A stretch of DNA of 64,000 nucleotides, from positions 3,084,001 through 3,148,000 of the forward strand of contig NZ_CP115484.1 in the NCBI RefSeq assembly GCF_027627475.1. Reading direction: 5' to 3'. The translations under genes were made by a program, and so were the position numbers. This document shows, piece by piece, positions 1-64,000 of this stretch (position 1 is its first letter; the number at the start of each line of letters is the position of its first letter). The DNA comes from Paenibacillus sp. SYP-B4298 (GTDB lineage: Bacteria; Bacillota; Bacilli; Paenibacillales; Paenibacillaceae). The notes under the pieces were generated by a model. It made no database searches. It worked only from the letters and a program-made list of their open reading frames with translations, and was not told where the DNA came from.

Positions 1-2517
1 GAAGACAACGGGAAATTCCAGTCCCTTGCTCTTATGAATCGACATGATGCGAACAACATCCTCCTGCTCGCCGAGCGCCCGGGCGGTTCCCAGATCTCCG
101 CCGCTCTCCCGCATCCGGTCGACAAATCTCAGGAAGCGGAACAGGCCACGGAAGGACGTCTCCTCATACTGCCGCGCACGATCGTGCAGCGCCCGCAGAT
201 TGGCTTGACGCTGCACACCTCCGGGCAGACCGCCCACCAGATCGTAGTACCCTGTCTCCGTGTAGATGAGCCAGATCAGATCAGCCAGCGACCCTTGACG
301 AGCCTCCTCGCGCCATCGGCCTAGCTGAACCAAGAAGCGCTCCAGCCGCTCGCATAGCGATACAGGCACATCAGCGGTCACCACCGCTGCCTTCACAGCG
401 TCATAATAGGCGCCTCTGGCCGCTGCCATACGAATGATCGCCAGTTCCTCAGCCGTCAAGCCATAGAGCGGCGAGCGCAGCACGCCAGCTAGCGGGATGT
501 CCTGATACGGATTGTCAATGATCCGCAGCAGCGACAGCATCGTCTCCACCTCCGTCGCCTCGAAGTAGCCGCTGCTCAGCTCTGCATAAGCCGGGATGCC
601 CGCAGCCTGCAGCTCCTCGATCAGTATCGGCGCCCATTGTGAAGTCGCACGCAGCAATACAACAATATCCCGCCACATTAGCGAACGACTTGCCTTCTGC
701 TTGCCGTCATAGGCCGCGAAGGCGGCTGTACCGCTCTCGTTGTCGCCCTCCATCAGGCGCCGGATCTGCAGCGCGATCCACCGCGCCTCCAGTTGCGCCG
801 TTGCCAGCTCCGCTGCTTCCATAGCGGCCGCTTCGACTTCCTCGCCCTCCTCCAGCTCACTCTGCTCCCCGGCTGCCTCCGGCAGGCCGGAGCGATCCAG
901 CAGCGTTAGCTCCACCGCATAAGGACTGCCGGAGCCGCTCTGCAATGGCGGAGGATACGAAGCGCCGCATACAAGCTCCGCGCTCCGGTCGTAATCCATC
1001 TCCGCTACCTTCTCACGCATAATGGCGCGGAACACATCATTGACTCCGTCAACGACCTCCTGACGACTGCGGAAGTTGCGAGCCAGGTCAATGCGCAGTC
1101 CGCCGCCGCCTTCCTCTGCGAACGACTTGTACTTCTGCAGGAACAGATTTGGCTCCGCCAGCCGAAAGCGATAGATCGACTGCTTGACATCGCCCACCAT
1201 GAACCGGTTCCCTGGGGAGCGTCTCGACAGCAGCGATACAATCGCCTCCTGCACCATGTTCGTATCCTGATATTCATCCAGCAAAATTTCGTCAAATTGC
1301 TGCTGATACTCCAGGGCAGCGGCTGAAGGCAGCACCTGCTTCTCCGTCGATGACGGATCGCGCAGAATACGCAGACAGTAGTGCTCCAGATCGCCAAAAT
1401 CGAGCAGGCTGCGCTTGCGTTTGGCCTCCTCGTAAGCAACAGCAAAATCGATGACAAGCCGCGACAGCTCATTCATCTGCGGCCCCAGCGCCGCCAGCTC
1501 GGCTGCGAATTCCTCCGGCCTGCGCGCCGCCAGCTCCCCCTTCGTCTGCGCGAGCAGCTCCTTCATCTGCTCGCGCAGCTCCTTGACCATCTCCTGGAGC
1601 TGCTCGTCATAGCTCCCCTTCTTCAGCGGCTTCAGACGGCCGAGCTGTGCAATCTGGAAGGACGCCTGCCATTGCTGCCACGGCAGCTCCCGCACCCCCT
1701 GCAGCAGCGCCTCAATCAGTGCAAGATCCTCCTCCAGTTGAGCGATATAGCCAGCGGGCCCTCCTGGCAGCTTCGCAATTCCGATCGCCTGCCGCGCCAT
1801 TGCGCAGGCTCCCTCCAGCGCAAGCCGCAGCTCGCGTGTCAAGCCATCCATCCAGCGCGTCTTCGCCAGCTCATCCTCCTTATGCGGCTTGAACAGCTCG
1901 GCCGCTGACTCCAGCCACTGATCCGGCCACGGATGGCTGCGCGAAAAATCGTACAATTGCAGCACAAGCCGATATAGAGGCTCATCCCCCCGCTCGCCGC
2001 CATAATCATCCACCAGTCGAATGAACGGGTGATCCTCCTGAGAGGCCGCTTCGGTATACCGCTGCTCCAGCAGTCGGTCCAGCACCTCCATCCGCAGCAG
2101 CTCCGCCTCCGTCGTATTGGCAATGCGAAAGCCGGGATCGAGTCCGATCAGCGGATAATAGCGACGAATAACATCCATGCAGAAGGAATGAAGCGTTGTG
2201 ATCGCCGCCCGGTTAATCAGCGCAAGCTGACGCCGCAGATGGTCGGAAGCCGGATCTTGCTCCAGCGCCCTCTCGAGCGCCAAGCGAATACGCTCCTTCA
2301 TCTCGGCTGCCGCCGCCTTGGTAAATGTCGCCACAAGCAGCCGATCGACATCGGTGCTCCCTGATATTTTGCGGATAATCCGCTCGACCAGCACTGCCGT
2401 CTTGCCGGAGCCCGCCGCAGCCGCCACCAGAATGTCGCTCCCTCCGGCCGTAATTGCCTGCCATTGCTCATCCGTCCAGGTGCTGCCCGGAGGCTTCATC
2501 AGATGGGATGAATTCAT
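1..2517 (-). CDS. addA: ATP-dependent helicase/nuclease subunit A, AddA (partial, C-terminus outside window)
   Basis: Large subunit of the AddAB (RexAB) helicase-nuclease that resects double-strand breaks up to a Chi site for RecA loading. The open frame runs 839 codons to the window edge without a stop, so the C-terminal nuclease domain is missing. Visible: Walker A AAAAGSGKTAVL near residues 33-44, helicase motif II DEYQDTN near residue 415, followed by GDVKQSIYRFR, all typical of UvrD/AddA superfamily 1 helicases. ATG at 2517 is preceded by GGAGGAGAGGAGGGGG. The first 50 bases overlap the end of addB, so the two subunits are almost certainly co-translated. Identity is certain at family level. 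Confidence 0.96.
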   Translation of the reverse strand, partial: MNSSHLMKPPGSTWTDEQWQAITAGGSDILVAAAAGSGKTAVLVERIIRKISGSTDVDRLLVATFTKAAAAEMKERIRLALERALEQDPASDHLRRQLALINRAAITTLHSFCMDVIRRYYPLIGLDPGFRIANTTEAELLRMEVLDRLLEQRYTEAASQEDHPFIRLVDDYGGERGDEPLYRLVLQLYDFSRSHPWPDQWLESAAELFKPHKEDELAKTRWMDGLTRELRLALEGACAMARQAIGIAKLPGGPAGYIAQLEEDLALIEALLQGVRELPWQQWQASFQIAQLGRLKPLKKGSYDEQLQEMVKELREQMKELLAQTKGELAARRPEEFAAELAALGPQMNELSRLVIDFAVAYEEAKRKRSLLDFGDLEHYCLRILRDPSSTEKQVLPSAAALEYQQQFDEILLDEYQDTNMVQEAIVSLLSRRSPGNRFMVGDVKQSIYRFRLAEPNLFLQKYKSFAEEGGGGLRIDLARNFRSRQEVVDGVNDVFRAIMREKVAEMDYDRSAELVCGASYPPPLQSGSGSPYAVELTLLDRSGLPEAAGEQSELEEGEEVEAAAMEAAELATAQLEARWIALQIRRLMEGDNESGTAAFAAYDGKQKASRSLMWRDIVVLLRATSQWAPILIEELQAAGIPAYAELSSGYFEATEVETMLSLLRIIDNPYQDIPLAGVLRSPLYGLTAEELAIIRMAAARGAYYDAVKAAVVTADVPVSLCERLERFLVQLGRWREEARQGSLADLIWLIYTETGYYDLVGGLPGGVQRQANLRALHDRARQYEETSFRGLFRFLRFVDRMRESGGDLGTARALGEQEDVVRIMSIHKSKGLEFPVVF

Positions 2518-5500
2518 GTTCCCCCTCCTCTCCTCCAGCCGCTAACGTCTCCCACACCTTGGCATCAGAGCATTTGGCCAGCCGGACATATTGATTTCCC
2601 GCGAACAGCGGATCGAACTGGCAGACTGGCTTATAGGCGCAGTATGCGCATGGAGCCTTATCCCCCATCTTGTATGGGGCAATTGCTACCTCCCCCTGTG
2701 CGATCCGCTTGCCGATCGAGCGAATCGTCCGCCGCACCGAGCCGCGTAACTGACGCCATTGCTCATCGGTAACAACGGACGAGCTGCTGTAGAACCCTCC
2801 ATCCCGCTTGAGCGCGACAGGCAGCAGCTCCGAATGGCCGGATTCCAATTCGCCGTCCATCATCCGCACCGCCTCGCCATCTGCGAGCACCAGCCCTTTC
2901 AGCTTGAACCGCTTGAGAAGCTGCTTGCGGGCTTCCTCCTCCTCCAGACGGTTCGCTGAGCTAAGCAGCGGGTTGTGCACATGAAAGTACAGCACGCCTG
3001 CAGGCTTGGCCGGTCGTCCCAGCCAGAGCGGTGCATGGGTGATCAGCACATCCAGATATGCCAGCAACTGCAGCGACAAGCCATAAGCTACCTCCTCCAG
3101 CCGGAGCGAGGTCTGCGAGGACTTGTAATCGAGCACGCGCAGCAGCACGCCTTCCTCCGTCTCGGCTGCATCGACGCGATCGATCCGTCCGATCAGCTCC
3201 AGCTCTCGCTGCCCATCGACCGGCAGCACGAGCGGCGGCAAGCCGCCCTCGCGGCCAAAATCCAGCTCCAGGCCGACCGGGACGAATTGCGCCCGCCGCG
3301 CATGCTCGCCCAATACAACCGCCGCCTGGGAGACGATCTCCGTCAGCTTGCGAGCCATGTACTGAAAACGGCTGCTGCTGGTCAGGATATTGGATTGCAG
3401 CCGCGGCGCAAGCTCCTCGACCGCCGCCGCAGCCTCGCTGCGCAACTGCCGCTCCGTAGCTCTCCCCCAGCTCTCGCCCAGACTGGCCGCCAGCTTGCTC
3501 AGCGCCGCATGGAACAACTGACCGATGTCGGGCGCGCCCAGCCTGTACAACTGTCGCTCGCGCAGCTTGAGGCCGTGAATGGCAAAGTGCTGGAACGGGC
3601 AGGACACGAACCGCTCCAGCCGCGATACGCTCGCCTGCAGGCGCAAGCCATACAAGCCCTCGGCAATATCCGCAGACAGCTCTTGCTCCTCATTCGTATA
3701 GAAGAGCGCCGTCAGCAGCGCCCGCAGACGCTTGCTGTATTCCGGGTGCGCAGCCAGCCAGTTGTACAGCTCCCACCATTCCTCCGCGATCTCCTGCCCC
3801 TGCTGCCAGAGCCGAAGCTGCCCCAGCAGATGCGACAGCGCACGCTGCGGAATAGCGGCAAAGGCAAGCTGCTCACCTGGAGTCATACCTGCCTGCGGCT
3901 CAGCAGGAAGCATCTGTACCCGCAACCCCGGATACATGAGACGGAGGAAATGGATCAGCTCCGACGGAAGCAGACTCTTGCCCTCCTCATCAGACAAGGC
4001 GTAGCTTACCCACAGATGCTGGGAGGGCTTGGTGAGCGCCTTATAGATCAGATATCGCTCATCGAGCAGCCTTCTGCGCGCTCCGGGAGCGAGCGGCATC
4101 CCGGAGGCCGCCAGCTTCTCCCGCTCCTGCTCTGTGAGCAGGCCATCCTCCTTGTGCCGCATCGGCAGCACGCCGTCATTGGCTCCCAGCACATAACAGA
4201 TGCGAATATCGCCCGTATGGGTACGGTCGAGGCTCCCAATGAGCACCTGATCGAGCGTGGGAGGAATGGAGGCGATCTGAAGGCTCTCAAGCCCCGCCTC
4301 CAGCATGCCGCCGAACAGCGCTAGCGGCAGCTTCTCCTCCCCTGTCAGCTCCACAAGCTGATCGAGCAGGTTCATGACGCCATCCCACAACTGCCTGTGC
4401 TGGCGGGCGCGCACCAGATCGCCACGCAGCGTGTCGCGCTGGCTCCATTGCTCCAGCCGCTCCGCCGCTCCGATCTCATCCAGCAGCCGATAGACAGCCC
4501 GGCACATGCCCTCCACATCGGCTGCGCGCCGAAGCTGCCGCTCGAACCGCTGCAACGGCTCGATCACAGCCGCGCGCGCCGCCATCAGCTCCTCCATTTG
4601 CTCCAGATCGGAGGCTCGAATCTCGCCGCCCTTCCCCTCGAGCGGATCGAACACGAGCGGCTTCCAACGGCTCTCGTTGCTCCATGACTTGCCGTCGATG
4701 CCGACAGCCAGCACATAATTCTCCAGCCGATCAAATGATTCGCGGGTGAGCCGTCCGTCCTCCGGCATGAGCAGCTCCGTCTTGATGCAGCGAAACACCG
4801 CTTCATATCGCCAGCCCTCAATTGTCGTCTCCAAGGCCGAGCGAATGAATTCGGTCAGTGGATGCTGCAGCGCCTTGCTCGACTGATCGAGGTAGAACGG
4901 GATACCATAGTCAGCAAAGACCGCTCCGATATAGTCATTGTAATCCGCCGCATCGCGCGCCATAATCATGCAGTCCCGCCAGCGCAGTCCCTGCTCCTGC
5001 ACTCGCATCCGCAGATCGCGCGCGCAGGCCTCCACCTCGGCACGGCGACTGACTGCCGCATGAACCGATAGCTCGTCCTCCACTCTGCGCCCGCCTCCGG
5101 TACGGCGACCCGTATCCAGCAACGGCATGCGCTGCTCATAGTGCTGCTCCAGATGGGCAAGCGCCAGACTTGCGGCGAACCGCCGCGGCACCCCAGCGAG
5201 CACAACAGGCTCCTCTACCTCAATGCCGAGCTGCTCCGCCAGCAGCAACAACTGCTGGCAGGTGCGGGCAGGGGTGTAGAACAGATCCAGCTCGTGCACC
5301 GCCTCACTGGCCGAGTATGGCCTCTCCAGATGGAGTGTAATGGTTACATGTCCAGCATGCTGGAGCAGTTGTCCGAGCGCCTCCAGCTCCTTGGGCGTGA
5401 AGCTGTCGAAGCCATCAACCCAGATGCGGGCGCCGCGCAGCAGCTCCGCCTCCGCGCTGCCCTTGGTCAGCCAGCTCAGATAATCCTCCGAGTCGATATA

Positions 5501-6040
5501 TTTCCCTTCCAGCTCCTGCTCCAGCGCCTGATAGATATAGTGCAGATCATGCAGCTTGCGACCGAGCAGCACCCCCTCGCGTGGGCCCGATGCAAGCGGG
5601 CTGTCTTCCTCACGGAGCGGCACATGATCAGCCTGTACCCCATATCGCTTCCACTCCGCGAGCAGCTCGTTCAGCTTCTCGATGAAGCCATGCTGCTCAG
5701 CCGCTCCAGCGAACAGCTTCAACTGCTTGCTGGCGCGGCTAATGAGCTTGTAGAGCAGCATATGCTTGCCATTCTCCGTAATCGGCACGAGCGCCGTACC
5801 ACCCGTCTCCTGCATGACACGCAGCGCCAGCCGCCGAAAGCTGAGCACCTGTGCGCGGATCGTCCCGCTCACGCCAGCTTGAGCCAGCAGCTCGTACTCC
5901 GTCTGAAAGGTCGCCTGCTCAGGCACCAGCATAATTAACGAATCGCCTGTCGGCTCCATCTGCAATTGCTGGCGGATGTCCTTCATACAGGTGCTTGTCT
6001 TTCCTGCGCCGGATCGACCCAGCACGAGGCGAAGCGACAT
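2468..6040 (-). CDS. addB: ATP-dependent helicase/deoxyribonuclease subunit B, AddB
   Basis: Second subunit of AddAB; the family recognises Chi and cuts one strand with a RecB-type nuclease domain stabilised by a 4Fe-4S cluster. Walker A is GRSGAGKT near residue 10. The four cluster cysteines are visible as FVSCPFQHF plus CAYCAYKPVC near the C-terminus, with LDYKSSQ of the nuclease motif between them. About 1190 residues, normal for the family. An upstream in-frame ATG exists at 6055, but GGAGGGG sits at the right distance only from the ATG at 6040 (MSLRLVLG), so that start is preferred. It overlaps addA by 50 bases. Confidence 0.96.
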   Translation of the reverse strand: MSLRLVLGRSGAGKTSTCMKDIRQQLQMEPTGDSLIMLVPEQATFQTEYELLAQAGVSGTIRAQVLSFRRLALRVMQETGGTALVPITENGKHMLLYKLISRASKQLKLFAGAAEQHGFIEKLNELLAEWKRYGVQADHVPLREEDSPLASGPREGVLLGRKLHDLHYIYQALEQELEGKYIDSEDYLSWLTKGSAEAELLRGARIWVDGFDSFTPKELEALGQLLQHAGHVTITLHLERPYSASEAVHELDLFYTPARTCQQLLLLAEQLGIEVEEPVVLAGVPRRFAASLALAHLEQHYEQRMPLLDTGRRTGGGRRVEDELSVHAAVSRRAEVEACARDLRMRVQEQGLRWRDCMIMARDAADYNDYIGAVFADYGIPFYLDQSSKALQHPLTEFIRSALETTIEGWRYEAVFRCIKTELLMPEDGRLTRESFDRLENYVLAVGIDGKSWSNESRWKPLVFDPLEGKGGEIRASDLEQMEELMAARAAVIEPLQRFERQLRRAADVEGMCRAVYRLLDEIGAAERLEQWSQRDTLRGDLVRARQHRQLWDGVMNLLDQLVELTGEEKLPLALFGGMLEAGLESLQIASIPPTLDQVLIGSLDRTHTGDIRICYVLGANDGVLPMRHKEDGLLTEQEREKLAASGMPLAPGARRRLLDERYLIYKALTKPSQHLWVSYALSDEEGKSLLPSELIHFLRLMYPGLRVQMLPAEPQAGMTPGEQLAFAAIPQRALSHLLGQLRLWQQGQEIAEEWWELYNWLAAHPEYSKRLRALLTALFYTNEEQELSADIAEGLYGLRLQASVSRLERFVSCPFQHFAIHGLKLRERQLYRLGAPDIGQLFHAALSKLAASLGESWGRATERQLRSEAAAAVEELAPRLQSNILTSSSRFQYMARKLTEIVSQAAVVLGEHARRAQFVPVGLELDFGREGGLPPLVLPVDGQRELELIGRIDRVDAAETEEGVLLRVLDYKSSQTSLRLEEVAYGLSLQLLAYLDVLITHAPLWLGRPAKPAGVLYFHVHNPLLSSANRLEEEEARKQLLKRFKLKGLVLADGEAVRMMDGELESGHSELLPVALKRDGGFYSSSSVVTDEQWRQLRGSVRRTIRSIGKRIAQGEVAIAPYKMGDKAPCAYCAYKPVCQFDPLFAGNQYVRLAKCSDAKVWETLAAGGEEGEHEFIPSDEASGQHLDG

Positions 6041-6088
6041 AGCCATCCCCTCCATTTCTCCGAATCTATTTCTTGTTGGATGTCACTC

Positions 6089-6097
6089 ATTTTACCA
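6089..6097 (-). promoter_or_regulatory. probable extended -10 promoter of addBA
   Basis: On the minus strand TGGTAAAAT (TG-n-TAAAAT) lies about 50 bases before the addB start and downstream of a terminator-like hairpin. There is no good -35 box, which suits an extended -10 promoter. It rests on pattern matching only. Confidence 0.4.
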
Positions 6098-6160
6098 TAG
6101 AGACCGGTATTTTCACACCATAACCAAACAGATGTTTCCATGCCGAATTCATCCGCACAT

Positions 6161-6199
6161 ACAAAAACGGCATCTACTGCGATCAGCGCAGCAGATGCC
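6161..6199 (-). terminator. intrinsic terminator after the IMPase-family gene
   Basis: Arms at 6169-6181 and 6187-6199 (GGCATCT..CTGCG pairing with CGCAG..AGATGCC, single mismatch, 5-base loop), followed on the minus strand by GTTTTTG. It lies between the IMPase-family stop at 6248 and addB, so it separates those transcription units. Confidence 0.75.
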
Positions 6200-6247
6200 A
6201 ATTCTCCAATTCATCAGGGCGACATGCCAGAGAACATAGTCTGCCGA

Positions 6248-7060
6248 TTAGCGGACTGCGAACAGTGTGCTTTGCAGCTCTTCATGAATGGAACCGTTCG
6301 TCGCCACCATCGTAAATTCCGTCATCGCATACGACTCCCCACGCTCATCGGTCACTTTGCCGCCTGCTTCCCTGACGATAATGGTGCCCGCAGCGCTGTC
6401 CCATGGATGCAGCCCACGGTGCCAATAGCCCGTGAGCCGCCCCATCGCTACCCAGCACATATCGAGGCTCGCCGCCCCCGTCATGCGCAGATTGCGGCAG
6501 CGCCCGACCATCTGTGCCACCTCTGGCAGCACCGCAGAGCCCGCGTGCCAATCTCCGGAGTGAAAGCCGGTTGCAAGCAGCGCCTGCGACAGCCGCGTCT
6601 CGCCGCCTACACGGATCGGCTCGTTGTTCCGGTAGGCCCCGTGACCGGCGCGCGCTGAGAACAGCTCGCCCGTCAGCGGACTATATACCGCACCGATCAG
6701 CGGCTGCCCGTCCTTCACGATACCGATGGATACAGCAAAATGCGGCACGCCATGAATGAAATTCGTCGTCCCGTCGATCGGATCGAGTATCCAGCCGTAC
6801 CCGTCGCCGCGAGCGCGCAGCTTCTCATAGGAATCCCCCTCGCCATCCGTCTCCTCCGACAACACCCAGTGTTCCGGGTACTGTGCAGCTATCCGCCCCA
6901 TCAGCATCGCTTCGCTCGCCTTGTCCACAGCCGTAACCAGATCGGACTCATTCGTCTTCTGCTCGTAGGCAGCGCGCTCGTCCATCCTGGATAGTATGAA
7001 CTGTCCCACATCCGTTGCCAGCTTGCAGGCAAACTCATATAGCTTCTGTTCCACCAGCAC
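6248..7060 (-). CDS. inositol monophosphatase family protein
   Basis: Mg-dependent, Li-sensitive phosphatase superfamily (inositol-1-phosphatase, histidinol-phosphatase or PAP phosphatase activity; the exact substrate cannot be read from sequence). The two family signatures are present: WILDPIDGTTNFIHG and, near the C-terminus, WDSAAGTIIVREAGG, with metal ligands E in LSEETD and D in DPIDGT. The longest frame starts at 7165 and overlaps the upstream gene with an Arg/Ala-rich extension that looks non-coding; GGGGAGAGG before GTG at 7060 (or GTG at 7054) gives about 270 residues, the usual family length. The adjacent methyltransferase ends 67 bases upstream, so co-transcription is likely. Confidence 0.9.
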   Translation of the reverse strand: MLVEQKLYEFACKLATDVGQFILSRMDERAAYEQKTNESDLVTAVDKASEAMLMGRIAAQYPEHWVLSEETDGEGDSYEKLRARGDGYGWILDPIDGTTNFIHGVPHFAVSIGIVKDGQPLIGAVYSPLTGELFSARAGHGAYRNNEPIRVGGETRLSQALLATGFHSGDWHAGSAVLPEVAQMVGRCRNLRMTGAASLDMCWVAMGRLTGYWHRGLHPWDSAAGTIIVREAGGKVTDERGESYAMTEFTMVATNGSIHEELQSTLFAVR

Positions 7061-7127
7061 ATCCCTCTCCCCGGCCCGGCGTACAGCGGCCGCCCTCATG
7101 CGGACAGCAGCCCGCCGCCTGGCGCTG

Positions 7128-8522
7128 TTATAGCTTCTCTCTGCTGTATACTTCAAAAATCGCAAACTTCAAATAATGTCCCTCGCTCACGCCCAGAAGC
7201 TGCGGATGATCCTTGCCTGCGGCACGCCATTCCACCAGCCGCAGCGTCTTGCCCGCATCGGCTGCCGCCGCCTGGATCGTCTCCAGAAACAGCTCGGGCC
7301 GCATATGATAAGAGCAGCTTGCCGTCACCAGATAACCGCCCTCGTTCACCAGCTTTAACCCTTGCAGATTAATGTCCTTGTAGCCGCGGCATGCGCCTTC
7401 GACGGCCAACTTCGTCTTGGCAAAAGCCGGCGGATCGAGGATGACGACATCGAAGGTTCGCCCGGTTCCGCCAAGCGGCCTCGAGGTATCCACCTTCGAG
7501 CTGTCAGCAGCCGAGCGCGCTCGCCGCTCCTCCAGCCCTTTGACCTGCGTCCGAAGGTAGTCAAAGGCATCCGCCACAACAAACTCCACCCGGTCGCCAA
7601 AGCCGTTGCGCTCCACATTGCGCCGGGCAGTCTCAATGGCATGCTCCGATACATCCAGACATGTGACCTTCTTCGCACCGTATTTGCAGGCGTGCAGCGT
7701 AAAGCTGCCGGTATGTGCGAAGCACTCCAGCACGGTTGCGCCATCCCAGTAAGGGAAGGTGACGGGCTTGCCGTTCGCATTGACCGGCACCAGACCCGCT
7801 CCCTCGGGCGCGCCGTTATCCGTCTCCAACTGAGCAAGGCGAATGCCGCTGCGAGCGCCCCATCCGGTCATAAGCGGTGCAATGGCCGCGCGATTCTCGC
7901 GCTGGTCATAGAAATAGCCGGTTTTCTGCCCCTCGACAATGTCCACTTCCAGCCGCAGGCCATTCTCCATGATCTCGATCAACCGCGGACATTCTCCATA
8001 CCATACGCCGGTGCGCTCCTCCAGCCCCTCAAGCCTGCGGACACCGACATCGCTGCGCTCATAGATGCCCTCCGGGGCAAATACCTGCACCAGCGCCTCC
8101 TGAAGCTGCTCGCGACGAATCTCCATGCCCAGGGTCAACACCTGCACGACCAGCACACCGCCGAACCGATCGACGGTCAGCCCCGGCAAGAAATCAGCCT
8201 CGCCATAGACGAGCCTGCAATCCGCCGCATCCGGCGCAAACCGTTCTCTATGCTGCTTGCAGCGTGTCAGGCGCTGGGCGAAGAAAGCCGTATCCATCTC
8301 CCCGATCGGCTCATATGCGACGATGCGCACCCGAATCTGCGACTGCTCGTTCCAGTAGCCTGTGGCCGCATACCGCCCGCGATGATCGACTACATCCACC
8401 AGACCTCCCGGCTCGGCTATACCCTCAAGACGCTCGATCTCCCCGGCATAGATCCAAGGATGCCCCTGCTCCAGGCGGGGCTTGCGGTTTTTCTTCAATA
8501 CAACCTTTGCTCTCTCGTTCAA
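7128..8522 (-). CDS. class I SAM-dependent rRNA methyltransferase, RlmI/YwbD-like
   Basis: Member of the PUA-domain 23S rRNA m5C methyltransferase group. The N-terminus (KNRKPRLEQGHPWIYAGEIERLEG) is the PUA part; VLECFAHTGSFTLHA is the SAM-binding motif I, VILDPPAFAKTK the catalytic NPPY-like motif, and TASCSYHM the conserved cysteine region. The start is TTG at 8522, decided by AGAAGGAG eight bases upstream; the longer frame to 8612 has no ribosome binding site. At 464 residues it is longer than usual (about 400) because of two low-complexity insertions, around residues 235-262 and 345-370 (EERRARSAADSSKVDTSRP). Target base is inferred from the family. Confidence 0.88.
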   Translation of the reverse strand: MNERAKVVLKKNRKPRLEQGHPWIYAGEIERLEGIAEPGGLVDVVDHRGRYAATGYWNEQSQIRVRIVAYEPIGEMDTAFFAQRLTRCKQHRERFAPDAADCRLVYGEADFLPGLTVDRFGGVLVVQVLTLGMEIRREQLQEALVQVFAPEGIYERSDVGVRRLEGLEERTGVWYGECPRLIEIMENGLRLEVDIVEGQKTGYFYDQRENRAAIAPLMTGWGARSGIRLAQLETDNGAPEGAGLVPVNANGKPVTFPYWDGATVLECFAHTGSFTLHACKYGAKKVTCLDVSEHAIETARRNVERNGFGDRVEFVVADAFDYLRTQVKGLEERRARSAADSSKVDTSRPLGGTGRTFDVVILDPPAFAKTKLAVEGACRGYKDINLQGLKLVNEGGYLVTASCSYHMRPELFLETIQAAAADAGKTLRLVEWRAAGKDHPQLLGVSEGHYLKFAIFEVYSREKL

Positions 8523-8617
8523 GTTCCATTCTCCTTCTGCCCTGACAGGGCCTATATGCGCAGCAGAGGGCTGCCGCCGAGCACCCTCGCCTTCGTCTGG
8601 TAGCTCATACATCGATA

Positions 8618-9043
8618 TTATACCTGTATCCCCAGCAGCCTCAGGGCACCGGCCAGTATGCGGTCATTATTGTCATACCCGGACTGCTTCTGGCGACGCC
8701 AGGCTTCCTGAGGCGTGAACCACTCTACACCCCGGATCTCCTCCACCTGGGCATGCAGCTCGCCGCCGACCGCCTCGACGAGATAATAGTGTACTTCCTT
8801 GTCCACAGCACCCTTGACCGCGTCATAATAACGATACTTGATCTGATCGATCGGCTCCACGATGCGCCCGACCATGCCCGTCTCCTCTTCGATCTCCCGC
8901 AGCGCAGTCTGCTCTACCGTCTCCCCGGCCTCCATCTTTCCTTTCGGAAGCGAAATTTTCCCGTAGCGGTCCTGAATCAACTGAACCTGCAGCTCGTTGT
9001 TCAAGCGTCGGTACACGACGCCGCCGGCTGAAATTTCCAACAT
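8618..9043 (-). CDS. Nudix hydrolase
   Basis: Nucleoside-diphosphate-linked-moiety hydrolase of unknown substrate. The Nudix box is complete: GKMEAGETVEQTALREIEEE followed by TG, matching GX5EX7REUXEEXGU. Translation from ATG at 9043 (MLEISAGGVVYRR) gives 141 residues, the normal size for a single-domain Nudix protein, and GAGGGG lies seven bases upstream; the longer frame from GTG 9214 adds a tail with no similarity to the family. It lies between the RlmI-like gene (stop at 8612 side) and mtaB, all on the minus strand. Confidence 0.9.
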   Translation of the reverse strand: MLEISAGGVVYRRLNNELQVQLIQDRYGKISLPKGKMEAGETVEQTALREIEEETGMVGRIVEPIDQIKYRYYDAVKGAVDKEVHYYLVEAVGGELHAQVEEIRGVEWFTPQEAWRRQKQSGYDNNDRILAGALRLLGIQV

Positions 9044-9324
9044 GAGTTCGCCCCTCATTTCTCTGATCTTATGCGCAACAAGGATTTTACCGCCAGCACC
9101 CGCATACCGGGCCTGTCTGATAAAATCCTTGCACCGCTGCCTATTAAATATAGCAAATTGCAGGTAGCGTAGCCGCCAGTTAAGCTCAGCTCCCTGCCGA
9201 GAGTTTGCATACACACTCTAGGCCGCTCACATCTGTACGAGCTACCATTGTCTCTTCATCAGTCTGCGCTGAAGGCTGCCTGTTCGCTATCCTTCACCCT
9301 GACAAACCAAGCCCGATTCCCGGT

Positions 9325-9512
9325 TCAGCCCACAGACACACGTAGTCCCGGAGCCGCGGGCTAACTCTCCATGACCTGGACCAGTTGCCCACGGCATTCA
9401 TTGCTGAAGCCTCCGCGTCGCGATTAGCCCGCAGATACGCGCAGCCCCGAGGCGGCTGGCTGACTCTCCATGACCCGCACCAGTTGTCCACGGCATTCAT
9501 TGACGCCGGCCT
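9325..9512 (-). repeat. degenerate tandem duplication of the mtaB 3' end (period about 99 bp)
   Basis: The segment covering the last codons of mtaB recurs about 99 bases downstream. The best core is 9460-9502 versus 9361-9403, 39 of 43 bases identical by eye, with weaker similarity continuing through the codons before the mtaB stop and one single-base indel. In the downstream copy the codon matching CAG of mtaB is TAG. The remainder of the 9044-9423 gap shows nothing I can name. Confidence 0.8.
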
Positions 9513-10791
9513 CAGTCACCTTCACGCGACATAGCTGTCCGATCAGCTCCTCCGAGCCTTCGAATACGAGCTGCAGATAGTTGCCCGAGTAGCCCATAAT
9601 GTAGCCGGTGCCCGGCGCACCCTTATAGTCACGTTCCGGTATAACATCCAGCACTTGTCCGACAAATTGCTCTGCATAGGCAAGCTGCATCCGCTCGGAC
9701 AGATCGATCAACCGATGGACGCGTTCATTCTTGACCTCCTCGTCCACCTGATCCTCCATACGCGCAGCCGGAGTGCCCGTCCGCTTGGAGTACGGGAATA
9801 CATGCATCTCCGCAAAGCCCAACTGCTCCATGAAGCGGTAGCCCTCCTCGAACATCTCGTCCGTCTCGCCCGGAAAGCCCACGATGACATCGGTCGTAAT
9901 CGCTACGCCAGGCATCGCTTCGTGCAGCAGCCGGATTTTCTCCGCGAACTCTGCTGTTGTATATTTGCGGCGCATCCGCTTCAGCACATCATCATTGCCT
10001 GCCTGCAGCGGGATGTGCAGATGATGGCACATTTTGTCCGAACGGTTCAGCACCTCAATCATTTTCTCGTCAATCTGACTGGCCTCGATCGAGCTGATCC
10101 GTATCCGCTCCAGACCATCCACCTTGTCCAGATCCTCCAGCAGATCGGACAGACGGTAGTTGTCCAGATCATCTCCATAGCCGCCCGTATGAATGCCCGT
10201 CAGCACGATCTCCTTGTAGCCTGCAGCCACAAGCTGACGCGCCTGATTCAGCACGCTCTGCGCCTCACGACTGCGCGACAAGCCCCGCGACCATGGAATG
10301 ATGCAGAAGGTGCAGAAGTTGTTGCAGCCCTCCTGAATTTTCAAGAACGCGCGCGTGCGCTCGGCAAAATCCGGCACATCCAGCTCCTCGAACTGGCGGG
10401 TCTTCATAATGTTGCGCACCGCATTGACCGGCTTGCGCTCGGTATGAATCTGTTGGACGAAGTCCATCAGCTTCTCGCGATCCTGCGTGCCGATCACCAG
10501 ATCGACGCCGGGAATCGCCAGAATCTCGGCCGGGGATGTCTGCGCATAGCAGCCAGTCACCGCGATGATCGCATCCGGGTTGCGGCGCACTGCACGGCGA
10601 ATAATCTGCCGACTTTTCTTGTCCCCTGTATTCGTCACCGTACATGTATTAATCAGGTATACGTCAGCGGTCGATTCAAAATCAACCTGCTCATACCCTT
10701 CGTTTTTGAACAGTTGCCAGATGGCCTCCGTATCATAAAAGTTCACTTTACAGCCCAGTGTATAAAAAGCTACAGATGGCATGGTCTTCAT
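9424..10791 (-). CDS. mtaB: tRNA t6A37 methylthiotransferase MtaB
   Basis: Radical-SAM methylthiotransferase that converts t6A37 to ms2t6A37 in tRNAs reading ANN codons. Domains in order: N-terminal MTTase domain (YTLGCKVN, NTCTVTN, VTGCYAQ, supplying the three cysteines of the auxiliary cluster), radical SAM core with CNNFCTFC near residue 160, C-terminal TRAM-like region. ATG at 10791 overlaps the rsmE stop as ATGA, implying coupling; the internal ATG at 10782 (MPSVAFYT) aligns better with homologues and may be the true start. The last codons are duplicated just downstream. Length 455 residues is normal. Confidence 0.95.
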   Translation of the reverse strand: MKTMPSVAFYTLGCKVNFYDTEAIWQLFKNEGYEQVDFESTADVYLINTCTVTNTGDKKSRQIIRRAVRRNPDAIIAVTGCYAQTSPAEILAIPGVDLVIGTQDREKLMDFVQQIHTERKPVNAVRNIMKTRQFEELDVPDFAERTRAFLKIQEGCNNFCTFCIIPWSRGLSRSREAQSVLNQARQLVAAGYKEIVLTGIHTGGYGDDLDNYRLSDLLEDLDKVDGLERIRISSIEASQIDEKMIEVLNRSDKMCHHLHIPLQAGNDDVLKRMRRKYTTAEFAEKIRLLHEAMPGVAITTDVIVGFPGETDEMFEEGYRFMEQLGFAEMHVFPYSKRTGTPAARMEDQVDEEVKNERVHRLIDLSERMQLAYAEQFVGQVLDVIPERDYKGAPGTGYIMGYSGNYLQLVFEGSEELIGQLCRVKVTEAGVNECRGQLVRVMESQPAASGLRVSAG

Positions 10792-11561
10792 GCTCCTCCC
10801 ATCTCATTGGATTCGTACATCAGACAGGTCAGCCCTACGAGCGCCGCTGTCTCTGTCCGCAATATTCGCTTGCCAAGACCCGCGAGCTGCGCGCCGCCTG
10901 CCAGCGCCTGCTCAGCCTCCTGCGAGGTGAACCCGCCCTCTGGCCCTACGACGAGCAGGATGGACGCCTCTTGGCTCTCGCCGCGGCTGCGGTGAAATGA
11001 CCGTGCCGCATCAGCGATGCCGCTGCCTGCGGCTCCGCCCTCCTTCTCATAGCAGAACAACACCAGATCGAACTCCGCCATCCGCTGCAGCAACTGCTTC
11101 CAACTATGCACCTCGCCGATATGCGGAATGATCTCGCGATGCGCCTGCTCGGCAGCCTCCTTGGCAATCTTGCTCCAGCGCTGCCGACGCTTCTCCTCTT
11201 TCTTGCCGTCATACTGAACGATGCTGCGATCCGATTGGAAGGGGATGAAAGCCGCAGCTCCCACCTCTGTTCCCTTCTGAATGACCGTCTCCAGCTTGTC
11301 CCCCTTGGGCAGACTCTGGGCGACCGTCACCTTCCACAGCGGCTCAGCGGACGCCCCCAGCCACTCGGTAATGTCCGCCTCAGCCTGTCCAGCTTGCAGC
11401 AGCGTCAGCTTAGCCCTAGCAGACTTGCCCAGGCCATCGCAGACGATAATCTCATCTCCGGCCTTCATGCGCATCACCTTGAGCAGATGATGGGCATCCT
11501 CGCCATCTATCATTACTGTATGTTCTCCGAATTGCTCCGGCGCAATAAAGTATCGCTGCAT
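10788..11561 (-). CDS. rsmE: 16S rRNA (uracil-1498-N3)-methyltransferase RsmE
   Basis: SPOUT-class methyltransferase that modifies U1498 in the decoding region of 16S rRNA. Visible: N-terminal MQRYFIAPEQ and HHLLKVMRMKAGDEI (PUA-like part), KGDKLETVIQKGTEVG, and the knot signature VVGPEGGFTSQEAE ... LGKRILRTETA near the C-terminus. 257 residues, normal. It sits between a site-2 protease gene and mtaB, the same prmA-rsmE-mtaB order as in Bacillus subtilis (yqeT-yqeU-yqeV), and its stop overlaps the mtaB start. Confidence 0.95.
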   Translation of the reverse strand: MQRYFIAPEQFGEHTVMIDGEDAHHLLKVMRMKAGDEIIVCDGLGKSARAKLTLLQAGQAEADITEWLGASAEPLWKVTVAQSLPKGDKLETVIQKGTEVGAAAFIPFQSDRSIVQYDGKKEEKRRQRWSKIAKEAAEQAHREIIPHIGEVHSWKQLLQRMAEFDLVLFCYEKEGGAAGSGIADAARSFHRSRGESQEASILLVVGPEGGFTSQEAEQALAGGAQLAGLGKRILRTETAALVGLTCLMYESNEMGGA

Positions 11562-11652
11562 ATCGCCAATCCCTCATTTGTTCAAGTTCCAAGCTTCATC
11601 ATACACGTTTTGCGCTGCATATGCCACACTTAATGTTTTTCCTGCCGCCAGC

Positions 11653-12369
11653 TTAGCGCATGAACGTCAGGATGAACTGCGTCCAGTCTACCGGGGCAAA
11701 AACCAGCTCCAGCATCGACTGAAACGCTCCCCGAATCGGCCCGGACAGCGCAAACAGCGGATCGAGCGTCACCGCGCGCAGCGGTGGAATGAATACGATG
11801 AGCAGGAAAATAAACATTCCCCACTGCTCCTGCTGCTCCAAGCGCAGGCGCACGCGCTGTGGCAGCACATCGGAGATGATGCGGTAGCCATCAAGCGGCG
11901 GCAGCGGAATCAGGTTGAACAGAAACAGCAGCAAATTCATCGTAATCAAATAATATAAAAAGTGAACCAGCGCCTTTGTCACCCCCGGCGAGCCGGCATA
12001 CAGCAGCTCCGCCTGGTTGAGCGCATAGACAGCCGTGATGCCGATGATCGCCAGCAGCAGATTGCTGAGCGGGCCGGCCGCAGAGACGATAATCCCCATC
12101 ACACGCGGATGCTTGAAGCGATTCCGGTTGACCGGAACCGGCCGCGCCCAGCCGAAGCCCGCTATCAGAATGAGCAGTGTGCCGACCACATCCAGATGCG
12201 CGCGCGGGTCCAGTGTCACCCGCCCTTCGTTGTACGCGGTGCGGTCGCCGAACTTGTAGGCGGAATAGGCATGCGCCCATTCATGCACGCTGAACGCAAT
12301 GATCAGCACGAGCACGATGAACGGCAGATCCTCCAGCGGATACCATGTCCAGCGTTCCAGCAGCTCCAC
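11653..12369 (-). CDS. site-2 protease family (M50) membrane metalloprotease
   Basis: Multi-pass membrane zinc protease of the M50 family. The zinc motif HEWAH lies in the first membrane segment ([17 protein letters not shown]) and the third ligand motif [12 protein letters not shown] in a later one. Five to six hydrophobic segments over 238 residues with no PDZ domain, so it belongs to the small YwhC/YydH-like group rather than RseP. It starts with GTG four bases after the prmA stop and is inserted between prmA and rsmE compared with Bacillus. The substrate cannot be deduced. Confidence 0.88.
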
Positions 12370-12372
12370 GGA

Positions 12373-13359
12373 CTACACCTGCGGCTTTCTTGCCACGAAG
12401 GCAATCCAGTTATCCTCGCGGTAGCGCTCCAGCACCTCAAAGCCCGATGCTGCCAGCCCCTCCTCCACCGCGGATTCCTTGTTCTCGTAGATGCCAGAAG
12501 CGATATAGATGCCGCCCGGCTTCAGCGCCGCATAGACATCATCGACGAACAGCAATATAATTTCGGCCAGAATGTTGGCCACAATCAGATCCACGGGCAC
12601 CTGAACATTTAATTCCGGCGCGCCTGCTGCTCCGCTGTTCCGGGCATTGATGACGCCCAGCAGATCGCTCAGATGCACCTGCACACGGCTCTCCAGCCGA
12701 TTCAGCTTCACATTCTCGGTCGCGCTGCTCACAGCTATCGGGTCCAGATCGAGCGCCAGCACGCGATCCGCGCCCAACTGGCACGCCCCGATAGCCAGAA
12801 TGCCTGAGCCGGTGCCGACATCAATGACGGACTCTCCGCCCTGAATCACCTTCTCCAGCGTCCGCAGACATAAGGCCGTCGTCGGATGGGTGCCCGTACC
12901 GAAGGCCATGCCCGGATCAAGCTCGATGATCGCCTCTCCTTCGCTCGGCTCGTACTCCTCCCAGGTTGGCTTGATCGTCAGCCGATCCGATACACGCAGC
13001 GGCTTGAAATATTGCTTCCATGCCTCCGACCAGTCCTCCTCGTCCACCATAGCCTGCGCGATCGTATAGTCGCCAGGCTCAATGCCGAACTCGCGCAGCC
13101 CGTCGATCTGCTCGCGCAGTTGACGCTCCAGCGCCACCATATCCGTTCCTTCCAGGAAGTAGCCCTTAATCTCCGCCTGACCCTCAGGAATATCATTCAG
13201 CGGATGCTCGTACCATTGTCCCAGCGAGGTATCCCGCTTGCGATTCAACGTCCCGGATTCCTCGATGGATACCCCGTCCGCATCCAGCTCATGCAAAAAA
13301 TTCGTAATCATCTCAATCGACTGCTCGGAAGTCGAGATCGTTATTTCATGCCACTTCAA
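12373..13359 (-). CDS. prmA: ribosomal protein L11 methyltransferase PrmA
   Basis: Trimethylates lysines and the N-terminus of ribosomal protein L11 using SAM. N-terminal substrate-recognition domain (MKWHEITI, LREFGIEPGDYTI), then the catalytic core with LDPGMAFGTGTHPTT, motif I VIDVGTGSGILAIGA and the NILAEIILLF post-motif IV. 328 residues, slightly longer than Bacillus because of an Ala/Gly-rich insertion (VINARNSGAAGAPELN). Start is TTG at 13359, supported by AGGAGGAAG nine bases upstream. First gene of the prmA-protease-rsmE-mtaB group; a weak promoter (TTGTGC-17-TAAAAT) can be proposed in the 250 bases upstream. Confidence 0.95.
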   Translation of the reverse strand: MKWHEITISTSEQSIEMITNFLHELDADGVSIEESGTLNRKRDTSLGQWYEHPLNDIPEGQAEIKGYFLEGTDMVALERQLREQIDGLREFGIEPGDYTIAQAMVDEEDWSEAWKQYFKPLRVSDRLTIKPTWEEYEPSEGEAIIELDPGMAFGTGTHPTTALCLRTLEKVIQGGESVIDVGTGSGILAIGACQLGADRVLALDLDPIAVSSATENVKLNRLESRVQVHLSDLLGVINARNSGAAGAPELNVQVPVDLIVANILAEIILLFVDDVYAALKPGGIYIASGIYENKESAVEEGLAASGFEVLERYREDNWIAFVARKPQV

Positions 13360-13491
13360 CTTTGCTTCCTCCTCTATGTACTGCCCCTATAATGCTATCT
13401 ATTTTACACCAGATGGCGCAGAGGCACAAAGCATTAAAGCATGTTCTTGTGCTACCCTACACAGACGGTTAGAGCCGCCTTATGAGGTAGA

Positions 13492-13532
13492 CACAAAAAC
13501 TCTCCCCCAAGCAACCAGCTTGAAAGGGAGAG
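13492..13532 (-). terminator. intrinsic terminator ending the dnaK/dnaJ transcription unit
   Basis: Nested stem: CTCTCCC (13500-13506) pairs with GGGAGAG (13526-13532) and CAAGC with GCTTG inside it; on the minus strand it is followed by TTTTTGTG. It lies 86 bases after the stop of the second small coupled gene and before prmA, so prmA must have its own promoter. Confidence 0.85.
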
Positions 13533-13617
13533 CTGCTTTACATACTGCTGTTGGATTACTGCCGCTGGACTGCCCCAAGGGCATGGCTTTCCGCGACCGG
13601 TACCGCTGCACCGCCGC

Positions 13618-13812
13618 TCACTCTCTAGCGGTGCCGCCACTATCATCTATGACATGCAGCGCCCGCTCCAGCAGCTCGGCAGATACCTCCGCCGTCAACG
13701 TCATGCCATCATCGCCGCCCATACTCGGCCGCAGACGCAGCGATTGCAGCTTCAGCTCGGCTTCCCTGGCCTGCCGCTGCGCGCTAAATACCGCTTGCAC
13801 CTGCTCCATCAT
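13618..13812 (-). CDS. hypothetical protein, coupled small gene B after dnaJ
   Basis: 64-residue acidic, Leu/Glu-rich, helix-prone protein (MMEQVQAVFSAQRQAREAEL...); ends LLERALHVIDDSGG. No recognised family and no membrane segment. Its ATG overlaps the stop of the preceding small gene as ATGA, so the two are probably translated as a pair. A frameshift splitting one gene is an alternative, but the overlap is exactly the common coupling type. It is the last gene before the intrinsic terminator at 13492-13532. Confidence 0.6.
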   Translation of the reverse strand: MMEQVQAVFSAQRQAREAELKLQSLRLRPSMGGDDGMTLTAEVSAELLERALHVIDDSGGTARE

Positions 13813-13976
13813 AGCTGCTGCCGACGGTCGGCCTTTGCTGCGCGCTCCTGCGCCTCAAGATCCTCCGCATCAGCCTGCTCCGCGGAGAACTCCACATCCT
13901 CCGCTGCTGCAACCGGCAGCTTGCCGTTACGATTCTTGCTTGCTGTGCTGAATGTTATCGCTTCTGATTGTTTCAT
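13809..13976 (-). CDS. hypothetical protein, coupled small gene A after dnaJ
   Basis: 55-residue protein beginning MKQSEAITFSTASKNRNGKL and ending in an acidic/Ala-rich helix (VEFSAEQADAEDLEAQERAA). ATG at 13976 was chosen because AAGGAGG lies 11 bases upstream; a longer TTG-initiated frame to 14009 reads through that ribosome binding site. It starts just after the hairpin at 14027-14060 that follows dnaJ. No recognised domain. Translationally coupled to the next small gene by ATGA. Confidence 0.6.
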   Translation of the reverse strand: MKQSEAITFSTASKNRNGKLPVAAAEDVEFSAEQADAEDLEAQERAAKADRRQQL

Positions 13977-14026
13977 GCGTAGCCAAGCCTCCTTGGTTGT
14001 AATCGCCAAACGTCATTATTGTTAAA

Positions 14027-14060
14027 CAGAAACAGGCGGAATATGCTCCGCCTGTTTCTG
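14027..14060 (-). terminator. strong hairpin after dnaJ (partial terminator or processing site)
   Basis: Perfect 14-bp stem: 14027-14040 pairs with 14047-14060, loop of six (ATATGC). On the minus strand it is followed only by TTTAAC, a poor U-tract, so it may let transcription through to the two small genes or act as a 3' stabiliser of the dnaJ message. Confidence 0.65.
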
Positions 14061-14076
14061 ACAATATCCGCCGGGA

Positions 14077-15195
14077 CTACTCGCCGCGGAATGCTTTTTT
14101 CATTTTCTCGAAGAGCGATTCATGATGCTCCTGCGGCGCCTCGTTATTCATGCCTGAGAACTGGCGCAGCAGCTCCTTCTGCTCGTCGGTCAGCTTGGTC
14201 GGCGTGACGACCGTCACCTTAACATGCTGATCGCCCTGTCCATAGCCGCGCAGTCGCGGCACCCCTTTGCCCTTGAGTCGGAAATAGGTGCCTGTCTGTG
14301 TGCCCGCCGGAATTTTCAGCTTCACCTTCTCCGTCAGCGTCGGAATCTCGATCTCATCGCCGAGCGCTGCCTGGGCAAATGTTAGCGGATATTCGCAATA
14401 GATGTCGTCGCCATCGCGCTCGAAGAAATCATGAGGCTTGACGCGAATGACGATGTACAGGTCGCCCGATGGGCCGCCGCGCAAGCCAGCCTCTCCTTCG
14501 CCAGACAGACGAATTTGTGCGCCCTCGTCCACACCTGCCGGAATCTTCACATGAATCTTGCGTTGCTTCTTCACCTTGCCTGCGCCCTGGCACGTCGTAC
14601 AGCGATCCTTGATCACCTTGCCCGTGCCGGAGCAGTTCGTACAGGCGCGACGGTTCACGATGCGTCCGAACGGCGTGTTCTGCACGACCTCCTGCTGTCC
14701 GGACCCGTGACAGACGCCGCATGTCTCCGGCCTTGTGCCCGGCTTCGCTCCGGAGCCATGACAGGTATCACAGCTCTCGGTTCGCGGAATCTGAATATCC
14801 GTCTCCTTGCCGAATACCGCTTCCTTGAATTCAATCGTCATCGTATATTGCAGATCATTGCCGCGCTGCGGCGCATTCGGATCGCGCCGTCCGCCGCCGC
14901 CGCCAAAGAACATATCGAAAATATCGCCGAAGCCGCCGAAATCTCCGCCTCCGCCTCCGCCAAAGCCCTGATTCGGATCCACATGTCCGTAGCGGTCATA
15001 GGTCGCCCGTTTCTGGCCATCGCTTAGCACATCATAGGCTTCCTTGACCTCCTTGAACCGCTCCTCCGCATCCGGCGCCTTATTGACGTCTGGATGGTAT
15101 TGCCGCGCCAGCTTCCGATATGATTTCTTAATATCATCCTCAGAGGCGTCCTTGCCGATCCCAAGCACCTCGTAATAATCCCGTTTCTCCGCCAA
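14077..15195 (-). CDS. dnaJ: molecular chaperone DnaJ (Hsp40)
   Basis: Co-chaperone that stimulates DnaK ATPase and delivers unfolded clients. Domains in order: J-domain residues 1-70 with the HPD motif (YHPDVNKAP), Gly/Phe-rich linker ([15 protein letters not shown]), the zinc domain with four CxxCxGxG repeats ([32 protein letters not shown]), then the C-terminal substrate-binding region. 372 residues, normal. Starts with TTG at 15195 after GGGGGTGA. Last chaperone gene of the hrcA-grpE-dnaK-dnaJ operon. Confidence 0.97.
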
Positions 15196-15247
15196 TGCAA
15201 GTCACCCCCAACTGGTTCATGCCGGTTCAACCCCCATTCACAAGCGC

Positions 15248-15285
15248 AAACGGTTGCTGCCGTTGGTAGACGGACACAACCGTTT
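15248..15285 (-). other. dnaK-dnaJ intercistronic stem-loop 1
   Basis: AAACGGTTG (15248-15256) pairs with CAACCGTTT (15277-15285); an inner CCGT/ACGG pair shortens the loop. No U-tract on either strand. It lies close to the dnaJ ribosome binding site and could affect mRNA processing or dnaJ translation. Confidence 0.55.
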
Positions 15286-15342
15286 CACGTAGAAATATAA
15301 GCCAAAATAAGGGCAAAACCTATTCTTCCTTATATTTCAACG

Positions 15343-15372
15343 AAGGTCAAAGCCGATACGGACTTTGACCTT
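15343..15372 (-). other. dnaK-dnaJ intercistronic stem-loop 2
   Basis: AAGGTCAAAG (15343-15352) pairs with CTTTGACCTT (15363-15372), with CCG/CGG stacked inside and a three-base loop. It begins about 30 bases after the dnaK stop and lacks a U-tract, so it looks like a stabilising or processing structure rather than a terminator. Confidence 0.6.
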
Positions 15373-15401
15373 GCGTGATCATGGGCAGTTAAGCTCATGC
15401 T

Positions 15402-17249
<1,848 letters not shown>

Positions 17250-17266
17250 TCATTGTCCATTGCACG

Positions 17267-17854
17267 TTAGCCGCTTACTTTTACCATCGCAGGCCGCAAT
17301 ACTTTATCTTTTAACATATAACCGCGTTGAACCTCTTCAACAACAATACCTTCCTCATGCTCATCGGATTCCACCTGCATAATGGCTTGATGGAAGTCCG
17401 GGTTGAACGGCTGGCCTACAGTCTCCATCTGGGCAAGCCCTTCCTGCTGGAGAACCTGGTTGAACTGGCGGAAGATCATATCGACACCTTTAATGAAAGA
17501 GTCCTTGTCCTCCGCTGTCTGGGCAGCGCTGAGTGCACGCTCGAAGTTGTCAATTACCGGAAGAAGCTCAGTAATCAGCTTCATAGAAGCGTACTGCGCC
17601 AGCTCCTCCTTCTCCTTGATCGTGCGACGGCGATAGTTGTCGAAGTCTGCCTGAGCACGCAGCGCGCGCTGCTGGGCATCCTCCACCTGCTTATGCAGTT
17701 CATTCAGTCTAACGTCATCTTCCTCTGTAGAGGAAGAGTCTTGCGAAGCGGTTGTCTGCTCCTCCGCCTCTATCTCCTCAGCCGCCTGCGCGGTCTGTTC
17801 GATTTCCTCATTCACCGTCTCTTGCTCGTTGACGATGTCCTTATTCGTGGTCAC
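17267..17854 (-). CDS. grpE: nucleotide exchange factor GrpE
   Basis: Releases ADP from DnaK. A disordered Glu/Gln-rich N-terminus (about 55 residues), a long coiled coil (LHKQVEDAQQRALRAQADFDNYRRR) and the C-terminal beta domain with the signature FNPDFHQAIMQVESDEHEEG ... VLRPAMVKVS. 195 residues. Start is GTG at 17854, with AGGAGGTGA upstream. Second gene of the heat-shock operon, 32 bases before dnaK. Confidence 0.96.
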   Translation of the reverse strand: MTTNKDIVNEQETVNEEIEQTAQAAEEIEAEEQTTASQDSSSTEEDDVRLNELHKQVEDAQQRALRAQADFDNYRRRTIKEKEELAQYASMKLITELLPVIDNFERALSAAQTAEDKDSFIKGVDMIFRQFNQVLQQEGLAQMETVGQPFNPDFHQAIMQVESDEHEEGIVVEEVQRGYMLKDKVLRPAMVKVSG

Positions 17855-17885
17855 GAATGCTTCACCTCCTTATTATAGTCCAATC

Positions 17886-18914
17886 TTATTTATACCATTT
17901 GCCGAGCAAGACAGCCATATCCTTGGACAGGACATCCAGCAGACTGATCACCTTGCCGTATTCCATCCGGGTCGGACCCAGTATGCCAATCGTGCCAAGC
18001 GAGTGGCCATCGATGGTATACGTAGCTGTAATGAGCGAGCAGTTGGTAATGGCTTCATGATTATTTTCAGAGCCGATCTTCACCTGAATGCCTCCAGGGG
18101 AGGATGAAACCAGCTTGAGCAGTGCAGGCTGCTCATCGAACAGCTCCAGCAGCGTCTTGACCTTGTCAACGTCCTTGAACTCCGGCTGAATCAGCATATT
18201 GGAGGTGCCGCTCACGATGACGCGGCTGTCACTCTCGCTGGAAGTAAGCACATTGCTGACAATATTCATGAAGTCCTCATAATGGCTCACATATCGACCC
18301 AGCTCCTGCCCAATCTCCGAGTACAGGCGGGAACGAAGCCGGGCAAACGGAACGCCGGCCAGCTTCTCGTTCAAGATGCGAGTTACCTTCTCCATCTCCG
18401 ACATATCTATTCCGCTTGGAATCGATACCGTCCGGTTCTCGACGTGTCCGGTATTGGTTACGATGATCGCGACTGCTGTGTTCTCGTTCAGCGGCACCAA
18501 TTGAAAATGCTTCAGCGTATTGCTGAACGTCTCCGGCCCGAGCACGATGGATGTATAGTTTGTCATATTAGACAAAATAGTTGCCGCATGCTGTATGACC
18601 TGCTCCATCTGATTCATCTTGTCCGCCAGGAAGGTACGGATTCGATCCAGCTCCTGTTCGCTTACCTCTCCGAGCTTGACGAGATGATCAACATAATAGC
18701 GGTAGCCTTTGGTGGAAGGGACACGCCCCGCAGAAGTATGCGGCTGCTCCAAAAAGCCCAAATCCTCAAGGTCCGCCATCTCATTGCGTATGGTGGCCGG
18801 ACTAAAGCCTACGCCGCCCCGCTTGGAAATACTGCGCGAGCCGACAGGTTCTGCTGAACGGATGTAATCGTCCACGATCGCATTGAGAATCATTTTTTGC
18901 CTTTCAGTCAGCAT
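17886..18914 (-). CDS. hrcA: heat-inducible transcription repressor HrcA
   Basis: Repressor of class I heat-shock genes; binds the CIRCE operator and is kept active by GroEL. N-terminal winged helix (MLTERQKMILNAIVDDYIRS, GVGFSPATIRNEMADLEDLG), then GAF-like and dimerisation regions (VPLNENTAVAIIVTNTGHVE, SIGILGPTRMEY-like GTIGILGPTRMEYGKVI). 342 residues, normal. First gene of the operon, directly behind the CIRCE element, so autoregulated. Confidence 0.97.
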   Translation of the reverse strand: MLTERQKMILNAIVDDYIRSAEPVGSRSISKRGGVGFSPATIRNEMADLEDLGFLEQPHTSAGRVPSTKGYRYYVDHLVKLGEVSEQELDRIRTFLADKMNQMEQVIQHAATILSNMTNYTSIVLGPETFSNTLKHFQLVPLNENTAVAIIVTNTGHVENRTVSIPSGIDMSEMEKVTRILNEKLAGVPFARLRSRLYSEIGQELGRYVSHYEDFMNIVSNVLTSSESDSRVIVSGTSNMLIQPEFKDVDKVKTLLELFDEQPALLKLVSSSPGGIQVKIGSENNHEAITNCSLITATYTIDGHSLGTIGILGPTRMEYGKVISLLDVLSKDMAVLLGKWYK

Positions 18915-18960
18915 TTCGAACCCCTCCCATCAATATACAATGATCCTCTCATCTCCCTCG

Positions 18961-18987
18961 TTAGCACTCATTGAGCTAGAGTGCTAA
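18961..18987 (-). promoter_or_regulatory. CIRCE operator (HrcA binding site)
   Basis: TTAGCACTC (18961-18969), nine-base spacer, GAGTGCTAA (18979-18987): a perfect match to the CIRCE consensus. It lies about 45 bases before the hrcA start and just downstream of the operon's -10 box, where bound HrcA would block initiation. Confidence 0.97.
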
Positions 18988-18998
18988 TCGTTATTACA

Positions 18999-19028
18999 AA
19001 AATACCAAACCAACTCGAGCGTTGTCAA
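18999..19028 (-). promoter_or_regulatory. sigma-A promoter of hrcA-grpE-dnaK-dnaJ
   Basis: Minus strand -35 TTGACA (19023-19028), 18-base spacer, -10 TATTTT (18999-19004). The CIRCE operator starts 11 bases downstream, overlapping the expected transcription start. Confidence 0.8.
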
Positions 19029-19087
19029 GTCAGTTCAGCATTTTAACTGGCATATTTTATGCGGAAGCCGCTAGCATGGCATCGCTG

Positions 19088-19552
19088 CTATTCGAGCACG
19101 CGCAATACCGCAATCTCATCACAGGCATGCTGCTTCGGACAATTCACACAGTCCGTCCATACCTTCTCCGGGAAAATCTCTTTGTCCACGACATGGAAGC
19201 CGTTCTTGAGGAAGAAGCTGACCTCATAGGTGAGCGCCATCACCTTGGGCAGCCCTTGCCGCCCCGCCTCCTCCAGCAGCTTCTCCATCAGCTTGCTGCC
19301 GATTCCTTGCCCCTTATGTCCATCTGTAATCCCCAGCGAGCGAATCTCGACCAGATCAGCGCCGAGCTGGAACAAGGAGCCGCAGCCCACAATCTGCTCA
19401 TCAATCTCGGCTACGACAAAGGTGTCAATTAGTCTGGAGAGAGCCTGGCGCGACCTCGGAAGCATAATTCCTTTTTGCGCATAATCCTCAATCAGTTCGT
19501 ATAAAGCCTCCACATCTGCCTCCGTAGCCTTCCTGCACACAACCGTCTGCAT
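19088..19552 (-). CDS. GNAT N-acetyltransferase, ArgA-like
   Basis: Acetyl-CoA dependent acyltransferase. 154 residues from ATG 19552, chosen because GGAGGGAAGCA precedes it; the longer frame to 19576 lacks a binding site. Motif A of the GNAT fold is visible as RSLGITDGHKGQGIGSKLME, with the later LTYEVSFFLKNGFHVVDKEIFPEKVWTDC block found in the stand-alone ArgA-type acetyltransferases (N-acetylglutamate synthase-like). Pathway role is inferred: no arginine genes are nearby. Confidence 0.82.
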   Translation of the reverse strand: MQTVVCRKATEADVEALYELIEDYAQKGIMLPRSRQALSRLIDTFVVAEIDEQIVGCGSLFQLGADLVEIRSLGITDGHKGQGIGSKLMEKLLEEAGRQGLPKVMALTYEVSFFLKNGFHVVDKEIFPEKVWTDCVNCPKQHACDEIAVLRVLE

Positions 19553-19613
19553 TGCTTCCCTCCACCTTGTTGACATCCTATCGCAACCTTCCTTCTCTAT
19601 AACAATATGAATA

Positions 19614-19642
19614 AATATACAACATAAGGTTTATATATTCAA
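19614..19642 (-). promoter_or_regulatory. sigma-A-type promoter of the GNAT gene
   Basis: Minus strand TTGAAT (19637-19642), 17-base spacer, TATATT (19614-19619), in an AT-rich gap about 60 bases before the start codon and after hemW. Confidence 0.6.
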
Positions 19643-19652
19643 TACTGTTTTT

Positions 19653-20807
19653 TCAACTGATAAACGCCCCGAATACTTCATTGCCCAGCAGCACACCCCG
19701 TTCCGTTAGCCGGTACCGATTCTCGGGAGCGATGAACTCAAGCAATCCGCCTGCAACAAGCCGCTCCAGCGTGTCACCGAAACGCTCGCCCATCTCATAC
19801 CCCGGATACTGCTGCCGGAACCGCTCGGCTGTCACGCCAGACAGCAGACGCAGGCCCACCATCATAAAGTCCTCCATCGACTCGGACAGCTCCACCTGGC
19901 GCGTCTCGAGCCGCGGCAGACCGCGCGCAGCAGCGTCATTATAGGCCTGGACACCCTTGACATTAATATGACGCCAGCTACCATCATAGCCGTGTGCGCC
20001 GGCGCCCAGACCATAGTAAGGCTCATTGCGCCAGTACGTCATATTATGGCGGCTCTCGAAGCCAGGCAGGGCAAAGTTGCTGATCTCGTACTGCTCCCGT
20101 CCGGCCTGCTTCAGCCGGTTCATAATAAGCAGATACATCTCCAGCTCCTCATCCTCGGAGGGCAGCGGCAGCTCGTCCCGCTGATAGAGCGTATGGAATA
20201 GCGTATTCTCCTCTACCTTCAGCCCATATAGCGAGTAATGCGGCAGCCCAAGCTCCAGTGCCTTGCTCACGCTGTCATCCAGCGTGGAGAGCGTCTGGTC
20301 AGGCAGATTAAACATCAGGTCGATCGACAGATTGTCAAAGCCCGCCGCCCTCGCATTATCGATGCTGCGATACACATCGTCCACATTATGAATTCTGCCG
20401 ATCCGCTCCAGCAGATGATTGTCGAAGGACTGAACGCCAAAGCTGATGCGGTTCACGCCCCCCGCACGCATGACGCGCAGCTTCTCGGGATCTGTCGTGC
20501 CAGGATTGGCCTCCATCGTGAATTCCATGTGCTCCGACAATGGAAAATGGCGGCGTACCGCCGCCAAAAACTGCTCCATCTGCGGAGGTGTTAATACCGT
20601 AGGCGTGCCGCCACCGACAAACACCGTCTCAATCGTCTGGGGCGGCAGCGTCTCTACCGTCCGCACCATCTCCTGCTCCAGCGCCTCCAGGTAGTCCTCC
20701 ACCGGCTGCCCCTTGAGCACGAAGGAATTAAAGTCGCAATAAAAGCACTTGTTCGTACAAAATGGTATATGAATATACAGCGCCTTCGGAGGCTGTGTCC
20801 GCATCAT
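19653..20807 (-). CDS. hemW: radical SAM heme chaperone HemW
   Basis: Heme-binding radical SAM protein, formerly annotated as oxygen-independent coproporphyrinogen oxidase HemN. CTNKCFYCDF near residue 17 is the CxxxCxxC cluster motif followed by the extra cysteine-free FNSF typical of HemW; GGGTPTVL and EANPGTTDPEKL are family blocks; a C-terminal HemN-like domain ends the 384-residue protein. In Bacillus this gene (hemN/yqeR) also sits between lepA and hrcA. Predicted function is heme insertion into respiratory enzymes rather than porphyrin synthesis. Confidence 0.93.
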   Translation of the reverse strand: MMRTQPPKALYIHIPFCTNKCFYCDFNSFVLKGQPVEDYLEALEQEMVRTVETLPPQTIETVFVGGGTPTVLTPPQMEQFLAAVRRHFPLSEHMEFTMEANPGTTDPEKLRVMRAGGVNRISFGVQSFDNHLLERIGRIHNVDDVYRSIDNARAAGFDNLSIDLMFNLPDQTLSTLDDSVSKALELGLPHYSLYGLKVEENTLFHTLYQRDELPLPSEDEELEMYLLIMNRLKQAGREQYEISNFALPGFESRHNMTYWRNEPYYGLGAGAHGYDGSWRHINVKGVQAYNDAAARGLPRLETRQVELSESMEDFMMVGLRLLSGVTAERFRQQYPGYEMGERFGDTLERLVAGGLLEFIAPENRYRLTERGVLLGNEVFGAFIS

Positions 20808-20903
20808 CCTCGCTCCTTTCCCGCTGACGCAAGCAGGGGAGAGCAGCGCTCTCCCCCTGGACTTGCATGTCCTGCCTGTCTTCTTAATTCATGCGGATGC
20901 AGA

Positions 20904-22718
20904 CTATTCGTCGATCTTGAGCACCGCCATGAATGCCTCCTGAGGCACCTCGACGCTGCCGACCTGCTTCATCCGCTTCTTGCCTTCCTTCTGCTTCTCC
21001 AGCAGCTTGCGCTTCCGGCTAATATCGCCGCCATAGCATTTGGCAAGCACGTTCTTGCGCATTGCCTTCACGGTCTCGCGCGCGATGACCTTGGTGCCGA
21101 TCGAAGCTTGTACAGGCACCTCGAACATCTGGCGCGGAATCAGCTCCTTCATCTTCTCGCAGATAGCGCGTCCACGATGATATGCACGGTCGCGGTGCAC
21201 GATGACCGACAGCGCGTCCACCTGCTCGCTGTTGAGCATAATGTCCATCTTGACCAGATTCGATCTGCGGTAGCCTGCCACCTCGTAGTCGAACGAAGCG
21301 TAGCCCTTCGTGCTCGACTTGAGCTGATCGAAGAAGTCATAGACGATCTCCGACAACGGAATATGATACACGATCGTGACGCGATTGGTATCCAGGTACT
21401 CCATATTCTCGAATTCGCCGCGCTTGCCCTGACACAGCTCCATGATGGAGCCCACGAAATCGTTAGGCACGATAATCGAAGCCTTCACATACGGCTCCTC
21501 GACAAACTCAAGCTTCCCGGCCTCCGGGTAGTTGGACGGATTGTCGATCTCGATCATCTCGCCATTGGTCAGGGTTACGCGGTAGACCACGCTCGGCGCC
21601 GTTGTAATGAGCGGAATATTGAATTCCCGCTCGATACGCTCCTGAATAATCTCCATATGAAGCAGTCCCAGGAATCCGCAACGGAATCCGAAGCCCAGCG
21701 CCGTGGACGTCTCTGGCTCATAGCGCAGGGATGCGTCATTCAGCTCCAGCTTCTCCAGTGCCTCGCGCAGATCATTGTAGTCCTGCGTCTCAATCGGGTA
21801 CAGACCGCAGAATACCATCGGATTGATGCGGCGATAGCCAGGAAGCGGCTCAGGAGCCGGACGCTTCGCTTCGGTGATCGTATCCCCGACGCGCGTGTCC
21901 TTCACATTCTTGATGCCGGCTACAACGAAGCCAACATCGCCGACAGCCAATTCGTCGACGATCGTCATCCGCGGCTTGAAGGCGCCAACCTCGATCACCT
22001 CGAACTCGGCGCCTGTCGCCATGAAGCGAATTTTCTTGCCGGCCTTGATGCTACCATCCATTACGCGCACATAGACAATAACGCCCTTGTACGGATCGTA
22101 ATGGGAATCGAATATGAGCGCCTTAAGCGGCTCATCCGGGTCACCTGTAGGAGCGGGCACCTGCTTGACGACCTGCTCCAATATTTCCTTGATGCCGATA
22201 CCGGCCTTCGCCGAAGCAAGCACCGCCTCACTTGCATCCAGCCCGATAACATCCTCAATCTCCTGCTTGACGCGCTCTGGCTCGGCGCTCGGCAGATCGA
22301 TCTTGTTGATAACAGGGAGAATCTCCAGATTATTATCCAGCGCCAGATAGACGTTGGCCAATGTCTGCGCTTCGATTCCCTGCGCCGCATCCACCACGAG
22401 CAGCGCGCCCTCGCAGGCCGCCAGGCTGCGCGATACTTCATACGTGAAGTCGACATGCCCTGGCGTGTCGATCAGATTAAGCAAATATTCCTCGCCGTCA
22501 TCGGCGCGGTAAGCCAGGCGTACCGCCTGCAGCTTGATCGTAATGCCGCGTTCCCGCTCCAGATCCATCTGGTCGAGCACCTGGTGCTGCATCTCCCGGT
22601 TGGACAGTGCCCCGGTATACTCTAAGATCCGGTCTGCCAGCGTTGATTTCCCATGGTCTATATGGGCAATAATTGAAAAGTTGCGAATCTTCTTCTGTCG
22701 TTCACGAACGTCTGCCAT
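20904..22718 (-). CDS. lepA: elongation factor 4 (LepA)
   Basis: Translational GTPase that acts on the ribosome (back-translocation or assembly role). G1 [15 protein letters not shown]3 DTPGHVDF and G4 NKIDL are all present, followed by EF-Tu-like and EF-G-like domains and the LepA-specific C-terminus ending [12 protein letters not shown]. 604 residues. ATG at 22718 ([15 protein letters not shown]) was taken over GTG 22733 by alignment with the family. It lies downstream of the sporulation genes gpr, spoIIP and yqxA as in Bacillus. Confidence 0.97.
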
Positions 22719-22800
22719 GCTTAACCCCCACACCCAGTCAAATGCAATATCCTCTCATTATATCAGTTGATGCACCGCCCAGCAATGACCTGGAGTCTCA

Positions 22801-23259
22801 TTAGTTGGTGAATGAATCGAACAGCGAGACCACGAGCCGAATTCCGCTGCTCGACAACGACTGGAGCATGCCTGCCGTCTGGTCAGCCATGCGATTGACA
22901 GTCGGCTCTCTATACTCGCCGTATGCGCCTGGAAGCCGGGGCTCTAGCGGCTGGTACGCGGCAACGTCACGATCTTGCAGATGGGGACCATATATTGATT
23001 GCGCGGGGGGCTGCGCCGTCTGCACGGGCTGCTCCGTGTCCCCGGCGAATGTCTCGCCAGCTTGGATAGCGGCTTGAGGAGAACCGCTTGGCTGCGACGA
23101 TGCCGATTCTCGCTGTTCCCCGTCAGCAGAACCCGACTGCTGCTGAATCGGTCCGTACACGCGCTCGATGCCAGAGGAGGCCATATCGAGGCCATACATG
23201 AATATGACCGTGAGTGCAGCGCCTATGAGCGCCCACTTTAGCGAATGATTTTTTTTCAT
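22801..23259 (-). CDS. yqxA: YqxA-like DUF3679-type protein, membrane-anchored
   Basis: 152 residues with one N-terminal membrane segment (WALIGAALTVIFMYGLDMAS), then a Gln/Ser/Pro-rich extracytoplasmic stretch and a short conserved C-terminus (LSSSGIRLVVSLFDSF). Sequence similarity is weak; the assignment leans on gene order, since Bacillus has yqxA in exactly this place between spoIIP and lepA. Start at ATG 23259 after GAAAGGAGAGCGGGAG. Probably a mother-cell or sporulation-associated membrane protein; function unknown. Confidence 0.7.
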   Translation of the reverse strand: MKKNHSLKWALIGAALTVIFMYGLDMASSGIERVYGPIQQQSGSADGEQRESASSQPSGSPQAAIQAGETFAGDTEQPVQTAQPPAQSIYGPHLQDRDVAAYQPLEPRLPGAYGEYREPTVNRMADQTAGMLQSLSSSGIRLVVSLFDSFTN

Positions 23260-23310
23260 CTCCCGCTCTCCTTTCATCCATGGCTGAAATGTAGTCAACG
23301 CTGCGCCTCC

Positions 23311-24567
23311 TCAGCTCTTGCGCGGCGCTGACGGGGCCGTCGCCTTCTCGGCTTGCTCGGATTCCCAATATATCTTGGATATAATCTTCGCGAGCGCATC
23401 GACAGTTCGATAGGATTCCTCCAATGTGTTGTCCACGCCTCCAACCTCGACCAAGACGCTGTTCTCGGACAGTGATTGATTGTATTCCCCGTTGCCTGTC
23501 GCCGCCGACTTGCCCCATATGCCGCGTGAGATGCCCGGGTACTCCTCCTCCAGCGCCTCGTGCAGCTTGGTGGCGAACATCTCGTTCTTCTTCCATTCCG
23601 GGTTGCGATGACCAATAATGAAGAACACCTGTGCATAATCCTTGCCATCAATCGTCGCTGTTGTATGCTTGCGTCGCTGGGAGTCGCGATGAAGATCGAA
23701 CAGATATTTCAACTCCGGCTGCTCCGCCATTACACTTTTCACCGTTTCTTTTGAATACTTATAGGATAACTCCCAACGATAGTTTTTAATCGCGGTCGAA
23801 TAATCGGTGTCGGAATGCAGCGCGCCAATCCCTTCCTCTTCAAGTCTCTCCGCCAGCCGCTTACCGACCAGTGTAATATTGTCCGTCTTGGAGTCCGCTT
23901 TACTGTTGCCTGTCGTATACCATGATTCCCTCGGATGCGAGTGATAGATGAACACCTGTTTCCTGTCCGCATCAGGAGTGGACGCCTTAGGCTTGCTCTC
24001 CTGAGGCTTGCTTTCCTTATCCTTCTGCTCCTTGCCCTCTGCCGCCGCCTGCCCATCAGGATTCTTCGGAGTCTTGCCACCTGCGCCCTCAGAGGACTCC
24101 TGCCCCTTGGCAACTGGAATCGGCTGCTGATCCTTCGGGCCTGCTCCCCCTGCCCCGCCGCTGCCTGAGCGCAGCAGCACCGCATCATCTGCACTAAGCC
24201 CTGGCAGCTCTGAGGCGACGAGACTGCGCGGGTCTGCGGGATTGACATTGGTCAGCACTCGCAGCATGAAGGCCGCAGTCTGCTTGCCTAGCAGCTTCTC
24301 ACCCGGCTGCTGACTGCCCTCGAAGGCTGGAAGCTCCATGCCCAGCATCTCGGAAAACAACTGGCTGGATACTGCTGCGGCAAAGCCTTTCATAGAGGAC
24401 AGCGGCGAGGTGGAGGCCTCCTGATGGAGCATGCCTCCTAATCCAGCCGCAACAAAAAACACCATGGAGCTTAAAGATAGAACTGCAAATGTCTTGCCTC
24501 CAACAAGAAGCTGCCGAATGCGCTCGCTGCTTCCATGACGAAATATAGTGCCCGTCCATCTTCTCAT
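23311..24567 (-). CDS. spoIIP: stage II sporulation protein P (SpoIIP)
   Basis: Peptidoglycan amidase/endopeptidase that works with SpoIID and SpoIIM to drive forespore engulfment. N-terminal membrane segment (FAVLSLSSMVFFVAAGLGGM), a long low-complexity Lys/Glu/Pro spacer (roughly residues 135-205), then the catalytic domain with VFIYHSHPRESW, LHSDTDYS, YLFDLHRDS and VLVEVGGVDNT. 418 residues. ATG 24567 is set by GGAGG eight bases upstream. Follows gpr, the standard order in Bacilli. Confidence 0.95.
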   Translation of the reverse strand: MRRWTGTIFRHGSSERIRQLLVGGKTFAVLSLSSMVFFVAAGLGGMLHQEASTSPLSSMKGFAAAVSSQLFSEMLGMELPAFEGSQQPGEKLLGKQTAAFMLRVLTNVNPADPRSLVASELPGLSADDAVLLRSGSGGAGGAGPKDQQPIPVAKGQESSEGAGGKTPKNPDGQAAAEGKEQKDKESKPQESKPKASTPDADRKQVFIYHSHPRESWYTTGNSKADSKTDNITLVGKRLAERLEEEGIGALHSDTDYSTAIKNYRWELSYKYSKETVKSVMAEQPELKYLFDLHRDSQRRKHTTATIDGKDYAQVFFIIGHRNPEWKKNEMFATKLHEALEEEYPGISRGIWGKSAATGNGEYNQSLSENSVLVEVGGVDNTLEESYRTVDALAKIISKIYWESEQAEKATAPSAPRKS

Positions 24568-24841
24568 AGGACATTCCTCCAAGCCTTATCTCTTGCTTCA
24601 CTATCATCCTATGAGAGTTGTGCCGCTGGTAGAACTGCTATGACGAATCCCAATCAAGAGACTTCTAGAGTCGCAGACATGTGCCTGACCGCAGTGATGC
24701 CTGCGAACGCGCGAGGATGGGACATACACGCAGTCTACGAACCGTCTAGGGAGCTTGGTGGGTGCCATGCCAAAAGACCCCTTCTGCCATCAAGGGAAGA
24801 AGGAGCCTAAAGACAAGCTATGCTGCTGCCAGCGCAGCCGC

Positions 24842-25846
24842 TTAATGCGTATAAGCCGCGACATTCGAGCTGTCGACCGCGTCATGAAGCGCCGCATTCA
24901 GTCCGCTGGCAATGATATTGCCGATGTCCTCGATGAACTCGTCTACCTCCTTGGGCGTGACGAGCAGGTCATGACCCATCGGCGATAGAATCTCCTTAAC
25001 CAGCGTGAGCCGTTCATGCTCCTCCATCGAATCAAGGAGCCCCAGAATTTGTCCTGTATTGGAGGTTTGCGTCTGGAAATGCTTCTGCATCAGCTCGATG
25101 CAATTGTTGACGATGGTGGAGGCGAACATGACCGTCGGCACGCCGATGGCGATGACCGGGACGCCCATAATTTCCTTCGTAATGCCACGCCGCTTATTGC
25201 CTATGCCTGAACCGGGGTGGATGCCTGTATCCGAAATTTGGATCGTTGTGTTCACCCGCTCGATCGCTTTGGATGCCAGCGCATCGATTGCTACGATGAA
25301 ATCCGGCTTGGACTGCTCGACGATGCCCTTGATAATATCGCTCGATTCGATGCCCGTAATGCCGAGCACCCCTGGAGACACTGCGCTCACCGGGCGATAG
25401 CCAGGAGCAACCTCATCAGGCATCAGCTCGAAGAAATGGCGGGTAATCATTACATTCTCCACGACGATCGGTCCGAGCGCATCGGGTGTGACATTCCAGT
25501 TGCCGAGCCCGACGATCAGCGCCTTAGCTTGAGCACTGACCCCGGTCTGCTGCAAGAACAGCTCAAACTGCTTGGCAAAGTGGGTCGCAACTCGATCCTG
25601 CAGCTCCGTATCCTGCTTCCTGAGCCCGGGCACCTCAAGCGTCACATAGTTGCCGATCATTTTGCCGATAGCCTGGGAGCCCTGCTCGTTCTCGACCGTG
25701 AGGCGGGTAATCTGAATGCCATGGTCATTCATCGTCGTCATGGACACACCCTGCAGCGCCTCGCCGCCCTGCTCCGCTATCTCCTTGGCCTCAAGCGCCA
25801 AATCCGTTCTTACCGAATACTGCTGAAGATCCAACTCGCTCATCAT
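24842..25846 (-). CDS. gpr: GPR germination endopeptidase
   Basis: Protease that degrades small acid-soluble spore proteins at the start of germination. Made as a zymogen that removes about 15 residues itself; the processing region is recognisable (LDLQQYSVRTDLALEA near the N-terminus). Core blocks: GNWNVTPDALGP, TGIESSDIIKGIVEQ, IVAIDALASKAIERVNTTIQ, GSGIGNKRRGI. 334 residues from ATG 25846, chosen because GAGGGGAG lies directly upstream; the longer frame to 25960 runs into a repeat element. No promoter is seen between that element and the gene, so expression must start within or beyond it. Confidence 0.95.
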   Translation of the reverse strand: MMSELDLQQYSVRTDLALEAKEIAEQGGEALQGVSMTTMNDHGIQITRLTVENEQGSQAIGKMIGNYVTLEVPGLRKQDTELQDRVATHFAKQFELFLQQTGVSAQAKALIVGLGNWNVTPDALGPIVVENVMITRHFFELMPDEVAPGYRPVSAVSPGVLGITGIESSDIIKGIVEQSKPDFIVAIDALASKAIERVNTTIQISDTGIHPGSGIGNKRRGITKEIMGVPVIAIGVPTVMFASTIVNNCIELMQKHFQTQTSNTGQILGLLDSMEEHERLTLVKEILSPMGHDLLVTPKEVDEFIEDIGNIIASGLNAALHDAVDSSNVAAYTH

Positions 25847-25868
25847 TGCCACTCCCCTCGACGAATTA

Positions 25869-26028
25869 GGGCGTGTCTTAAAGCTCTCAAGGAGCCGATG
25901 CTGCCGAATTTCCCTTCTATGCAAGGCGCTCCTTCGGGGGCTTACCGGAGGGTTAGCCAAGCAAAGGAAACGCAGCAGGGGGCGAAAAGACGGTGCGGTA
26001 TGCCCTTGAGCGGGTTTTAAGACACGTT
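25869..26028. mobile_element. MITE-like inverted-repeat element between gpr and rpsT
   Basis: About 160 bases bounded by inverted repeats: CGTGTCTTAAA (25872-25882) and TTTAAGACACG (26015-26025), with a second conserved block CTCAAGG / CCTTGAG just inside each end. It contains no gene. Size, terminal repeats and position in an intergenic gap suit a non-autonomous miniature element; no clear target-site duplication is visible, and no second copy occurs in this window. Confidence 0.65.
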
Positions 26029-26087
26029 CTGGTTGTAGTGTGCGCCCGCCCGTCTCTTTTATGCGAGAGCTACGGAAGGAGAGGCTA

Positions 26088-26116
26088 TTGCAATCTGGGC
26101 TTAGTCATGATAATAT
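26088..26116 (+). promoter_or_regulatory. sigma-A promoter of rpsT
   Basis: TTGCAA (26088-26093), 17-base spacer, TAATAT (26111-26116), sixty bases before the rpsT start. Confidence 0.65.
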
Positions 26117-26175
26117 GTCTAGAGTTGTGTTATCTAGCTGTATCTAGTTTTTTTCCTGTACAGGAGGTGAAAGCC

Positions 26176-26448
26176 ATGCCAAACATTAAATCTGCTATCA
26201 AACGTGTGAAAACGAACGAGAAACGTCGCGCTCTTAACGCTTCTCAGAAATCCGCGCTTCGGACGGCTGTTAAATCTGCTGACCAAGCCATCGGAGGAAC
26301 AGATGTAGAAGCAGCAAAAGCTGCTCTGATCGTTGCGACGAAGAAATTGGACAAAGCCGTTACGAAAGGCCTGATTCATAAAAATGCGGCTGCCCGTAAG
26401 AAATCCCGTCTGGCGAAAAAGCTTAACGCTCTTTCGGCTCAAGCATAA
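26176..26448 (+). CDS. rpsT: 30S ribosomal protein S20
   Basis: Small basic 16S rRNA-binding primary assembly protein. 90 residues, begins [18 protein letters not shown] and ends [16 protein letters not shown], the full S20 family pattern of three long Lys/Arg/Ala-rich helices. ATG at 26176 has AGGAGGTGA six bases upstream; a longer frame to 25993 would read through the repeat element and is not credible. One of the very few plus-strand genes here; transcribed divergently from gpr and ended by a terminator. Confidence 0.97.
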
Positions 26449-26572
26449 GAACTTCTTCTGCAGCCATGCAGATCAGATAGGTTTATGTAAGGGATAGAAG
26501 CGGATTAAGGAATCCCAGATTTCTTATTCGCTTGTATTTCCGGGAACAATGCTCACGCTGTTATGAACAGAC

Positions 26573-26616
26573 AATTCCTGTACCTGCCCCGCAAGGAGCT
26601 GATACAGGAATTTTTT
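26573..26616 (+). terminator. intrinsic terminator of rpsT
   Basis: AATTCCTGTA (26573-26582) pairs with TACAGGAATT (26603-26612), followed by a run of six T (26611-26616). Confidence 0.85.
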
Positions 26617-26667
26617 ATTGCCTGGCACAACTATGGAAACCAGCTAATTTCTAATCGCTCGAACTAA

Positions 26668-26719
26668 CTAGGCGAAAACACCTCTTCACTATATCTATAA
26701 AAAGTGTGGTTTCGCCTAG
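26668..26719. repeat. inverted repeat, possible bidirectional terminator
   Basis: CTAGGCGAAA (26668-26677) and TTTCGCCTAG (26710-26719) with further partial pairing inside (CAC/GTG). It lies between rpsT and the convergent small membrane gene and could stop transcription from either side, or be a relic of an inserted element. Confidence 0.5.
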
Positions 26720-26733
26720 ACAAGAAATTGCAT

Positions 26734-27015
26734 CTATTTTTTGATCAATGGTGAGATGTAGGTTAGAAACGGTGGTCTTACTAAGTTTTCGCTATAACCA
26801 ATCCCATATTCATGACCCTCTAAAAGCAATGGAAAAACAATGTCGGGAGTTTTGATTGTCACTTCTTCACCATTCTCCTTTCTCACATGAATATAAGGAT
26901 AGTTTTTTCCTTTTATTGTCCCGATCATTGTAGTTCGACTATGAAAAAAATAATAGTAACTATAGAAAGTGACCAAAGCAACTATCACACACAATATAAA
27001 ACGCCGAATGTTAAT
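26734..27015 (-). CDS. hypothetical small membrane-anchored protein, unusual start
   Basis: About 93 residues with one N-terminal membrane segment (RRFILCVIVALVTFYSYYYFF) and a soluble, partly beta tail (MIGTIKGKNYPYIHVRKENG ...). No recognised family. No ATG or GTG sits at a useful distance from the only good binding site (AGGAGGAAG); the codon in place is ATT at 27015. The TTG at 26994 would give 86 residues but cuts the membrane segment's positive flank and has no binding site. Base composition is clearly lower in GC than the neighbours, suggesting acquired DNA. It may be a decaying gene. Confidence 0.5.
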   Translation of the reverse strand: MNIRRFILCVIVALVTFYSYYYFFHSRTTMIGTIKGKNYPYIHVRKENGEEVTIKTPDIVFPLLLEGHEYGIGYSENLVRPPFLTYISPLIKK

Positions 27016-27168
27016 TTTCTTCCTCCTCCTAGGGTACTCTAAATTTCCAGAACTTCGACTGCCATTCTCCAGACTCGGAGTACTCAGGGTGCTAGCCTTC
27101 CTTTACTCAACGGCTGACATGAACGGGCGGATAGTAACGGAAGCAATCTTCCTCTATGAACAAATAAC

Positions 27169-27218
27169 GGGGTTGCCCAGAAAGTCAGTTGGGACTAAGT
27201 CTCTGGGCAACCCCTTTT
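27169..27218 (+). terminator. strong hairpin with T-run in the island
   Basis: GGGGTTGCCCAGA (27169-27181) pairs perfectly with TCTGGGCAACCCC (27202-27214), then TTTT. No gene is seen just upstream, so it may be the tail of a lost gene or element. Confidence 0.6.
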
Positions 27219-27467
27219 CATATGCTCTATGCCCCTCTATGCAGGCCAGTTAACGCCTATAGGCCTCAACAAGCCCCTTTAGCCCCTGCCGCGCGTAGCT
27301 TCCTCCAGGTCTAATGCAAAATCCGGGTTGGCAATATTCAGCTTCCCTTCTTCAATCACAACCGCTTAAAAGCATGCCCTTAGGACAAGTTTATTACATG
27401 AAGGTTCGCCCTATTGCTTCTTATTTTCCCGGCAAACCGGAATATATAGATAGCTTCCTTGAACATG

Positions 27468-27494
27468 CTGCTGTATATCGTGCAGCAGTTTTTT
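27468..27494 (+). terminator. small hairpin with T-run in the island
   Basis: CTGCTG (27468-27473) pairs with CAGCAG (27483-27488), followed by six T. No credible gene precedes it. Confidence 0.4.
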
Positions 27495-27914
27495 CGGCTC
27501 AACCTAATAATCAGTGCTTGACAGAAAATAGAGCTTAGCGGAGGGGCGGAGGGATTCTGGAGAAACGTCAGTGTTCGCCTTTAAAGACCGATTCCCACCA
27601 TAGTCCTCATATAAATAAAAGGAATCGGGCTTTAACAGCGATCGGAAGAACCCTCTGTCCCGTAGCGTCTCATCTCGGCCCAAGTCAAGCACTGATTTCT
27701 GGTTTGAGCCGTTTTTTCGGCAGCACATTTTATGCATTGTGATATTTCATTTTGTATGCGTTTGAAGAAGGCTCCAAGCAAAGTTCATGCGGAACTCCTT
27801 GCCCGGAGCCACCTGCATCGATACGAACTAATAGATGTATCATGCCATCAACTCCTGTCTGTAATTGATTTTGGCTACGCCGTGACTGCGTTCGGCCTCC
27901 TCTGTATGAAAGTA

Positions 27915-28931
27915 TTAAGCGCCCATACGAAGCAAAAACAGCTCCACACCGAGCACCTTGTCGATCTGCCCTGTCTTCATCTGAAAGTCCAGTTCTGCCA
28001 GACGGGACAGCTCGCGCGCCAGAGCAGACGGCTCATGTCGCCGCGCCTTCTCCATAGACAGCTTGACCACATACGGATGCAAGCCCAGATGTCCGGCAAT
28101 CTGCTGAGGCGTATAGCGATGTCCCTCCAATTCCTTAATCTGCAGCATAATACGGAGCTGCCTTGCCATAAGCGCCACGATCTTGATCGGCTCCTCCTTG
28201 CGCAGCAGCAGCTCCCGGTACAACTGCAGCGCACGGCCTGTCTGGAGCGCAGCCATCGCATCAACCAGGGCAAAAACATCCTCCTCGAGTGAAGGGATTG
28301 TTAACAGTTCCACTTCGCGGCGACTGATCGCTCCCCCCTCGCCTACATACAGACATAGCTTGTCCACCTCTTGCGAGAGCTGCTGCAATCGGTTGCCGCA
28401 GCGCATCGTGATCAGTTCGGCGGCAGACTCCTCCAGTTCGCGTCCTTGCTGTTGGGCCCGCTTGATCATCCAGCGAAGCAGATCATTGCCCTCAAGCTCT
28501 TGGAATTGCAGCAGCACATCCAGCTCCTTCAGCCGCTTCACCAGCTTGCGCCGCTCATCCAGCTTCTCCGCTTGAACGAGAAAGACGATGGTGCTCGTCT
28601 CGCAAGGCTCAGCCAGATAGCTCAGCAGACGATCCGTCTGATGGTTCAGCTTGCCCTCCTTGCCAGCGGCCAGCACTGTCTGGTCCCGAACAATAATGAG
28701 CTTATGTGGATGGAAGAAGGACGGCGACTCTGCTTCCAATACCGCTTCATCGAGCAAGGTTTCCGACGTGTCAAATTTGACAATGCCCATATCTTGCCCC
28801 TCCTTGCCGAGCAGCTCTTCGGCCAGGAAGGAGACAAACTCCTGTATCCGGTACCCATCCTTGCCGTACAGCACATATATCGGCCTCACCTGGCCGCTGC
28901 GTATCTCCTTCGTTGCGCTCCGCAAATCCAT
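27915..28931 (-). CDS. holA: DNA polymerase III subunit delta, HolA
   Basis: Subunit of the clamp loader that opens the beta sliding clamp. 338 residues with the family pattern: N-terminal IYVLYGKDGYRIQEFVSFL, the region FFHPHKLIIVRDQTVL, DLLRWMIKRAQQQGRELEE, and the C-terminal helical domain with RLAELDFQMKTGQIDKVLGVELFLL. No P-loop, as expected for delta. Position between the com locus and rpsT matches Bacillus yqeN. Confidence 0.95.
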   Translation of the reverse strand: MDLRSATKEIRSGQVRPIYVLYGKDGYRIQEFVSFLAEELLGKEGQDMGIVKFDTSETLLDEAVLEAESPSFFHPHKLIIVRDQTVLAAGKEGKLNHQTDRLLSYLAEPCETSTIVFLVQAEKLDERRKLVKRLKELDVLLQFQELEGNDLLRWMIKRAQQQGRELEESAAELITMRCGNRLQQLSQEVDKLCLYVGEGGAISRREVELLTIPSLEEDVFALVDAMAALQTGRALQLYRELLLRKEEPIKIVALMARQLRIMLQIKELEGHRYTPQQIAGHLGLHPYVVKLSMEKARRHEPSALARELSRLAELDFQMKTGQIDKVLGVELFLLRMGA

Positions 28932-29206
28932 ACTGACTCCTTTCTGCCCGAGTACCGCAACAAAGGGATGCTGCCGTGAACGGCCTCATCCCTCTGTCCC
29001 TGAATATCTATATAAACATTCAGCAGGGGGTCCATGGCTCCCCCTGGCAGAATGGTCATACGATGAATCAGGCCACAACAACTATTCGCTTCCTGATGCT
29101 ATACAATACGCTCAGGAGTTAAGATGTGTGCAAATCAGGCTTGCCCAAATTTGTGTGTTCCCGTCCAACTGGCTTCCGATCGTCCTCGTTCACTTTCAGG
29201 GGAACT
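28932..29206. other. gap between anti-sigma gene and holA
   Basis: Contains one short palindromic hairpin, CAGGGGG (29024-29030) with CCCCCTG (29040-29046), lacking a T-run. Bacillus carries the tiny yqzM gene near this place; I found no equivalent frame here. No clear promoter for holA was identified. Confidence 0.4.
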
Positions 29207-30427
29207 CTATGGCTCCTGCTTGATTTCCGTTCCATCATTCACATGAATGACGTAATGCTGCACTGTCCCATCACTGGAGCTAACCTCATAGCTTACTGTC
29301 TGATTATCCTCCGCCCAGTACAGGTTCGAGATGTCGCCTTGCTTCTCGCCCCCGCGGAACAGAAGCTCAGATGTTGACGCATTATAGATTTCCACAGATT
29401 TCCCGTTCACTGTGGCATGGTAGGCTCCGTTAGGAGACGCTGCTCCCGCAGAGTCCGAGCTGCTGGTAGGGGTAGCCAGGAGACTGGTGCCCACCTCTGG
29501 CTCAAAGGACATATCCGGGGCTTTAGGCGCTCTTTCCGCCTCCGGCGCGTCATAGGTTGGGGGCATGTCGCGCGCCCCGCCCCCCGGCGACTCATCAGAT
29601 GCCGCATGGTTCGATAGGTCCGCAGACCGCTTCTCCTCGGTTGCCCCCGGATAGTCTCCCGCAATACGCTGGTCTGCTGAGCTATACTCCTTGGGCGTTG
29701 CATCTGGCGCAGGAGGAGATGAAGGCGTGACCAGCTTCTGACTCTTATGGGTATCTTCAACTGCGCCGCCTGCTTGATCCTGGTGCGCAATGATGTTCAG
29801 TTGTTCCCGATCTGCGGATGGGGATGATTCAGCGGCCTCCTCCTTAGCCTTCCCTGTGGTGGATTCGTCTGGCGACGAACCGTCAAGCCCGTCCTCCTCG
29901 GAAGGCGAATTGCTAGCATCACTCGCGCTCAGCTTCGTAACATTCGAGCCCTCCCCCGCGGAAGCAGGGGCATTCGCTGCGCTGTGCTGCATGGCAAGAG
30001 GAGCGGAGCTCTCCATCGCTGTCGGCAATGTAGAGGGCGAATAGCTCAAAATAAAGACACCAGCGACAATTCCCGCCGCCGCTATGCCGCCCAGCAGACG
30101 ATAACGCGATAGCCAGCCTTTGCCGTTACGGCTAGGCGCACTTCGACGAGGCTGCTGCTCGGGAGGCAATACGCTTGCCTGCTCCTCCTCCTGCTTCCGC
30201 TCCAGTTCAATCTGCTCCAGACGCGGCATAATCGCATCGACCAGGCTATAGCTGGGCGTTACCTTAGGCAGATTCTCCAATTCAGAGGACAAGCGGCTCA
30301 ACCGTTCCAGCATCTCGGCGCAGTCCGGGCAATTCCTTGTATGGTTCATTAGAAGCTCGGTTTCCCGTTCGTCCAAATCCCCGTCCAGTTGTCTATTCAT
30401 TAGGTCTATCACCTCTTGGCAAGTCAT
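29207..30427 (-). CDS. anti-sigma factor with zinc-finger (zf-HC2) domain and long extracytoplasmic tail
   Basis: Membrane anti-sigma factor predicted to hold the ECF sigma factor encoded just upstream. The N-terminal zf-HC2 signature is visible: MTCQEVIDLM then HTRNCPDCAEML (H-x3-C-x2-C). One membrane segment (YRLLGGIAAAGIVAGVFILSY, near residues 110-130) separates it from about 270 residues outside the cell, mostly Ser/Pro/Glu/Asp-rich low complexity, ending with a small folded-looking domain (YHATVNGKSVEIYNAS ... YVIHVNDGTEI). Its ATG overlaps the sigma-factor stop as ATGA, typical of sigma/anti-sigma pairs. The inducing signal is unknown. Confidence 0.9.
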   Translation of the reverse strand: MTCQEVIDLMNRQLDGDLDERETELLMNHTRNCPDCAEMLERLSRLSSELENLPKVTPSYSLVDAIMPRLEQIELERKQEEEQASVLPPEQQPRRSAPSRNGKGWLSRYRLLGGIAAAGIVAGVFILSYSPSTLPTAMESSAPLAMQHSAANAPASAGEGSNVTKLSASDASNSPSEEDGLDGSSPDESTTGKAKEEAAESSPSADREQLNIIAHQDQAGGAVEDTHKSQKLVTPSSPPAPDATPKEYSSADQRIAGDYPGATEEKRSADLSNHAASDESPGGGARDMPPTYDAPEAERAPKAPDMSFEPEVGTSLLATPTSSSDSAGAASPNGAYHATVNGKSVEIYNASTSELLFRGGEKQGDISNLYWAEDNQTVSYEVSSSDGTVQHYVIHVNDGTEIKQEP

Positions 30428-30972
30428 CCTCGGACACCACCTTTCTGGTAATCATGTAGTAACGTTTGAAGCTGCTGTCTTGCCCGGAATAGATATGACT
30501 TCACTGTATTTAATGGTAAGTCAAGAGAGTCGGCAATTTCATTGTACGAGAAGTCCTGCAGATACCGCAGCACAACGACGGCGCGGTGATGCTCCGGCAG
30601 CTTGTCGATCGCCTCCCGTATATCCTTGGCGACATACGTGGAGAGCACCTCCTCCTCAACATTCTGCTTCTCCTGAAACACCATTTCATGCTCGTCGATC
30701 GATACCGTCGGCTTGCTGCGCCGGAATTTGTCGATACATATATTCGTTACGATTCGTTGTACCCATGTCTTGAACTGGGCCTTCTCCTCGTAGGAGCCAA
30801 TTTTCGTATAGATGCGGATGAGCGCCTCCTGCGCAGCATCCATAGCATCCTGTTCATTATTCACAATGTAGTAGGCTGTACGATATACATGGGTTTCTAT
30901 CTCGCGCAATAGGGTAATTAGAGCGTCGCGATCGCCCGATTGAGCGGCTCTTATGAGACCAGGCTCTACCAC
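30424..30972 (-). CDS. ECF-type RNA polymerase sigma factor
   Basis: Extracytoplasmic-function sigma factor, 182 residues. Region 2 is clear: AYYIVNNEQDAMDAAQEALIRIY and FKTWVQRIVTNICIDKFRR; region 4 ends in LPEHHRAVVVLRYLQDFSYNEIADSLDLPLNTVKSYLFRAR, a helix-turn-helix for the -35 box. Closest in style to the SigW/SigM group, but the exact class cannot be fixed by eye. GTG at 30972 is preceded by GAGAGGGGG. An ECF-like promoter lies just upstream, suggesting autoregulation. Confidence 0.92.
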   Translation of the reverse strand: MVEPGLIRAAQSGDRDALITLLREIETHVYRTAYYIVNNEQDAMDAAQEALIRIYTKIGSYEEKAQFKTWVQRIVTNICIDKFRRSKPTVSIDEHEMVFQEKQNVEEEVLSTYVAKDIREAIDKLPEHHRAVVVLRYLQDFSYNEIADSLDLPLNTVKSYLFRARQQLQTLLHDYQKGGVRG

Positions 30973-31001
30973 GAAGGATCCCCCTCTCTTGCAACCTTTC
31001 A

Positions 31002-31028
31002 GACGGAAAGGCTGAATTGAATGTTGCA
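31002..31028 (-). promoter_or_regulatory. candidate ECF autoregulatory promoter of the sigma gene
   Basis: Minus strand TGCAAC (31023-31028), 17 bases, CGTC (31002-31005). This is one mismatch from the TGAAAC...CGTC pattern recognised by SigW/SigM-type factors. About 30 bases before the GTG start. Confidence 0.5.
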
Positions 31029-31202
31029 GCTAAACCTGCAAATCTTTAAAAAATCTTTAGAAATTAAGACGCCCTTGACAATAAAAACTGAATGCAAGCG
31101 CTTGACTCCATATAAGCTCCATATAAGTATATGAAATGATACCCCGATTACGGCATCTTCTTCACTCTCATCTCCATCATCCAACCTTAAGAATAGCAGA
31201 AA

Positions 31203-31256
31203 ACAGCGCAAGCGTATACCCTGTTCTCACTACCACTAACAGGTTGCTTGCGCTGT
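31203..31256 (-). terminator. long terminator hairpin after comEC
   Basis: ACAGCGCAAGC (31203-31213) pairs with GCTTGCGCTGT (31246-31256), with a second CCTGT/ACAGG pair inside. On the minus strand it is followed by TTTTCTG. It ends the comEC transcript and insulates the ECF operon. Confidence 0.8.
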
Positions 31257-31330
31257 AAAACTAGATAAGCTGCCATAAGCAGAGAGCAGCAATATGCTGC
31301 GCCCTCCATACAGCCTGCTCTCACCACAGC

Positions 31331-34132
31331 CTATGGAAATCGTGTGCGCCAGGCTAGACCCTGGGCTGTGATGCGCAGTTGAATCTCCCCATGGCTGTCT
31401 GTCCGCAGCATGATGATGTCCTGCTCGTCCAGACGCCCCGTAACCAATGGATGCGGATGCCCATACGGATTGCTGCGGCCAGCGGAGATGAGCGCCACGG
31501 CTGGCTGCCAGTAACGCAGCCACAGCTCTGTCGTGGAGGTGCGGCTGCCGTGATGCGCCACCTTCAGCACATCGATCGGCCCGAGCGCTCGGGTTTGTGC
31601 TTGCAGCCGCTCCACCATTCGCCGCTCGCTCCCTGCCTCCATATCGCCTGTCAGCAGCAGCGTAGTGGAATACAGCTTGAGCAGAAGAACAACGCTCTGC
31701 TCATTTTGTTCCTTCACCTCAACAACCGCTGGCGGCTCCTCATCATCCTCGGCGCAGACAACAGACGGCCACAGCACCTCGATCGACATATGCGTCTCCA
31801 GCTCCCAACGGTCGCCTCCGCACGGCGCATAGACCGGAATTCCCTTGTCCAGTGCCGTCTGCAGCAGCCTCCTCGCATCGGCTGCCCCCGGCTTCGTCGA
31901 GCCATTCCACAGCAGTCTCTTGACCGGGATCGTCTCCAGCACCGCCTGCAAGCCACCGATATGGTCGCTATCCAGATGGGTAACCACGACCATCTCTAGT
32001 TGCTGCACACCGCGCTGCTTGAGCAGCGGCACCACAAGCTTGCGTCCGACCTCGAACGGGTCGCGCCGCTCACGCCACAGCTCGCTTGCCTTGCGGAAGG
32101 AGACCGTTCCGCCCCCGTCAATAAGCATATGCTTGCCTTGCGGGCTGCGAACCAGCAGCGCCTCCCCCTGACCCACATCCAGCATCTGTACATATGCCGC
32201 ATGATCCAGAATATGCGGAGCGTAGCCGTATCCCAGCAAGCCCAGCAACAGCAGCATGACAGTGCCTTGCCGCCAGTTGCCCCGCAGCCGCCTGGCATGG
32301 AGCCAAGCTATAGCACCAGTGTGATGACTCCGCTCCTGACGGTCACTCGTTGCTCCCCTCAAGGGCAGCAGCGGACCTGTCAGAGCCGAAGCTGCTCCCG
32401 CATGTAGTGCGTCTCCCTTCAGCTTCAGCTTGGTCGGGGCTGTTCTGCTCGATGCGGGGCCTCCCTGCAGCTCAAGACCCGGCCCAGCCGCCAAATGCGA
32501 CAACCAATCTCCAGAGTCCGAGCGTTCAGAGTCGCCGTCTTGAGGCTGACGTGAACGGGAGGCGGCTGACGGCAGCAGGCGTATGAGCAGCAGAACTGCG
32601 GCAAGCCACAGCGCGAGCCACCATAGCGGCGGCGATGGCCAGATGAGCTTCGTGAAGGCAATGCCGTCTAATTGGGTGATCGCACCAAAGGTCAGACGGT
32701 TCGTCAGCTTCACAAGCCAGGCGGCAGCCTCTCCTAGCGGCTGCCAGATGGAGAACAGCAGCAGCGACAGCGTACCCAGCGGCAGGCTGACCGAACTGAT
32801 TAACGGCACCAGCACCAGATTGGCCGGGAGCGATAGCAGATTGTAGCTGTTGAAATAATAGAGGGTTAACGGGAAAGCGACTAGCTCCGCCACCACAGAT
32901 ACAGCCAGCGTATCCAGCAGTGCCTTGCCCTTGCCCCAGTCCGGCAGCGCCCTGCGCAGCGGCGGAACCCCCAATATTAAGCCTGCTGTGACGAGAAAGG
33001 AAAATTGGAAGCTGACATTATCCAGCAGATACGGGTCTGCGGCCAACATGACGAGTGCGGCGACGGACAGCACATGCAGTCCGTCCTTGAGCGTCTGCCG
33101 TCTGGCGGCAAGCAGGCCGATCAGCGCCATAATACCAGCACGCACGACGGAAGGCGACGCACCGGATAACAGCACATAGATCGGCACAGCGGCAAGCAGC
33201 AGATCGATGCGGCTCTCACGAGTGAGGCGCAGCAGCCGAAGTAATAGGGTAAGGCCATATAGGAACACCGCAATATGCAAGCCGGATACCGCTAATATGT
33301 GGCTCATCCCAAGACCTGAGAACTGCAGATACTGCTCGGGGTCCATATCGTCGCGCATACCGATCACAAGCCCCTTCATATAGCCTGCATCCCCGTCCGG
33401 GTATAGACGGTCCAGTTGTGACGCCAGCTTGCTTCTCGCCTGATCCACCCTGCCCAGCAGGCTTGCAACCGTCCAGGGGTCGCCTGCCTCATATCGGATG
33501 GCCCCGGCTCCCTCAATGCTTGCCAGCCAGTGAATGCGCTGCGACCGCAGATAACGTCGGTAATCAAAGGCGCCGTAGTTGGCTGCCTCTGCCGGCAGCT
33601 TAAGCTCGGCCTCTGCCTCTATCGTCCCGCCGCGCTGCCATGTTAATGCAAGCTGCTGCTCCTCCTGCTGCTGCAGCCGAACATGGATGAGCAGCCGTTC
33701 CCGCAGCTCGACCCGCTCTGGCTGAGCGCTCTCTGGATGCAGGACGGCCTGCCGTGCGCGTATTCGGAACGACGCCCGATCGCCATCGACTGCAACCGGG
33801 GAGATCAGCTCGCCTGACAGCCGTACTCGGATCGGCAGTGAATTCGGGAACTCGGCCTGACTGGCGGCTGCCAGCTCCGGCAGTCCAGTCGCATGGTGCA
33901 GGTCCACCGCCATGCGCTCAACTGCCGACAATCCATAAGCGGCAAGCAGCAGTACTGCCAGCACCTTGCCCAGCCTGCCTGCCACAACCAACGCCGAGAG
34001 CAGGACAATTAATCCGCCTCCGAGCAAGGCAGCGGAAGCCGCATTCCCTGCTGCGACGGCAGCATTGCCTGCAACCCAGCATAAAGCAAGCCAGACGAGC
34101 GGCCTGCGCACGGTTACAGCCTGGTTTATCAT
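31331..34132 (-). CDS. comEC: DNA internalisation competence protein ComEC/Rec2
   Basis: Membrane channel that carries single-stranded DNA into the cell during transformation. N-terminal hydrophobic segments and an OB-like extracellular region, the competence domain with GLGMSHILAVSGLHIAVFLYG near residue 290, further membrane helices, and a C-terminal metallo-beta-lactamase-like nuclease domain (VQMLDVGQGEALLVRSPQGK, VVTHLDSDHIGGL, KVAHHGSRTST). 933 residues, longer than Bacillus (776), partly from a hydrophilic insertion of roughly 80 residues before the last membrane segment. ATG at 34132 fixed by CAGGAGGTAAAA. Confidence 0.94.
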   Translation of the reverse strand: MINQAVTVRRPLVWLALCWVAGNAAVAAGNAASAALLGGGLIVLLSALVVAGRLGKVLAVLLLAAYGLSAVERMAVDLHHATGLPELAAASQAEFPNSLPIRVRLSGELISPVAVDGDRASFRIRARQAVLHPESAQPERVELRERLLIHVRLQQQEEQQLALTWQRGGTIEAEAELKLPAEAANYGAFDYRRYLRSQRIHWLASIEGAGAIRYEAGDPWTVASLLGRVDQARSKLASQLDRLYPDGDAGYMKGLVIGMRDDMDPEQYLQFSGLGMSHILAVSGLHIAVFLYGLTLLLRLLRLTRESRIDLLLAAVPIYVLLSGASPSVVRAGIMALIGLLAARRQTLKDGLHVLSVAALVMLAADPYLLDNVSFQFSFLVTAGLILGVPPLRRALPDWGKGKALLDTLAVSVVAELVAFPLTLYYFNSYNLLSLPANLVLVPLISSVSLPLGTLSLLLFSIWQPLGEAAAWLVKLTNRLTFGAITQLDGIAFTKLIWPSPPLWWLALWLAAVLLLIRLLPSAASRSRQPQDGDSERSDSGDWLSHLAAGPGLELQGGPASSRTAPTKLKLKGDALHAGAASALTGPLLPLRGATSDRQERSHHTGAIAWLHARRLRGNWRQGTVMLLLLGLLGYGYAPHILDHAAYVQMLDVGQGEALLVRSPQGKHMLIDGGGTVSFRKASELWRERRDPFEVGRKLVVPLLKQRGVQQLEMVVVTHLDSDHIGGLQAVLETIPVKRLLWNGSTKPGAADARRLLQTALDKGIPVYAPCGGDRWELETHMSIEVLWPSVVCAEDDEEPPAVVEVKEQNEQSVVLLLKLYSTTLLLTGDMEAGSERRMVERLQAQTRALGPIDVLKVAHHGSRTSTTELWLRYWQPAVALISAGRSNPYGHPHPLVTGRLDEQDIIMLRTDSHGEIQLRITAQGLAWRTRFP

Positions 34133-34221
34133 TTTTACCTCCTGTCTCAAGCGTAAACGGCGACGCCCTACCTTGGTAGGCAAAGCTTCGTTTCGCGTCT
34201 AACGTCTACTTTTTGCAATGA

Positions 34222-34264
34222 CAAAAAAACACCCCGTAACACGTGTTGCCGTGTTACAGGGTGC
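34222..34264 (-). terminator. terminator between comEB and comEC
   Basis: CACCCCGTAACACG (34230-34243) pairs with CGTGTTACAGGGTG (34251-34264, one mismatch); on the minus strand it is followed by a run of seven T. It sits 35 bases after the comEB stop and about 100 bases before comEC. Confidence 0.8.
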
Positions 34265-34298
34265 TTCCCTGTTATAATTATTCAGTTTCTATCCAACA

Positions 34299-34823
34299 CT
34301 AGGCTTGAATATCCATCACCGTCTGCGGGGGCGGCGCATAATGCTCCAGGCAACGGAACAGCAGTCCCTTTTGCTTCATCAGACGCCCAACCTTCTCGCT
34401 ATCCTTCATATAAGCGCGATGATAGACGATTTCCTTAATCCCGCTGTTCGCAAGCATATTGGCACAGGTCCAGCAAGGCTGATCCGTTACATATACGGTC
34501 GAGCCCTCCCGATGAATTCTGTCCGTGAACAGCAGTAGATTCTGCTCCGCATGAATCGTGCGAATGCAACGCTGCTTCTTCACCATCTGCTCCTGCCCAT
34601 CCTGCTGCTGCAGCTCATATTCCTCCACGATCATGCAGCCTTCCTCCGAGCAGTCCGGGGCGCCTGATGGAGCACCGTTATAAGCGGTGCCCAGCAGATT
34701 TCTCCCCTGTACGAGTACAGCGCCTACATGCCTGCGCGGACAGCGGGACCTCGTAGAGGCCATATATGCGATGTCCATAAAATAAGTATCCCAATCTTTT
34801 CGCACAGCTTCATGGCTTGCCAT
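34299..34823 (-). CDS. comEB: ComE operon protein 2, dCMP/cytidine deaminase family
   Basis: Zinc-dependent deaminase family protein. Catalytic motifs: IHAEQNLLL (HAE) and TDQPCWTCANMLANSG (PCxxC), plus the N-terminal SRCPRRHVGAVLVQ and GTAYNGAPSGAPDC blocks typical of deoxycytidylate deaminases. 174 residues. In Bacillus comEB is dispensable for transformation despite being in the com operon, so a nucleotide-metabolism role (dCMP to dUMP) is the likely function. Here it is separated from comEA by metY and from comEC by a terminator. Confidence 0.93.
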   Translation of the reverse strand: MASHEAVRKDWDTYFMDIAYMASTRSRCPRRHVGAVLVQGRNLLGTAYNGAPSGAPDCSEEGCMIVEEYELQQQDGQEQMVKKQRCIRTIHAEQNLLLFTDRIHREGSTVYVTDQPCWTCANMLANSGIKEIVYHRAYMKDSEKVGRLMKQKGLLFRCLEHYAPPPQTVMDIQA

Positions 34824-34882
34824 CGTGCCTTTCTTCCTTTCCTTGCTAGAGACACACAGCCATAGGCTGCCGAGCTTTCCGA

Positions 34883-36208
<1,326 letters not shown>

Positions 36209-36288
36209 TTAGCGGCCTTGAGTGAATGCTTCCACCTGAGAGCAAATGAAAACTATTCCCCTTTAACCTTATGGCTATTCTCTCATAT

Positions 36289-36957
36289 TCATGGTACGAC
36301 GACAATGCTGTTTTTTATTTTTTCGAGCATTTTGGAACCAATCCCCTTGACACGAGTCAGCTCCTCCACCGTCTGAAATCGACCATTGCGGCTTCTGTCC
36401 TCAACGATCGCCCGGGCTTTGGCTGGCCCGATCCCCGGCAGCGAATCCAGCTCCTCCACTCCGGCTAGGTTGATATTGAGCCGCCCCAGCGCATCCGTCA
36501 TCGGCTCCGCTACACATGCAGAAGCTGCAACACCTTCTCCCCGAGGCGAAGATGTCTGACAACTCTCTTCATCCTCTCCCCGCTGGCTGCCTGACTCATC
36601 CGACAACTGCGCTTGCGCAGCTCCCTTACCGTCTGCGCTGGCTGTCTCTGGCAGAGGCATGGAGGCTTCGGGCTGTGCTGCCTCCTGTTGGGCTTTATCT
36701 GGCAGCGTCTTGCTTTCTAGCGTGGCGGCACTGTGCGCCGCTAGCCCATGATCCTTCCCCGATCCAGACTCCTCGAGCATTGCTTCTGGCTCCTGACCGC
36801 CCAACGCCGCAGCAAGCTGCGCGTCAAGCCGCGTCCAGCCTGGCGGCTCATCTGCTTCTCCCATCCACCAGGCCGCCGCCAACAGCAGCGCACCCGCGCC
36901 CAGCAGCAGCAGGATTGCCCAGCGGACGGGAGCAGAGCTTGTCAGAACTTCTCTCAT
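36289..36957 (-). CDS. comEA: competence DNA receptor ComEA (helix-hairpin-helix)
   Basis: Membrane-anchored DNA-binding protein that takes DNA from the pilus to ComEC. One N-terminal membrane segment (WAILLLLGAGALLLAAAWW), a flexible Glu/Ser/Ala-rich linker of about 100 residues, and a C-terminal double helix-hairpin-helix domain (LNINLAGVEELDSLPGIGPA ... VKGIGSKMLEKIKNSIVV). 222 residues. ATG 36957 preceded by GAAGGAGAATGAATA. Divergent from comER as in Bacillus. Confidence 0.94.
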   Translation of the reverse strand: MREVLTSSAPVRWAILLLLGAGALLLAAAWWMGEADEPPGWTRLDAQLAAALGGQEPEAMLEESGSGKDHGLAAHSAATLESKTLPDKAQQEAAQPEASMPLPETASADGKGAAQAQLSDESGSQRGEDEESCQTSSPRGEGVAASACVAEPMTDALGRLNINLAGVEELDSLPGIGPAKARAIVEDRSRNGRFQTVEELTRVKGIGSKMLEKIKNSIVVVP

Positions 36958-37128
36958 TATTCATTCTCCTTCCAGATTCTAATACTGGTGCATCGCTATC
37001 CGCACCGTCTTCATGCAGGGACGGAGCTTCCTCCAGCTCAGAGCAAAAAATTATCATGTTGTCCAAGCCACGTTACATATGGTATGTAAAGCAGCGTACA
37101 TATGCGCCGTGTAAGGGAGGGTATCTAA

Positions 37129-37971
37129 ATGAAAATCGGTTTTATCGGAACCGGGAGCATGGGCAGCCTGCTGGTGGATGCGTTCATTCAGTCAGGCGCG
37201 CTGCTGCCGGGCCAAATCAAGGCAGCCAACCGCTCCTTCACAAAGGCGGAATGCCTCGCAAAGAAGCATCCGGGATTGCAGGCAGTACCTGCCAATGTTG
37301 AAGCAGCACTCGGCAGCGATATGGTGTTCTTATGCATCAAGCCCCTTGAATATAAAACGGTGCTGGACGAAATAAAGGCCAGCTTGCAGCCGGAACAAAT
37401 GATCATCTCGATCACAAGTCCAGTGCTTCTGGCCCAATTGGAGGAATATGTGCCTTCCAAGGTTGCGAAGGTCATTCCCAGTATAACCAACTACACGCTT
37501 AGCGGCGCTTCGTTGTGCATGTATGGCAGCAGGATGAACGAGCACGATCAATATGTGCTTGAGGAGCTGCTTGGATATATTAGCCGACCGCTGCGCATCA
37601 CAGAGCGCTATACCCGTGTCGTCTCCGACCTGTCGAGCTGTGGCCCGGCATTCTTCGCATATCTGCTGGAGCAATTCATTGATGCCGCCGTGGAAGAGAC
37701 GGGAATTGACAGGGATGAAGCGATCACCCTCGCCAGCAGCATGCTGCTTGGTACGGGCAAGCTACTGACCGAGGGCGGCTTCACACCATCCGAGCTGCAG
37801 GCTCGCGTATCCGTTCCCGGTGGCATCACCGCCCAGGCGCTCCACCTGCTGGACAACGAGTTGGATGGTGTGTTTAACCGACTCATCAGAACGACGCATG
37901 CCAAGTATGATGAGGATGTGGGGAAAGTAGCCGCTGCGTTCTACGAGCAGCGCATCCAGGGCCCCGGCTGA
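37129..37971 (+). CDS. comER: late competence protein ComER, pyrroline-5-carboxylate reductase family
   Basis: NAD(P)-binding protein of the ProC family; begins MKIGFIGTGSMGSLLVDAF (Rossmann GxGxxG) and has the ProC-like C-terminal block ELQARVSVPGGITAQALHLL. 280 residues. Divergently transcribed from comEA, the same arrangement as in Bacillus subtilis, where ComER is linked to competence and sporulation/biofilm control but its reaction is unknown. Binding site AGGGAGGG seven bases before ATG. Converges with leuS, only 15 bases apart, with no terminator visible between them. Confidence 0.92.
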   Translation: MKIGFIGTGSMGSLLVDAFIQSGALLPGQIKAANRSFTKAECLAKKHPGLQAVPANVEAALGSDMVFLCIKPLEYKTVLDEIKASLQPEQMIISITSPVLLAQLEEYVPSKVAKVIPSITNYTLSGASLCMYGSRMNEHDQYVLEELLGYISRPLRITERYTRVVSDLSSCGPAFFAYLLEQFIDAAVEETGIDRDEAITLASSMLLGTGKLLTEGGFTPSELQARVSVPGGITAQALHLLDNELDGVFNRLIRTTHAKYDEDVGKVAAAFYEQRIQGPG

Positions 37972-37986
37972 GGAGCCTTCTGCGTC

Positions 37987-40422
37987 CTAGGAGACGACGA
38001 TGTTGACCAGCTTGCCTTTGACCGCAATGACCTTGCGAACGGTTTTGCCGGAGATGGCCTCCTGTACTTTATCCAGCTCTCTGGCCTTCTCCTCCATCCC
38101 CTGCTGATCCAGATCAGCAGGCACAGACAAGCGTTGCACAATTTTGCCGTTGACCTGTACCACGATCTCAACCTCCTGATCCACTGTCCAGGCTGCATCA
38201 TACTTCGGCCAGGACACATAGGAGATGGAGCCGTCATGTCCAAGCCTGCTCCACAGCTCCTCCGTAATATGCGGAGCGATCGGCGACAGCATCTGCACCA
38301 GATGCTCCATCGCCGTCCGCGGCAGCTCCTCGCTCTTGTACGCTTCATTGACGAAGATCATCAGTTGGCTGATCGCCGTATTGAAGCGGAGGTTGTCCAG
38401 ATCCTCGGTAACCTTCTTAATCGTGCGATGCCAGACGCGCTTGAACGCATCGCTACCCTCGCCATCGGTAATTTTCGGATTGAGGCTTCCGTCTTCGCCT
38501 ACATACAAGCGCCATACACGGCTCAGGAAGCGGTATGCGCCCTCAACCCCGTTCGTATTCCACGGCTTCGTTGCCTCGAGCGGCCCCATGAACATTTCGT
38601 ACATCCGCAATGTATCGGCGCCATACTCATTGACGATGTCATCCGGGTTGATGACATTGCCGCGCGATTTGCTCATTTTCTCATTGTTCGTGCCCAGGAT
38701 CATGCCCTGGTTAACCAGCTTGTGGAACGGCTCCTTGGTCGAGACCACGCCCAGATCATACAGCACCTTGTGCCAGAAGCGGGCATACAGCAGGTGGAGC
38801 ACCGCATGCTCCGCACCGCCGATGTACAGATCGACAGGCAGCCATTGCTCCTGCTTCTCCTTGGAGCAGATCTCCTGATCGTTATGCGGATCAATGAACC
38901 GCAAGTAGTACCAGCAGCTTCCTGCCCACTGCGGCATTGTATTCGTCTCGCGACGCGCCTTCATGCCGGTCTCGGGATCGATCGTCTCCACCCAGTCGGT
39001 CACGACAGCCAGCGGCGATTCGCCAGTGCCAGACGGGGTAATATGATCGACATCCGGCAGCACCAGTGGCAGCTCGGACTCCGGCACCGTCTTCATCGTG
39101 CCATCCTCCAGATGCAGCACCGGGATCGGCTCGCCCCAATAACGCTGGCGGCTGAACAGCCAGTCGCGCAGACGGTAGGTCACCTTGCCACAGCCCTTGC
39201 CCTCTTGCTCCAGCCAGGCGATCATAGCCGCAATCGCTTCCTCGTTGTTCTTGCCGTCGAGATGGCCGGAATTCACATGCGGACCGTCTCCCGCGTAGGC
39301 CTCCTGGGTCACATCGCCGCCCTGCACCACCTCAATAATCGGCAGGTCGAACTGCTTGGCGAATTCCCAGTCGCGCTGGTCATGACCCGGAACGGCCATG
39401 ATGGCCCCGGTGCCGTAGCCTGCGAGCACATAATCAGCAATCCAGATCGGCACCTTGGCGCCATTGACCGGATTGACCGCATACGCCCCCGTGAACACGC
39501 CGGTCTTCTCCTTGGCCAGGTCGGTACGCTCCAGATCGCTCTTGCGCGCAGCATTCTCCTGATACGCTTCGACCGCTGAACGCTGGGCATCAGTTGTAAT
39601 GCGGGCGACGAGCTCATGCTCAGGCGCGAGCACACAATAGGTGGAGCCGAACAGCGTATCCGGGCGGGTCGTGAAGACAACCAGCGAAGCATCATGACCA
39701 TCGATCGCAAAGGTCACCTCCGCGCCCTTGGATTTGCCAATCCAGTTGCGCTGCATATCCTTGATGCTCTCGCTCCAGTCCAGCTCCTCCAGATCCTCGA
39801 GCAGCCTCTCGGCATAAGCCGTAATCTTCAGCATCCACTGGCGCATCGGACGGCGGATGACCGGATGGCCTCCGCGCTCGCTCAGACCGTCAATGACTTC
39901 CTCATTGGCCAGCACCGTACCGAGCGCCGGACACCAGTTGACCGGAACCTCCGCTACATAAGCCAGCCCTTTCTTGTATAGCTGAATAAAAATCCATTGC
40001 GTCCATTTATAGTAGTTCGGATCGGTTGTGCTGAATTCACGCTCCCAGTCATACGAGAAGCCCAGCGACTTGATCTGACGGCGGAAATTATCAATATTCT
40101 TAAATGTAATATCGCGCGGATGCTGCCCGGTGTCGAGCGCATGCTGTTCCGCAGGCAGGCCGAATGCGTCCCAGCCCATCGGATGGAGCACGTTATAGCC
40201 CTGCATTCTTTTGTAGCGGGATACAATATCTGTCGCCGTGTAGCCTTCGGGATGGCCGACATGCAGCCCTGCCCCTGAAGGATAAGGGAACATGTCCAGC
40301 GCATAGAACTTGGGCTTGTCCGCATCCTCTGTCGTTTTGAACGTTTGATGCTCATCCCAGTACTGCTGCCATTTCGGTTCAATCACAAGGGGCTGATAGC
40401 CCTGCTGACGTTCTTCACTCAT
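37987..40422 (-). CDS. leuS: leucyl-tRNA synthetase
   Basis: Class I aminoacyl-tRNA synthetase charging tRNA-Leu. HIGH motif as [12 protein letters not shown] near residue 50, KMSKSRGN near residue 570, and a CP1 editing domain in between ([38 protein letters not shown]). 811 residues, the bacterial norm. ATG 40422 has AAGGAGG nine bases upstream. It has its own promoter and a 270-base leader with a terminator, described separately. Bacillus has leuS elsewhere, so its place between yqeM and comER is a lineage feature. Confidence 0.97.
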
Positions 40423-40451
40423 CACGAATTGCCTCCTTAGATTCAAACGGC

Positions 40452-40690
40452 GATGGCTTCAGGCCATCCTTTCAAAAAAACCTCCCATCCTTAGCTCTTC
40501 GGCTAGGGACGGGAGGCTGATTCCGTCATACTGCCCTCGTTCATGGGCATGCCTTGCCCGGTGCTCGCCCTGCTGCTGGACGCATCACGGCGGCTAATGC
40601 ACATTCAGCAGCCACCGCTCGCACGCAGCGCTGCGACTGCGCCTGACTACCGGAATAGGCTTGGCCATGAGCTACTGGCGGATTTACACT
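40452..40690 (-). promoter_or_regulatory. structured leader / attenuator of leuS
   Basis: From the predicted start near 40690 to the gene lies a 270-base leader. It ends in an intrinsic terminator and a second small hairpin (GATGGC 40452-40457 with GCCATC 40463-40468) just before the leuS binding site. No promoter fits after the terminator, so leuS must be reached by readthrough. The T-box core TGGNACCGCG is absent; an AGTA and a GGTGG in suitable order could be relics of T-box stem I. Regulatory class unknown. Confidence 0.55.
40474..40516 (-). terminator. intrinsic terminator in the leuS leader
   Basis: CCTCCC..TCC..TAGC (40481-40494) pairs with GCTA.GGGA.GGGAGG (40502-40516); seven T follow on the minus strand. 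It could end the upstream yqe operon as well as act as a leuS attenuator. Confidence 0.85.
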
Positions 40691-40696
40691 ATCTGT

Positions 40697-40725
40697 ATTG
40701 TAAAAATTGATGAGGGACATGTCAA
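40697..40725 (-). promoter_or_regulatory. sigma-A promoter of leuS
   Basis: Minus strand TTGACA (40720-40725), 17-base spacer, TACAAT (40697-40702): five of six at -10 and a perfect -35. It overlaps the last codon of the upstream yqeM gene. Confidence 0.8.
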
Positions 40726-41507
40726 GCCTGTGGCGCCTTCACAGCCACGAAGAATAGCCGCTCGCTCTCCTCCCCCGGCGCTTGCAGCGCAAAGTCAGCG
40801 AATAGCTCCACCTTGGAGAAGCCTGCGCGCAGCAACGCGCCGCTCAGCCAGACCGGATCATAGGCGCGCTGAGTATGCGTCTCCTCAATCCGCTGGAACA
40901 GCGCATCCTGCCCGCTTCCTTCACGGGCGAAGATGGAGAGACGGTGCTCAATCTCGCAACGCTGCTCATCCAGCTCACATGTCCATATGTAGGCGACGTC
41001 GCGATCATCCAGCACGAAGGGCTGCTCCTGCGCATAGCGCTCAAGCTGCGATGGAGGATGCACGTCGAAGATAAACACCCCGCCGTCCTTGAGCGCATGG
41101 CACGTCGCTGCCAGCATCGCCTCCACATCCTCCTCCTCCGTCAGGTAGTTGATGCAGTCGCAGAAGGAGATCACGCTGTCTACCTGCTGAGGCAGCTCCC
41201 ACTCCCTCATATCCTGCTGCAGCAGCATGAGCGATCCAGGCTGTGAGCGCAGTTGGCTTGAGCTTCCATCCTCCCATTTGCTCCGGGCAATGGACAGCAT
41301 ATCCGCCGACAGGTCAATTCCGTAAACTTCAAAGCCCGAGCGAGCGAGCGGGATGGCGATCGCTCCTGTCCCGCAGCCGATGTCCGCCACGGATGTCGGC
41401 ATCCCGTACCGCTCCCAGCATTGACGGGCAAAGGCCAGCCATTGCGGGTACGGCATATCCTCCATCAAGCGGTCATAGACTGAGGCGAATTGCCGGTATG
41501 CTCTCAT
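40722..41507 (-). CDS. yqeM: YqeM-like class I SAM-dependent methyltransferase
   Basis: Small-molecule or tRNA-type methyltransferase of unknown substrate. Motif I VADIGCGTGAIAIPLARSGF near residue 40, followed by VYGIDLSADMLSIAR and DSVISFCDCINYLTEEED. The 261-residue protein begins MRAYRQFASVYDRLMEDMPY, matching Bacillus YqeM in style and place at the end of the yqe operon. Binding site AGGAGGAGAG before ATG. Its stop codon overlaps the -35 box of leuS. Confidence 0.88.
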   Translation of the reverse strand: MRAYRQFASVYDRLMEDMPYPQWLAFARQCWERYGMPTSVADIGCGTGAIAIPLARSGFEVYGIDLSADMLSIARSKWEDGSSSQLRSQPGSLMLLQQDMREWELPQQVDSVISFCDCINYLTEEEDVEAMLAATCHALKDGGVFIFDVHPPSQLERYAQEQPFVLDDRDVAYIWTCELDEQRCEIEHRLSIFAREGSGQDALFQRIEETHTQRAYDPVWLSGALLRAGFSKVELFADFALQAPGEESERLFFVAVKAPQA

Positions 41508-41518
41508 ATGCTCTCCTC

Positions 41519-42436
41519 CTATGGCTTGTCCGTTTCCCCGCCTGACGCAGCCTGTCCATCCTGCTGAAGATATGTCCAGCTACCTTCCTGTCGAATCTGC
41601 CCCTCGCGCATCAGCTTGCCGAGCGCCCGCTTGAAGGCAGACTTGCTGATACCGAACTTCTGCTTGATGACATCGGCAGGTGTCTCGTCCGAATACGGCA
41701 TGGCGCCATTGGGACGCTCCTTCAAGAAAGCGAGAATCACATCCGCATCCTGCACCCGGCCAATCTCCTTGCGCGGCGCCATCGACAGATTGACGCGCCC
41801 ATCCTCGCGGATATGGGTAATGCGCGCCTTCACCCGCTGGCCGACGCGCAGCGTGCCGCTGCGCTCCGCAGCAGGGATGAGACCATAGACGCCAAAGCCG
41901 ACGACACCGCCGTCAACCAGCACAAATGAGCCCATCTGCAGCGTCTTCGTTACCCAGCCTTCCACCCAATTGTTGCTCCATGATTGTGGAGCCGGGAACA
42001 CGAGCGGCGCCAGCTCCGCCTCGGTAGCCGCCTTGGCGATCAGCCGTCCGCTCTTGTCATGCCCCAGCGTGACGAATATCTCGTCGCCACGCTGCGGGCG
42101 ATATTCGCGCTTCTCGGGCAGCTCCGCCAGCGGCAGCAGGAGCTGACGCCCAAGGCCGATCTCCAGGAAGCAGCCGAGGCGCGGATGAATGTCCGCTACT
42201 TGCAGCCTGGCCAGCTCGCCCAATTGGATGAGCGGCTTGCGCATCGTGGCTGCCGGTCGATCCTGGGTATCGAAGAACAGGAATACATCAATCTGGTCGC
42301 CAGGCTGCGGGCGGTCGCCCACAATCTCGCTGTAGTGCAGCAGCACATCCTGCTCCCCATCCGTCAGAAAATAACCGTTGGGCGGCACCTCGCGCTCCAC
42401 CGTCAGCTTCATCGTCGTTCCGGCTACAAGACTCAT
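41519..42436 (-). CDS. cvfB: S1-domain RNA-binding protein, CvfB/YitL family
   Basis: 305-residue protein with several S1-like OB folds and a C-terminal winged helix (GISKSAFKRALGKLMREGQI), the CvfB layout. Blocks LLHYSEIVGDRPQPGDQIDVFLFFD, ARLQVADIHPRLGCFLEIGL, and a classical S1 end VKARITHIREDGRVNLSM. In Staphylococcus CvfB affects virulence gene expression; the Bacillus homologue YitL is uncharacterised and is not in this operon. ATG 42436 overlaps the rsfS stop as ATGA, so it is truly part of the operon here. Confidence 0.88.
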   Translation of the reverse strand: MSLVAGTTMKLTVEREVPPNGYFLTDGEQDVLLHYSEIVGDRPQPGDQIDVFLFFDTQDRPAATMRKPLIQLGELARLQVADIHPRLGCFLEIGLGRQLLLPLAELPEKREYRPQRGDEIFVTLGHDKSGRLIAKAATEAELAPLVFPAPQSWSNNWVEGWVTKTLQMGSFVLVDGGVVGFGVYGLIPAAERSGTLRVGQRVKARITHIREDGRVNLSMAPRKEIGRVQDADVILAFLKERPNGAMPYSDETPADVIKQKFGISKSAFKRALGKLMREGQIRQEGSWTYLQQDGQAASGGETDKP

Positions 42437-42780
42437 GCGAATTCCACAACCTTAGCGTCAGACCAGAGACGCTCCAGATTGTAATAATCCCGCTCATCGC
42501 GGTGGAATACATGCACGACCACATCGCCCAGATCCATCAGCACCCAGCGAGCAGAGTCGATCCCTTCAACGCCGCGCAGCCGTCCGCCCTTCTCCTCAAC
42601 CCGCTTGCGAATCTCGGTGGCAATCGCCTGTACCTGTGTATCCGAATTGCCGTGGCAGATGACGAAATAATCCGCCACCAGCGATATTCCCATCAGGTTC
42701 AATGCCACGATCCGTCCAGCTTTTTTGTCCTCAGCCGCTTCAGCGGCAATCTGCATTAGTTGCTCCGAGCTTATTGTCAA
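42433..42780 (-). CDS. rsfS: ribosomal silencing factor RsfS
   Basis: Binds ribosomal protein L14 and blocks 30S-50S joining under starvation. 115 residues; signatures MGISLVADYFVICHGNSDTQVQAIA and WVLMDLGDVVVHVFHRDERDYYNLERLW. The start is TTG at 42780, preceded by AGGGAGGC. Lies between yqeK and cvfB, and its stop overlaps the cvfB start. Confidence 0.95.
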   Translation of the reverse strand: MTISSEQLMQIAAEAAEDKKAGRIVALNLMGISLVADYFVICHGNSDTQVQAIATEIRKRVEEKGGRLRGVEGIDSARWVLMDLGDVVVHVFHRDERDYYNLERLWSDAKVVEFA

Positions 42781-42785
42781 CAGCG

Positions 42786-43367
42786 TTAGCCTCCCTGTAG
42801 TTGTTGTTTGTGTTCAGCCAGCAGCGCATTGCGCGCCAGCACAGTTAACGGATAGATCGTCTTGCGCTGCTCCAGCAGAAAACGCAAGGTCGTGTCGAAG
42901 CCCGCCACGAGCGCGCCACTCAGGTCGCGCTCCGCCAATAAGCGAATCTCCTCAACCCCTGGAAAACGTCTGCCCGGCTCGATCAGATCAGCCAGCCAGA
43001 CTACCTTCTCCAGCAGCGTCATGCCTACTCGTCCGGACGTATGATAACGGATCGCATCCAAAATCTCCTGGCTCTCGATCCCATAGTCGCGATAGGCCAC
43101 GTATGCTCCGGCATGAGCATGCCACAATTCCTTATCGTATTGCAGCACTTCGGTGTGCAGCCCTTCCTCACGAATCGCCTCTTCCATGGCGCCGACGCTC
43201 CAATATTTAGCGACATCATGCAATATCGCTGCCTGCTCGGCCGCCACAGGATCGGCTCCGTACTGCTGTGCGAGCTGAATGGACGTCTCCATCACACCAA
43301 GCGTATGCTTCCAGCGCTTCTCCGGCATCTGCGGACGAACAGCTTCCATTAGCTTCTCACGATTCAT
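42786..43367 (-). CDS. yqeK: HD-domain Ap4A hydrolase YqeK
   Basis: Symmetrical bis(5'-nucleosyl)-tetraphosphatase family; cleaves Ap4A to two ADP. HD-domain metal ligands: RWKHTLGVMETS (H), AILHDVAKYW (HD), LWHAHAGAYVA and IRYHTSGRVGM. 193 residues. Its first codons overlap the end of nadD by 11 bases; this nadD-yqeK pair is conserved through Bacilli. Confidence 0.94.
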   Translation of the reverse strand: MNREKLMEAVRPQMPEKRWKHTLGVMETSIQLAQQYGADPVAAEQAAILHDVAKYWSVGAMEEAIREEGLHTEVLQYDKELWHAHAGAYVAYRDYGIESQEILDAIRYHTSGRVGMTLLEKVVWLADLIEPGRRFPGVEEIRLLAERDLSGALVAGFDTTLRFLLEQRKTIYPLTVLARNALLAEHKQQLQGG

Positions 43368-43947
43368 ACAGATGATTCCTTTGAATGAATTGAAATACTT
43401 TGTCCGGTGTCAAAAAACGAATCGATCGCCCTTCTATCCGGCGCTGGCGAATATCCGTCGAGGATATATCCAGCAGCGGCATCTCGCAGCGCTTCAGCTT
43501 GCTACGTACAGCCTCCGGCACCTGCTCCAGCCGCATCGGCGTACCGGGGCGCTCCACAGCGATGAAGGAGACGCTCTGCGCCAGCTCCTCGATACGATGC
43601 CACTGAGCCAGATCATTCACCCGATCAGCGCCAATAATGAACGAGAATTCCCGGCCCGGATACAGCCGCTGCAGCTCCGTCACCGTGTCAAACGTATACG
43701 AGGTGCAATCTCGTCCCAGCTCCAGATCAAGCGCGCGGAAATGCGGTTGAAAATCGATCGCCCGATACACCATCTCCAGCCGCTGCTCGCCAGAGGCAAG
43801 CGGCGCATTGGGCTTGAGCGGTGGATGACCAGCCGGGATGAACCACACTTCATCAAGGCCGCACGCCTCTCTGGCCGATTCCGCAGCCAGCAGATGGCCA
43901 TAATGAATCGGATCGAATGTGCCGCCCATCAAGCCTACCTGTATCAT
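43357..43947 (-). CDS. nadD: nicotinate-nucleotide adenylyltransferase NadD
   Basis: Adenylates nicotinate mononucleotide to deamido-NAD in NAD synthesis. Nucleotidyltransferase signature GGTFDPIHYGHL at the N-terminus, WFIPAGHPPLKPN in the substrate loop, FIIGADRVNDLAQW and the C-terminal ISSTDIRQRRIEGRSIRFLTP (ISST/SxxR motif). 196 residues. GGGGAGGGG precedes ATG 43947. Confidence 0.95.
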   Translation of the reverse strand: MIQVGLMGGTFDPIHYGHLLAAESAREACGLDEVWFIPAGHPPLKPNAPLASGEQRLEMVYRAIDFQPHFRALDLELGRDCTSYTFDTVTELQRLYPGREFSFIIGADRVNDLAQWHRIEELAQSVSFIAVERPGTPMRLEQVPEAVRSKLKRCEMPLLDISSTDIRQRRIEGRSIRFLTPDKVFQFIQRNHLYES

Positions 43948-43971
43948 GGTGTACCCCTCCCCATTTTCAAG

Positions 43972-44262
43972 CTATGGCAGCTCGATCGTCTTGTGTTCCT
44001 TGGATTCCTTGTATAGTACGATCGTTTTGCCGATGACCTGCACCAGCTCGGCTTGCGCGCCTGCCGCCAGCTCCGCGCCGACCTCGCGCGCGTCTTCACC
44101 GCAATTGTTGAGCACCGAGATTTTGATCAGCTCCCGAACCTCCAGCGCCTCCTCAATATGACGGATCAAGTGCTCGTTCGTTCCACCCTTGCCAACCTGA
44201 AAGATCGGCTGCAGATGATGCGCGCGTGAGCGCAAATAACGCTTCTGTTTTCCTGTAAGCAT
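43972..44262 (-). CDS. yhbY: ribosome assembly RNA-binding protein YhbY
   Basis: CRM-domain protein that binds pre-50S particles. 96 residues from ATG 44262 (MLTGKQKRYLRSRAHHLQPI), with the GxxG loop VGKGGTNEHLIRHIEEALE and ELIKISVLNNCGED. GAAGGAACC lies upstream of this ATG; the ATG at 44283 has none. Sits between aroE and nadD as in Bacillus (yqeI). Confidence 0.93.
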   Translation of the reverse strand: MLTGKQKRYLRSRAHHLQPIFQVGKGGTNEHLIRHIEEALEVRELIKISVLNNCGEDAREVGAELAAGAQAELVQVIGKTIVLYKESKEHKTIELP

Positions 44263-44289
44263 GTCATTGGTTCCTTCTTTCAATTAATA

Positions 44290-45168
44290 TCATGATTTGG
44301 CCGCTGCTGCGGCCTCCAGCGCCTGCAGCACACAACTGCGCATCGCTTCAGCCGGCGCAGTCTGGCCCGTCCAGTATTCAAAGGCATACGCCCCCTGATA
44401 GATGAACATGCCTAGACCGCCATGGGTACGGCAGCCAGCCAGACGAGCTTCCCGCAGAAACCGTGTTTCCAGCGGATTGTAGATCAGATCGCTTGCAATG
44501 GCGCTCTCCTTGAGCCAGGATGCAGACGCAGGCGTCTCATCGACATAAGGATACATGCCCACACTTGTTGTATTGATAACCAGATCGGCGCTCTTGCACA
44601 GCGTCTCCAGCTCCTCCCAGCCTGCAGCCTTCACCTCCGCCATCAAGCTGAAGTCCTCCGCCAATCTCGCAGCGCGCTCGAACGTCCGGTTCGCGACCGC
44701 GATGGTTGCCACCTGCTCCTGGGCCAGCCCATAGATGATGCCGCGGGCAGCCCCCCCTGCACCGAGGATAACGACACGCTTGCCTGCCAGATTCGGCTCA
44801 ACCTCCTCCTTCAGCGACCGCACATAGCCGAGGCCATCGGTGTTGTAGCCGATCAGCACACCGCTATTATTGACGATCGTGTTCACCGCACCAATCAGAC
44901 GAGCGCTCTCGTCAATATGATCCAGGTAAGGCATAACGTCAAGCTTATGGGGAATCGTGACGTTCACGCCGCGAATATCCATCGCACGCACGCCGCCGAT
45001 AAAGGCCGCAAGCTGTGAGGCTGTTATATGAAAGGCGGTGTAGATACCGTTAATTCCCGTCTCGCGGAACGCGCAATTCATCATGAGCGGCGATTTGGAA
45101 TGGCGGATGGGATCGCCTATTACGCCATACAGCACCGTATGGCTATCAACCCTGTTCCCTTGCTGCAC
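44290..45168 (-). CDS. aroE: shikimate dehydrogenase AroE
   Basis: NADPH-dependent reduction of 3-dehydroshikimate to shikimate in aromatic amino acid synthesis. Substrate block VIGDPIRHSKSPLMMN, GVNVTIPHKLDVMPYLD (catalytic Lys in PHK), YNTDGLGYVRSL, and the nucleotide motif VVILGAGGAARGIIYGL. 292 residues. The likely start is GTG at 45168; binding site is weak (GGGAG 12 bases upstream), so the start is uncertain by a few codons. Confidence 0.95.
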   Translation of the reverse strand: MQQGNRVDSHTVLYGVIGDPIRHSKSPLMMNCAFRETGINGIYTAFHITASQLAAFIGGVRAMDIRGVNVTIPHKLDVMPYLDHIDESARLIGAVNTIVNNSGVLIGYNTDGLGYVRSLKEEVEPNLAGKRVVILGAGGAARGIIYGLAQEQVATIAVANRTFERAARLAEDFSLMAEVKAAGWEELETLCKSADLVINTTSVGMYPYVDETPASASWLKESAIASDLIYNPLETRFLREARLAGCRTHGGLGMFIYQGAYAFEYWTGQTAPAEAMRSCVLQALEAAAAAKS

Positions 45169-45204
45169 TTGCTATTGCAACTCCCTTCGGTTTCGGTTGA
45201 TCTG

Positions 45205-46332
45205 CTAGATCAGCGAATCACGCAGCAGCACCTTGACCCCTTTGGGAAGATGCAGCTCCAACTGCGCACCTGTAGTTGAATTGACCTTGATCCAGCCAAG
45301 ACCGGAGATGAACAAATCAACCTGCTTGCCGCGCGGCACCCGCAGTGAATGGCGAGTCCATGCTGGCAGCTTGTGCAGCTCCGACTCATCTGGTGGAACA
45401 AGCATCCCCCCACGATGCTCAGCATACAGCTCGTCCGCCCGCTCCAGCTTCGTGCGATGAATCTTGAGCCCCTCCGCGATATAGATCGTGAAGGACTGAC
45501 GCTCTCCCTCTACAAAATCCAGCCGGGCCAACGCTCCAAAGAACAGGGTCTGGCGCGGATTCAACTGATAAACGAGCGGCTTGAGCGTGTGCTCTGGAAG
45601 AATCGTCTTGAGCACGCTCCCCGGCACCAGCTCCGTCAGCCTCGTCGAGTAGACAATACCAGGCGTATCAATAATATAGCGCCCATCATCGATCGGGATG
45701 CGCACCGCATCCAGTGTCGTTCCTGGGTAGCGCGATGTCGTCAGCTCATTGTCCAGATCGCTGTAATCACGAATCAGCCGATTGATGAGCGTCGACTTGC
45801 CGACATTGGTCGCCCCGACGACATAGACATCACGGTCGCCGCGATACTGCTCCAATGCCTCAATGACGCGCTCAAAGCCGATATTGCGCTTCGCGCTGCA
45901 CAGGACAACGTCCACAACCTTCAGACCCTGAGCCTTCGCCTGCTGCTGCACCCAATTGCGCAGCCGGTTCAGATTGACAGCCTTAGGCAGCAGATCGACC
46001 TTGTTGACGACCAGCAGCACGGGATTAGCCCCGACGAACCGTTGCAGGCCAGAGATCAGACTGCCCTCAAAATCGAATAGATCGACAATATGAACGACCA
46101 GGCTGTCCGTATTGCCGATGGCGCCCAGCAGCTTCAAGAACTCGTCATTGTCTACGGCCACGGAGGCCGCTTCATTATAATTTTTAATACGGAAGCACCG
46201 CTGGCAGATCGCCGGCTCGCGCGAAATTGCAGATTCCGGCACATAGCCGACCTTGCTCTTGTCCTCTGTCTGCAGTTGCACGCCGCAGCCTGCGCATTGA
46301 TGAGGACGTTCTGTCTTTACATGCTCTGTCAC
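45205..46332 (-). CDS. yqeH: ribosome biogenesis GTPase YqeH
   Basis: Circularly permuted GTPase required for 30S assembly. N-terminal zinc finger (CAGCG ... CQRC) comes first, then G4 VVNKVDLLPK before G1 VVGATNVGKSTLINRL and G3 DTPGI, the permuted order that defines the family; a C-terminal RNA-binding-like region follows. 375 residues from GTG 46332. This GTG overlaps the yqeG stop as GTGA and has AAGGAGG at ideal spacing, so it is preferred over ATG 46353. Confidence 0.95.
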   Translation of the reverse strand: MTEHVKTERPHQCAGCGVQLQTEDKSKVGYVPESAISREPAICQRCFRIKNYNEAASVAVDNDEFLKLLGAIGNTDSLVVHIVDLFDFEGSLISGLQRFVGANPVLLVVNKVDLLPKAVNLNRLRNWVQQQAKAQGLKVVDVVLCSAKRNIGFERVIEALEQYRGDRDVYVVGATNVGKSTLINRLIRDYSDLDNELTTSRYPGTTLDAVRIPIDDGRYIIDTPGIVYSTRLTELVPGSVLKTILPEHTLKPLVYQLNPRQTLFFGALARLDFVEGERQSFTIYIAEGLKIHRTKLERADELYAEHRGGMLVPPDESELHKLPAWTRHSLRVPRGKQVDLFISGLGWIKVNSTTGAQLELHLPKGVKVLLRDSLI

Positions 46333-46853
46333 TTCTTTTCCTCCTTGGGCCATAGCCCTTTTTTACGCAACTGGTATAGTGCCAGCTTCTCGATCTGCCT
46401 GTTCACTCTGGTCATGAGACCTTCGTCCTTAGGCGCAATCGGAGTTACCAATATGGTATGCAGCCCCATGCGACGTCCACCCAGCATATCCGTCAGCATC
46501 TGATCTCCAATCACCACGGTCTGCTGCGGCTGCAGCTTCATCAACTGCAACGCCTGTCGGAACGCTCGCATAGCAGGCTTGCGGGCAGCATGAATATAAG
46601 GTATATGAAGCGGACTCGCAAAGGCAGAGACTCGGGTCTGATTATTATTGGATACAATCACAACCTGAAATCCGCTCTGCTCCACCTGTTTAAGCCAAGT
46701 GATCAGCTCGGGCGTGGCGAGCGGCTCCTTGGCTCCTACCAGCGTATTGTCCAGATCGGTAATTATGCCTTTCATTCCTAGCGCCTTCAATTGTTCCAAA
46801 TCAATATCATAGATGGTATTCACGATGACACTGGGAAGCAATCGTTTGAACAT
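46329..46853 (-). CDS. yqeG: YqeG family HAD IIIA-type phosphatase
   Basis: HAD-superfamily phosphatase. Motif I GIITDLDNTLVGAKEP with the two catalytic aspartates, motif II VVIVSNNNQTRVSAFA, and the motif IV region VVIGDQMLTDMLGGRRMGL. 174 residues. Related to mitochondrial phosphatidylglycerophosphatases, so PGP dephosphorylation is possible but unproven here. First gene of the yqe operon; its promoter is annotated separately, and its stop overlaps the yqeH start. Confidence 0.93.
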   Translation of the reverse strand: MFKRLLPSVIVNTIYDIDLEQLKALGMKGIITDLDNTLVGAKEPLATPELITWLKQVEQSGFQVVIVSNNNQTRVSAFASPLHIPYIHAARKPAMRAFRQALQLMKLQPQQTVVIGDQMLTDMLGGRRMGLHTILVTPIAPKDEGLMTRVNRQIEKLALYQLRKKGLWPKEEKK

Positions 46854-46894
46854 GCCATTACTCCCTGATTTTTTATTGATGGTACATAGCTCAA

Positions 46895-46924
46895 ACTATA
46901 CCACATCTGCCGATTTTGATGCAA
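46895..46924 (-). promoter_or_regulatory. sigma-A promoter of the yqeG operon
   Basis: Minus strand TTGCAT (46919-46924), 18-base spacer, TATAGT (46895-46900) with an extended -10 TG. About 40 bases before yqeG. Confidence 0.65.
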
Positions 46925-47019
46925 AGAAGAAAAATAGCCGACAAACCGCCTGAAGCTGCGGCATGCCGGCCATACTTGTCCAAGAACGGTGCTCCTTATC
47001 GGTCAAATACAGCGTCTGA

Positions 47020-49266
47020 CTATAAGCGCCCTCGTACCGTCTTCGACAATGCCAGGAACCGCTCCAGCTCCTCCAAGGAGGCAGCCTGCCCGCTGTACTT
47101 GGCTCGTTCGAACAGCGACAGCAATTCTGCAAACTCCGGTTTCAATCCCGGCCATTCCCTGCTCCATGCTGTCATCGTCTCTCTCGCCGTCTCTTGCTCG
47201 GAGAGACTCAGCCCCTTGCGCTTGCCATAGCGGAGCAGCTTGCCCATCTCCCATACGATTCGCTGACTGGCTGTAAACTTGCGGAACCGATAGCGAATCA
47301 GAGCATCGATAATCTGCCTGCGGCGATACACAGCCCATGCCGCCAGAGCAGCAAGCAGCGCCAATCCGATATATCCGGTCACTTGGGTCGACACTGTCGT
47401 CGCCTTCTCCTTCGGCTTCTCCTGCTGCGTCTTCTCCTCCGTTTCCGGCAGTGGCATCTCCGGCACCGTACTGGACTGCAATTCAGCATAAGGAAAGGTA
47501 AACCCTGCTGTCGGCTCGAACGGAATCCAGCCGTATCCTTCGAAGTACGCCTCCACCCACGAATGCGCGTCCGCATTGCGAACCGTATACGTGCCGGCGC
47601 CATCCGGGTTAACGGCCATCTCCTCCGAGGGGTAGACCATCAGTTGATCGAGCGGGAGTACACCAGGCGCATAGCCCTTCACCCAGCGTGTCGGAATGCC
47701 GATCGTGCGGCCCATGACCGCCAGTGCGCTGGAGTAATAGTCGCAATAGCCCTCCAGCACCTCAAACAAAAAGGCATCGACAAAGTCGCTGCTCTTGCGG
47801 CGCGACAAATCCGGTGTATTCGTATAGACAAAATTATTTTTGAGATACGTTTCGAGCGCCTTCATCTTGTCATATGGATTATCGGCTGCCGCCGTAATCT
47901 GAACGGCTAGTTCGGTCACTCTCTGGGGCAGCTCCGCCGGCAACTGTACATACATCCGGTTCTGCTGCGAGCTGCCGAGGCTGGCAGCCGCCTGGCGCAA
48001 GCCTGGCTCATCCAGCACAGGCAGGCTGGAGATGATCGTATACGCCGAGGGATACGGAGCAGAAGACTGAACCTCCGGCCACCTCAGCTCCCAGGAAGAG
48101 GCATGCCAGCTCATCCGGTTAGGAGGCAGCGTATCCTCCTCTCCATATTCAACTGCCATGAGCCGCTCGATCGGCGCCGCTGCAAACAGCACCGGATACG
48201 GGTCCTCCCGCACCATTTTGACCGTCTGGGTCACCTTGATCCTGTCGCTGCCTTCCGTCGGCCCCCCCTCGAGCGGCAGCGGCTGATCCAGCGCCAGCCC
48301 GATCACAGATGGCTCGCGCCGTTCGGCATCGCTCTTGGACCACCCGTCCCCGGAATAAAAGGCCTTCGTCTCGCCGCGCCAGTAGCTGCGGCGGTTGGTC
48401 GTAACCTCCATCACCGTCGAGTAGTCGAACTGAAAGCCCCCGCCCAGCGAATCATCCTGCCGACTATAGCCCGAACGGCTGTCGCGGGCCCCAGAGAGAG
48501 AATTGGACAGCCCCTTGTCCCCAACGAAGGAAGGGACAGCTTCGCCGCGCGATTCCTTCCAGATCGTATAAGGGTCCTTGAGTAGCGGAGCAATCGACGG
48601 GACGAACAGGCCAGACGACATGACAAGAGCAATAATAAGCAGTGCAGGCAGAAATAGCCCTGCCGGGTACTCGCGAAGGTCATTCCAGCTATCGGGATGC
48701 TTGATTTGAAACTGGGCAAAATGATCGGCAACAAGCCAGATCAACCCAATGAAGATCGTCCATGCGATATTATCCCAGAGCGGGAGCGGCGTGAAGGAAT
48801 CGGCAATCAGCAATATCGCCAGCACGCTCCCGGTAATCGTGATCATCTGCGACCTTCCCTGTACCCACAGGGCAAACAGGTGAATGACGATCCCTACCGC
48901 CAGACTGATCCAGATGAATGGCTCCAGTTGAGCCCAGTTGGCAGCGGCCTCCCCCAGCCACAAGCGCGGATCATCGAATAGGCTCGCTTGAATCGCCTGC
49001 CATTGAAAGCCGGTGACATGCATATTTATACCTAGCCATAGTGCGCCTTGCACAAGCAGCCGCACGGCACGCGGGCCGGGCAGCAGAAGCTCCGTCAAGA
49101 CAACCGTCAGCAGCAAGCCTTGAACAACGGCATAGGTTTCCTCCCACCAAAAGCCTTCAAGCACCTCAAAGCATTGCCATAGCAGGGCGACGACAAACAA
49201 ATAACGCAGCCGAAGCATCCAGTTGCTCGCACGGCTCCAATACCCTTTCTTAAACCATGTAAGCAC
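47020..49266 (-). CDS. transglutaminase-like membrane protein (TgpA/YebA type)
   Basis: 748-residue membrane protein: about six N-terminal membrane helices (residues 20-220), an extracytoplasmic transglutaminase-like domain, a final membrane helix (YIGLALLAALAAWAVY) and a cytoplasmic DUF4129-like tail. The catalytic Cys lies in GYCDYYSSALAVMGRTIGIP, the His in NADAHSWVEAYFEGYGW and the third residue near PFEPTAGF. GTG 49266 is set by AAGGAGG eight bases upstream, and the gene then overlaps the end of the DUF58 gene by 17 bases. Part of the conserved MoxR-DUF58-transglutaminase operon; function unknown, possibly cell-envelope protein modification. Confidence 0.88.
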   Translation of the reverse strand: MLTWFKKGYWSRASNWMLRLRYLFVVALLWQCFEVLEGFWWEETYAVVQGLLLTVVLTELLLPGPRAVRLLVQGALWLGINMHVTGFQWQAIQASLFDDPRLWLGEAAANWAQLEPFIWISLAVGIVIHLFALWVQGRSQMITITGSVLAILLIADSFTPLPLWDNIAWTIFIGLIWLVADHFAQFQIKHPDSWNDLREYPAGLFLPALLIIALVMSSGLFVPSIAPLLKDPYTIWKESRGEAVPSFVGDKGLSNSLSGARDSRSGYSRQDDSLGGGFQFDYSTVMEVTTNRRSYWRGETKAFYSGDGWSKSDAERREPSVIGLALDQPLPLEGGPTEGSDRIKVTQTVKMVREDPYPVLFAAAPIERLMAVEYGEEDTLPPNRMSWHASSWELRWPEVQSSAPYPSAYTIISSLPVLDEPGLRQAAASLGSSQQNRMYVQLPAELPQRVTELAVQITAAADNPYDKMKALETYLKNNFVYTNTPDLSRRKSSDFVDAFLFEVLEGYCDYYSSALAVMGRTIGIPTRWVKGYAPGVLPLDQLMVYPSEEMAVNPDGAGTYTVRNADAHSWVEAYFEGYGWIPFEPTAGFTFPYAELQSSTVPEMPLPETEEKTQQEKPKEKATTVSTQVTGYIGLALLAALAAWAVYRRRQIIDALIRYRFRKFTASQRIVWEMGKLLRYGKRKGLSLSEQETARETMTAWSREWPGLKPEFAELLSLFERAKYSGQAASLEELERFLALSKTVRGRL

Positions 49267-50497
49267 GCTGCCCGCCTCCTTCCAGTACACCAGGAAGCTC
49301 TTGCAGGCTCTTCACGGTGTAGATCGACCAGCCGCGACGCATAATGATTTGTTGCCACTGATCCTCATCGGGCGAAGGTGCAGCCTCTCCGTCAATGTAG
49401 ATCAGGCAGGGCTGCAGTCCCTTGCGGTCCAGCCATTGCATGGCGCGAACGATCTCCTCCCCGCCCTGGGGGCTGATGATCACCGCGAGCGAGCCATGTA
49501 CCAGACCCTGCTCCGCCTGACGCAGCGCCCTCGATAGCGGCAACTGTGAGTCATTCTCGACGCTAACCAGATGATTGATCACTTCATTGCGATGCCCCAA
49601 CGAGGCGCGCGGCTCCCACACATCAAGCTGGGCGCCGACGGAGACGAAGCCCATCGCATTCTCATTGCGCAATCCAAAATCGAGGAGCGAAGCCGCGCTG
49701 GAGACGGCCAGCTCGAATAGCTCGGGACGCGAGTAAGCGACCTGGCTCCGGTCCAGCACAATGATCGATCGCGGCATAGCCTCGCGCTCGAATTCCTTGG
49801 ACTTCCACTTGCCGGTACGAGCGGTTGCATTCCAGTGAATGCGGGAGAGGCGGTCGCCGTACAGATAGTCGCGAACCCCGTTAAGCTGAGTCGTCTCCTT
49901 CGAGGAACGAGCAGCAGCCGTATGGGAGTATGGACCCTTGAAGCCGCGCCGCATCTGGCTCCATGTGCGGATGGATACCGTCTTGGGCAGCACACGGAAG
50001 GCGTCCTCCGCATGAAAGGAACCGGTGTGCTCGATCAAGCCGAATATATCCTTGGTCGCGCAGCGTGTGGGCGAGAAACGGTAGACGCCCCGCTGCAGCG
50101 GCGGCGTCAAGTAATGCACGCCGCCGCTTCGCCTCAGATCCGGCACGAAGGACACTTCAAACATCAGGTCCTTCCCGCCTTGGCGAACAAGCCGCTCGCG
50201 CAGCAGCACATAGGGCACCGGCCAGTAGCCAGGCACCTTCACCTTCAGCTCGACTTCAAGTCGGCTGCCCGCGCTTAGAGCCGCTTTGGCGGCTCCGGGA
50301 TGCATCACCCGCCGCTCACCATGCACACGACGGATGCCGCTCCAGCGTCCCAGAAACAGATAGAGCAAGAGAACATTAAATATAAGGAAGATCATCAGCG
50401 CGGCCTTGCCGCCCTGGAACAATACGAACACAAGCGAGCTTGCATATAACGATGCGGTCACCCACCAGCGGTACGGATTCAGACCCAGATTGTTCAT
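49250..50497 (-). CDS. DUF58 domain protein
   Basis: 415 residues. Two N-terminal membrane segments, then the DUF58 core with the signature YLYGDRLSRIHWNATARTGK and a von Willebrand A-like metal site start (SIIVLDRSQ). Normally paired with a MoxR ATPase, which is encoded two bases upstream, and here with a transglutaminase-like protein downstream. MoxR-type systems are thought to act as chaperones that insert metals or mature partner proteins; the client here is unknown. Confidence 0.88.
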   Translation of the reverse strand: MNNLGLNPYRWWVTASLYASSLVFVLFQGGKAALMIFLIFNVLLLYLFLGRWSGIRRVHGERRVMHPGAAKAALSAGSRLEVELKVKVPGYWPVPYVLLRERLVRQGGKDLMFEVSFVPDLRRSGGVHYLTPPLQRGVYRFSPTRCATKDIFGLIEHTGSFHAEDAFRVLPKTVSIRTWSQMRRGFKGPYSHTAAARSSKETTQLNGVRDYLYGDRLSRIHWNATARTGKWKSKEFEREAMPRSIIVLDRSQVAYSRPELFELAVSSAASLLDFGLRNENAMGFVSVGAQLDVWEPRASLGHRNEVINHLVSVENDSQLPLSRALRQAEQGLVHGSLAVIISPQGGEEIVRAMQWLDRKGLQPCLIYIDGEAAPSPDEDQWQQIIMRRGWSIYTVKSLQELPGVLEGGGQRAYMV

Positions 50498-50499
50498 TC

Positions 50500-51462
50500 C
50501 TACCGCTCCAACCGGACAGGAACCTTGGTGTGAGCTACGATGTCCTCAAGAATATCCTCCGGCCCAAGACCATTAATTCTAGCCTCTGCCTGGAGCAGCA
50601 GCCGATGCCCGAGCACAGCCCCGGCAAGCTCCTTCACATCGTCGGGTATGACAAAGGTCCGTTCATTCAGGAAGGCATGCGCCTTGGCCGCAGCCATGAG
50701 CGACAGCGCGGCGCGCGGGCTTGCCCCAAGCTGTATCGCCTGATGCTCCCTTGTGCTGCGCACGATACGCACCAGATAATCTGCAATCGCCTCATCGACA
50801 TGTACGCTGCGGGTACGTTGCTGCAAGCGGATAATATCTTCGATGTCAGCCACCTGCTCCAGCCTGTCTGATGGCTGCCCCGCCTGGTGCAGCAGCAGCA
50901 TCTGCTTCTCCGTGTCCTCATCCGGGTAGCCGAGCGTCAGCTTCATCATGAAGCGATCCAACTGAGCCTCAGGCAATATATAGGTTCCTTCAAATTCAAT
51001 CGGATTCTGTGTAGCAAACAGCAGGAACGGCTCCGGCAGCTCGTGTGTGAAGCCATCCACGCTCACCCGACGCTCCTCCATCACCTCCAGCAAAGCGGAC
51101 TGGGTCTTCGTCGTCGCCCGGTTGATCTCATCGGCAAGCACGATGTTGGCCACAACCGGGCCAGGGCGGAACATAAATTCCTCCTGCTTAGGGTGATAGA
51201 TCGAGACACCGGTTATATCCGTAGGTAGCAAGTCCGGGTTGCATTGTATGCGGCGAAATTGTCCGCCTATCGAACGGGCCAGCGCTTTGACCAACTGGGT
51301 CTTGCCTGTGCCCGGCACATCCTCCAGCAATACATGGCCTCCGGCCAATAGCGCCGTCAACAGGCGCGTAATTTCAGTCTGCTTGCCCAGGATACTGGAT
51401 TCAAGATTACGTCGAATCGTGGTGCAGAGCTGCATGTCATTATAGTTCTGGTCCAATTCCAT
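50500..51462 (-). CDS. MoxR family AAA+ ATPase
   Basis: 320 residues. Walker A DVPGTGKTQLVKALA, Walker B VLADEINRA, sensor TQNPIEFEGTYILPEAQLDRF, and the C-terminal lid with GASPRAALSLMAAAKAHAF. First gene of the three-gene operon with DUF58 and the transglutaminase-like protein. The binding site GGGAGGG abuts the ATG at 51462, so the TTG two codons inside is an equally good start. Likely a chaperone for the partner proteins at the membrane. Confidence 0.92.
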   Translation of the reverse strand: MELDQNYNDMQLCTTIRRNLESSILGKQTEITRLLTALLAGGHVLLEDVPGTGKTQLVKALARSIGGQFRRIQCNPDLLPTDITGVSIYHPKQEEFMFRPGPVVANIVLADEINRATTKTQSALLEVMEERRVSVDGFTHELPEPFLLFATQNPIEFEGTYILPEAQLDRFMMKLTLGYPDEDTEKQMLLLHQAGQPSDRLEQVADIEDIIRLQQRTRSVHVDEAIADYLVRIVRSTREHQAIQLGASPRAALSLMAAAKAHAFLNERTFVIPDDVKELAGAVLGHRLLLQAEARINGLGPEDILEDIVAHTKVPVRLER

Positions 51463-51608
51463 CCCTCCCGGTAATTAATACAGTCCAAAGGCTGCCGAAT
51501 ATGTATGGAACAGGATTTTCTTGTGGTTCCAACAGGCGACCAAGCAGGAATAGCCGTATACTCTCATTCTACTAAATTGCCAGGAGGGCGTACATCTTAT
51601 TTTTTGCC

Positions 51609-51641
51609 AAAAAAAATTGGAGGATCACACAGATCCTCCAA
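51609..51641 (-). terminator. intrinsic terminator of the spoVA operon
   Basis: TTGGAGGATC (51617-51626) pairs perfectly with GATCCTCCAA (51632-51641), five-base loop, and eight T follow on the minus strand. It lies 13 bases after the spoVAE stop. Confidence 0.92.
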
Positions 51642-51653
51642 ATACTTGTTTGA

Positions 51654-52004
51654 TTATCCTTTTGGCTTGACCACCAGCGCTGCCAGAAACGAAAAGATGA
51701 TCGCTGCCGAAATTCCCGCGCTTGTCACCTTGAATATCCCGGTAATAATGCCAATCCACCCCGTATCGTGCAGCTCGGTCAATGCTCCGTGCACGAGCGA
51801 GTTGCCGAAGCTCGTAATCGGAACCGTCGCTCCCGCCCCAGCGAACTTGATCAGCGGCTCGTACAGTCCCACCCCATCGATGATAGCTCCGGCAACGACC
51901 AGCGAGGCCATCGTATGCGCCGGCGTCAGCTTCAGCAGATCGAACATGAGCTGGCCGATCACACAGATGGCTCCACCTACCAAAAACGCCCATAGAAATT
52001 GCAT
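51654..52004 (-). CDS. spoVAE: stage V sporulation protein AE (SpoVAEb type)
   Basis: Membrane component of the SpoVA channel that moves calcium-dipicolinate into the forespore and out during germination. 116 residues with four hydrophobic segments ([39 protein letters not shown], the [16 protein letters not shown] block, [11 protein letters not shown]). Paralogous to SpoVAC. Follows spoVAD by one base; last gene of the operon. Confidence 0.94.
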
Positions 52005-52005
52005 G

Positions 52006-53022
52006 TCATTGTCCTCCTTCTATTGAGACCGCGTGCGCAATGCACGGAATCGATTCTCCCTGCTGATAGGAAAGCGGGGAGAGCAGCGCGCCGGTGGCCA
52101 CGACCAGCATACGCTTCAGCTCCCCCTTGCGGATACGATCCAGCAGATGACCGTAAGTCACTACAGCAGAGCAGGCACAGCCGCTGCCTCCGGCCTGCAC
52201 AAGCTGCTTTTGCTTCTCCATATCATAGATCATTAATCCGCAGTCGCCGAACTGTGTCTCGCCGATCGGGACGCCGCTGCGCTCCAGCAGGTCCTTGGCA
52301 ATCTGATGCCCGATGGAGGCCAGATCGCCAGTCACGATCAGATCATAGTCCTTCGGCGTGCGGCCGGTATCCTCCAGATGCGCCTGAATCGTATCGACCG
52401 CTGCGGGCGCCATCGCCGCTCCCATATTGAATGGATCGGTAATGCCCAGATCGACAATCTTGCCAATCGTTGCACAGGAGATGACGGGCCCGGCCCCTGC
52501 TTCCGCCACGATCGCCGCGCCCCCTCCGGTTACGGTATACTGGGCCGTGGGCGGCTTCTGCGAGCCATATTCGGTCGGGTAGCGGAACTGCTTCTCCGCC
52601 GTGCAGTTATGACTGCATACACCTGCCAGCACATGCGTTGCCGATCTGGAATTGACGAGCAGCGCCGCCAGCGCCAGCGACTCCATCGAGGTCGAGCAAG
52701 CTCCGAAGACGCCCAGATAAGGCAACCCGAGATCCCTGGCGGCAAAGCTGCTGCTAATGATCTGATTCAGCAGGTCGCCTCCTACATAGAACTGCAGCTG
52801 CTCCTTGCGGATGCCGGCATTGCGAATCGCAAAATCTGCGGCCTGCTCCATGAGCAGCCGCTCTGCCTTCTCCCATGACTTCTGCTGCATATCCAGTTCA
52901 GGGTGCACCAGATCAAAGCAGGAGGCCAGCGGCCCGTCCCCTTCGTCCGGCCCGACAATGGCCGCTGAGCCGATGATGACCGGACGGTTCTCAAACCACC
53001 ATGTTTGCTTTCCGCGCAGCAT
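52006..53022 (-). CDS. spoVAD: stage V sporulation protein AD (SpoVAD)
   Basis: Cytosolic SpoVA component that binds dipicolinic acid; it has a thiolase/beta-ketoacyl-synthase fold. 338 residues from ATG 53022 ([20 protein letters not shown]). Recognisable blocks: [64 protein letters not shown] much longer frame to 53190 overlaps spoVAC and is rejected. Located between spoVAC and spoVAE in the normal order. Confidence 0.95.
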
Positions 53023-53023
53023 C

Positions 53024-53515
53024 TTATTGTCCCCCCGTCCCGAGGATAAGGTGAACGATACCGACAAAGAAGGCTGCCACGGTGCCAAATACGATAACCG
53101 AGCCCGCAAGCCGGAACATGTGTCCGCCGACGCCAAGCACCAGCCCTTCGCTGCGATGCTCCAGCGCAGCGGAGCACATGGAGTTGGCAAAGCCTGTCAC
53201 CGGTACAGCCGAGCCCGCCCCTGCCCATTGCGCCAGCTTGTCGTATACGCCTAGGCAAGTGAGGATAACCGCCAGCAAAATCATGACGGCGACCGTCGGA
53301 TTGCCTGCTTGTGTCTGTGACATTTTGAAGTAGTGCATAAACATGTTCTGAACACATTGGCCGATCAGGCAAATCCCGCCGCCTACGAGGAAGGCGCGCA
53401 GACAGTTTTTGCCGACGGAACGCGAAGGCTCGCGGTTTTTGGCAAATTGCTTGTATTCCTTGCTGGACATCGCAATTTTCTTGTATTTGCCGCTCCCGGC
53501 GCTTTTTGTAGTCAA
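53024..53515 (-). CDS. spoVAC: stage V sporulation protein AC (SpoVAC)
   Basis: Membrane component of the dipicolinate channel; in Bacillus it is mechanosensitive. 163 residues with about four hydrophobic segments (AFLVGGGICLIGQCVQNMF, MILLAVILTCLGVYDKLA, the SAVPVTGFANSMCSAALE block, SVIVFGTVAAFFVGIVHLIL). AAGGAGG is seven bases before TTG 53515 but almost touches ATG 53521, so TTG is preferred. First gene of this three-gene spoVA operon; spoVAA, spoVAB and spoVAF are not here. No convincing sigma-G promoter was identified. Confidence 0.93.
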   Translation of the reverse strand: MTTKSAGSGKYKKIAMSSKEYKQFAKNREPSRSVGKNCLRAFLVGGGICLIGQCVQNMFMHYFKMSQTQAGNPTVAVMILLAVILTCLGVYDKLAQWAGAGSAVPVTGFANSMCSAALEHRSEGLVLGVGGHMFRLAGSVIVFGTVAAFFVGIVHLILGTGGQ

Positions 53516-53618
53516 GCTCATCCCTCCTTTTGCTTTAAGACCATTATTTGTCGACTTCTAGCATGTTATGTATGCCAGGATATGTCATAGGGGCAGGTAT
53601 CAGGGCATCCTCCGAACG

Positions 53619-53656
53619 AAAAAAAAAGCGCATCGCTCATTGCTGAGCCATACGCT
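53619..53656 (-). terminator. intrinsic terminator of the LacI-type regulator
   Basis: AGCGCATCGCTCA (53627-53639) pairs with TGAGCCATACGCT (53644-53656) with two imperfect pairs; nine T follow on the minus strand. The stem touches the gene's stop codon. Confidence 0.8.
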
Positions 53657-54726
53657 TATGTTCTATTGCCTGTAGAGACCTGGCTGATCTGCGAGACCGA
53701 CTCGCGTACAACAAGCTCCGGCAGCACCTTCATGCTCTTGCTGCTCTTCGCTCCTGCGATCATGTCGCACAGCCTCTTCGCTGCCAGCCTCCCAACTTCG
53801 TTGCCCTTGAGCGAGATCGTTGTCAGCTCGGGGATACAATCCGATGCGTAGGGAATATCGTCAAAGCCTACGAGCGAAAGCTCCTCCGGGACGCGAATGC
53901 CCGCCTTGCTCGCCGCCTTCAGCATGCCGACAGCCACCAGATCATTGGCACATAGCACCGCCGTTGGTCGCTCGGGAAGAGCGAGCAGATGATGCAAGAA
54001 CTGCTTGCCGCTCTCGACATTGAATCCGCCATCCAGCATCCATTCCTTGCGTATTGCAATGTGATTGGCTCTCATCGTCCGGGCAAAGCCCTGTCTGCGC
54101 TGACGAGTGTTCGAAAGCTGGGTGTACCCGCCGGCAAATGCAATATGACGATGTCCCGCATCAATGAGGTATTGAGCTGCCAGCGACGCGCCTTCCTGCT
54201 CGTCCACATAGACGCGCTGTATTCCCGTGCCGGGCATACAGCCATTGACGAGCAGCAGCGGGACTCGCTTGCTGACCTCAACCGCCTCTCTGACCAGATG
54301 CTCGGCAGGCTTGGCCAGATTGACCCGCCCTCCAATCCAGATCATACCGTCAATCTGCTTTTCCAGGAGCAGGCTTACATAATCCGATTCCCGTTCATAC
54401 TGCTCCGATCCTGTGCCCAGTGTCGAGACCGTATCGCACAGGAACATTGTATAGCCTTGGCTGCGAGCCTCCTGCTCCAGTCCAGCAAGCAAGGCAGGAA
54501 AGAAGGGGTTCGTCATGTCTGGGATAATCACGCCAATCATGCCGGTCGATTTCTTGGACAGGCTGCGAGCCAGCGCATTGGGCTGGAACTGATGTTTCCG
54601 AATCAAGGCTACGACTTTGTCTCTGGTTTCCTTCTTAACCGGGGCTGTGTTGTTCAGCACACGCGACACGGTCGCTACCGATACATTCGCCTCGCGGGCA
54701 ATATCATAGATGGTGACCGCCTTCAT
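53656..54726 (-). CDS. LacI family transcriptional regulator
   Basis: 356 residues. N-terminal helix-turn-helix [23 protein letters not shown] and hinge [15 protein letters not shown], followed by a periplasmic-binding-protein-like effector domain ([60 protein letters not shown]). ATG 54726 is decided by AAGGAGTG eight bases upstream. No sugar transporter or catabolic gene is adjacent, so the target genes and effector cannot be named. It may be a monocistronic global regulator. Confidence 0.92.
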
Positions 54727-54765
54727 CGGGCACACTCCTTTTTGCTTGCGTGTTCGATAGGCTGC

Positions 54766-55260
54766 TTATCTAGCCTCCAGCGGCAGCAGCACAACAGCGG
54801 CCTGCTTGCCGCTCAGTTGCAGCCCGCTCTGCTTGGTTCCGTTGCCCGCAAGGTCGCGAACCAGACGCTCCAGCAATTCCTTCGCCTTGGCGCCCTCCTT
54901 GCCCTGGATGCGCACGACAAGCTGCACGCTAATGCCGCCCTCAAGCAGCTTGGCGGCCTGCCTCAGCTTGGTGTCATAATCATGGTCCTCGATATGCGGT
55001 GTAAGCCGCAGCTCCTTCACCTTGGCCGCTGCGCCCTCCTGACGCTTGGCAAGCGGCGCCTGCTGCTTCGCCTTGCCCCTGACCTCCAGCTTGCAGGGGG
55101 GAGGGCTGGACATCAGCGAGAGACAGACCAGATCAGCCTTGGCCTCTCGTGCCATCGCAAGAGCTGCCTCCCGTGTCACGATCCCCAAAGCCTCGCCCTG
55201 TAGTCCGGTCAGTTGAACCTCTGCGGCCTTGATCTTCTCATTCATAATTACGGCTGCCAT
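54766..55260 (-). CDS. divergent paralogue of translation initiation factor IF-3
   Basis: 164-residue protein with the two-domain IF-3 layout. N-domain: NEKIKAAEVQLTGLQGEALG and LVCLSLMSSPPPCKLEVRGK match the IF-3 blocks NEKI.A.EVRLI...GEQLG and ISP.A.PPVCKI. A basic linker is followed by the C-domain start VKELRLTPHIEDHDYDTKLRQA, matching VKEIRLSPTIDEHDF. The rest differs: a Gly/Lys-rich RIQGKEGAKAK replaces the usual FRGRE..H motif. It is not next to rpmI-rplT, so it is unlikely to be the cell's main infC. Start ATG 55260 after AAGGAAG. Function unknown; a ribosome-associated stress or sporulation factor is possible. Confidence 0.8.
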   Translation of the reverse strand: MAAVIMNEKIKAAEVQLTGLQGEALGIVTREAALAMAREAKADLVCLSLMSSPPPCKLEVRGKAKQQAPLAKRQEGAAAKVKELRLTPHIEDHDYDTKLRQAAKLLEGGISVQLVVRIQGKEGAKAKELLERLVRDLAGNGTKQSGLQLSGKQAAVVLLPLEAR

Positions 55261-55437
55261 ATGTACCACTTCCTTATGTAAAAATACGGTCAAATGATGA
55301 GAGTTAGCTGTACCCTATTGTACATTCGCGCTGCTCAAGCAGCAACTATAAGCGGGAATATGCAGTCACTGGGACGCAGCAGACCTCTCCGAAGCAATGC
55401 TTCGTCCCACTCTCCGCCCGCTAGCGGGCAAAGCAGC

Positions 55438-55472
55438 AAGAAACCGCCCGGGTCGATGAGCCGGACGGTTTC
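55438..55472. other. hairpin between the IF-3-like gene and the 27-residue peptide gene
   Basis: Stem AGAAACCG.CCGG pairing with CCGG.CGGTTTCT around a nine-base loop. No good T-run on either strand. It could end the short minus-strand genes upstream. The other bases of this gap hold nothing I recognise. Confidence 0.4.
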
Positions 55473-55529
55473 TAAAGACAAGGGGGTCTGACTGCTGTCA
55501 CAGCCATCAGAGTTGGCAGGGGGAATGGA

Positions 55530-55613
55530 CTAGAACTGCCACAAGCACAAGAGCGCGGCCAGCAGCACGTAGCCTATCAATATAAGGAGCAGTTGCCTTT
55601 GCTGTCTGGTCAC
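55530..55613 (-). CDS. very small membrane peptide (27 residues)
   Basis: GTG at 55613 with AGAGAGGTG upstream opens a 27-residue frame: a basic head (MTRQQRQ) and one hydrophobic helix (LLLILIGYVLLAALLCLWQF). A longer frame to 55844 exists but crosses an improbable Arg/Pro-rich stretch. Composition is typical of single-helix membrane microproteins. No family assignment; expression is unproven. Confidence 0.4.
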   Translation of the reverse strand: MTRQQRQLLLILIGYVLLAALLCLWQF

Positions 55614-55776
55614 AGCATACACCTCTCTCTTATAGACTTGCAGAGCATACCCCAGTGTATTCGGTGAACGGCCCGACTGTGCGCCCCCCATCCAAGCTGC
55701 AGATCGCCTTTTCGCCCCATACTGCGTTGAACAAGCATTCGGCCAGATCTGATCGTTCAGAGTGCTCAGACGCTCC

Positions 55777-55863
55777 CTAATGATTGTTCCCTTTGCCGTT
55801 GCTTTTCTTGTCAGAGGAGCGGGTGGTCGTATTTTTTGCTCCATGACCCTGCTGCTTCGCCAT
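55777..55863 (-). CDS. very small hydrophilic protein (28 residues), possibly spore-related
   Basis: ATG at 55863 follows AAGGAGG at nine bases, an excellent start. The protein begins MAKQQGHGAKNTTTRSSDKK and ends SNGKGNNH: rich in Lys, Asn, Gly, Ser, no hydrophobic core. Such composition resembles minor small acid-soluble spore proteins (SspN/SspP style), but there is no firm similarity. Function is a guess from composition only. Confidence 0.5.
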   Translation of the reverse strand: MAKQQGHGAKNTTTRSSDKKSNGKGNNH

Positions 55864-56188
55864 TAGACATCGCCTCCTTCACTCGTTAGCGTATGCCATG
55901 GCCGTGCGCTTTATAGCTGTCGCGTTCACCCCACTTTCTTCCTTCCAGGTTGCACATTCAAGCTGGCGAACAGCTCCTATAACCTTCTTCTCCACATATG
56001 GTCGCGCGCCAAGCGCAACCTGCCAGCAGCCGCAACCGCGTCGGCCTCTGCAGGGTGTGTCAGGTAATAACGCAGCTTGACCAGCAGTCCTCTTCATCGT
56101 CTACCAGACCCCAAGGAGGTCACCCTGTTCACTGGACAGATTGCTTTCGTGCATCCTGATGGTCTAGCGAGGCCCCTTTGCCGCCTCG
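55864..56188. other. gap upstream of the 28-residue gene
   Basis: Holds a hairpin AGCGAGGC (56166-56173) with GCCTCGCT (56183-56190) right at the stop of the glycosyltransferase gene, probably its transcript end, though without a T-run. Frames of 60-70 codons on both strands have no binding site or similarity. No clear promoter identified. Confidence 0.4.
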
Positions 56189-57610
56189 CTAACGCTTGTC
56201 AATCTCGGAGAAGCTCGCGAGCGCCCACAGCTTCCAAGCAGCATAGGCGGAGGCATGACGCTTGGTTATGCTGTTCCCCCGCATGCGCAGATGATATAAC
56301 GCCGCGGGAATATACTCCGAATCATATTGCCGAAGCAGCCGAATGAGCATCTCCATATCCTCATAGAGCCGGCCGTAGAACGGGTCCGCCTGCCGCCAGC
56401 CCCCCTGCTCCCGCAGCGCGGACAGCCGGTATAGACGAGGCAACAGCGGCCGAGCCCGCTCCAGCAGTCGGCGGCTGTCAGCAACCGGAGCAGCCTGGTG
56501 CACCCCCCGGATGATCAACTGGTGCTTGCTGCGCTCCTGCCATTCCCAATAGTCGCTATGGAGCAGGGCGACGCCATCACTGGCTGCGGCGGCTGCGGCG
56601 GTCAACTGTTCAATGGCATCACAAGACAGCCAATCATCGGCGTCCAGCTCCAGTAGCCAACTGCCGCGCGCTACTGCAAGAGCTGTATTCAGAGCGGCAG
56701 CCTTGCCACGATTGCGATCATGGCGGAGTACATAGATTGGTGCAGCAGGAAACAGGCTGGCCACTAGCTCGCCAACATCCGAGGGAGAGGCATCATCCAC
56801 AATAATCAGCTCCCAGTTGTTGCTCGTCTGCTTCAATACACTGCGCACCGCCCACGGCAGATATTCCTCATCTTTATATACACAGATTACAATTGTTATC
56901 AGTGCTGTTGTACCCGATATGATGCTGTCGTCTGCCGCCGAGGCTCCAACTGCTCCAGCAGGTGCGGTCACTGACAAGGAAGTGCCATCCCCGTCAGCAG
57001 CAGGCGTAGCTAGCTGGACAGTGCCGCCAACAGCCCTGCCTGTCACGTAGGATGCAGGCGCTTCCAACAGCGGGCGTACCGCAGCCCATTCTTCCTCGCG
57101 ACGTTGCCAGGCTGGCGGACGTTGAATCGGAGGACGATAGCTGGAGGTGACCAGCTCCGATCCGTCGCTGCGTGAGGCAAGCTGACAGTATTTATCGTAA
57201 GCGACATAGTCCTGGAACGGCAGCAGCCGCTCATCAGCAAATCCATGACATTCGCCGCTAACCAGAAGTCTCCTGTTCCATAGTACAATTTCCTGAGGGT
57301 ACAGCGGCGTGCGCTGCTGTGCCGGGGAACGAAGCGCCGAATGGATACATAGCCAGCCCAGGCCCTCCTCCTCCATCCTTCTTCTCCAGCCTGCCGCCTC
57401 CTCTCCAAACACATGGAGCAGCACCGCTCCGGCCGGGATGACCATGACAAGCGCTGCCTCAGGGTGCTCCCCCAGCCACCTATTCATCAAGCGGCCCGCA
57501 GGCTGCTCGACCGGGATGATCACAGCTTGCGGCAGCAACACTCCGGCCGCCCTTACAGTCATGCGGGCGGCTGGAGTGCGGGTATAATTCAGCACAAAAA
57601 CAAGCATCAT
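56189..57610 (-). CDS. two-part glycosyltransferase family 2 protein
   Basis: 473 residues. The C-terminal half (from about residue 235) is a GT-A family 2 glycosyltransferase: TIVICVYKDEEYLPWAVRSV, ELIIVDDASPSDV, RGKAAALNTALAVARGSWLL, and the metal motif LELDADDWLS. The N-terminal 160 residues (MMLVFVLNYTRTPAARM..., ending in a region with HGFADERLLPFQDYVAYDKY) do not match a family I know and are joined by an Ala/Gly/Thr-rich linker. No membrane helix. ATG 57610 set by GAGAGGGGAAGA. Acceptor and sugar unknown; no cell-wall cluster nearby. Confidence 0.85.
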   Translation of the reverse strand: MMLVFVLNYTRTPAARMTVRAAGVLLPQAVIIPVEQPAGRLMNRWLGEHPEAALVMVIPAGAVLLHVFGEEAAGWRRRMEEEGLGWLCIHSALRSPAQQRTPLYPQEIVLWNRRLLVSGECHGFADERLLPFQDYVAYDKYCQLASRSDGSELVTSSYRPPIQRPPAWQRREEEWAAVRPLLEAPASYVTGRAVGGTVQLATPAADGDGTSLSVTAPAGAVGASAADDSIISGTTALITIVICVYKDEEYLPWAVRSVLKQTSNNWELIIVDDASPSDVGELVASLFPAAPIYVLRHDRNRGKAAALNTALAVARGSWLLELDADDWLSCDAIEQLTAAAAAASDGVALLHSDYWEWQERSKHQLIIRGVHQAAPVADSRRLLERARPLLPRLYRLSALREQGGWRQADPFYGRLYEDMEMLIRLLRQYDSEYIPAALYHLRMRGNSITKRHASAYAAWKLWALASFSEIDKR

Positions 57611-57711
57611 TCTTCCCCTCTCCCGAATGAACGGTTCCATCCTTTAATTGTTATGCAGCATACAACGCTGACATACATTGCATTAGATCATCCGCAAAGG
57701 GGAGGGCAATC

Positions 57712-57822
57712 ATGGCTGTAATCGTGCTTTTTGCTAATAATGGATTGGGGGGGAATGAAGCAGAGGCCGCAACAGTTATGCAGCAGCTTGCGCGTCAGGG
57801 CACCGTCCTACTATTGCAATAA
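57712..57822 (+). CDS. possible small protein (36 residues)
   Basis: ATG at 57712 with GGGGAGGG six bases upstream opens MAVIVLFANNGLGGNEAEAA and ends TVLLLQ. Divergent from the glycosyltransferase gene. A longer overlapping frame in another register has no binding site. It may be the start of a frameshifted gene, since the next 130 bases keep an open frame in a different register. Low certainty. Confidence 0.35.
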   Translation: MAVIVLFANNGLGGNEAEAATVMQQLARQGTVLLLQ

Positions 57823-57987
57823 GACGCAAGCCCTAGACTTGGCTGACTACTCCTATCGATTGCTGCCGCTCGACCGACTCCATCATCCATATGGTGCTGC
57901 ATCCTCTGAGAGAGTCGGGAGATTGCAGCGCACGAATACGCTATGCGATGAAGCATAGGGCCGCGGGGGTACAGGAGTTGATACAGG

Positions 57988-58947
57988 CTATTCCTGACCT
58001 GTCAGCCGAGTAACGCCAGGCTGCTTCGCTTCATTCACATACAACTGGAACACATCAGGACGGCTGTAATGACCGACGGCATCGAAATCATAGCGGCTCT
58101 GCACAACCTTGGCCATATCCAGGTCTGCAAGCAGCATTCCTTCCTCATCATATAACGGCGGCGCCGCATAGTTGCCCAGCGGATCGACGATGGCACTGCC
58201 GCCGTTGCAGAGTGTCGCCTCGTCTGCAGCTATATCGTCATAGCAAGCCAGATCCTGAGGATACATGTCCTTGGTCACATACTGGTTGCTGGACAATACG
58301 TAGCAGCGGCCTTCACAGGCAATGTGGCGGATGGTCGATTGCCACGTCTCCCTGGCATCCGCAGTAGGCGTAAGCAATATATCGATGCCCTTGGCATACA
58401 TCGCCGTTCGGGCGAGCGGCATGTAATTCTCCCAACAGATCAAGCCGCCGATCCGTCCAAACGGCGTGTCGATGACCGTCAGTGTGCTGCCATCCCCTTG
58501 CCCCCACAGCAGCCGTTCTGATCCGGTTGGCACCAGCTTGCGATGCTTGCCGAGCAGACTGCCATCCGGGCCAAAATACAAAATGGTGTTGTACAGCGTA
58601 GCCCGGCTATATTCTGTATCTCGCTCTACAACGCCGACTGCCAGATGCAAGCGATGCTGCCTGGCAAGCGCCCCGATCTGCCTGCATTCGGCACCTGGAA
58701 CATTAATCGCGCTCTCCCAATAGCGTGCCCAATCCAGCCTTCCCTCCGCACTGCGGCTCCCGACGCGCGCACCCATGGACAGCCCCCGTGGATAACCGGG
58801 AACGAACACCTCAGGAAACACGACCAGCCCCGCTCCCTGCTCAGCCGCTCTAGCCGCCCATATGGACAGCTTGTCGAGCGCAGAGCTCTTGTCAAACAGC
58901 ATGGGCGCAGATTGAATCACTGCTGCACGAACCTTCTGACCGCTCAT
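57988..58947 (-). CDS. nitrilase (carbon-nitrogen hydrolase family)
   Basis: 319 residues with the complete catalytic triad: Glu in LVVFPEVFVPGYPRG, Lys in GKHRKLVPTGSER, Cys in GRIGGLICWENYMPLART. The CWENY form and the HRKLxPT block place it with true nitrilases (nitrile to carboxylic acid and ammonia) rather than amidases. Substrate preference cannot be told. GGAGTGGAGG precedes the ATG. Neighbouring small membrane gene reads in the same direction, 25 bases upstream. Confidence 0.92.
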   Translation of the reverse strand: MSGQKVRAAVIQSAPMLFDKSSALDKLSIWAARAAEQGAGLVVFPEVFVPGYPRGLSMGARVGSRSAEGRLDWARYWESAINVPGAECRQIGALARQHRLHLAVGVVERDTEYSRATLYNTILYFGPDGSLLGKHRKLVPTGSERLLWGQGDGSTLTVIDTPFGRIGGLICWENYMPLARTAMYAKGIDILLTPTADARETWQSTIRHIACEGRCYVLSSNQYVTKDMYPQDLACYDDIAADEATLCNGGSAIVDPLGNYAAPPLYDEEGMLLADLDMAKVVQSRYDFDAVGHYSRPDVFQLYVNEAKQPGVTRLTGQE

Positions 58948-58972
58948 CCTCCACTCCCCCTTCCCCTTTGTG

Positions 58973-59173
58973 TTATCTGGTCACAATATAAATGGATAGC
59001 AATACGATGCTGACGACAGCAGATACAACGTAGAACATAGTAAGACGCGTCCATTTTTTGCCCATATTTTGACCGTATGTCGGATCACCCTTGGTATTTT
59101 CCTTGGAGTGCCCTACTAGCAACGTTGCCAATACCGCGATGAGTATTACAATAACGACGAGAATATAGCTCAT
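58973..59173 (-). CDS. hypothetical two-helix membrane protein
   Basis: 66 residues, two hydrophobic helices (YILVVIVILIAVLATLLVG and MFYVVSAVVSIVLLSIYIV) flanking a polar loop with GDPTYGQNMGKKWTR. AAGGGGGG is eight bases before the ATG at 59173, so that ATG is taken rather than the one at 59179. Resembles small uncharacterised Firmicute membrane proteins; no function known. Probably co-transcribed with the nitrilase. Confidence 0.7.
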   Translation of the reverse strand: MSYILVVIVILIAVLATLLVGHSKENTKGDPTYGQNMGKKWTRLTMFYVVSAVVSIVLLSIYIVTR

Positions 59174-59513
59174 GCTCATCCCCCCTTTATGTTAACAATA
59201 ACCGAAACCGGATGGTCATGTAACCATCCAATTATCGAGCAATTTCCCCCTCCAGTTCAATGGCATCGTATAAAATAATAACCGTCGTTCACCGTATGTT
59301 CATAAACCTTGAGGCTCGCGGCTTGCATCTGGATAGGAAGCCGTACAATAATAACGATGACGGAAATTAAGAAAAGAGCAGGAACGCAAGCTGATCGCCG
59401 GGTGCTGATGATTGGCGGCGGATACAGCAGCACGCTGTGCTGTGTCTGTCCCAGACCTTCACCAATACCGCGCACAGCAGCTTGCGGATATGATATACGG
59501 GGAGCGAAGCAAA
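59174..59513. other. divergent control region between small membrane gene and mocR-type gene
   Basis: Contains the inverted repeat GGATGGT (59210-59216) / ACCATCC (59223-59229), which could be an operator or leader hairpin for the minus-strand genes. Near 59320-59350 TTGCAT and TACAAT occur but with only 15 bases between them, a weak plus-strand promoter candidate. No coding sequence seen. Confidence 0.4.
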
Positions 59514-60962
59514 GTGTGGAAGCCTAACCGAGAGAGCAAGCAGCCCATCTATCGGCAGATCGCAGCGGAGTTGGAGCGCAGCATCGCTAGTGGCGAGCTG
59601 CCTCCTGCAAGTACGCTGCCTTCCGAGCGGAGGCTTGCGCAGCAGCTTGGCGTGAATCGCAGCACGATTATCCAGGCCTATGACGAGCTGCGTGCCGCGG
59701 GACTCGTGGAGAGCGCTGTAGGCAGCGGCACGCGGGTCAGCAGCAGCAAATGGGGCGTCCATTCCGCCCAGGCTCCAAACTGGCAACGATACACGGACGG
59801 CGGCGCATTTCTGCCCAATCTCCCGCTCATGCGCAAGGTACGAGAGGCGGCGCAGCGCGGGGAAGGGATGATTGATCTGGCCAGCGGCGAGCTGTCAGAG
59901 GACTTATTCCCCGGTGAGCTCGTGCAGTCCATCCTGCAGCAGCGGCCGTTCAGCGGCTATCTGGGCTATGATGACCCCCAGGGCAATCTGGCGCTACGGC
60001 GGGCGATCGGCCGCTTTCTTCACCGTTATCATGGATGGGAAGTGTCGGAATCCTCCATTCTGATCACGTCGGGATCGCAACAGTCGCTGTATCTGATTAA
60101 TCAATGTCTCCTCTCTCCCGGAGATGCGGTAGCTCTCGAGGCGCCCTCCTACAGTTATTCGTTATCCATGTTCCAATCTGCAGGCTTGCGCATCTTCCGG
60201 CTGCCTGTCCACGATAACGGAGTGGACCCTGAGGATATACTGCGGCTACACCGCGAGCACCGGATTCGGATGATTTTCCTTAATCCGAACTTCCAGAACC
60301 CGACCGGCACGGTCTTGGCGGCGGACAAACGCAAGCAAGTGCTGGCGGCAGCCTCCTCGCTGGGCATCCCGATCGTCGAGGATGATCCGTTCAGCCTGAC
60401 CGCCTTCAGCGGCGCTCCGCCGCCGCTGCTCAAGTCGGCCGATCGAGATGGCATCGTGCTGTATGTCGGCACCCTGTCCAAGATCGCCGCCTCCGGCCTG
60501 CGCATCGGTTGGATGGTGGGGCCGCGCGCGGTCATTAGCCGCCTGTCGGATGCGAAGCAGCAGATGGATTTCGGCCTCGGCAGTCTCTCGCAATGGGCCG
60601 CCGCAGAGCTGCTGGAGCATCCCAGATTCCACAGCCATCTGTCGTCGCTGCAGCTCTCGCTGCTGGAGAAGCAACTGGAGATGGAGTCCGCCCTTAATGA
60701 TCTGATGCTAGGCAAGCTTACCTATACACCCCCACAGGGCGGGCTGAATCTGTGGTGCAAGCTTCCTCCTGGCATCGACGAGAGCCGTCTGCTCGACGAG
60801 GCGATTCGGCGCGGCGTAGTGTTCGTACCCGGCAGCGTATATGGGGCTGAGCCTGGCTTCATTCGGCTCTGCTATGCCCGGCCGCCCTATGCGGACATTC
60901 GGCCTGGCATCGCCGCACTGGCTGCCGCGCTGGAAGCAGTGGAATGGCGGCCAGGGCACTGA
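59514..60962 (+). CDS. MocR/GabR family PLP-dependent transcriptional regulator
   Basis: 482 residues. N-terminal GntR-type winged helix (KQPIYRQIAAELERSIASGE, TLPSERRLAQQLGVNRSTII) fused to a class I aminotransferase-like domain (YDDPQGNLALRRAIGRFL, ITSGSQQSLYLINQ, LNPNFQNPTGTV, VEDDPFSL, PLP lysine in TLSKIAASGLRIGWM). GTG 59514 was chosen: GGGGAG lies eight bases upstream and homologues begin MWKP-; a longer frame to 59412 has no binding site. Such regulators usually control an adjacent or vitamin B6/amino acid gene; the target here is unknown. Confidence 0.92.
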   Translation: MWKPNRESKQPIYRQIAAELERSIASGELPPASTLPSERRLAQQLGVNRSTIIQAYDELRAAGLVESAVGSGTRVSSSKWGVHSAQAPNWQRYTDGGAFLPNLPLMRKVREAAQRGEGMIDLASGELSEDLFPGELVQSILQQRPFSGYLGYDDPQGNLALRRAIGRFLHRYHGWEVSESSILITSGSQQSLYLINQCLLSPGDAVALEAPSYSYSLSMFQSAGLRIFRLPVHDNGVDPEDILRLHREHRIRMIFLNPNFQNPTGTVLAADKRKQVLAAASSLGIPIVEDDPFSLTAFSGAPPPLLKSADRDGIVLYVGTLSKIAASGLRIGWMVGPRAVISRLSDAKQQMDFGLGSLSQWAAAELLEHPRFHSHLSSLQLSLLEKQLEMESALNDLMLGKLTYTPPQGGLNLWCKLPPGIDESRLLDEAIRRGVVFVPGSVYGAEPGFIRLCYARPPYADIRPGIAALAAALEAVEWRPGH

Positions 60963-61127
60963 GCTCGAGCTTCAAGGAAGCAGCATGACGAGAGCAGCAT
61001 GACCGCGCATGTGACCTAATTCGGGCCTGTCCGCCAGATGGCACGATACGCCAGAGCAGAGCAGGGCAGACGGCGGGCACAATGCTTGTTCAGCCGCCGC
61101 CTGATGCCTGCATGGCGGGAGCGACGG

Positions 61128-62669
61128 CTACCCCATATGAGGCTCGCTGCTATCCAGCAGCGCCGCATTGATGCCACCCAGCAACGCGAGCCCGCTCGCT
61201 TTGATAATATCGGTATCCAATGCCCTGCCACAGTAGATGCGGCCCTCATGCTCGATGCGGATCGTGACCCGGCCGATGGCCTCCTTGCCGCGCGACAGGC
61301 TGTTGATCTTATAATCCTTCAGCTCCACCTTCATGTCCGTCAGGCTGCAAATCGCGGTGTACAGCGCATCGATTGGGCCGTCTCCGATCGCACTCCCTGC
61401 CACCGTCTCCTGCCCTCTTCGCAGTTGCACCGTTGCCGTAGGGCTGAGTGAATTCGCAATGACCTGGAAGGATGCCAGCTCATACAGTCTGCTGTTGCTC
61501 TGATCCAACGTGCGATGGCCGGATACAAGCTCGAACACATCATGATCGTAGACCTCCTTCTTCGCATCAGCCAGAGCCAGGAACTTCTGGAACAGCGACT
61601 CGAAGTCATCGCCCTCTCCCGCTGCAAAGCCCAGCTTCTCCACCGCATTACGGAAGGCATGGCGACCGGAACGGGCGGTCAGGATAAGCTCCATGCTCTC
61701 CCCGCCGATCTCCTCGGGAGACATAATCTCATATACATTTTTATCCTTGAGCAAGCCATCCTGGTGAATGCCAGAGGAGTGTGCAAAGGCGTTCTCGCCA
61801 GTAATTGCCTTGTTGACCTGAACATCCAGCCCGGTCAGATGAGTCAGCAATCTGGAGGTTCGCAGCAGCTCCTTCGTATTAATCGCGGTCGAGCAGCCAA
61901 AGTAATTCTCTCTCACCTTCAGCCCCATGACCACCTCCTCCAGCGAGGTGTTCCCGGCCCGCTCGCCAAGCCCGTTAATTGTGCATTCGACCTTCTGCGC
62001 GCCATTCTTGATCGCTGCGAGTGTATTGGCAGTTGCCAGCCCCAGATCATTATGGCAGTGGACGCTCAGGATCACCCGGTCATCGAGGTTTTTGAGCCGT
62101 TCGTTAATGTTGCGAATCAGTTCCCCGAATTCCTCCGGCACCGCATAGCCGACCGTGTCCGGCACATTAATGATCGTCGCGCCCGCCTTGACCACCGCCT
62201 CGATTGTCCTCCACAAATAATCAAAGTCCGACCGCGAGGCGTCCTCTGTCGAGTATTGCACCTGGGGCAGCAGCGTGCGCGCATACTTGACCGCATCCAC
62301 CCCCATCTGCATGACCGCATCTCTGGAACGGTTGAATTTCTTCTCGACATGAATATTCGAGGTGCCCAGTACGATATGAATAAATGGCTGCTGTGCAAGC
62401 TTGATGCTCTCGTAGACGCTGTCGATGTCGCTCTTCACCGCCCGGGCGAGTGCCGTAATCGAGACGCGATCCCCGACAGTCCGCGCAATCTCCTGTACCG
62501 CCTGAAAATCCCCCAGCGAGGAAGCCGGGAAGCCCGCCTCGATGATGTCAACGTTCAACCGTTGGAGCTGACGGGCAAACTCGACTTTTTGGTGCATGTT
62601 CAGCTTCGCTCCCGGCACCTGTTCTCCATCCCGCAACGTAGTATCCAATACCATAATGCTTCTTGTCAT
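61128..62669 (-). CDS. leuA: 2-isopropylmalate synthase
   Basis: First committed step of leucine synthesis: acetyl-CoA plus 2-oxoisovalerate to 2-isopropylmalate. Signatures [39 protein letters not shown] (metal-binding HxH), [17 protein letters not shown] and a C-terminal LeuA allosteric domain ([20 protein letters not shown]). 513 residues from ATG 62669 with AGGAGG eight bases upstream. Stands alone: no leuBCD or ilv genes follow; the downstream neighbour is convergent. Controlled by the T-box leader directly upstream. Confidence 0.95.
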
Positions 62670-62690
62670 TGTCCATTCCTCCTTGGAAAA

Positions 62691-62953
62691 TAAAAAAACC
62701 CCGTCTCTAAAAATAGAGACGAGGTTGAACCCGCGGTACCACTCTAATTCATTTCCATAACGAAATGAGCTCATTCGATGGCCATCACCATCTATCCCTG
62801 TAACGGGGGAAGCCGTCTGTCCCTACATTGTCGGGAAGCTGTTCATAGACGAGTTCACAATGAACGCTGCTGCCGTTTCACACCACCCAACGGCTCTCTG
62901 GAAGCTCATTCATTCCTACTAATTCTAATCGTAACATTTCGTTATGAGATTAA
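62691..62953 (-). promoter_or_regulatory. T-box riboswitch of leuA (leucine, specifier CUC)
   Basis: Minus strand leader of about 285 bases. The T-box sequence TGGTACCGCG is at 62732-62741. The terminator stem 62697-62708 / 62715-62726 (CCGTCTCT with AGAGACGA) is followed by seven T. Upstream, AGTA and GGGTGGTG of stem I come in the expected order, and the specifier region reads GAACTC with CTC at 62851-62853. Uncharged leucyl-tRNA should favour the antiterminator and allow leuA expression. Confidence 0.92.
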
Positions 62954-62958
62954 GGGTC

Positions 62959-62987
62959 ATTATAGTGCAGTCCGCTCCGGTTGTCAA
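62959..62987 (-). promoter_or_regulatory. consensus sigma-A promoter of leuA
   Basis: Minus strand TTGACA (62982-62987), 17-base spacer, TATAAT (62959-62964): a perfect consensus. The -35 box shares bases with the stop codon of the small upstream gene. Confidence 0.92.
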
Positions 62988-63127
62988 CGCCCCTGCTCTA
63001 TCATCTCCACCCCTGACTGCTCATGGACTTCAACGTTTCCCGTCACTGTAGCAACGACGAGGTATGACCCTGCAGCCAGCATACTGACCGCTGCCAGAAT
63101 GATGGCGGTGATCACAAGCTTTCTCAT
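62984..63127 (-). CDS. small exported or membrane-anchored protein (47 residues)
   Basis: ATG 63127 with AGGGGAGCAGAGA upstream. MRKLVITAIILAAVSMLAAG is a signal-anchor helix, followed by SYLVVATVTGNVEVHEQSG and an acidic tail. Too short for most gene finders. No family recognised. It ends inside the leuA -35 box and could influence leuA by readthrough. Confidence rests on binding site, composition and frame. Confidence 0.5.
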   Translation of the reverse strand: MRKLVITAIILAAVSMLAAGSYLVVATVTGNVEVHEQSGVEMIEQGR

Positions 63128-63298
63128 TCTCTGCTCCCCTGCTTTCTATCGCGCTGGCTACAGCAAGCAAGTGCAAGCCGACCAGCTAATAACGATATGC
63201 TACCTAATCTAACGAGGGAAACCGTCCAAAGGTTGCCGCCTGGCCGCCCAACTGGCTTCAACAGACCGCACGGCCAGCCACCTGGAAGAAGAGAACAT

Positions 63299-63616
63299 CT
63301 ACTCCGCCAGCAAATCTAGTCTTAGCGGGGTGAAGGTGTCCAGCAGCTTGCTCGGCTCCAGCGCACGGCAGCCATGCTCGGCTCCACTAGGAATATAGAG
63401 CGTCTCCCCGGCGGAAATAACTGTTGTTTCACCGTCAATAGTGAACTCCAGCTTCCCCTCCAGGCAATACGAAAGCTGCTCATGTACATGGCTGTGCAGG
63501 TAGCCCTCTGCATCTTGCTCAAAATGCACCTCCATCATCATGATCGATTGTCCCGGTGCAAAAATTTTACGTTGCACGCCCGGCTCGGCATTCTCCCATT
63601 GGTTGATTCTGCTCAT
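63299..63616 (-). CDS. cupin domain protein
   Basis: 105 residues, single cupin barrel. Motif 1 EGYLHSHVHEQLSYCLEGKL holds the H-x-H-x3-Q-type metal ligands and motif 2 IPSGAEHGCRA the second histidine. Small stand-alone cupins of this type often bind a sugar-like or dicarbonyl ligand or act as isomerases or dioxygenases; specificity cannot be told. Lies directly downstream of a truncated unknown gene on the same strand, 27 bases apart, so they may form an operon. Confidence 0.88.
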   Translation of the reverse strand: MSRINQWENAEPGVQRKIFAPGQSIMMMEVHFEQDAEGYLHSHVHEQLSYCLEGKLEFTIDGETTVISAGETLYIPSGAEHGCRALEPSKLLDTFTPLRLDLLAE

Positions 63617-63643
63617 GTCTAACCACTCCTAATAATAAAATAT

Positions 63644-64000
63644 TTACAGGGACAGGTCTCTCCCGGCCGCAAAGCGCCGCTCCCCTGCAGCATGATGCTG
63701 ATAGAGTACCGGCTCCCCCTGCTCAACCCGGATACTCCATTCGGCTGGAACGAGCCGCGAGCCGCCGATGTGCGGCTTCATGACGGTGACGAACCATGCA
63801 TCGCCTTGCGCTGTCAGCAAGCTCTGTACGACCTTGAGCGGCTGCAGCGACATCGACACCACCGATTCCCAACTGTCCTCCACATCCAGCTCCAGCGAAG
63901 GCGGCCCCAGCAGCAGCAGATCGCAGCCCAGTTCCGGGCGCACACCGCCAACAAGGCCGCTGCCGGACGCGAGATAGGCCGCCATGTGGAGGGCTGCCCC
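63644..64000 (-). CDS. unrecognised protein, C-terminal part only (5' end outside window)
   Basis: The frame is open to the right edge of the window, so only about 118 C-terminal residues are seen. There is an ATG at 63985, but the frame continues upstream (AALHMAAYLASGSGLVGG) and translation most likely starts outside. Contains GCDLLLLGPPSLELDVEDSW and AWFVTVMKPHIGGSRLVP; no family recognised. Probably co-transcribed with the cupin gene that follows. Confidence 0.55.
   Translation of the reverse strand, partial: GAALHMAAYLASGSGLVGGVRPELGCDLLLLGPPSLELDVEDSWESVVSMSLQPLKVVQSLLTAQGDAWFVTVMKPHIGGSRLVPAEWSIRVEQGEPVLYQHHAAGERRFAAGRDLSL

Follow-up and report, generated by a model that had tools for sequence, protein, structure and literature searches.

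A second, strongly altered copy of IF3 in Paenibacillus-type bacteria appears to keep its ribosomal grip with changed start-checking parts

A two-domain IF3 paralogue in the window

The window analyzed here is the whole 64,000-nt stretch of Paenibacillus sp. SYP-B4298 DNA (contig NZ_CP115484.1, positions 3,084,001 to 3,148,000). Its minus strand carries a gene related to that of translation initiation factor 3 (IF3), followed on the same strand by a gene for a LacI-family regulator and by three spoVA genes. The features of the locus are as follows.

54766..55260, minus strand: gene of the IF3-like paralogue, with 164 codons and a stop (open reading frame, Pfam IF3_N/IF3_C, NCBIfam TIGR00168)
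55057..55245, minus strand: IF3 N-terminal domain, residues 6-68 (Pfam PF05198)
55024..55056, minus strand: shortened linker, residues 69-79 (alignments; length and sequence vary across the paralogue family)
54781..55023, minus strand: IF3 C-terminal domain, residues 80-160 (Pfam PF00707), with K98 (E. coli K110), Y95, R100 and K104 kept
54892..54909, minus strand: IQGKEG (residues 118-123), where canonical proteins have FRGRE-IAH; Q119 stands for E. coli R131, and H137 is deleted
54802..54825, minus strand: GLQLSGKQ (residues 146-153), a signature of the paralogues that replaces the canonical segment containing E. coli R168
55266..55275, minus strand: Shine-Dalgarno-like AAGGAAGTGG, 5 nt upstream of the ATG (direct reading)
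53656-54735, minus strand: LacI-family regulator gene, starting 30 nt downstream of the IF3-like stop codon
51654-53521, minus strand: spoVAC, spoVAD and spoVAE, downstream of the LacI-family gene

The Pfam search with the IF3-like protein, which starts with the ATG at 55260, revealed IF3_N (59.4 bits) and IF3_C (54.3 bits) in that order, both above the curated cut-offs of 26.9 and 34.8 bits, respectively. The NCBIfam infC equivalog model TIGR00168 scored 100 bits for this protein and 241 for the canonical copy of the same genome, with a cut-off of 60. The gene encodes a two-domain IF3 protein. An earlier reading of the sequence alone had described a retained IF3 N-domain and first half of the C-domain motif, a lost FRGRE..H block and a shortened, Ala/Lys-rich linker; all three descriptions agree with the alignments of the window copy, in which VKELRLTPHIEDHDYDTKL is present and FRGREIAH reads IQGKE---G.

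Upstream of the gene lie two small ORFs without family matches in Pfam or NCBIfam. Rfam gave no match at E ≤ 1 within 53000-58000 around the gene, and the terminator scan upstream of the gene in the window found none. A TATAAT-like box was observed upstream of IF3-like matches in a group of loci from other genomes (L034-L048), and the promoter scan of the window returned two sites, neither of them at such a box. In those loci of this group that have an upstream MATE-type gene, a hairpin followed by T residues lies between that gene and the IF3-like start codon; it may be the terminator of the MATE-type gene, or an attenuator.

The canonical infC operon and other initiation factors in the same genome

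infC, the gene for IF3, is regarded as essential and is normally present in a single copy. The IF3_C profile search of the host genome, a single 6.26-Mb contig, revealed two places, with scores of 123.8 bits at 846860-847117 for the canonical gene and 55.6 bits for the IF3-like gene. The canonical infC (G000:C1:846632-847114) lies 2.3 Mb from the IF3-like gene, is preceded by an L20 leader (Rfam, 60.6 bits) and is followed by rpmI and then rplT, which were recognized by eye in the ORF list. The IF3-like gene has no L20 leader, rpmI or rplT; its position away from the usual infC-rpmI-rplT operon, as the sequence-only reading had proposed, was borne out, and a second, normal infC, whose absence would have refuted the paralogue reading, is present.

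IF1 and IF2 gave one match each in the host genome. A search pattern for initiator tRNAs found three places, all with the ordinary GGG-CTCATAA-CCC, presumably the initiator tRNA genes. Thus only IF3 is doubled among the factors searched, and a paired duplication of the initiation machinery was rejected on these counts.

Distribution among genomes

Canonical IF3 was present in all 58 relatives compared (31–37% identity to the IF3-like query of the window), and the IF3-like gene in 39 of them; the other 19 carried canonical IF3 only. Presence in every genome, as for an infC orthologue, was therefore not observed for the paralogue. In 37 of the 39 carriers, the window genome counted, there was one match with 52–100% identity, and in the remaining two (G010 and G028) the match fell into two pieces around a longer linker.

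For wider searches, a paralogue profile was built from 29 IF3-like sequences. Among 299 genomes sampled from the class, profile scores were bimodal: 49 genomes reached 205–252 bits and the next match 138, the two truncated or broken copies of G313 and G163 falling into the lower group. The 49 high-scoring genomes were confined to four families (f1, f20, f31 and f36). The paralogue profile was passed at 1e-42 by 213 of 247 genomes of the window's own order, a count that misses split copies such as those of G010 and G028; the profile was also passed by 26 of the 39 genomes from the order that includes f31 and by 9 of 15 from that of f20 and f36.

At the level of the phylum, 5 of 299 sampled genomes passed 1e-38, all from the window's own family. 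When 199 phylum genomes were searched with IF3_C, two matches occurred only in those five genomes and in G537. Those of the sampled phylum genomes (299 for the paralogue profile, 199 for IF3_C) that lie outside the class thus yielded no IF3-like gene. G537, from another class of the phylum, contains two infC copies (L151 and C75:317133-317390), both with canonical scores. In the named scan, the best 80 of 441 places were labelled Paenibacillus or Cohnella, except for two Bacillus sp.

Two damaged copies were also observed. In G313 (L140:5072-7720), a deletion has joined the front of the IF3-like gene to a downstream ORF, named by eye as SLH-type (S-layer-like), in one 882-residue frame; in G163 (L139:4855-5551), the gene is broken inside the C-domain, with the remainder in another frame. 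Since several lineages lack the paralogue or have it broken, it is dispensable.

Phylogeny and selection

In the careful tree of 106 rows, in which the bootstrap had not fully settled, the 35 paralogues formed one clade with 100 bootstrap and 100 SH-aLRT, and did not fall among the canonical sequences of their relatives, the placement that would have spoken against the sequence-only reading. Neither monophyly of the canonical Bacilli copies (p-AU 0.48) nor a join of the paralogues to the canonical copies of their own order (p-AU 0.43) was rejected, and the paralogue may descend from a Paenibacillus-type infC, a descent compatible with the tree (AU p 0.43). The IF3-like stem measured 2.17 changes per column in a quick tree of 110 rows. 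Three viral rows adjoin the paralogue clade in that tree (SH-aLRT 85), outside the 100-supported clade and with a long-branch warning. A phage or plasmid origin appears unlikely from the weak matches to such sequences, although the viral rows beside the clade may speak for it unless their position reflects long branches.

Distances among paralogues and among canonical copies, taken over the same 21 genomes, were correlated (r 0.51, a value that none of 5000 permutations reached), which fits mostly vertical descent. The best explanation is that the IF3-like gene represents an old, mostly vertically inherited second IF3 branch, which occurs beside infC in three Bacillota orders that belong to a single class.

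Comparison of substitution rates (NG86) gave dN/dS of 0.04–0.15 in 10 paralogue pairs and 0.02–0.04 in three canonical pairs; the paralogue is under purifying selection. In three genome pairs, dS of the paralogue was 0.81, 0.72 and 1.61, compared with 0.13, 0.22 and 0.84 for canonical infC, values above 1 being rough. This excess of about 2 to 6 times points to weaker codon selection and so to lower expression; judged from these substitution patterns, the paralogue is probably expressed weakly or conditionally.

Residues kept, lost and gained

The residue pattern was derived from an alignment of 117 distinct paralogues and 68 distinct canonical proteins; 70 of the paralogues came from the named scan, in which near relatives are favoured, and nine from other orders were counted apart. 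Numbering below follows E. coli. The canonical copy of the window's genome lags 8 behind it as far as about position 153; its numbering is also that used for Thermus in PMC5037330.

Of the 71 columns in which at least 85% of canonical proteins agree, 28 have the same residue in at least 85% of the paralogues as well, and in 33 the canonical residue occurred in fewer than 20% of them; of these 33, the first-residue column is an artefact of sequence cutting and two lie in the variable linker. The kept positions include Y107, K110, R112 and R116, the C-domain residues that bind the 30S subunit. All 117 paralogues have K110, 110 have Y107, 116 have K or R at R116 and 88 have R or K at R112, so that the 30S-binding core of the IF3 family is present in the paralogues. 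The R133 position holds K in 114 of 117 and R in one.

The residues tied to codon contact and fidelity, Tyr75, Arg131 and Arg168, as an infC orthologue would have them, were retained in 0, 1 and 0 of the 117 paralogues, respectively. Tyr75 is replaced by Gln in 80 (canonical Y/F in 68 of 68), Arg131 by Gln in 80 and Lys in 11 (canonical R in 66 of 68), and Arg168 by Lys in every paralogue (canonical R in 62 and K in 5 of 68). The I-A-H triplet after FRGRE, including His137, is deleted in 117 of 117, and Phe117, Phe130 and Lys123 are likewise lost in all, Lys125 in 115. Loss of Arg99 is weak evidence, because the canonical proteins themselves have R in just 35 of 68.

The paralogues have also gained residues of their own: Cys46 in 117 of 117, a conserved N-domain signature DLVCTSLMSSPPPCKL, and the motif G-I-Q-x-S-G-K-Q near the C-terminus, with G151 and K152 in 100%, Q148 in 97%, S150 in 96% and Q153 in 94% of the 117 sequences. 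In mycoplasmas, IF3 may vary at Arg131 alongside unusual initiator tRNAs, a possible parallel for which the open-access literature search gave no paper and on which nothing here depends. All nine paralogues of other orders have a basic residue at the Gly132 position (K in 5, R in 4), which could substitute for Arg131.

Genomic context and the question of sporulation

The sequence-only reading had placed the paralogue next to the spoVA operon and had proposed sporulation, stress or dormancy as possible roles. spoVAC, spoVAD and spoVAE do lie nearby on the same strand, but the LacI-family gene, which is possibly co-transcribed with the IF3-like gene, stands between them. To assess the context, we compared the window with 100 loci of other genomes, and clustered genes from a simple ORF caller. 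This caller dropped the LacI, spoVAC and IF3-like genes of the window in favour of overlapping ORFs, reported no IF3-like gene in 13 loci and chose another ORF in a few (e.g., L045, L055, L070 and L133); its neighbour counts are accordingly rough, and the neighbours of the window were taken by tblastn.

tblastn with the window genes recovered the IF3-like gene in 100 of 100 loci. spoVAC, spoVAD and spoVAE were found near it, downstream and on the same strand, in two (L033 and L038), which belong to the two nearest relatives, Paenibacillus roseus and P. pinihumi. The LacI-family gene, the two small ORFs, the glycosyltransferase and the nitrilase of the window had no counterpart in the 100 other loci. 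The host genome has a second spoVAC at C1:1956591-1957010, and spoVAC was present in all 42 genomes examined, including all 19 relatives with canonical IF3 only. Since spoVA genes neighbour the paralogue in so few loci and spoVAC is kept without it, the proposed sporulation role is not indicated by these data, although an accessory role in sporulation may exist.

As for the other neighbours, named by eye in the rough counts, 27 of the 101 loci had a MATE-type exporter near the paralogue, 19 of them directly upstream of it; an ABC transporter occurred in 42 and a PAS-type protein in 43, the latter two being common families. A function derived from context was rejected; neighbours recur in part of the 101 loci, and none is general. 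In three related Paenibacillus loci (L076, L077 and L108), a TetM-like GTPase was recognized by eye near the IF3-like gene, with 648 residues in L077 and L108.

Proposed role and alternatives

Published work on IF3 allows the residue pattern to be read in terms of contacts. According to PMC12297416, E. coli IF3 K110L is deficient in its interaction with 30S. In the cryo-EM study PMC5037330, Tyr75 touches the platform, and Tyr75 mutants lose fidelity and retain 30S affinity. At the second base of the codon, the backbone is contacted by Arg123 (E. coli R131), and Arg159 (R168) lies near the codon and the anticodon stem-loop. The same study describes a C-domain whose first position leaves the large subunit's H69 site blocked and an N-domain that stays in contact with the elbow of the initiator tRNA. 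For Streptomyces IF3, PMC5472188 reports that mutations of A34, G63 and P167 raise translation from a GTC start and shows that a stress regulon can be switched by a change in IF3 fidelity, so that regulation via IF3 has a precedent. The equivalents in the window copy, A33, G62 and P160, are seemingly kept when matched by number and letter, so its fidelity need not be lost.

The sequence-only suggestion of a specialised initiation or ribosome factor stands as the best reading. The gene is a true paralogue: a second, normal infC exists, and the paralogues form their own clade. With moderate confidence, we read the IF3-like protein from its residues as an accessory IF3 that would bind 30S, prevent subunit association and inspect the start codon and initiator tRNA in an altered way. 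It would sit on the small subunit at the IF3 site, with its C-domain at the top of h44 beside the P site; when made, it would compete with or substitute for canonical IF3; and it would hold the subunits apart yet check start codon and initiator tRNA differently. The altered check is suggested because Arg131 and Tyr75 have been lost from a protein that retains its 30S-binding residues. From these patterns we infer 30S binding, anti-association, altered start selection and low or conditional expression alike. Several points count against this explanation: the three Streptomyces fidelity positions that are seemingly kept, Lys at the Arg168 position in 5 of the 68 canonical proteins, the basic residues at the Gly132 position in the paralogues of other orders, and the dispensability of the gene. 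A more specific version, in which the second IF3 would be swapped onto 30S under particular conditions and would change the accepted start sites or initiator tRNAs, is speculative and we consider it unlikely; such a factor might be a translational counterpart of an alternative sigma factor across three orders, an analogy that we hold equally loosely.

A possible but doubtful alternative is that the protein has no part in start selection and serves as a 30S-binding dormancy, recycling or ribosome-biogenesis factor that would retain grip and anti-association, for example to keep 30S subunits separate during stationary phase or outgrowth. The kept 30S core with replaced codon contacts, the synonymous divergence that points to weaker expression, and the separation from the L20 leader and a ribosomal-protein operon are all consistent with it, whereas the N-domain, which provides the tRNA-elbow contact in PMC5037330 and is conserved with its own signature, is not obviously needed for pure anti-association. 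It is improbable that the paralogue is a redundant spare with the same job as canonical infC: the two share domains and a similar basic character (mean pI 9.34 for paralogues, 9.55 for canonical proteins), but canonical IF3 persists in all 58 relatives, including the 39 carriers, 33 of the 71 strongly conserved canonical columns are replaced across the family (the cutting artefact counted), new residues are fixed, and a distinct signature across three orders would be unexpected for a spare. We give similarly little weight to the idea that the paralogue shields the P/E-site region of 30S from initiation antibiotics, as other ribosomal protection proteins would by analogy. The antibiotics edeine, kasugamycin and GE81112 bind the 30S E-site and hinder formation of the 30S initiation complex (PMC11903750), and MATE-type exporters and TetM-like GTPases occur in the loci mentioned above, but most loci have no such neighbours, and the loci with them come largely from close relatives. 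Least probable of all is a sporulation or germination factor, for which the position upstream of the spoVA operon in the window, L033 and L038 and the spoVAC found in every genome examined would speak, and against which stand the 98 of 100 other loci without a nearby spoVA gene and the 19 canonical-only relatives that have spoVAC.

Taken at the level of residues, many Paenibacillus-type bacteria appear to have a second, strongly altered and well preserved copy of IF3, with the grip kept and the start-checking parts changed. A conserved second IF3 of this kind would be a natural experiment that sets subunit separation against start selection; if it does alter start choice, start-site annotation and translation regulation would need revision in many soil and industrial bacteria. 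A search of the open-access literature, mostly of titles and abstracts, found no paper naming a second IF3 in these bacteria, and what PMC5670726 says on infC concerns the canonical operon.

Comparison with known IF3 systems

Extra IF3 copies are also found in phages and plasmids (PHROG 9787 and others; 25 phage and 73 plasmid records), and the three viral rows that adjoin the paralogue clade in the quick tree, possibly through a long-branch effect, belong to this resemblance. All phage and plasmid homologues are less than 60% identical to the IF3-like protein, with 37.3% and 35.8% as the best among the matches listed, and three of the four plasmid copies examined adjoin rpmI, as does ordinary infC. 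Mitochondrial IF3 is likewise a divergent IF3, and matched the paralogue profile in the structure database at 48 bits; however, it is an organelle protein, and the best canonical bacterial IF3 reached 121 bits in the same search.

The closest comparison is with canonical IF3 itself (infC; PF05198 and PF00707; TIGR00168), with which the paralogue shares domain order, basic character, the core Y107/K110/R112/R116 (E. coli) that binds 30S, and a PP and a Cys that are conserved in the N-domain. It differs in being just 31–37% identical to the canonical copies of the 58 genomes, in the three-residue deletion after FRGRE, its own C-terminal signature and the 33 of 71 replaced columns, and in standing without L20 leader and rpmI-rplT in a clade of its own.
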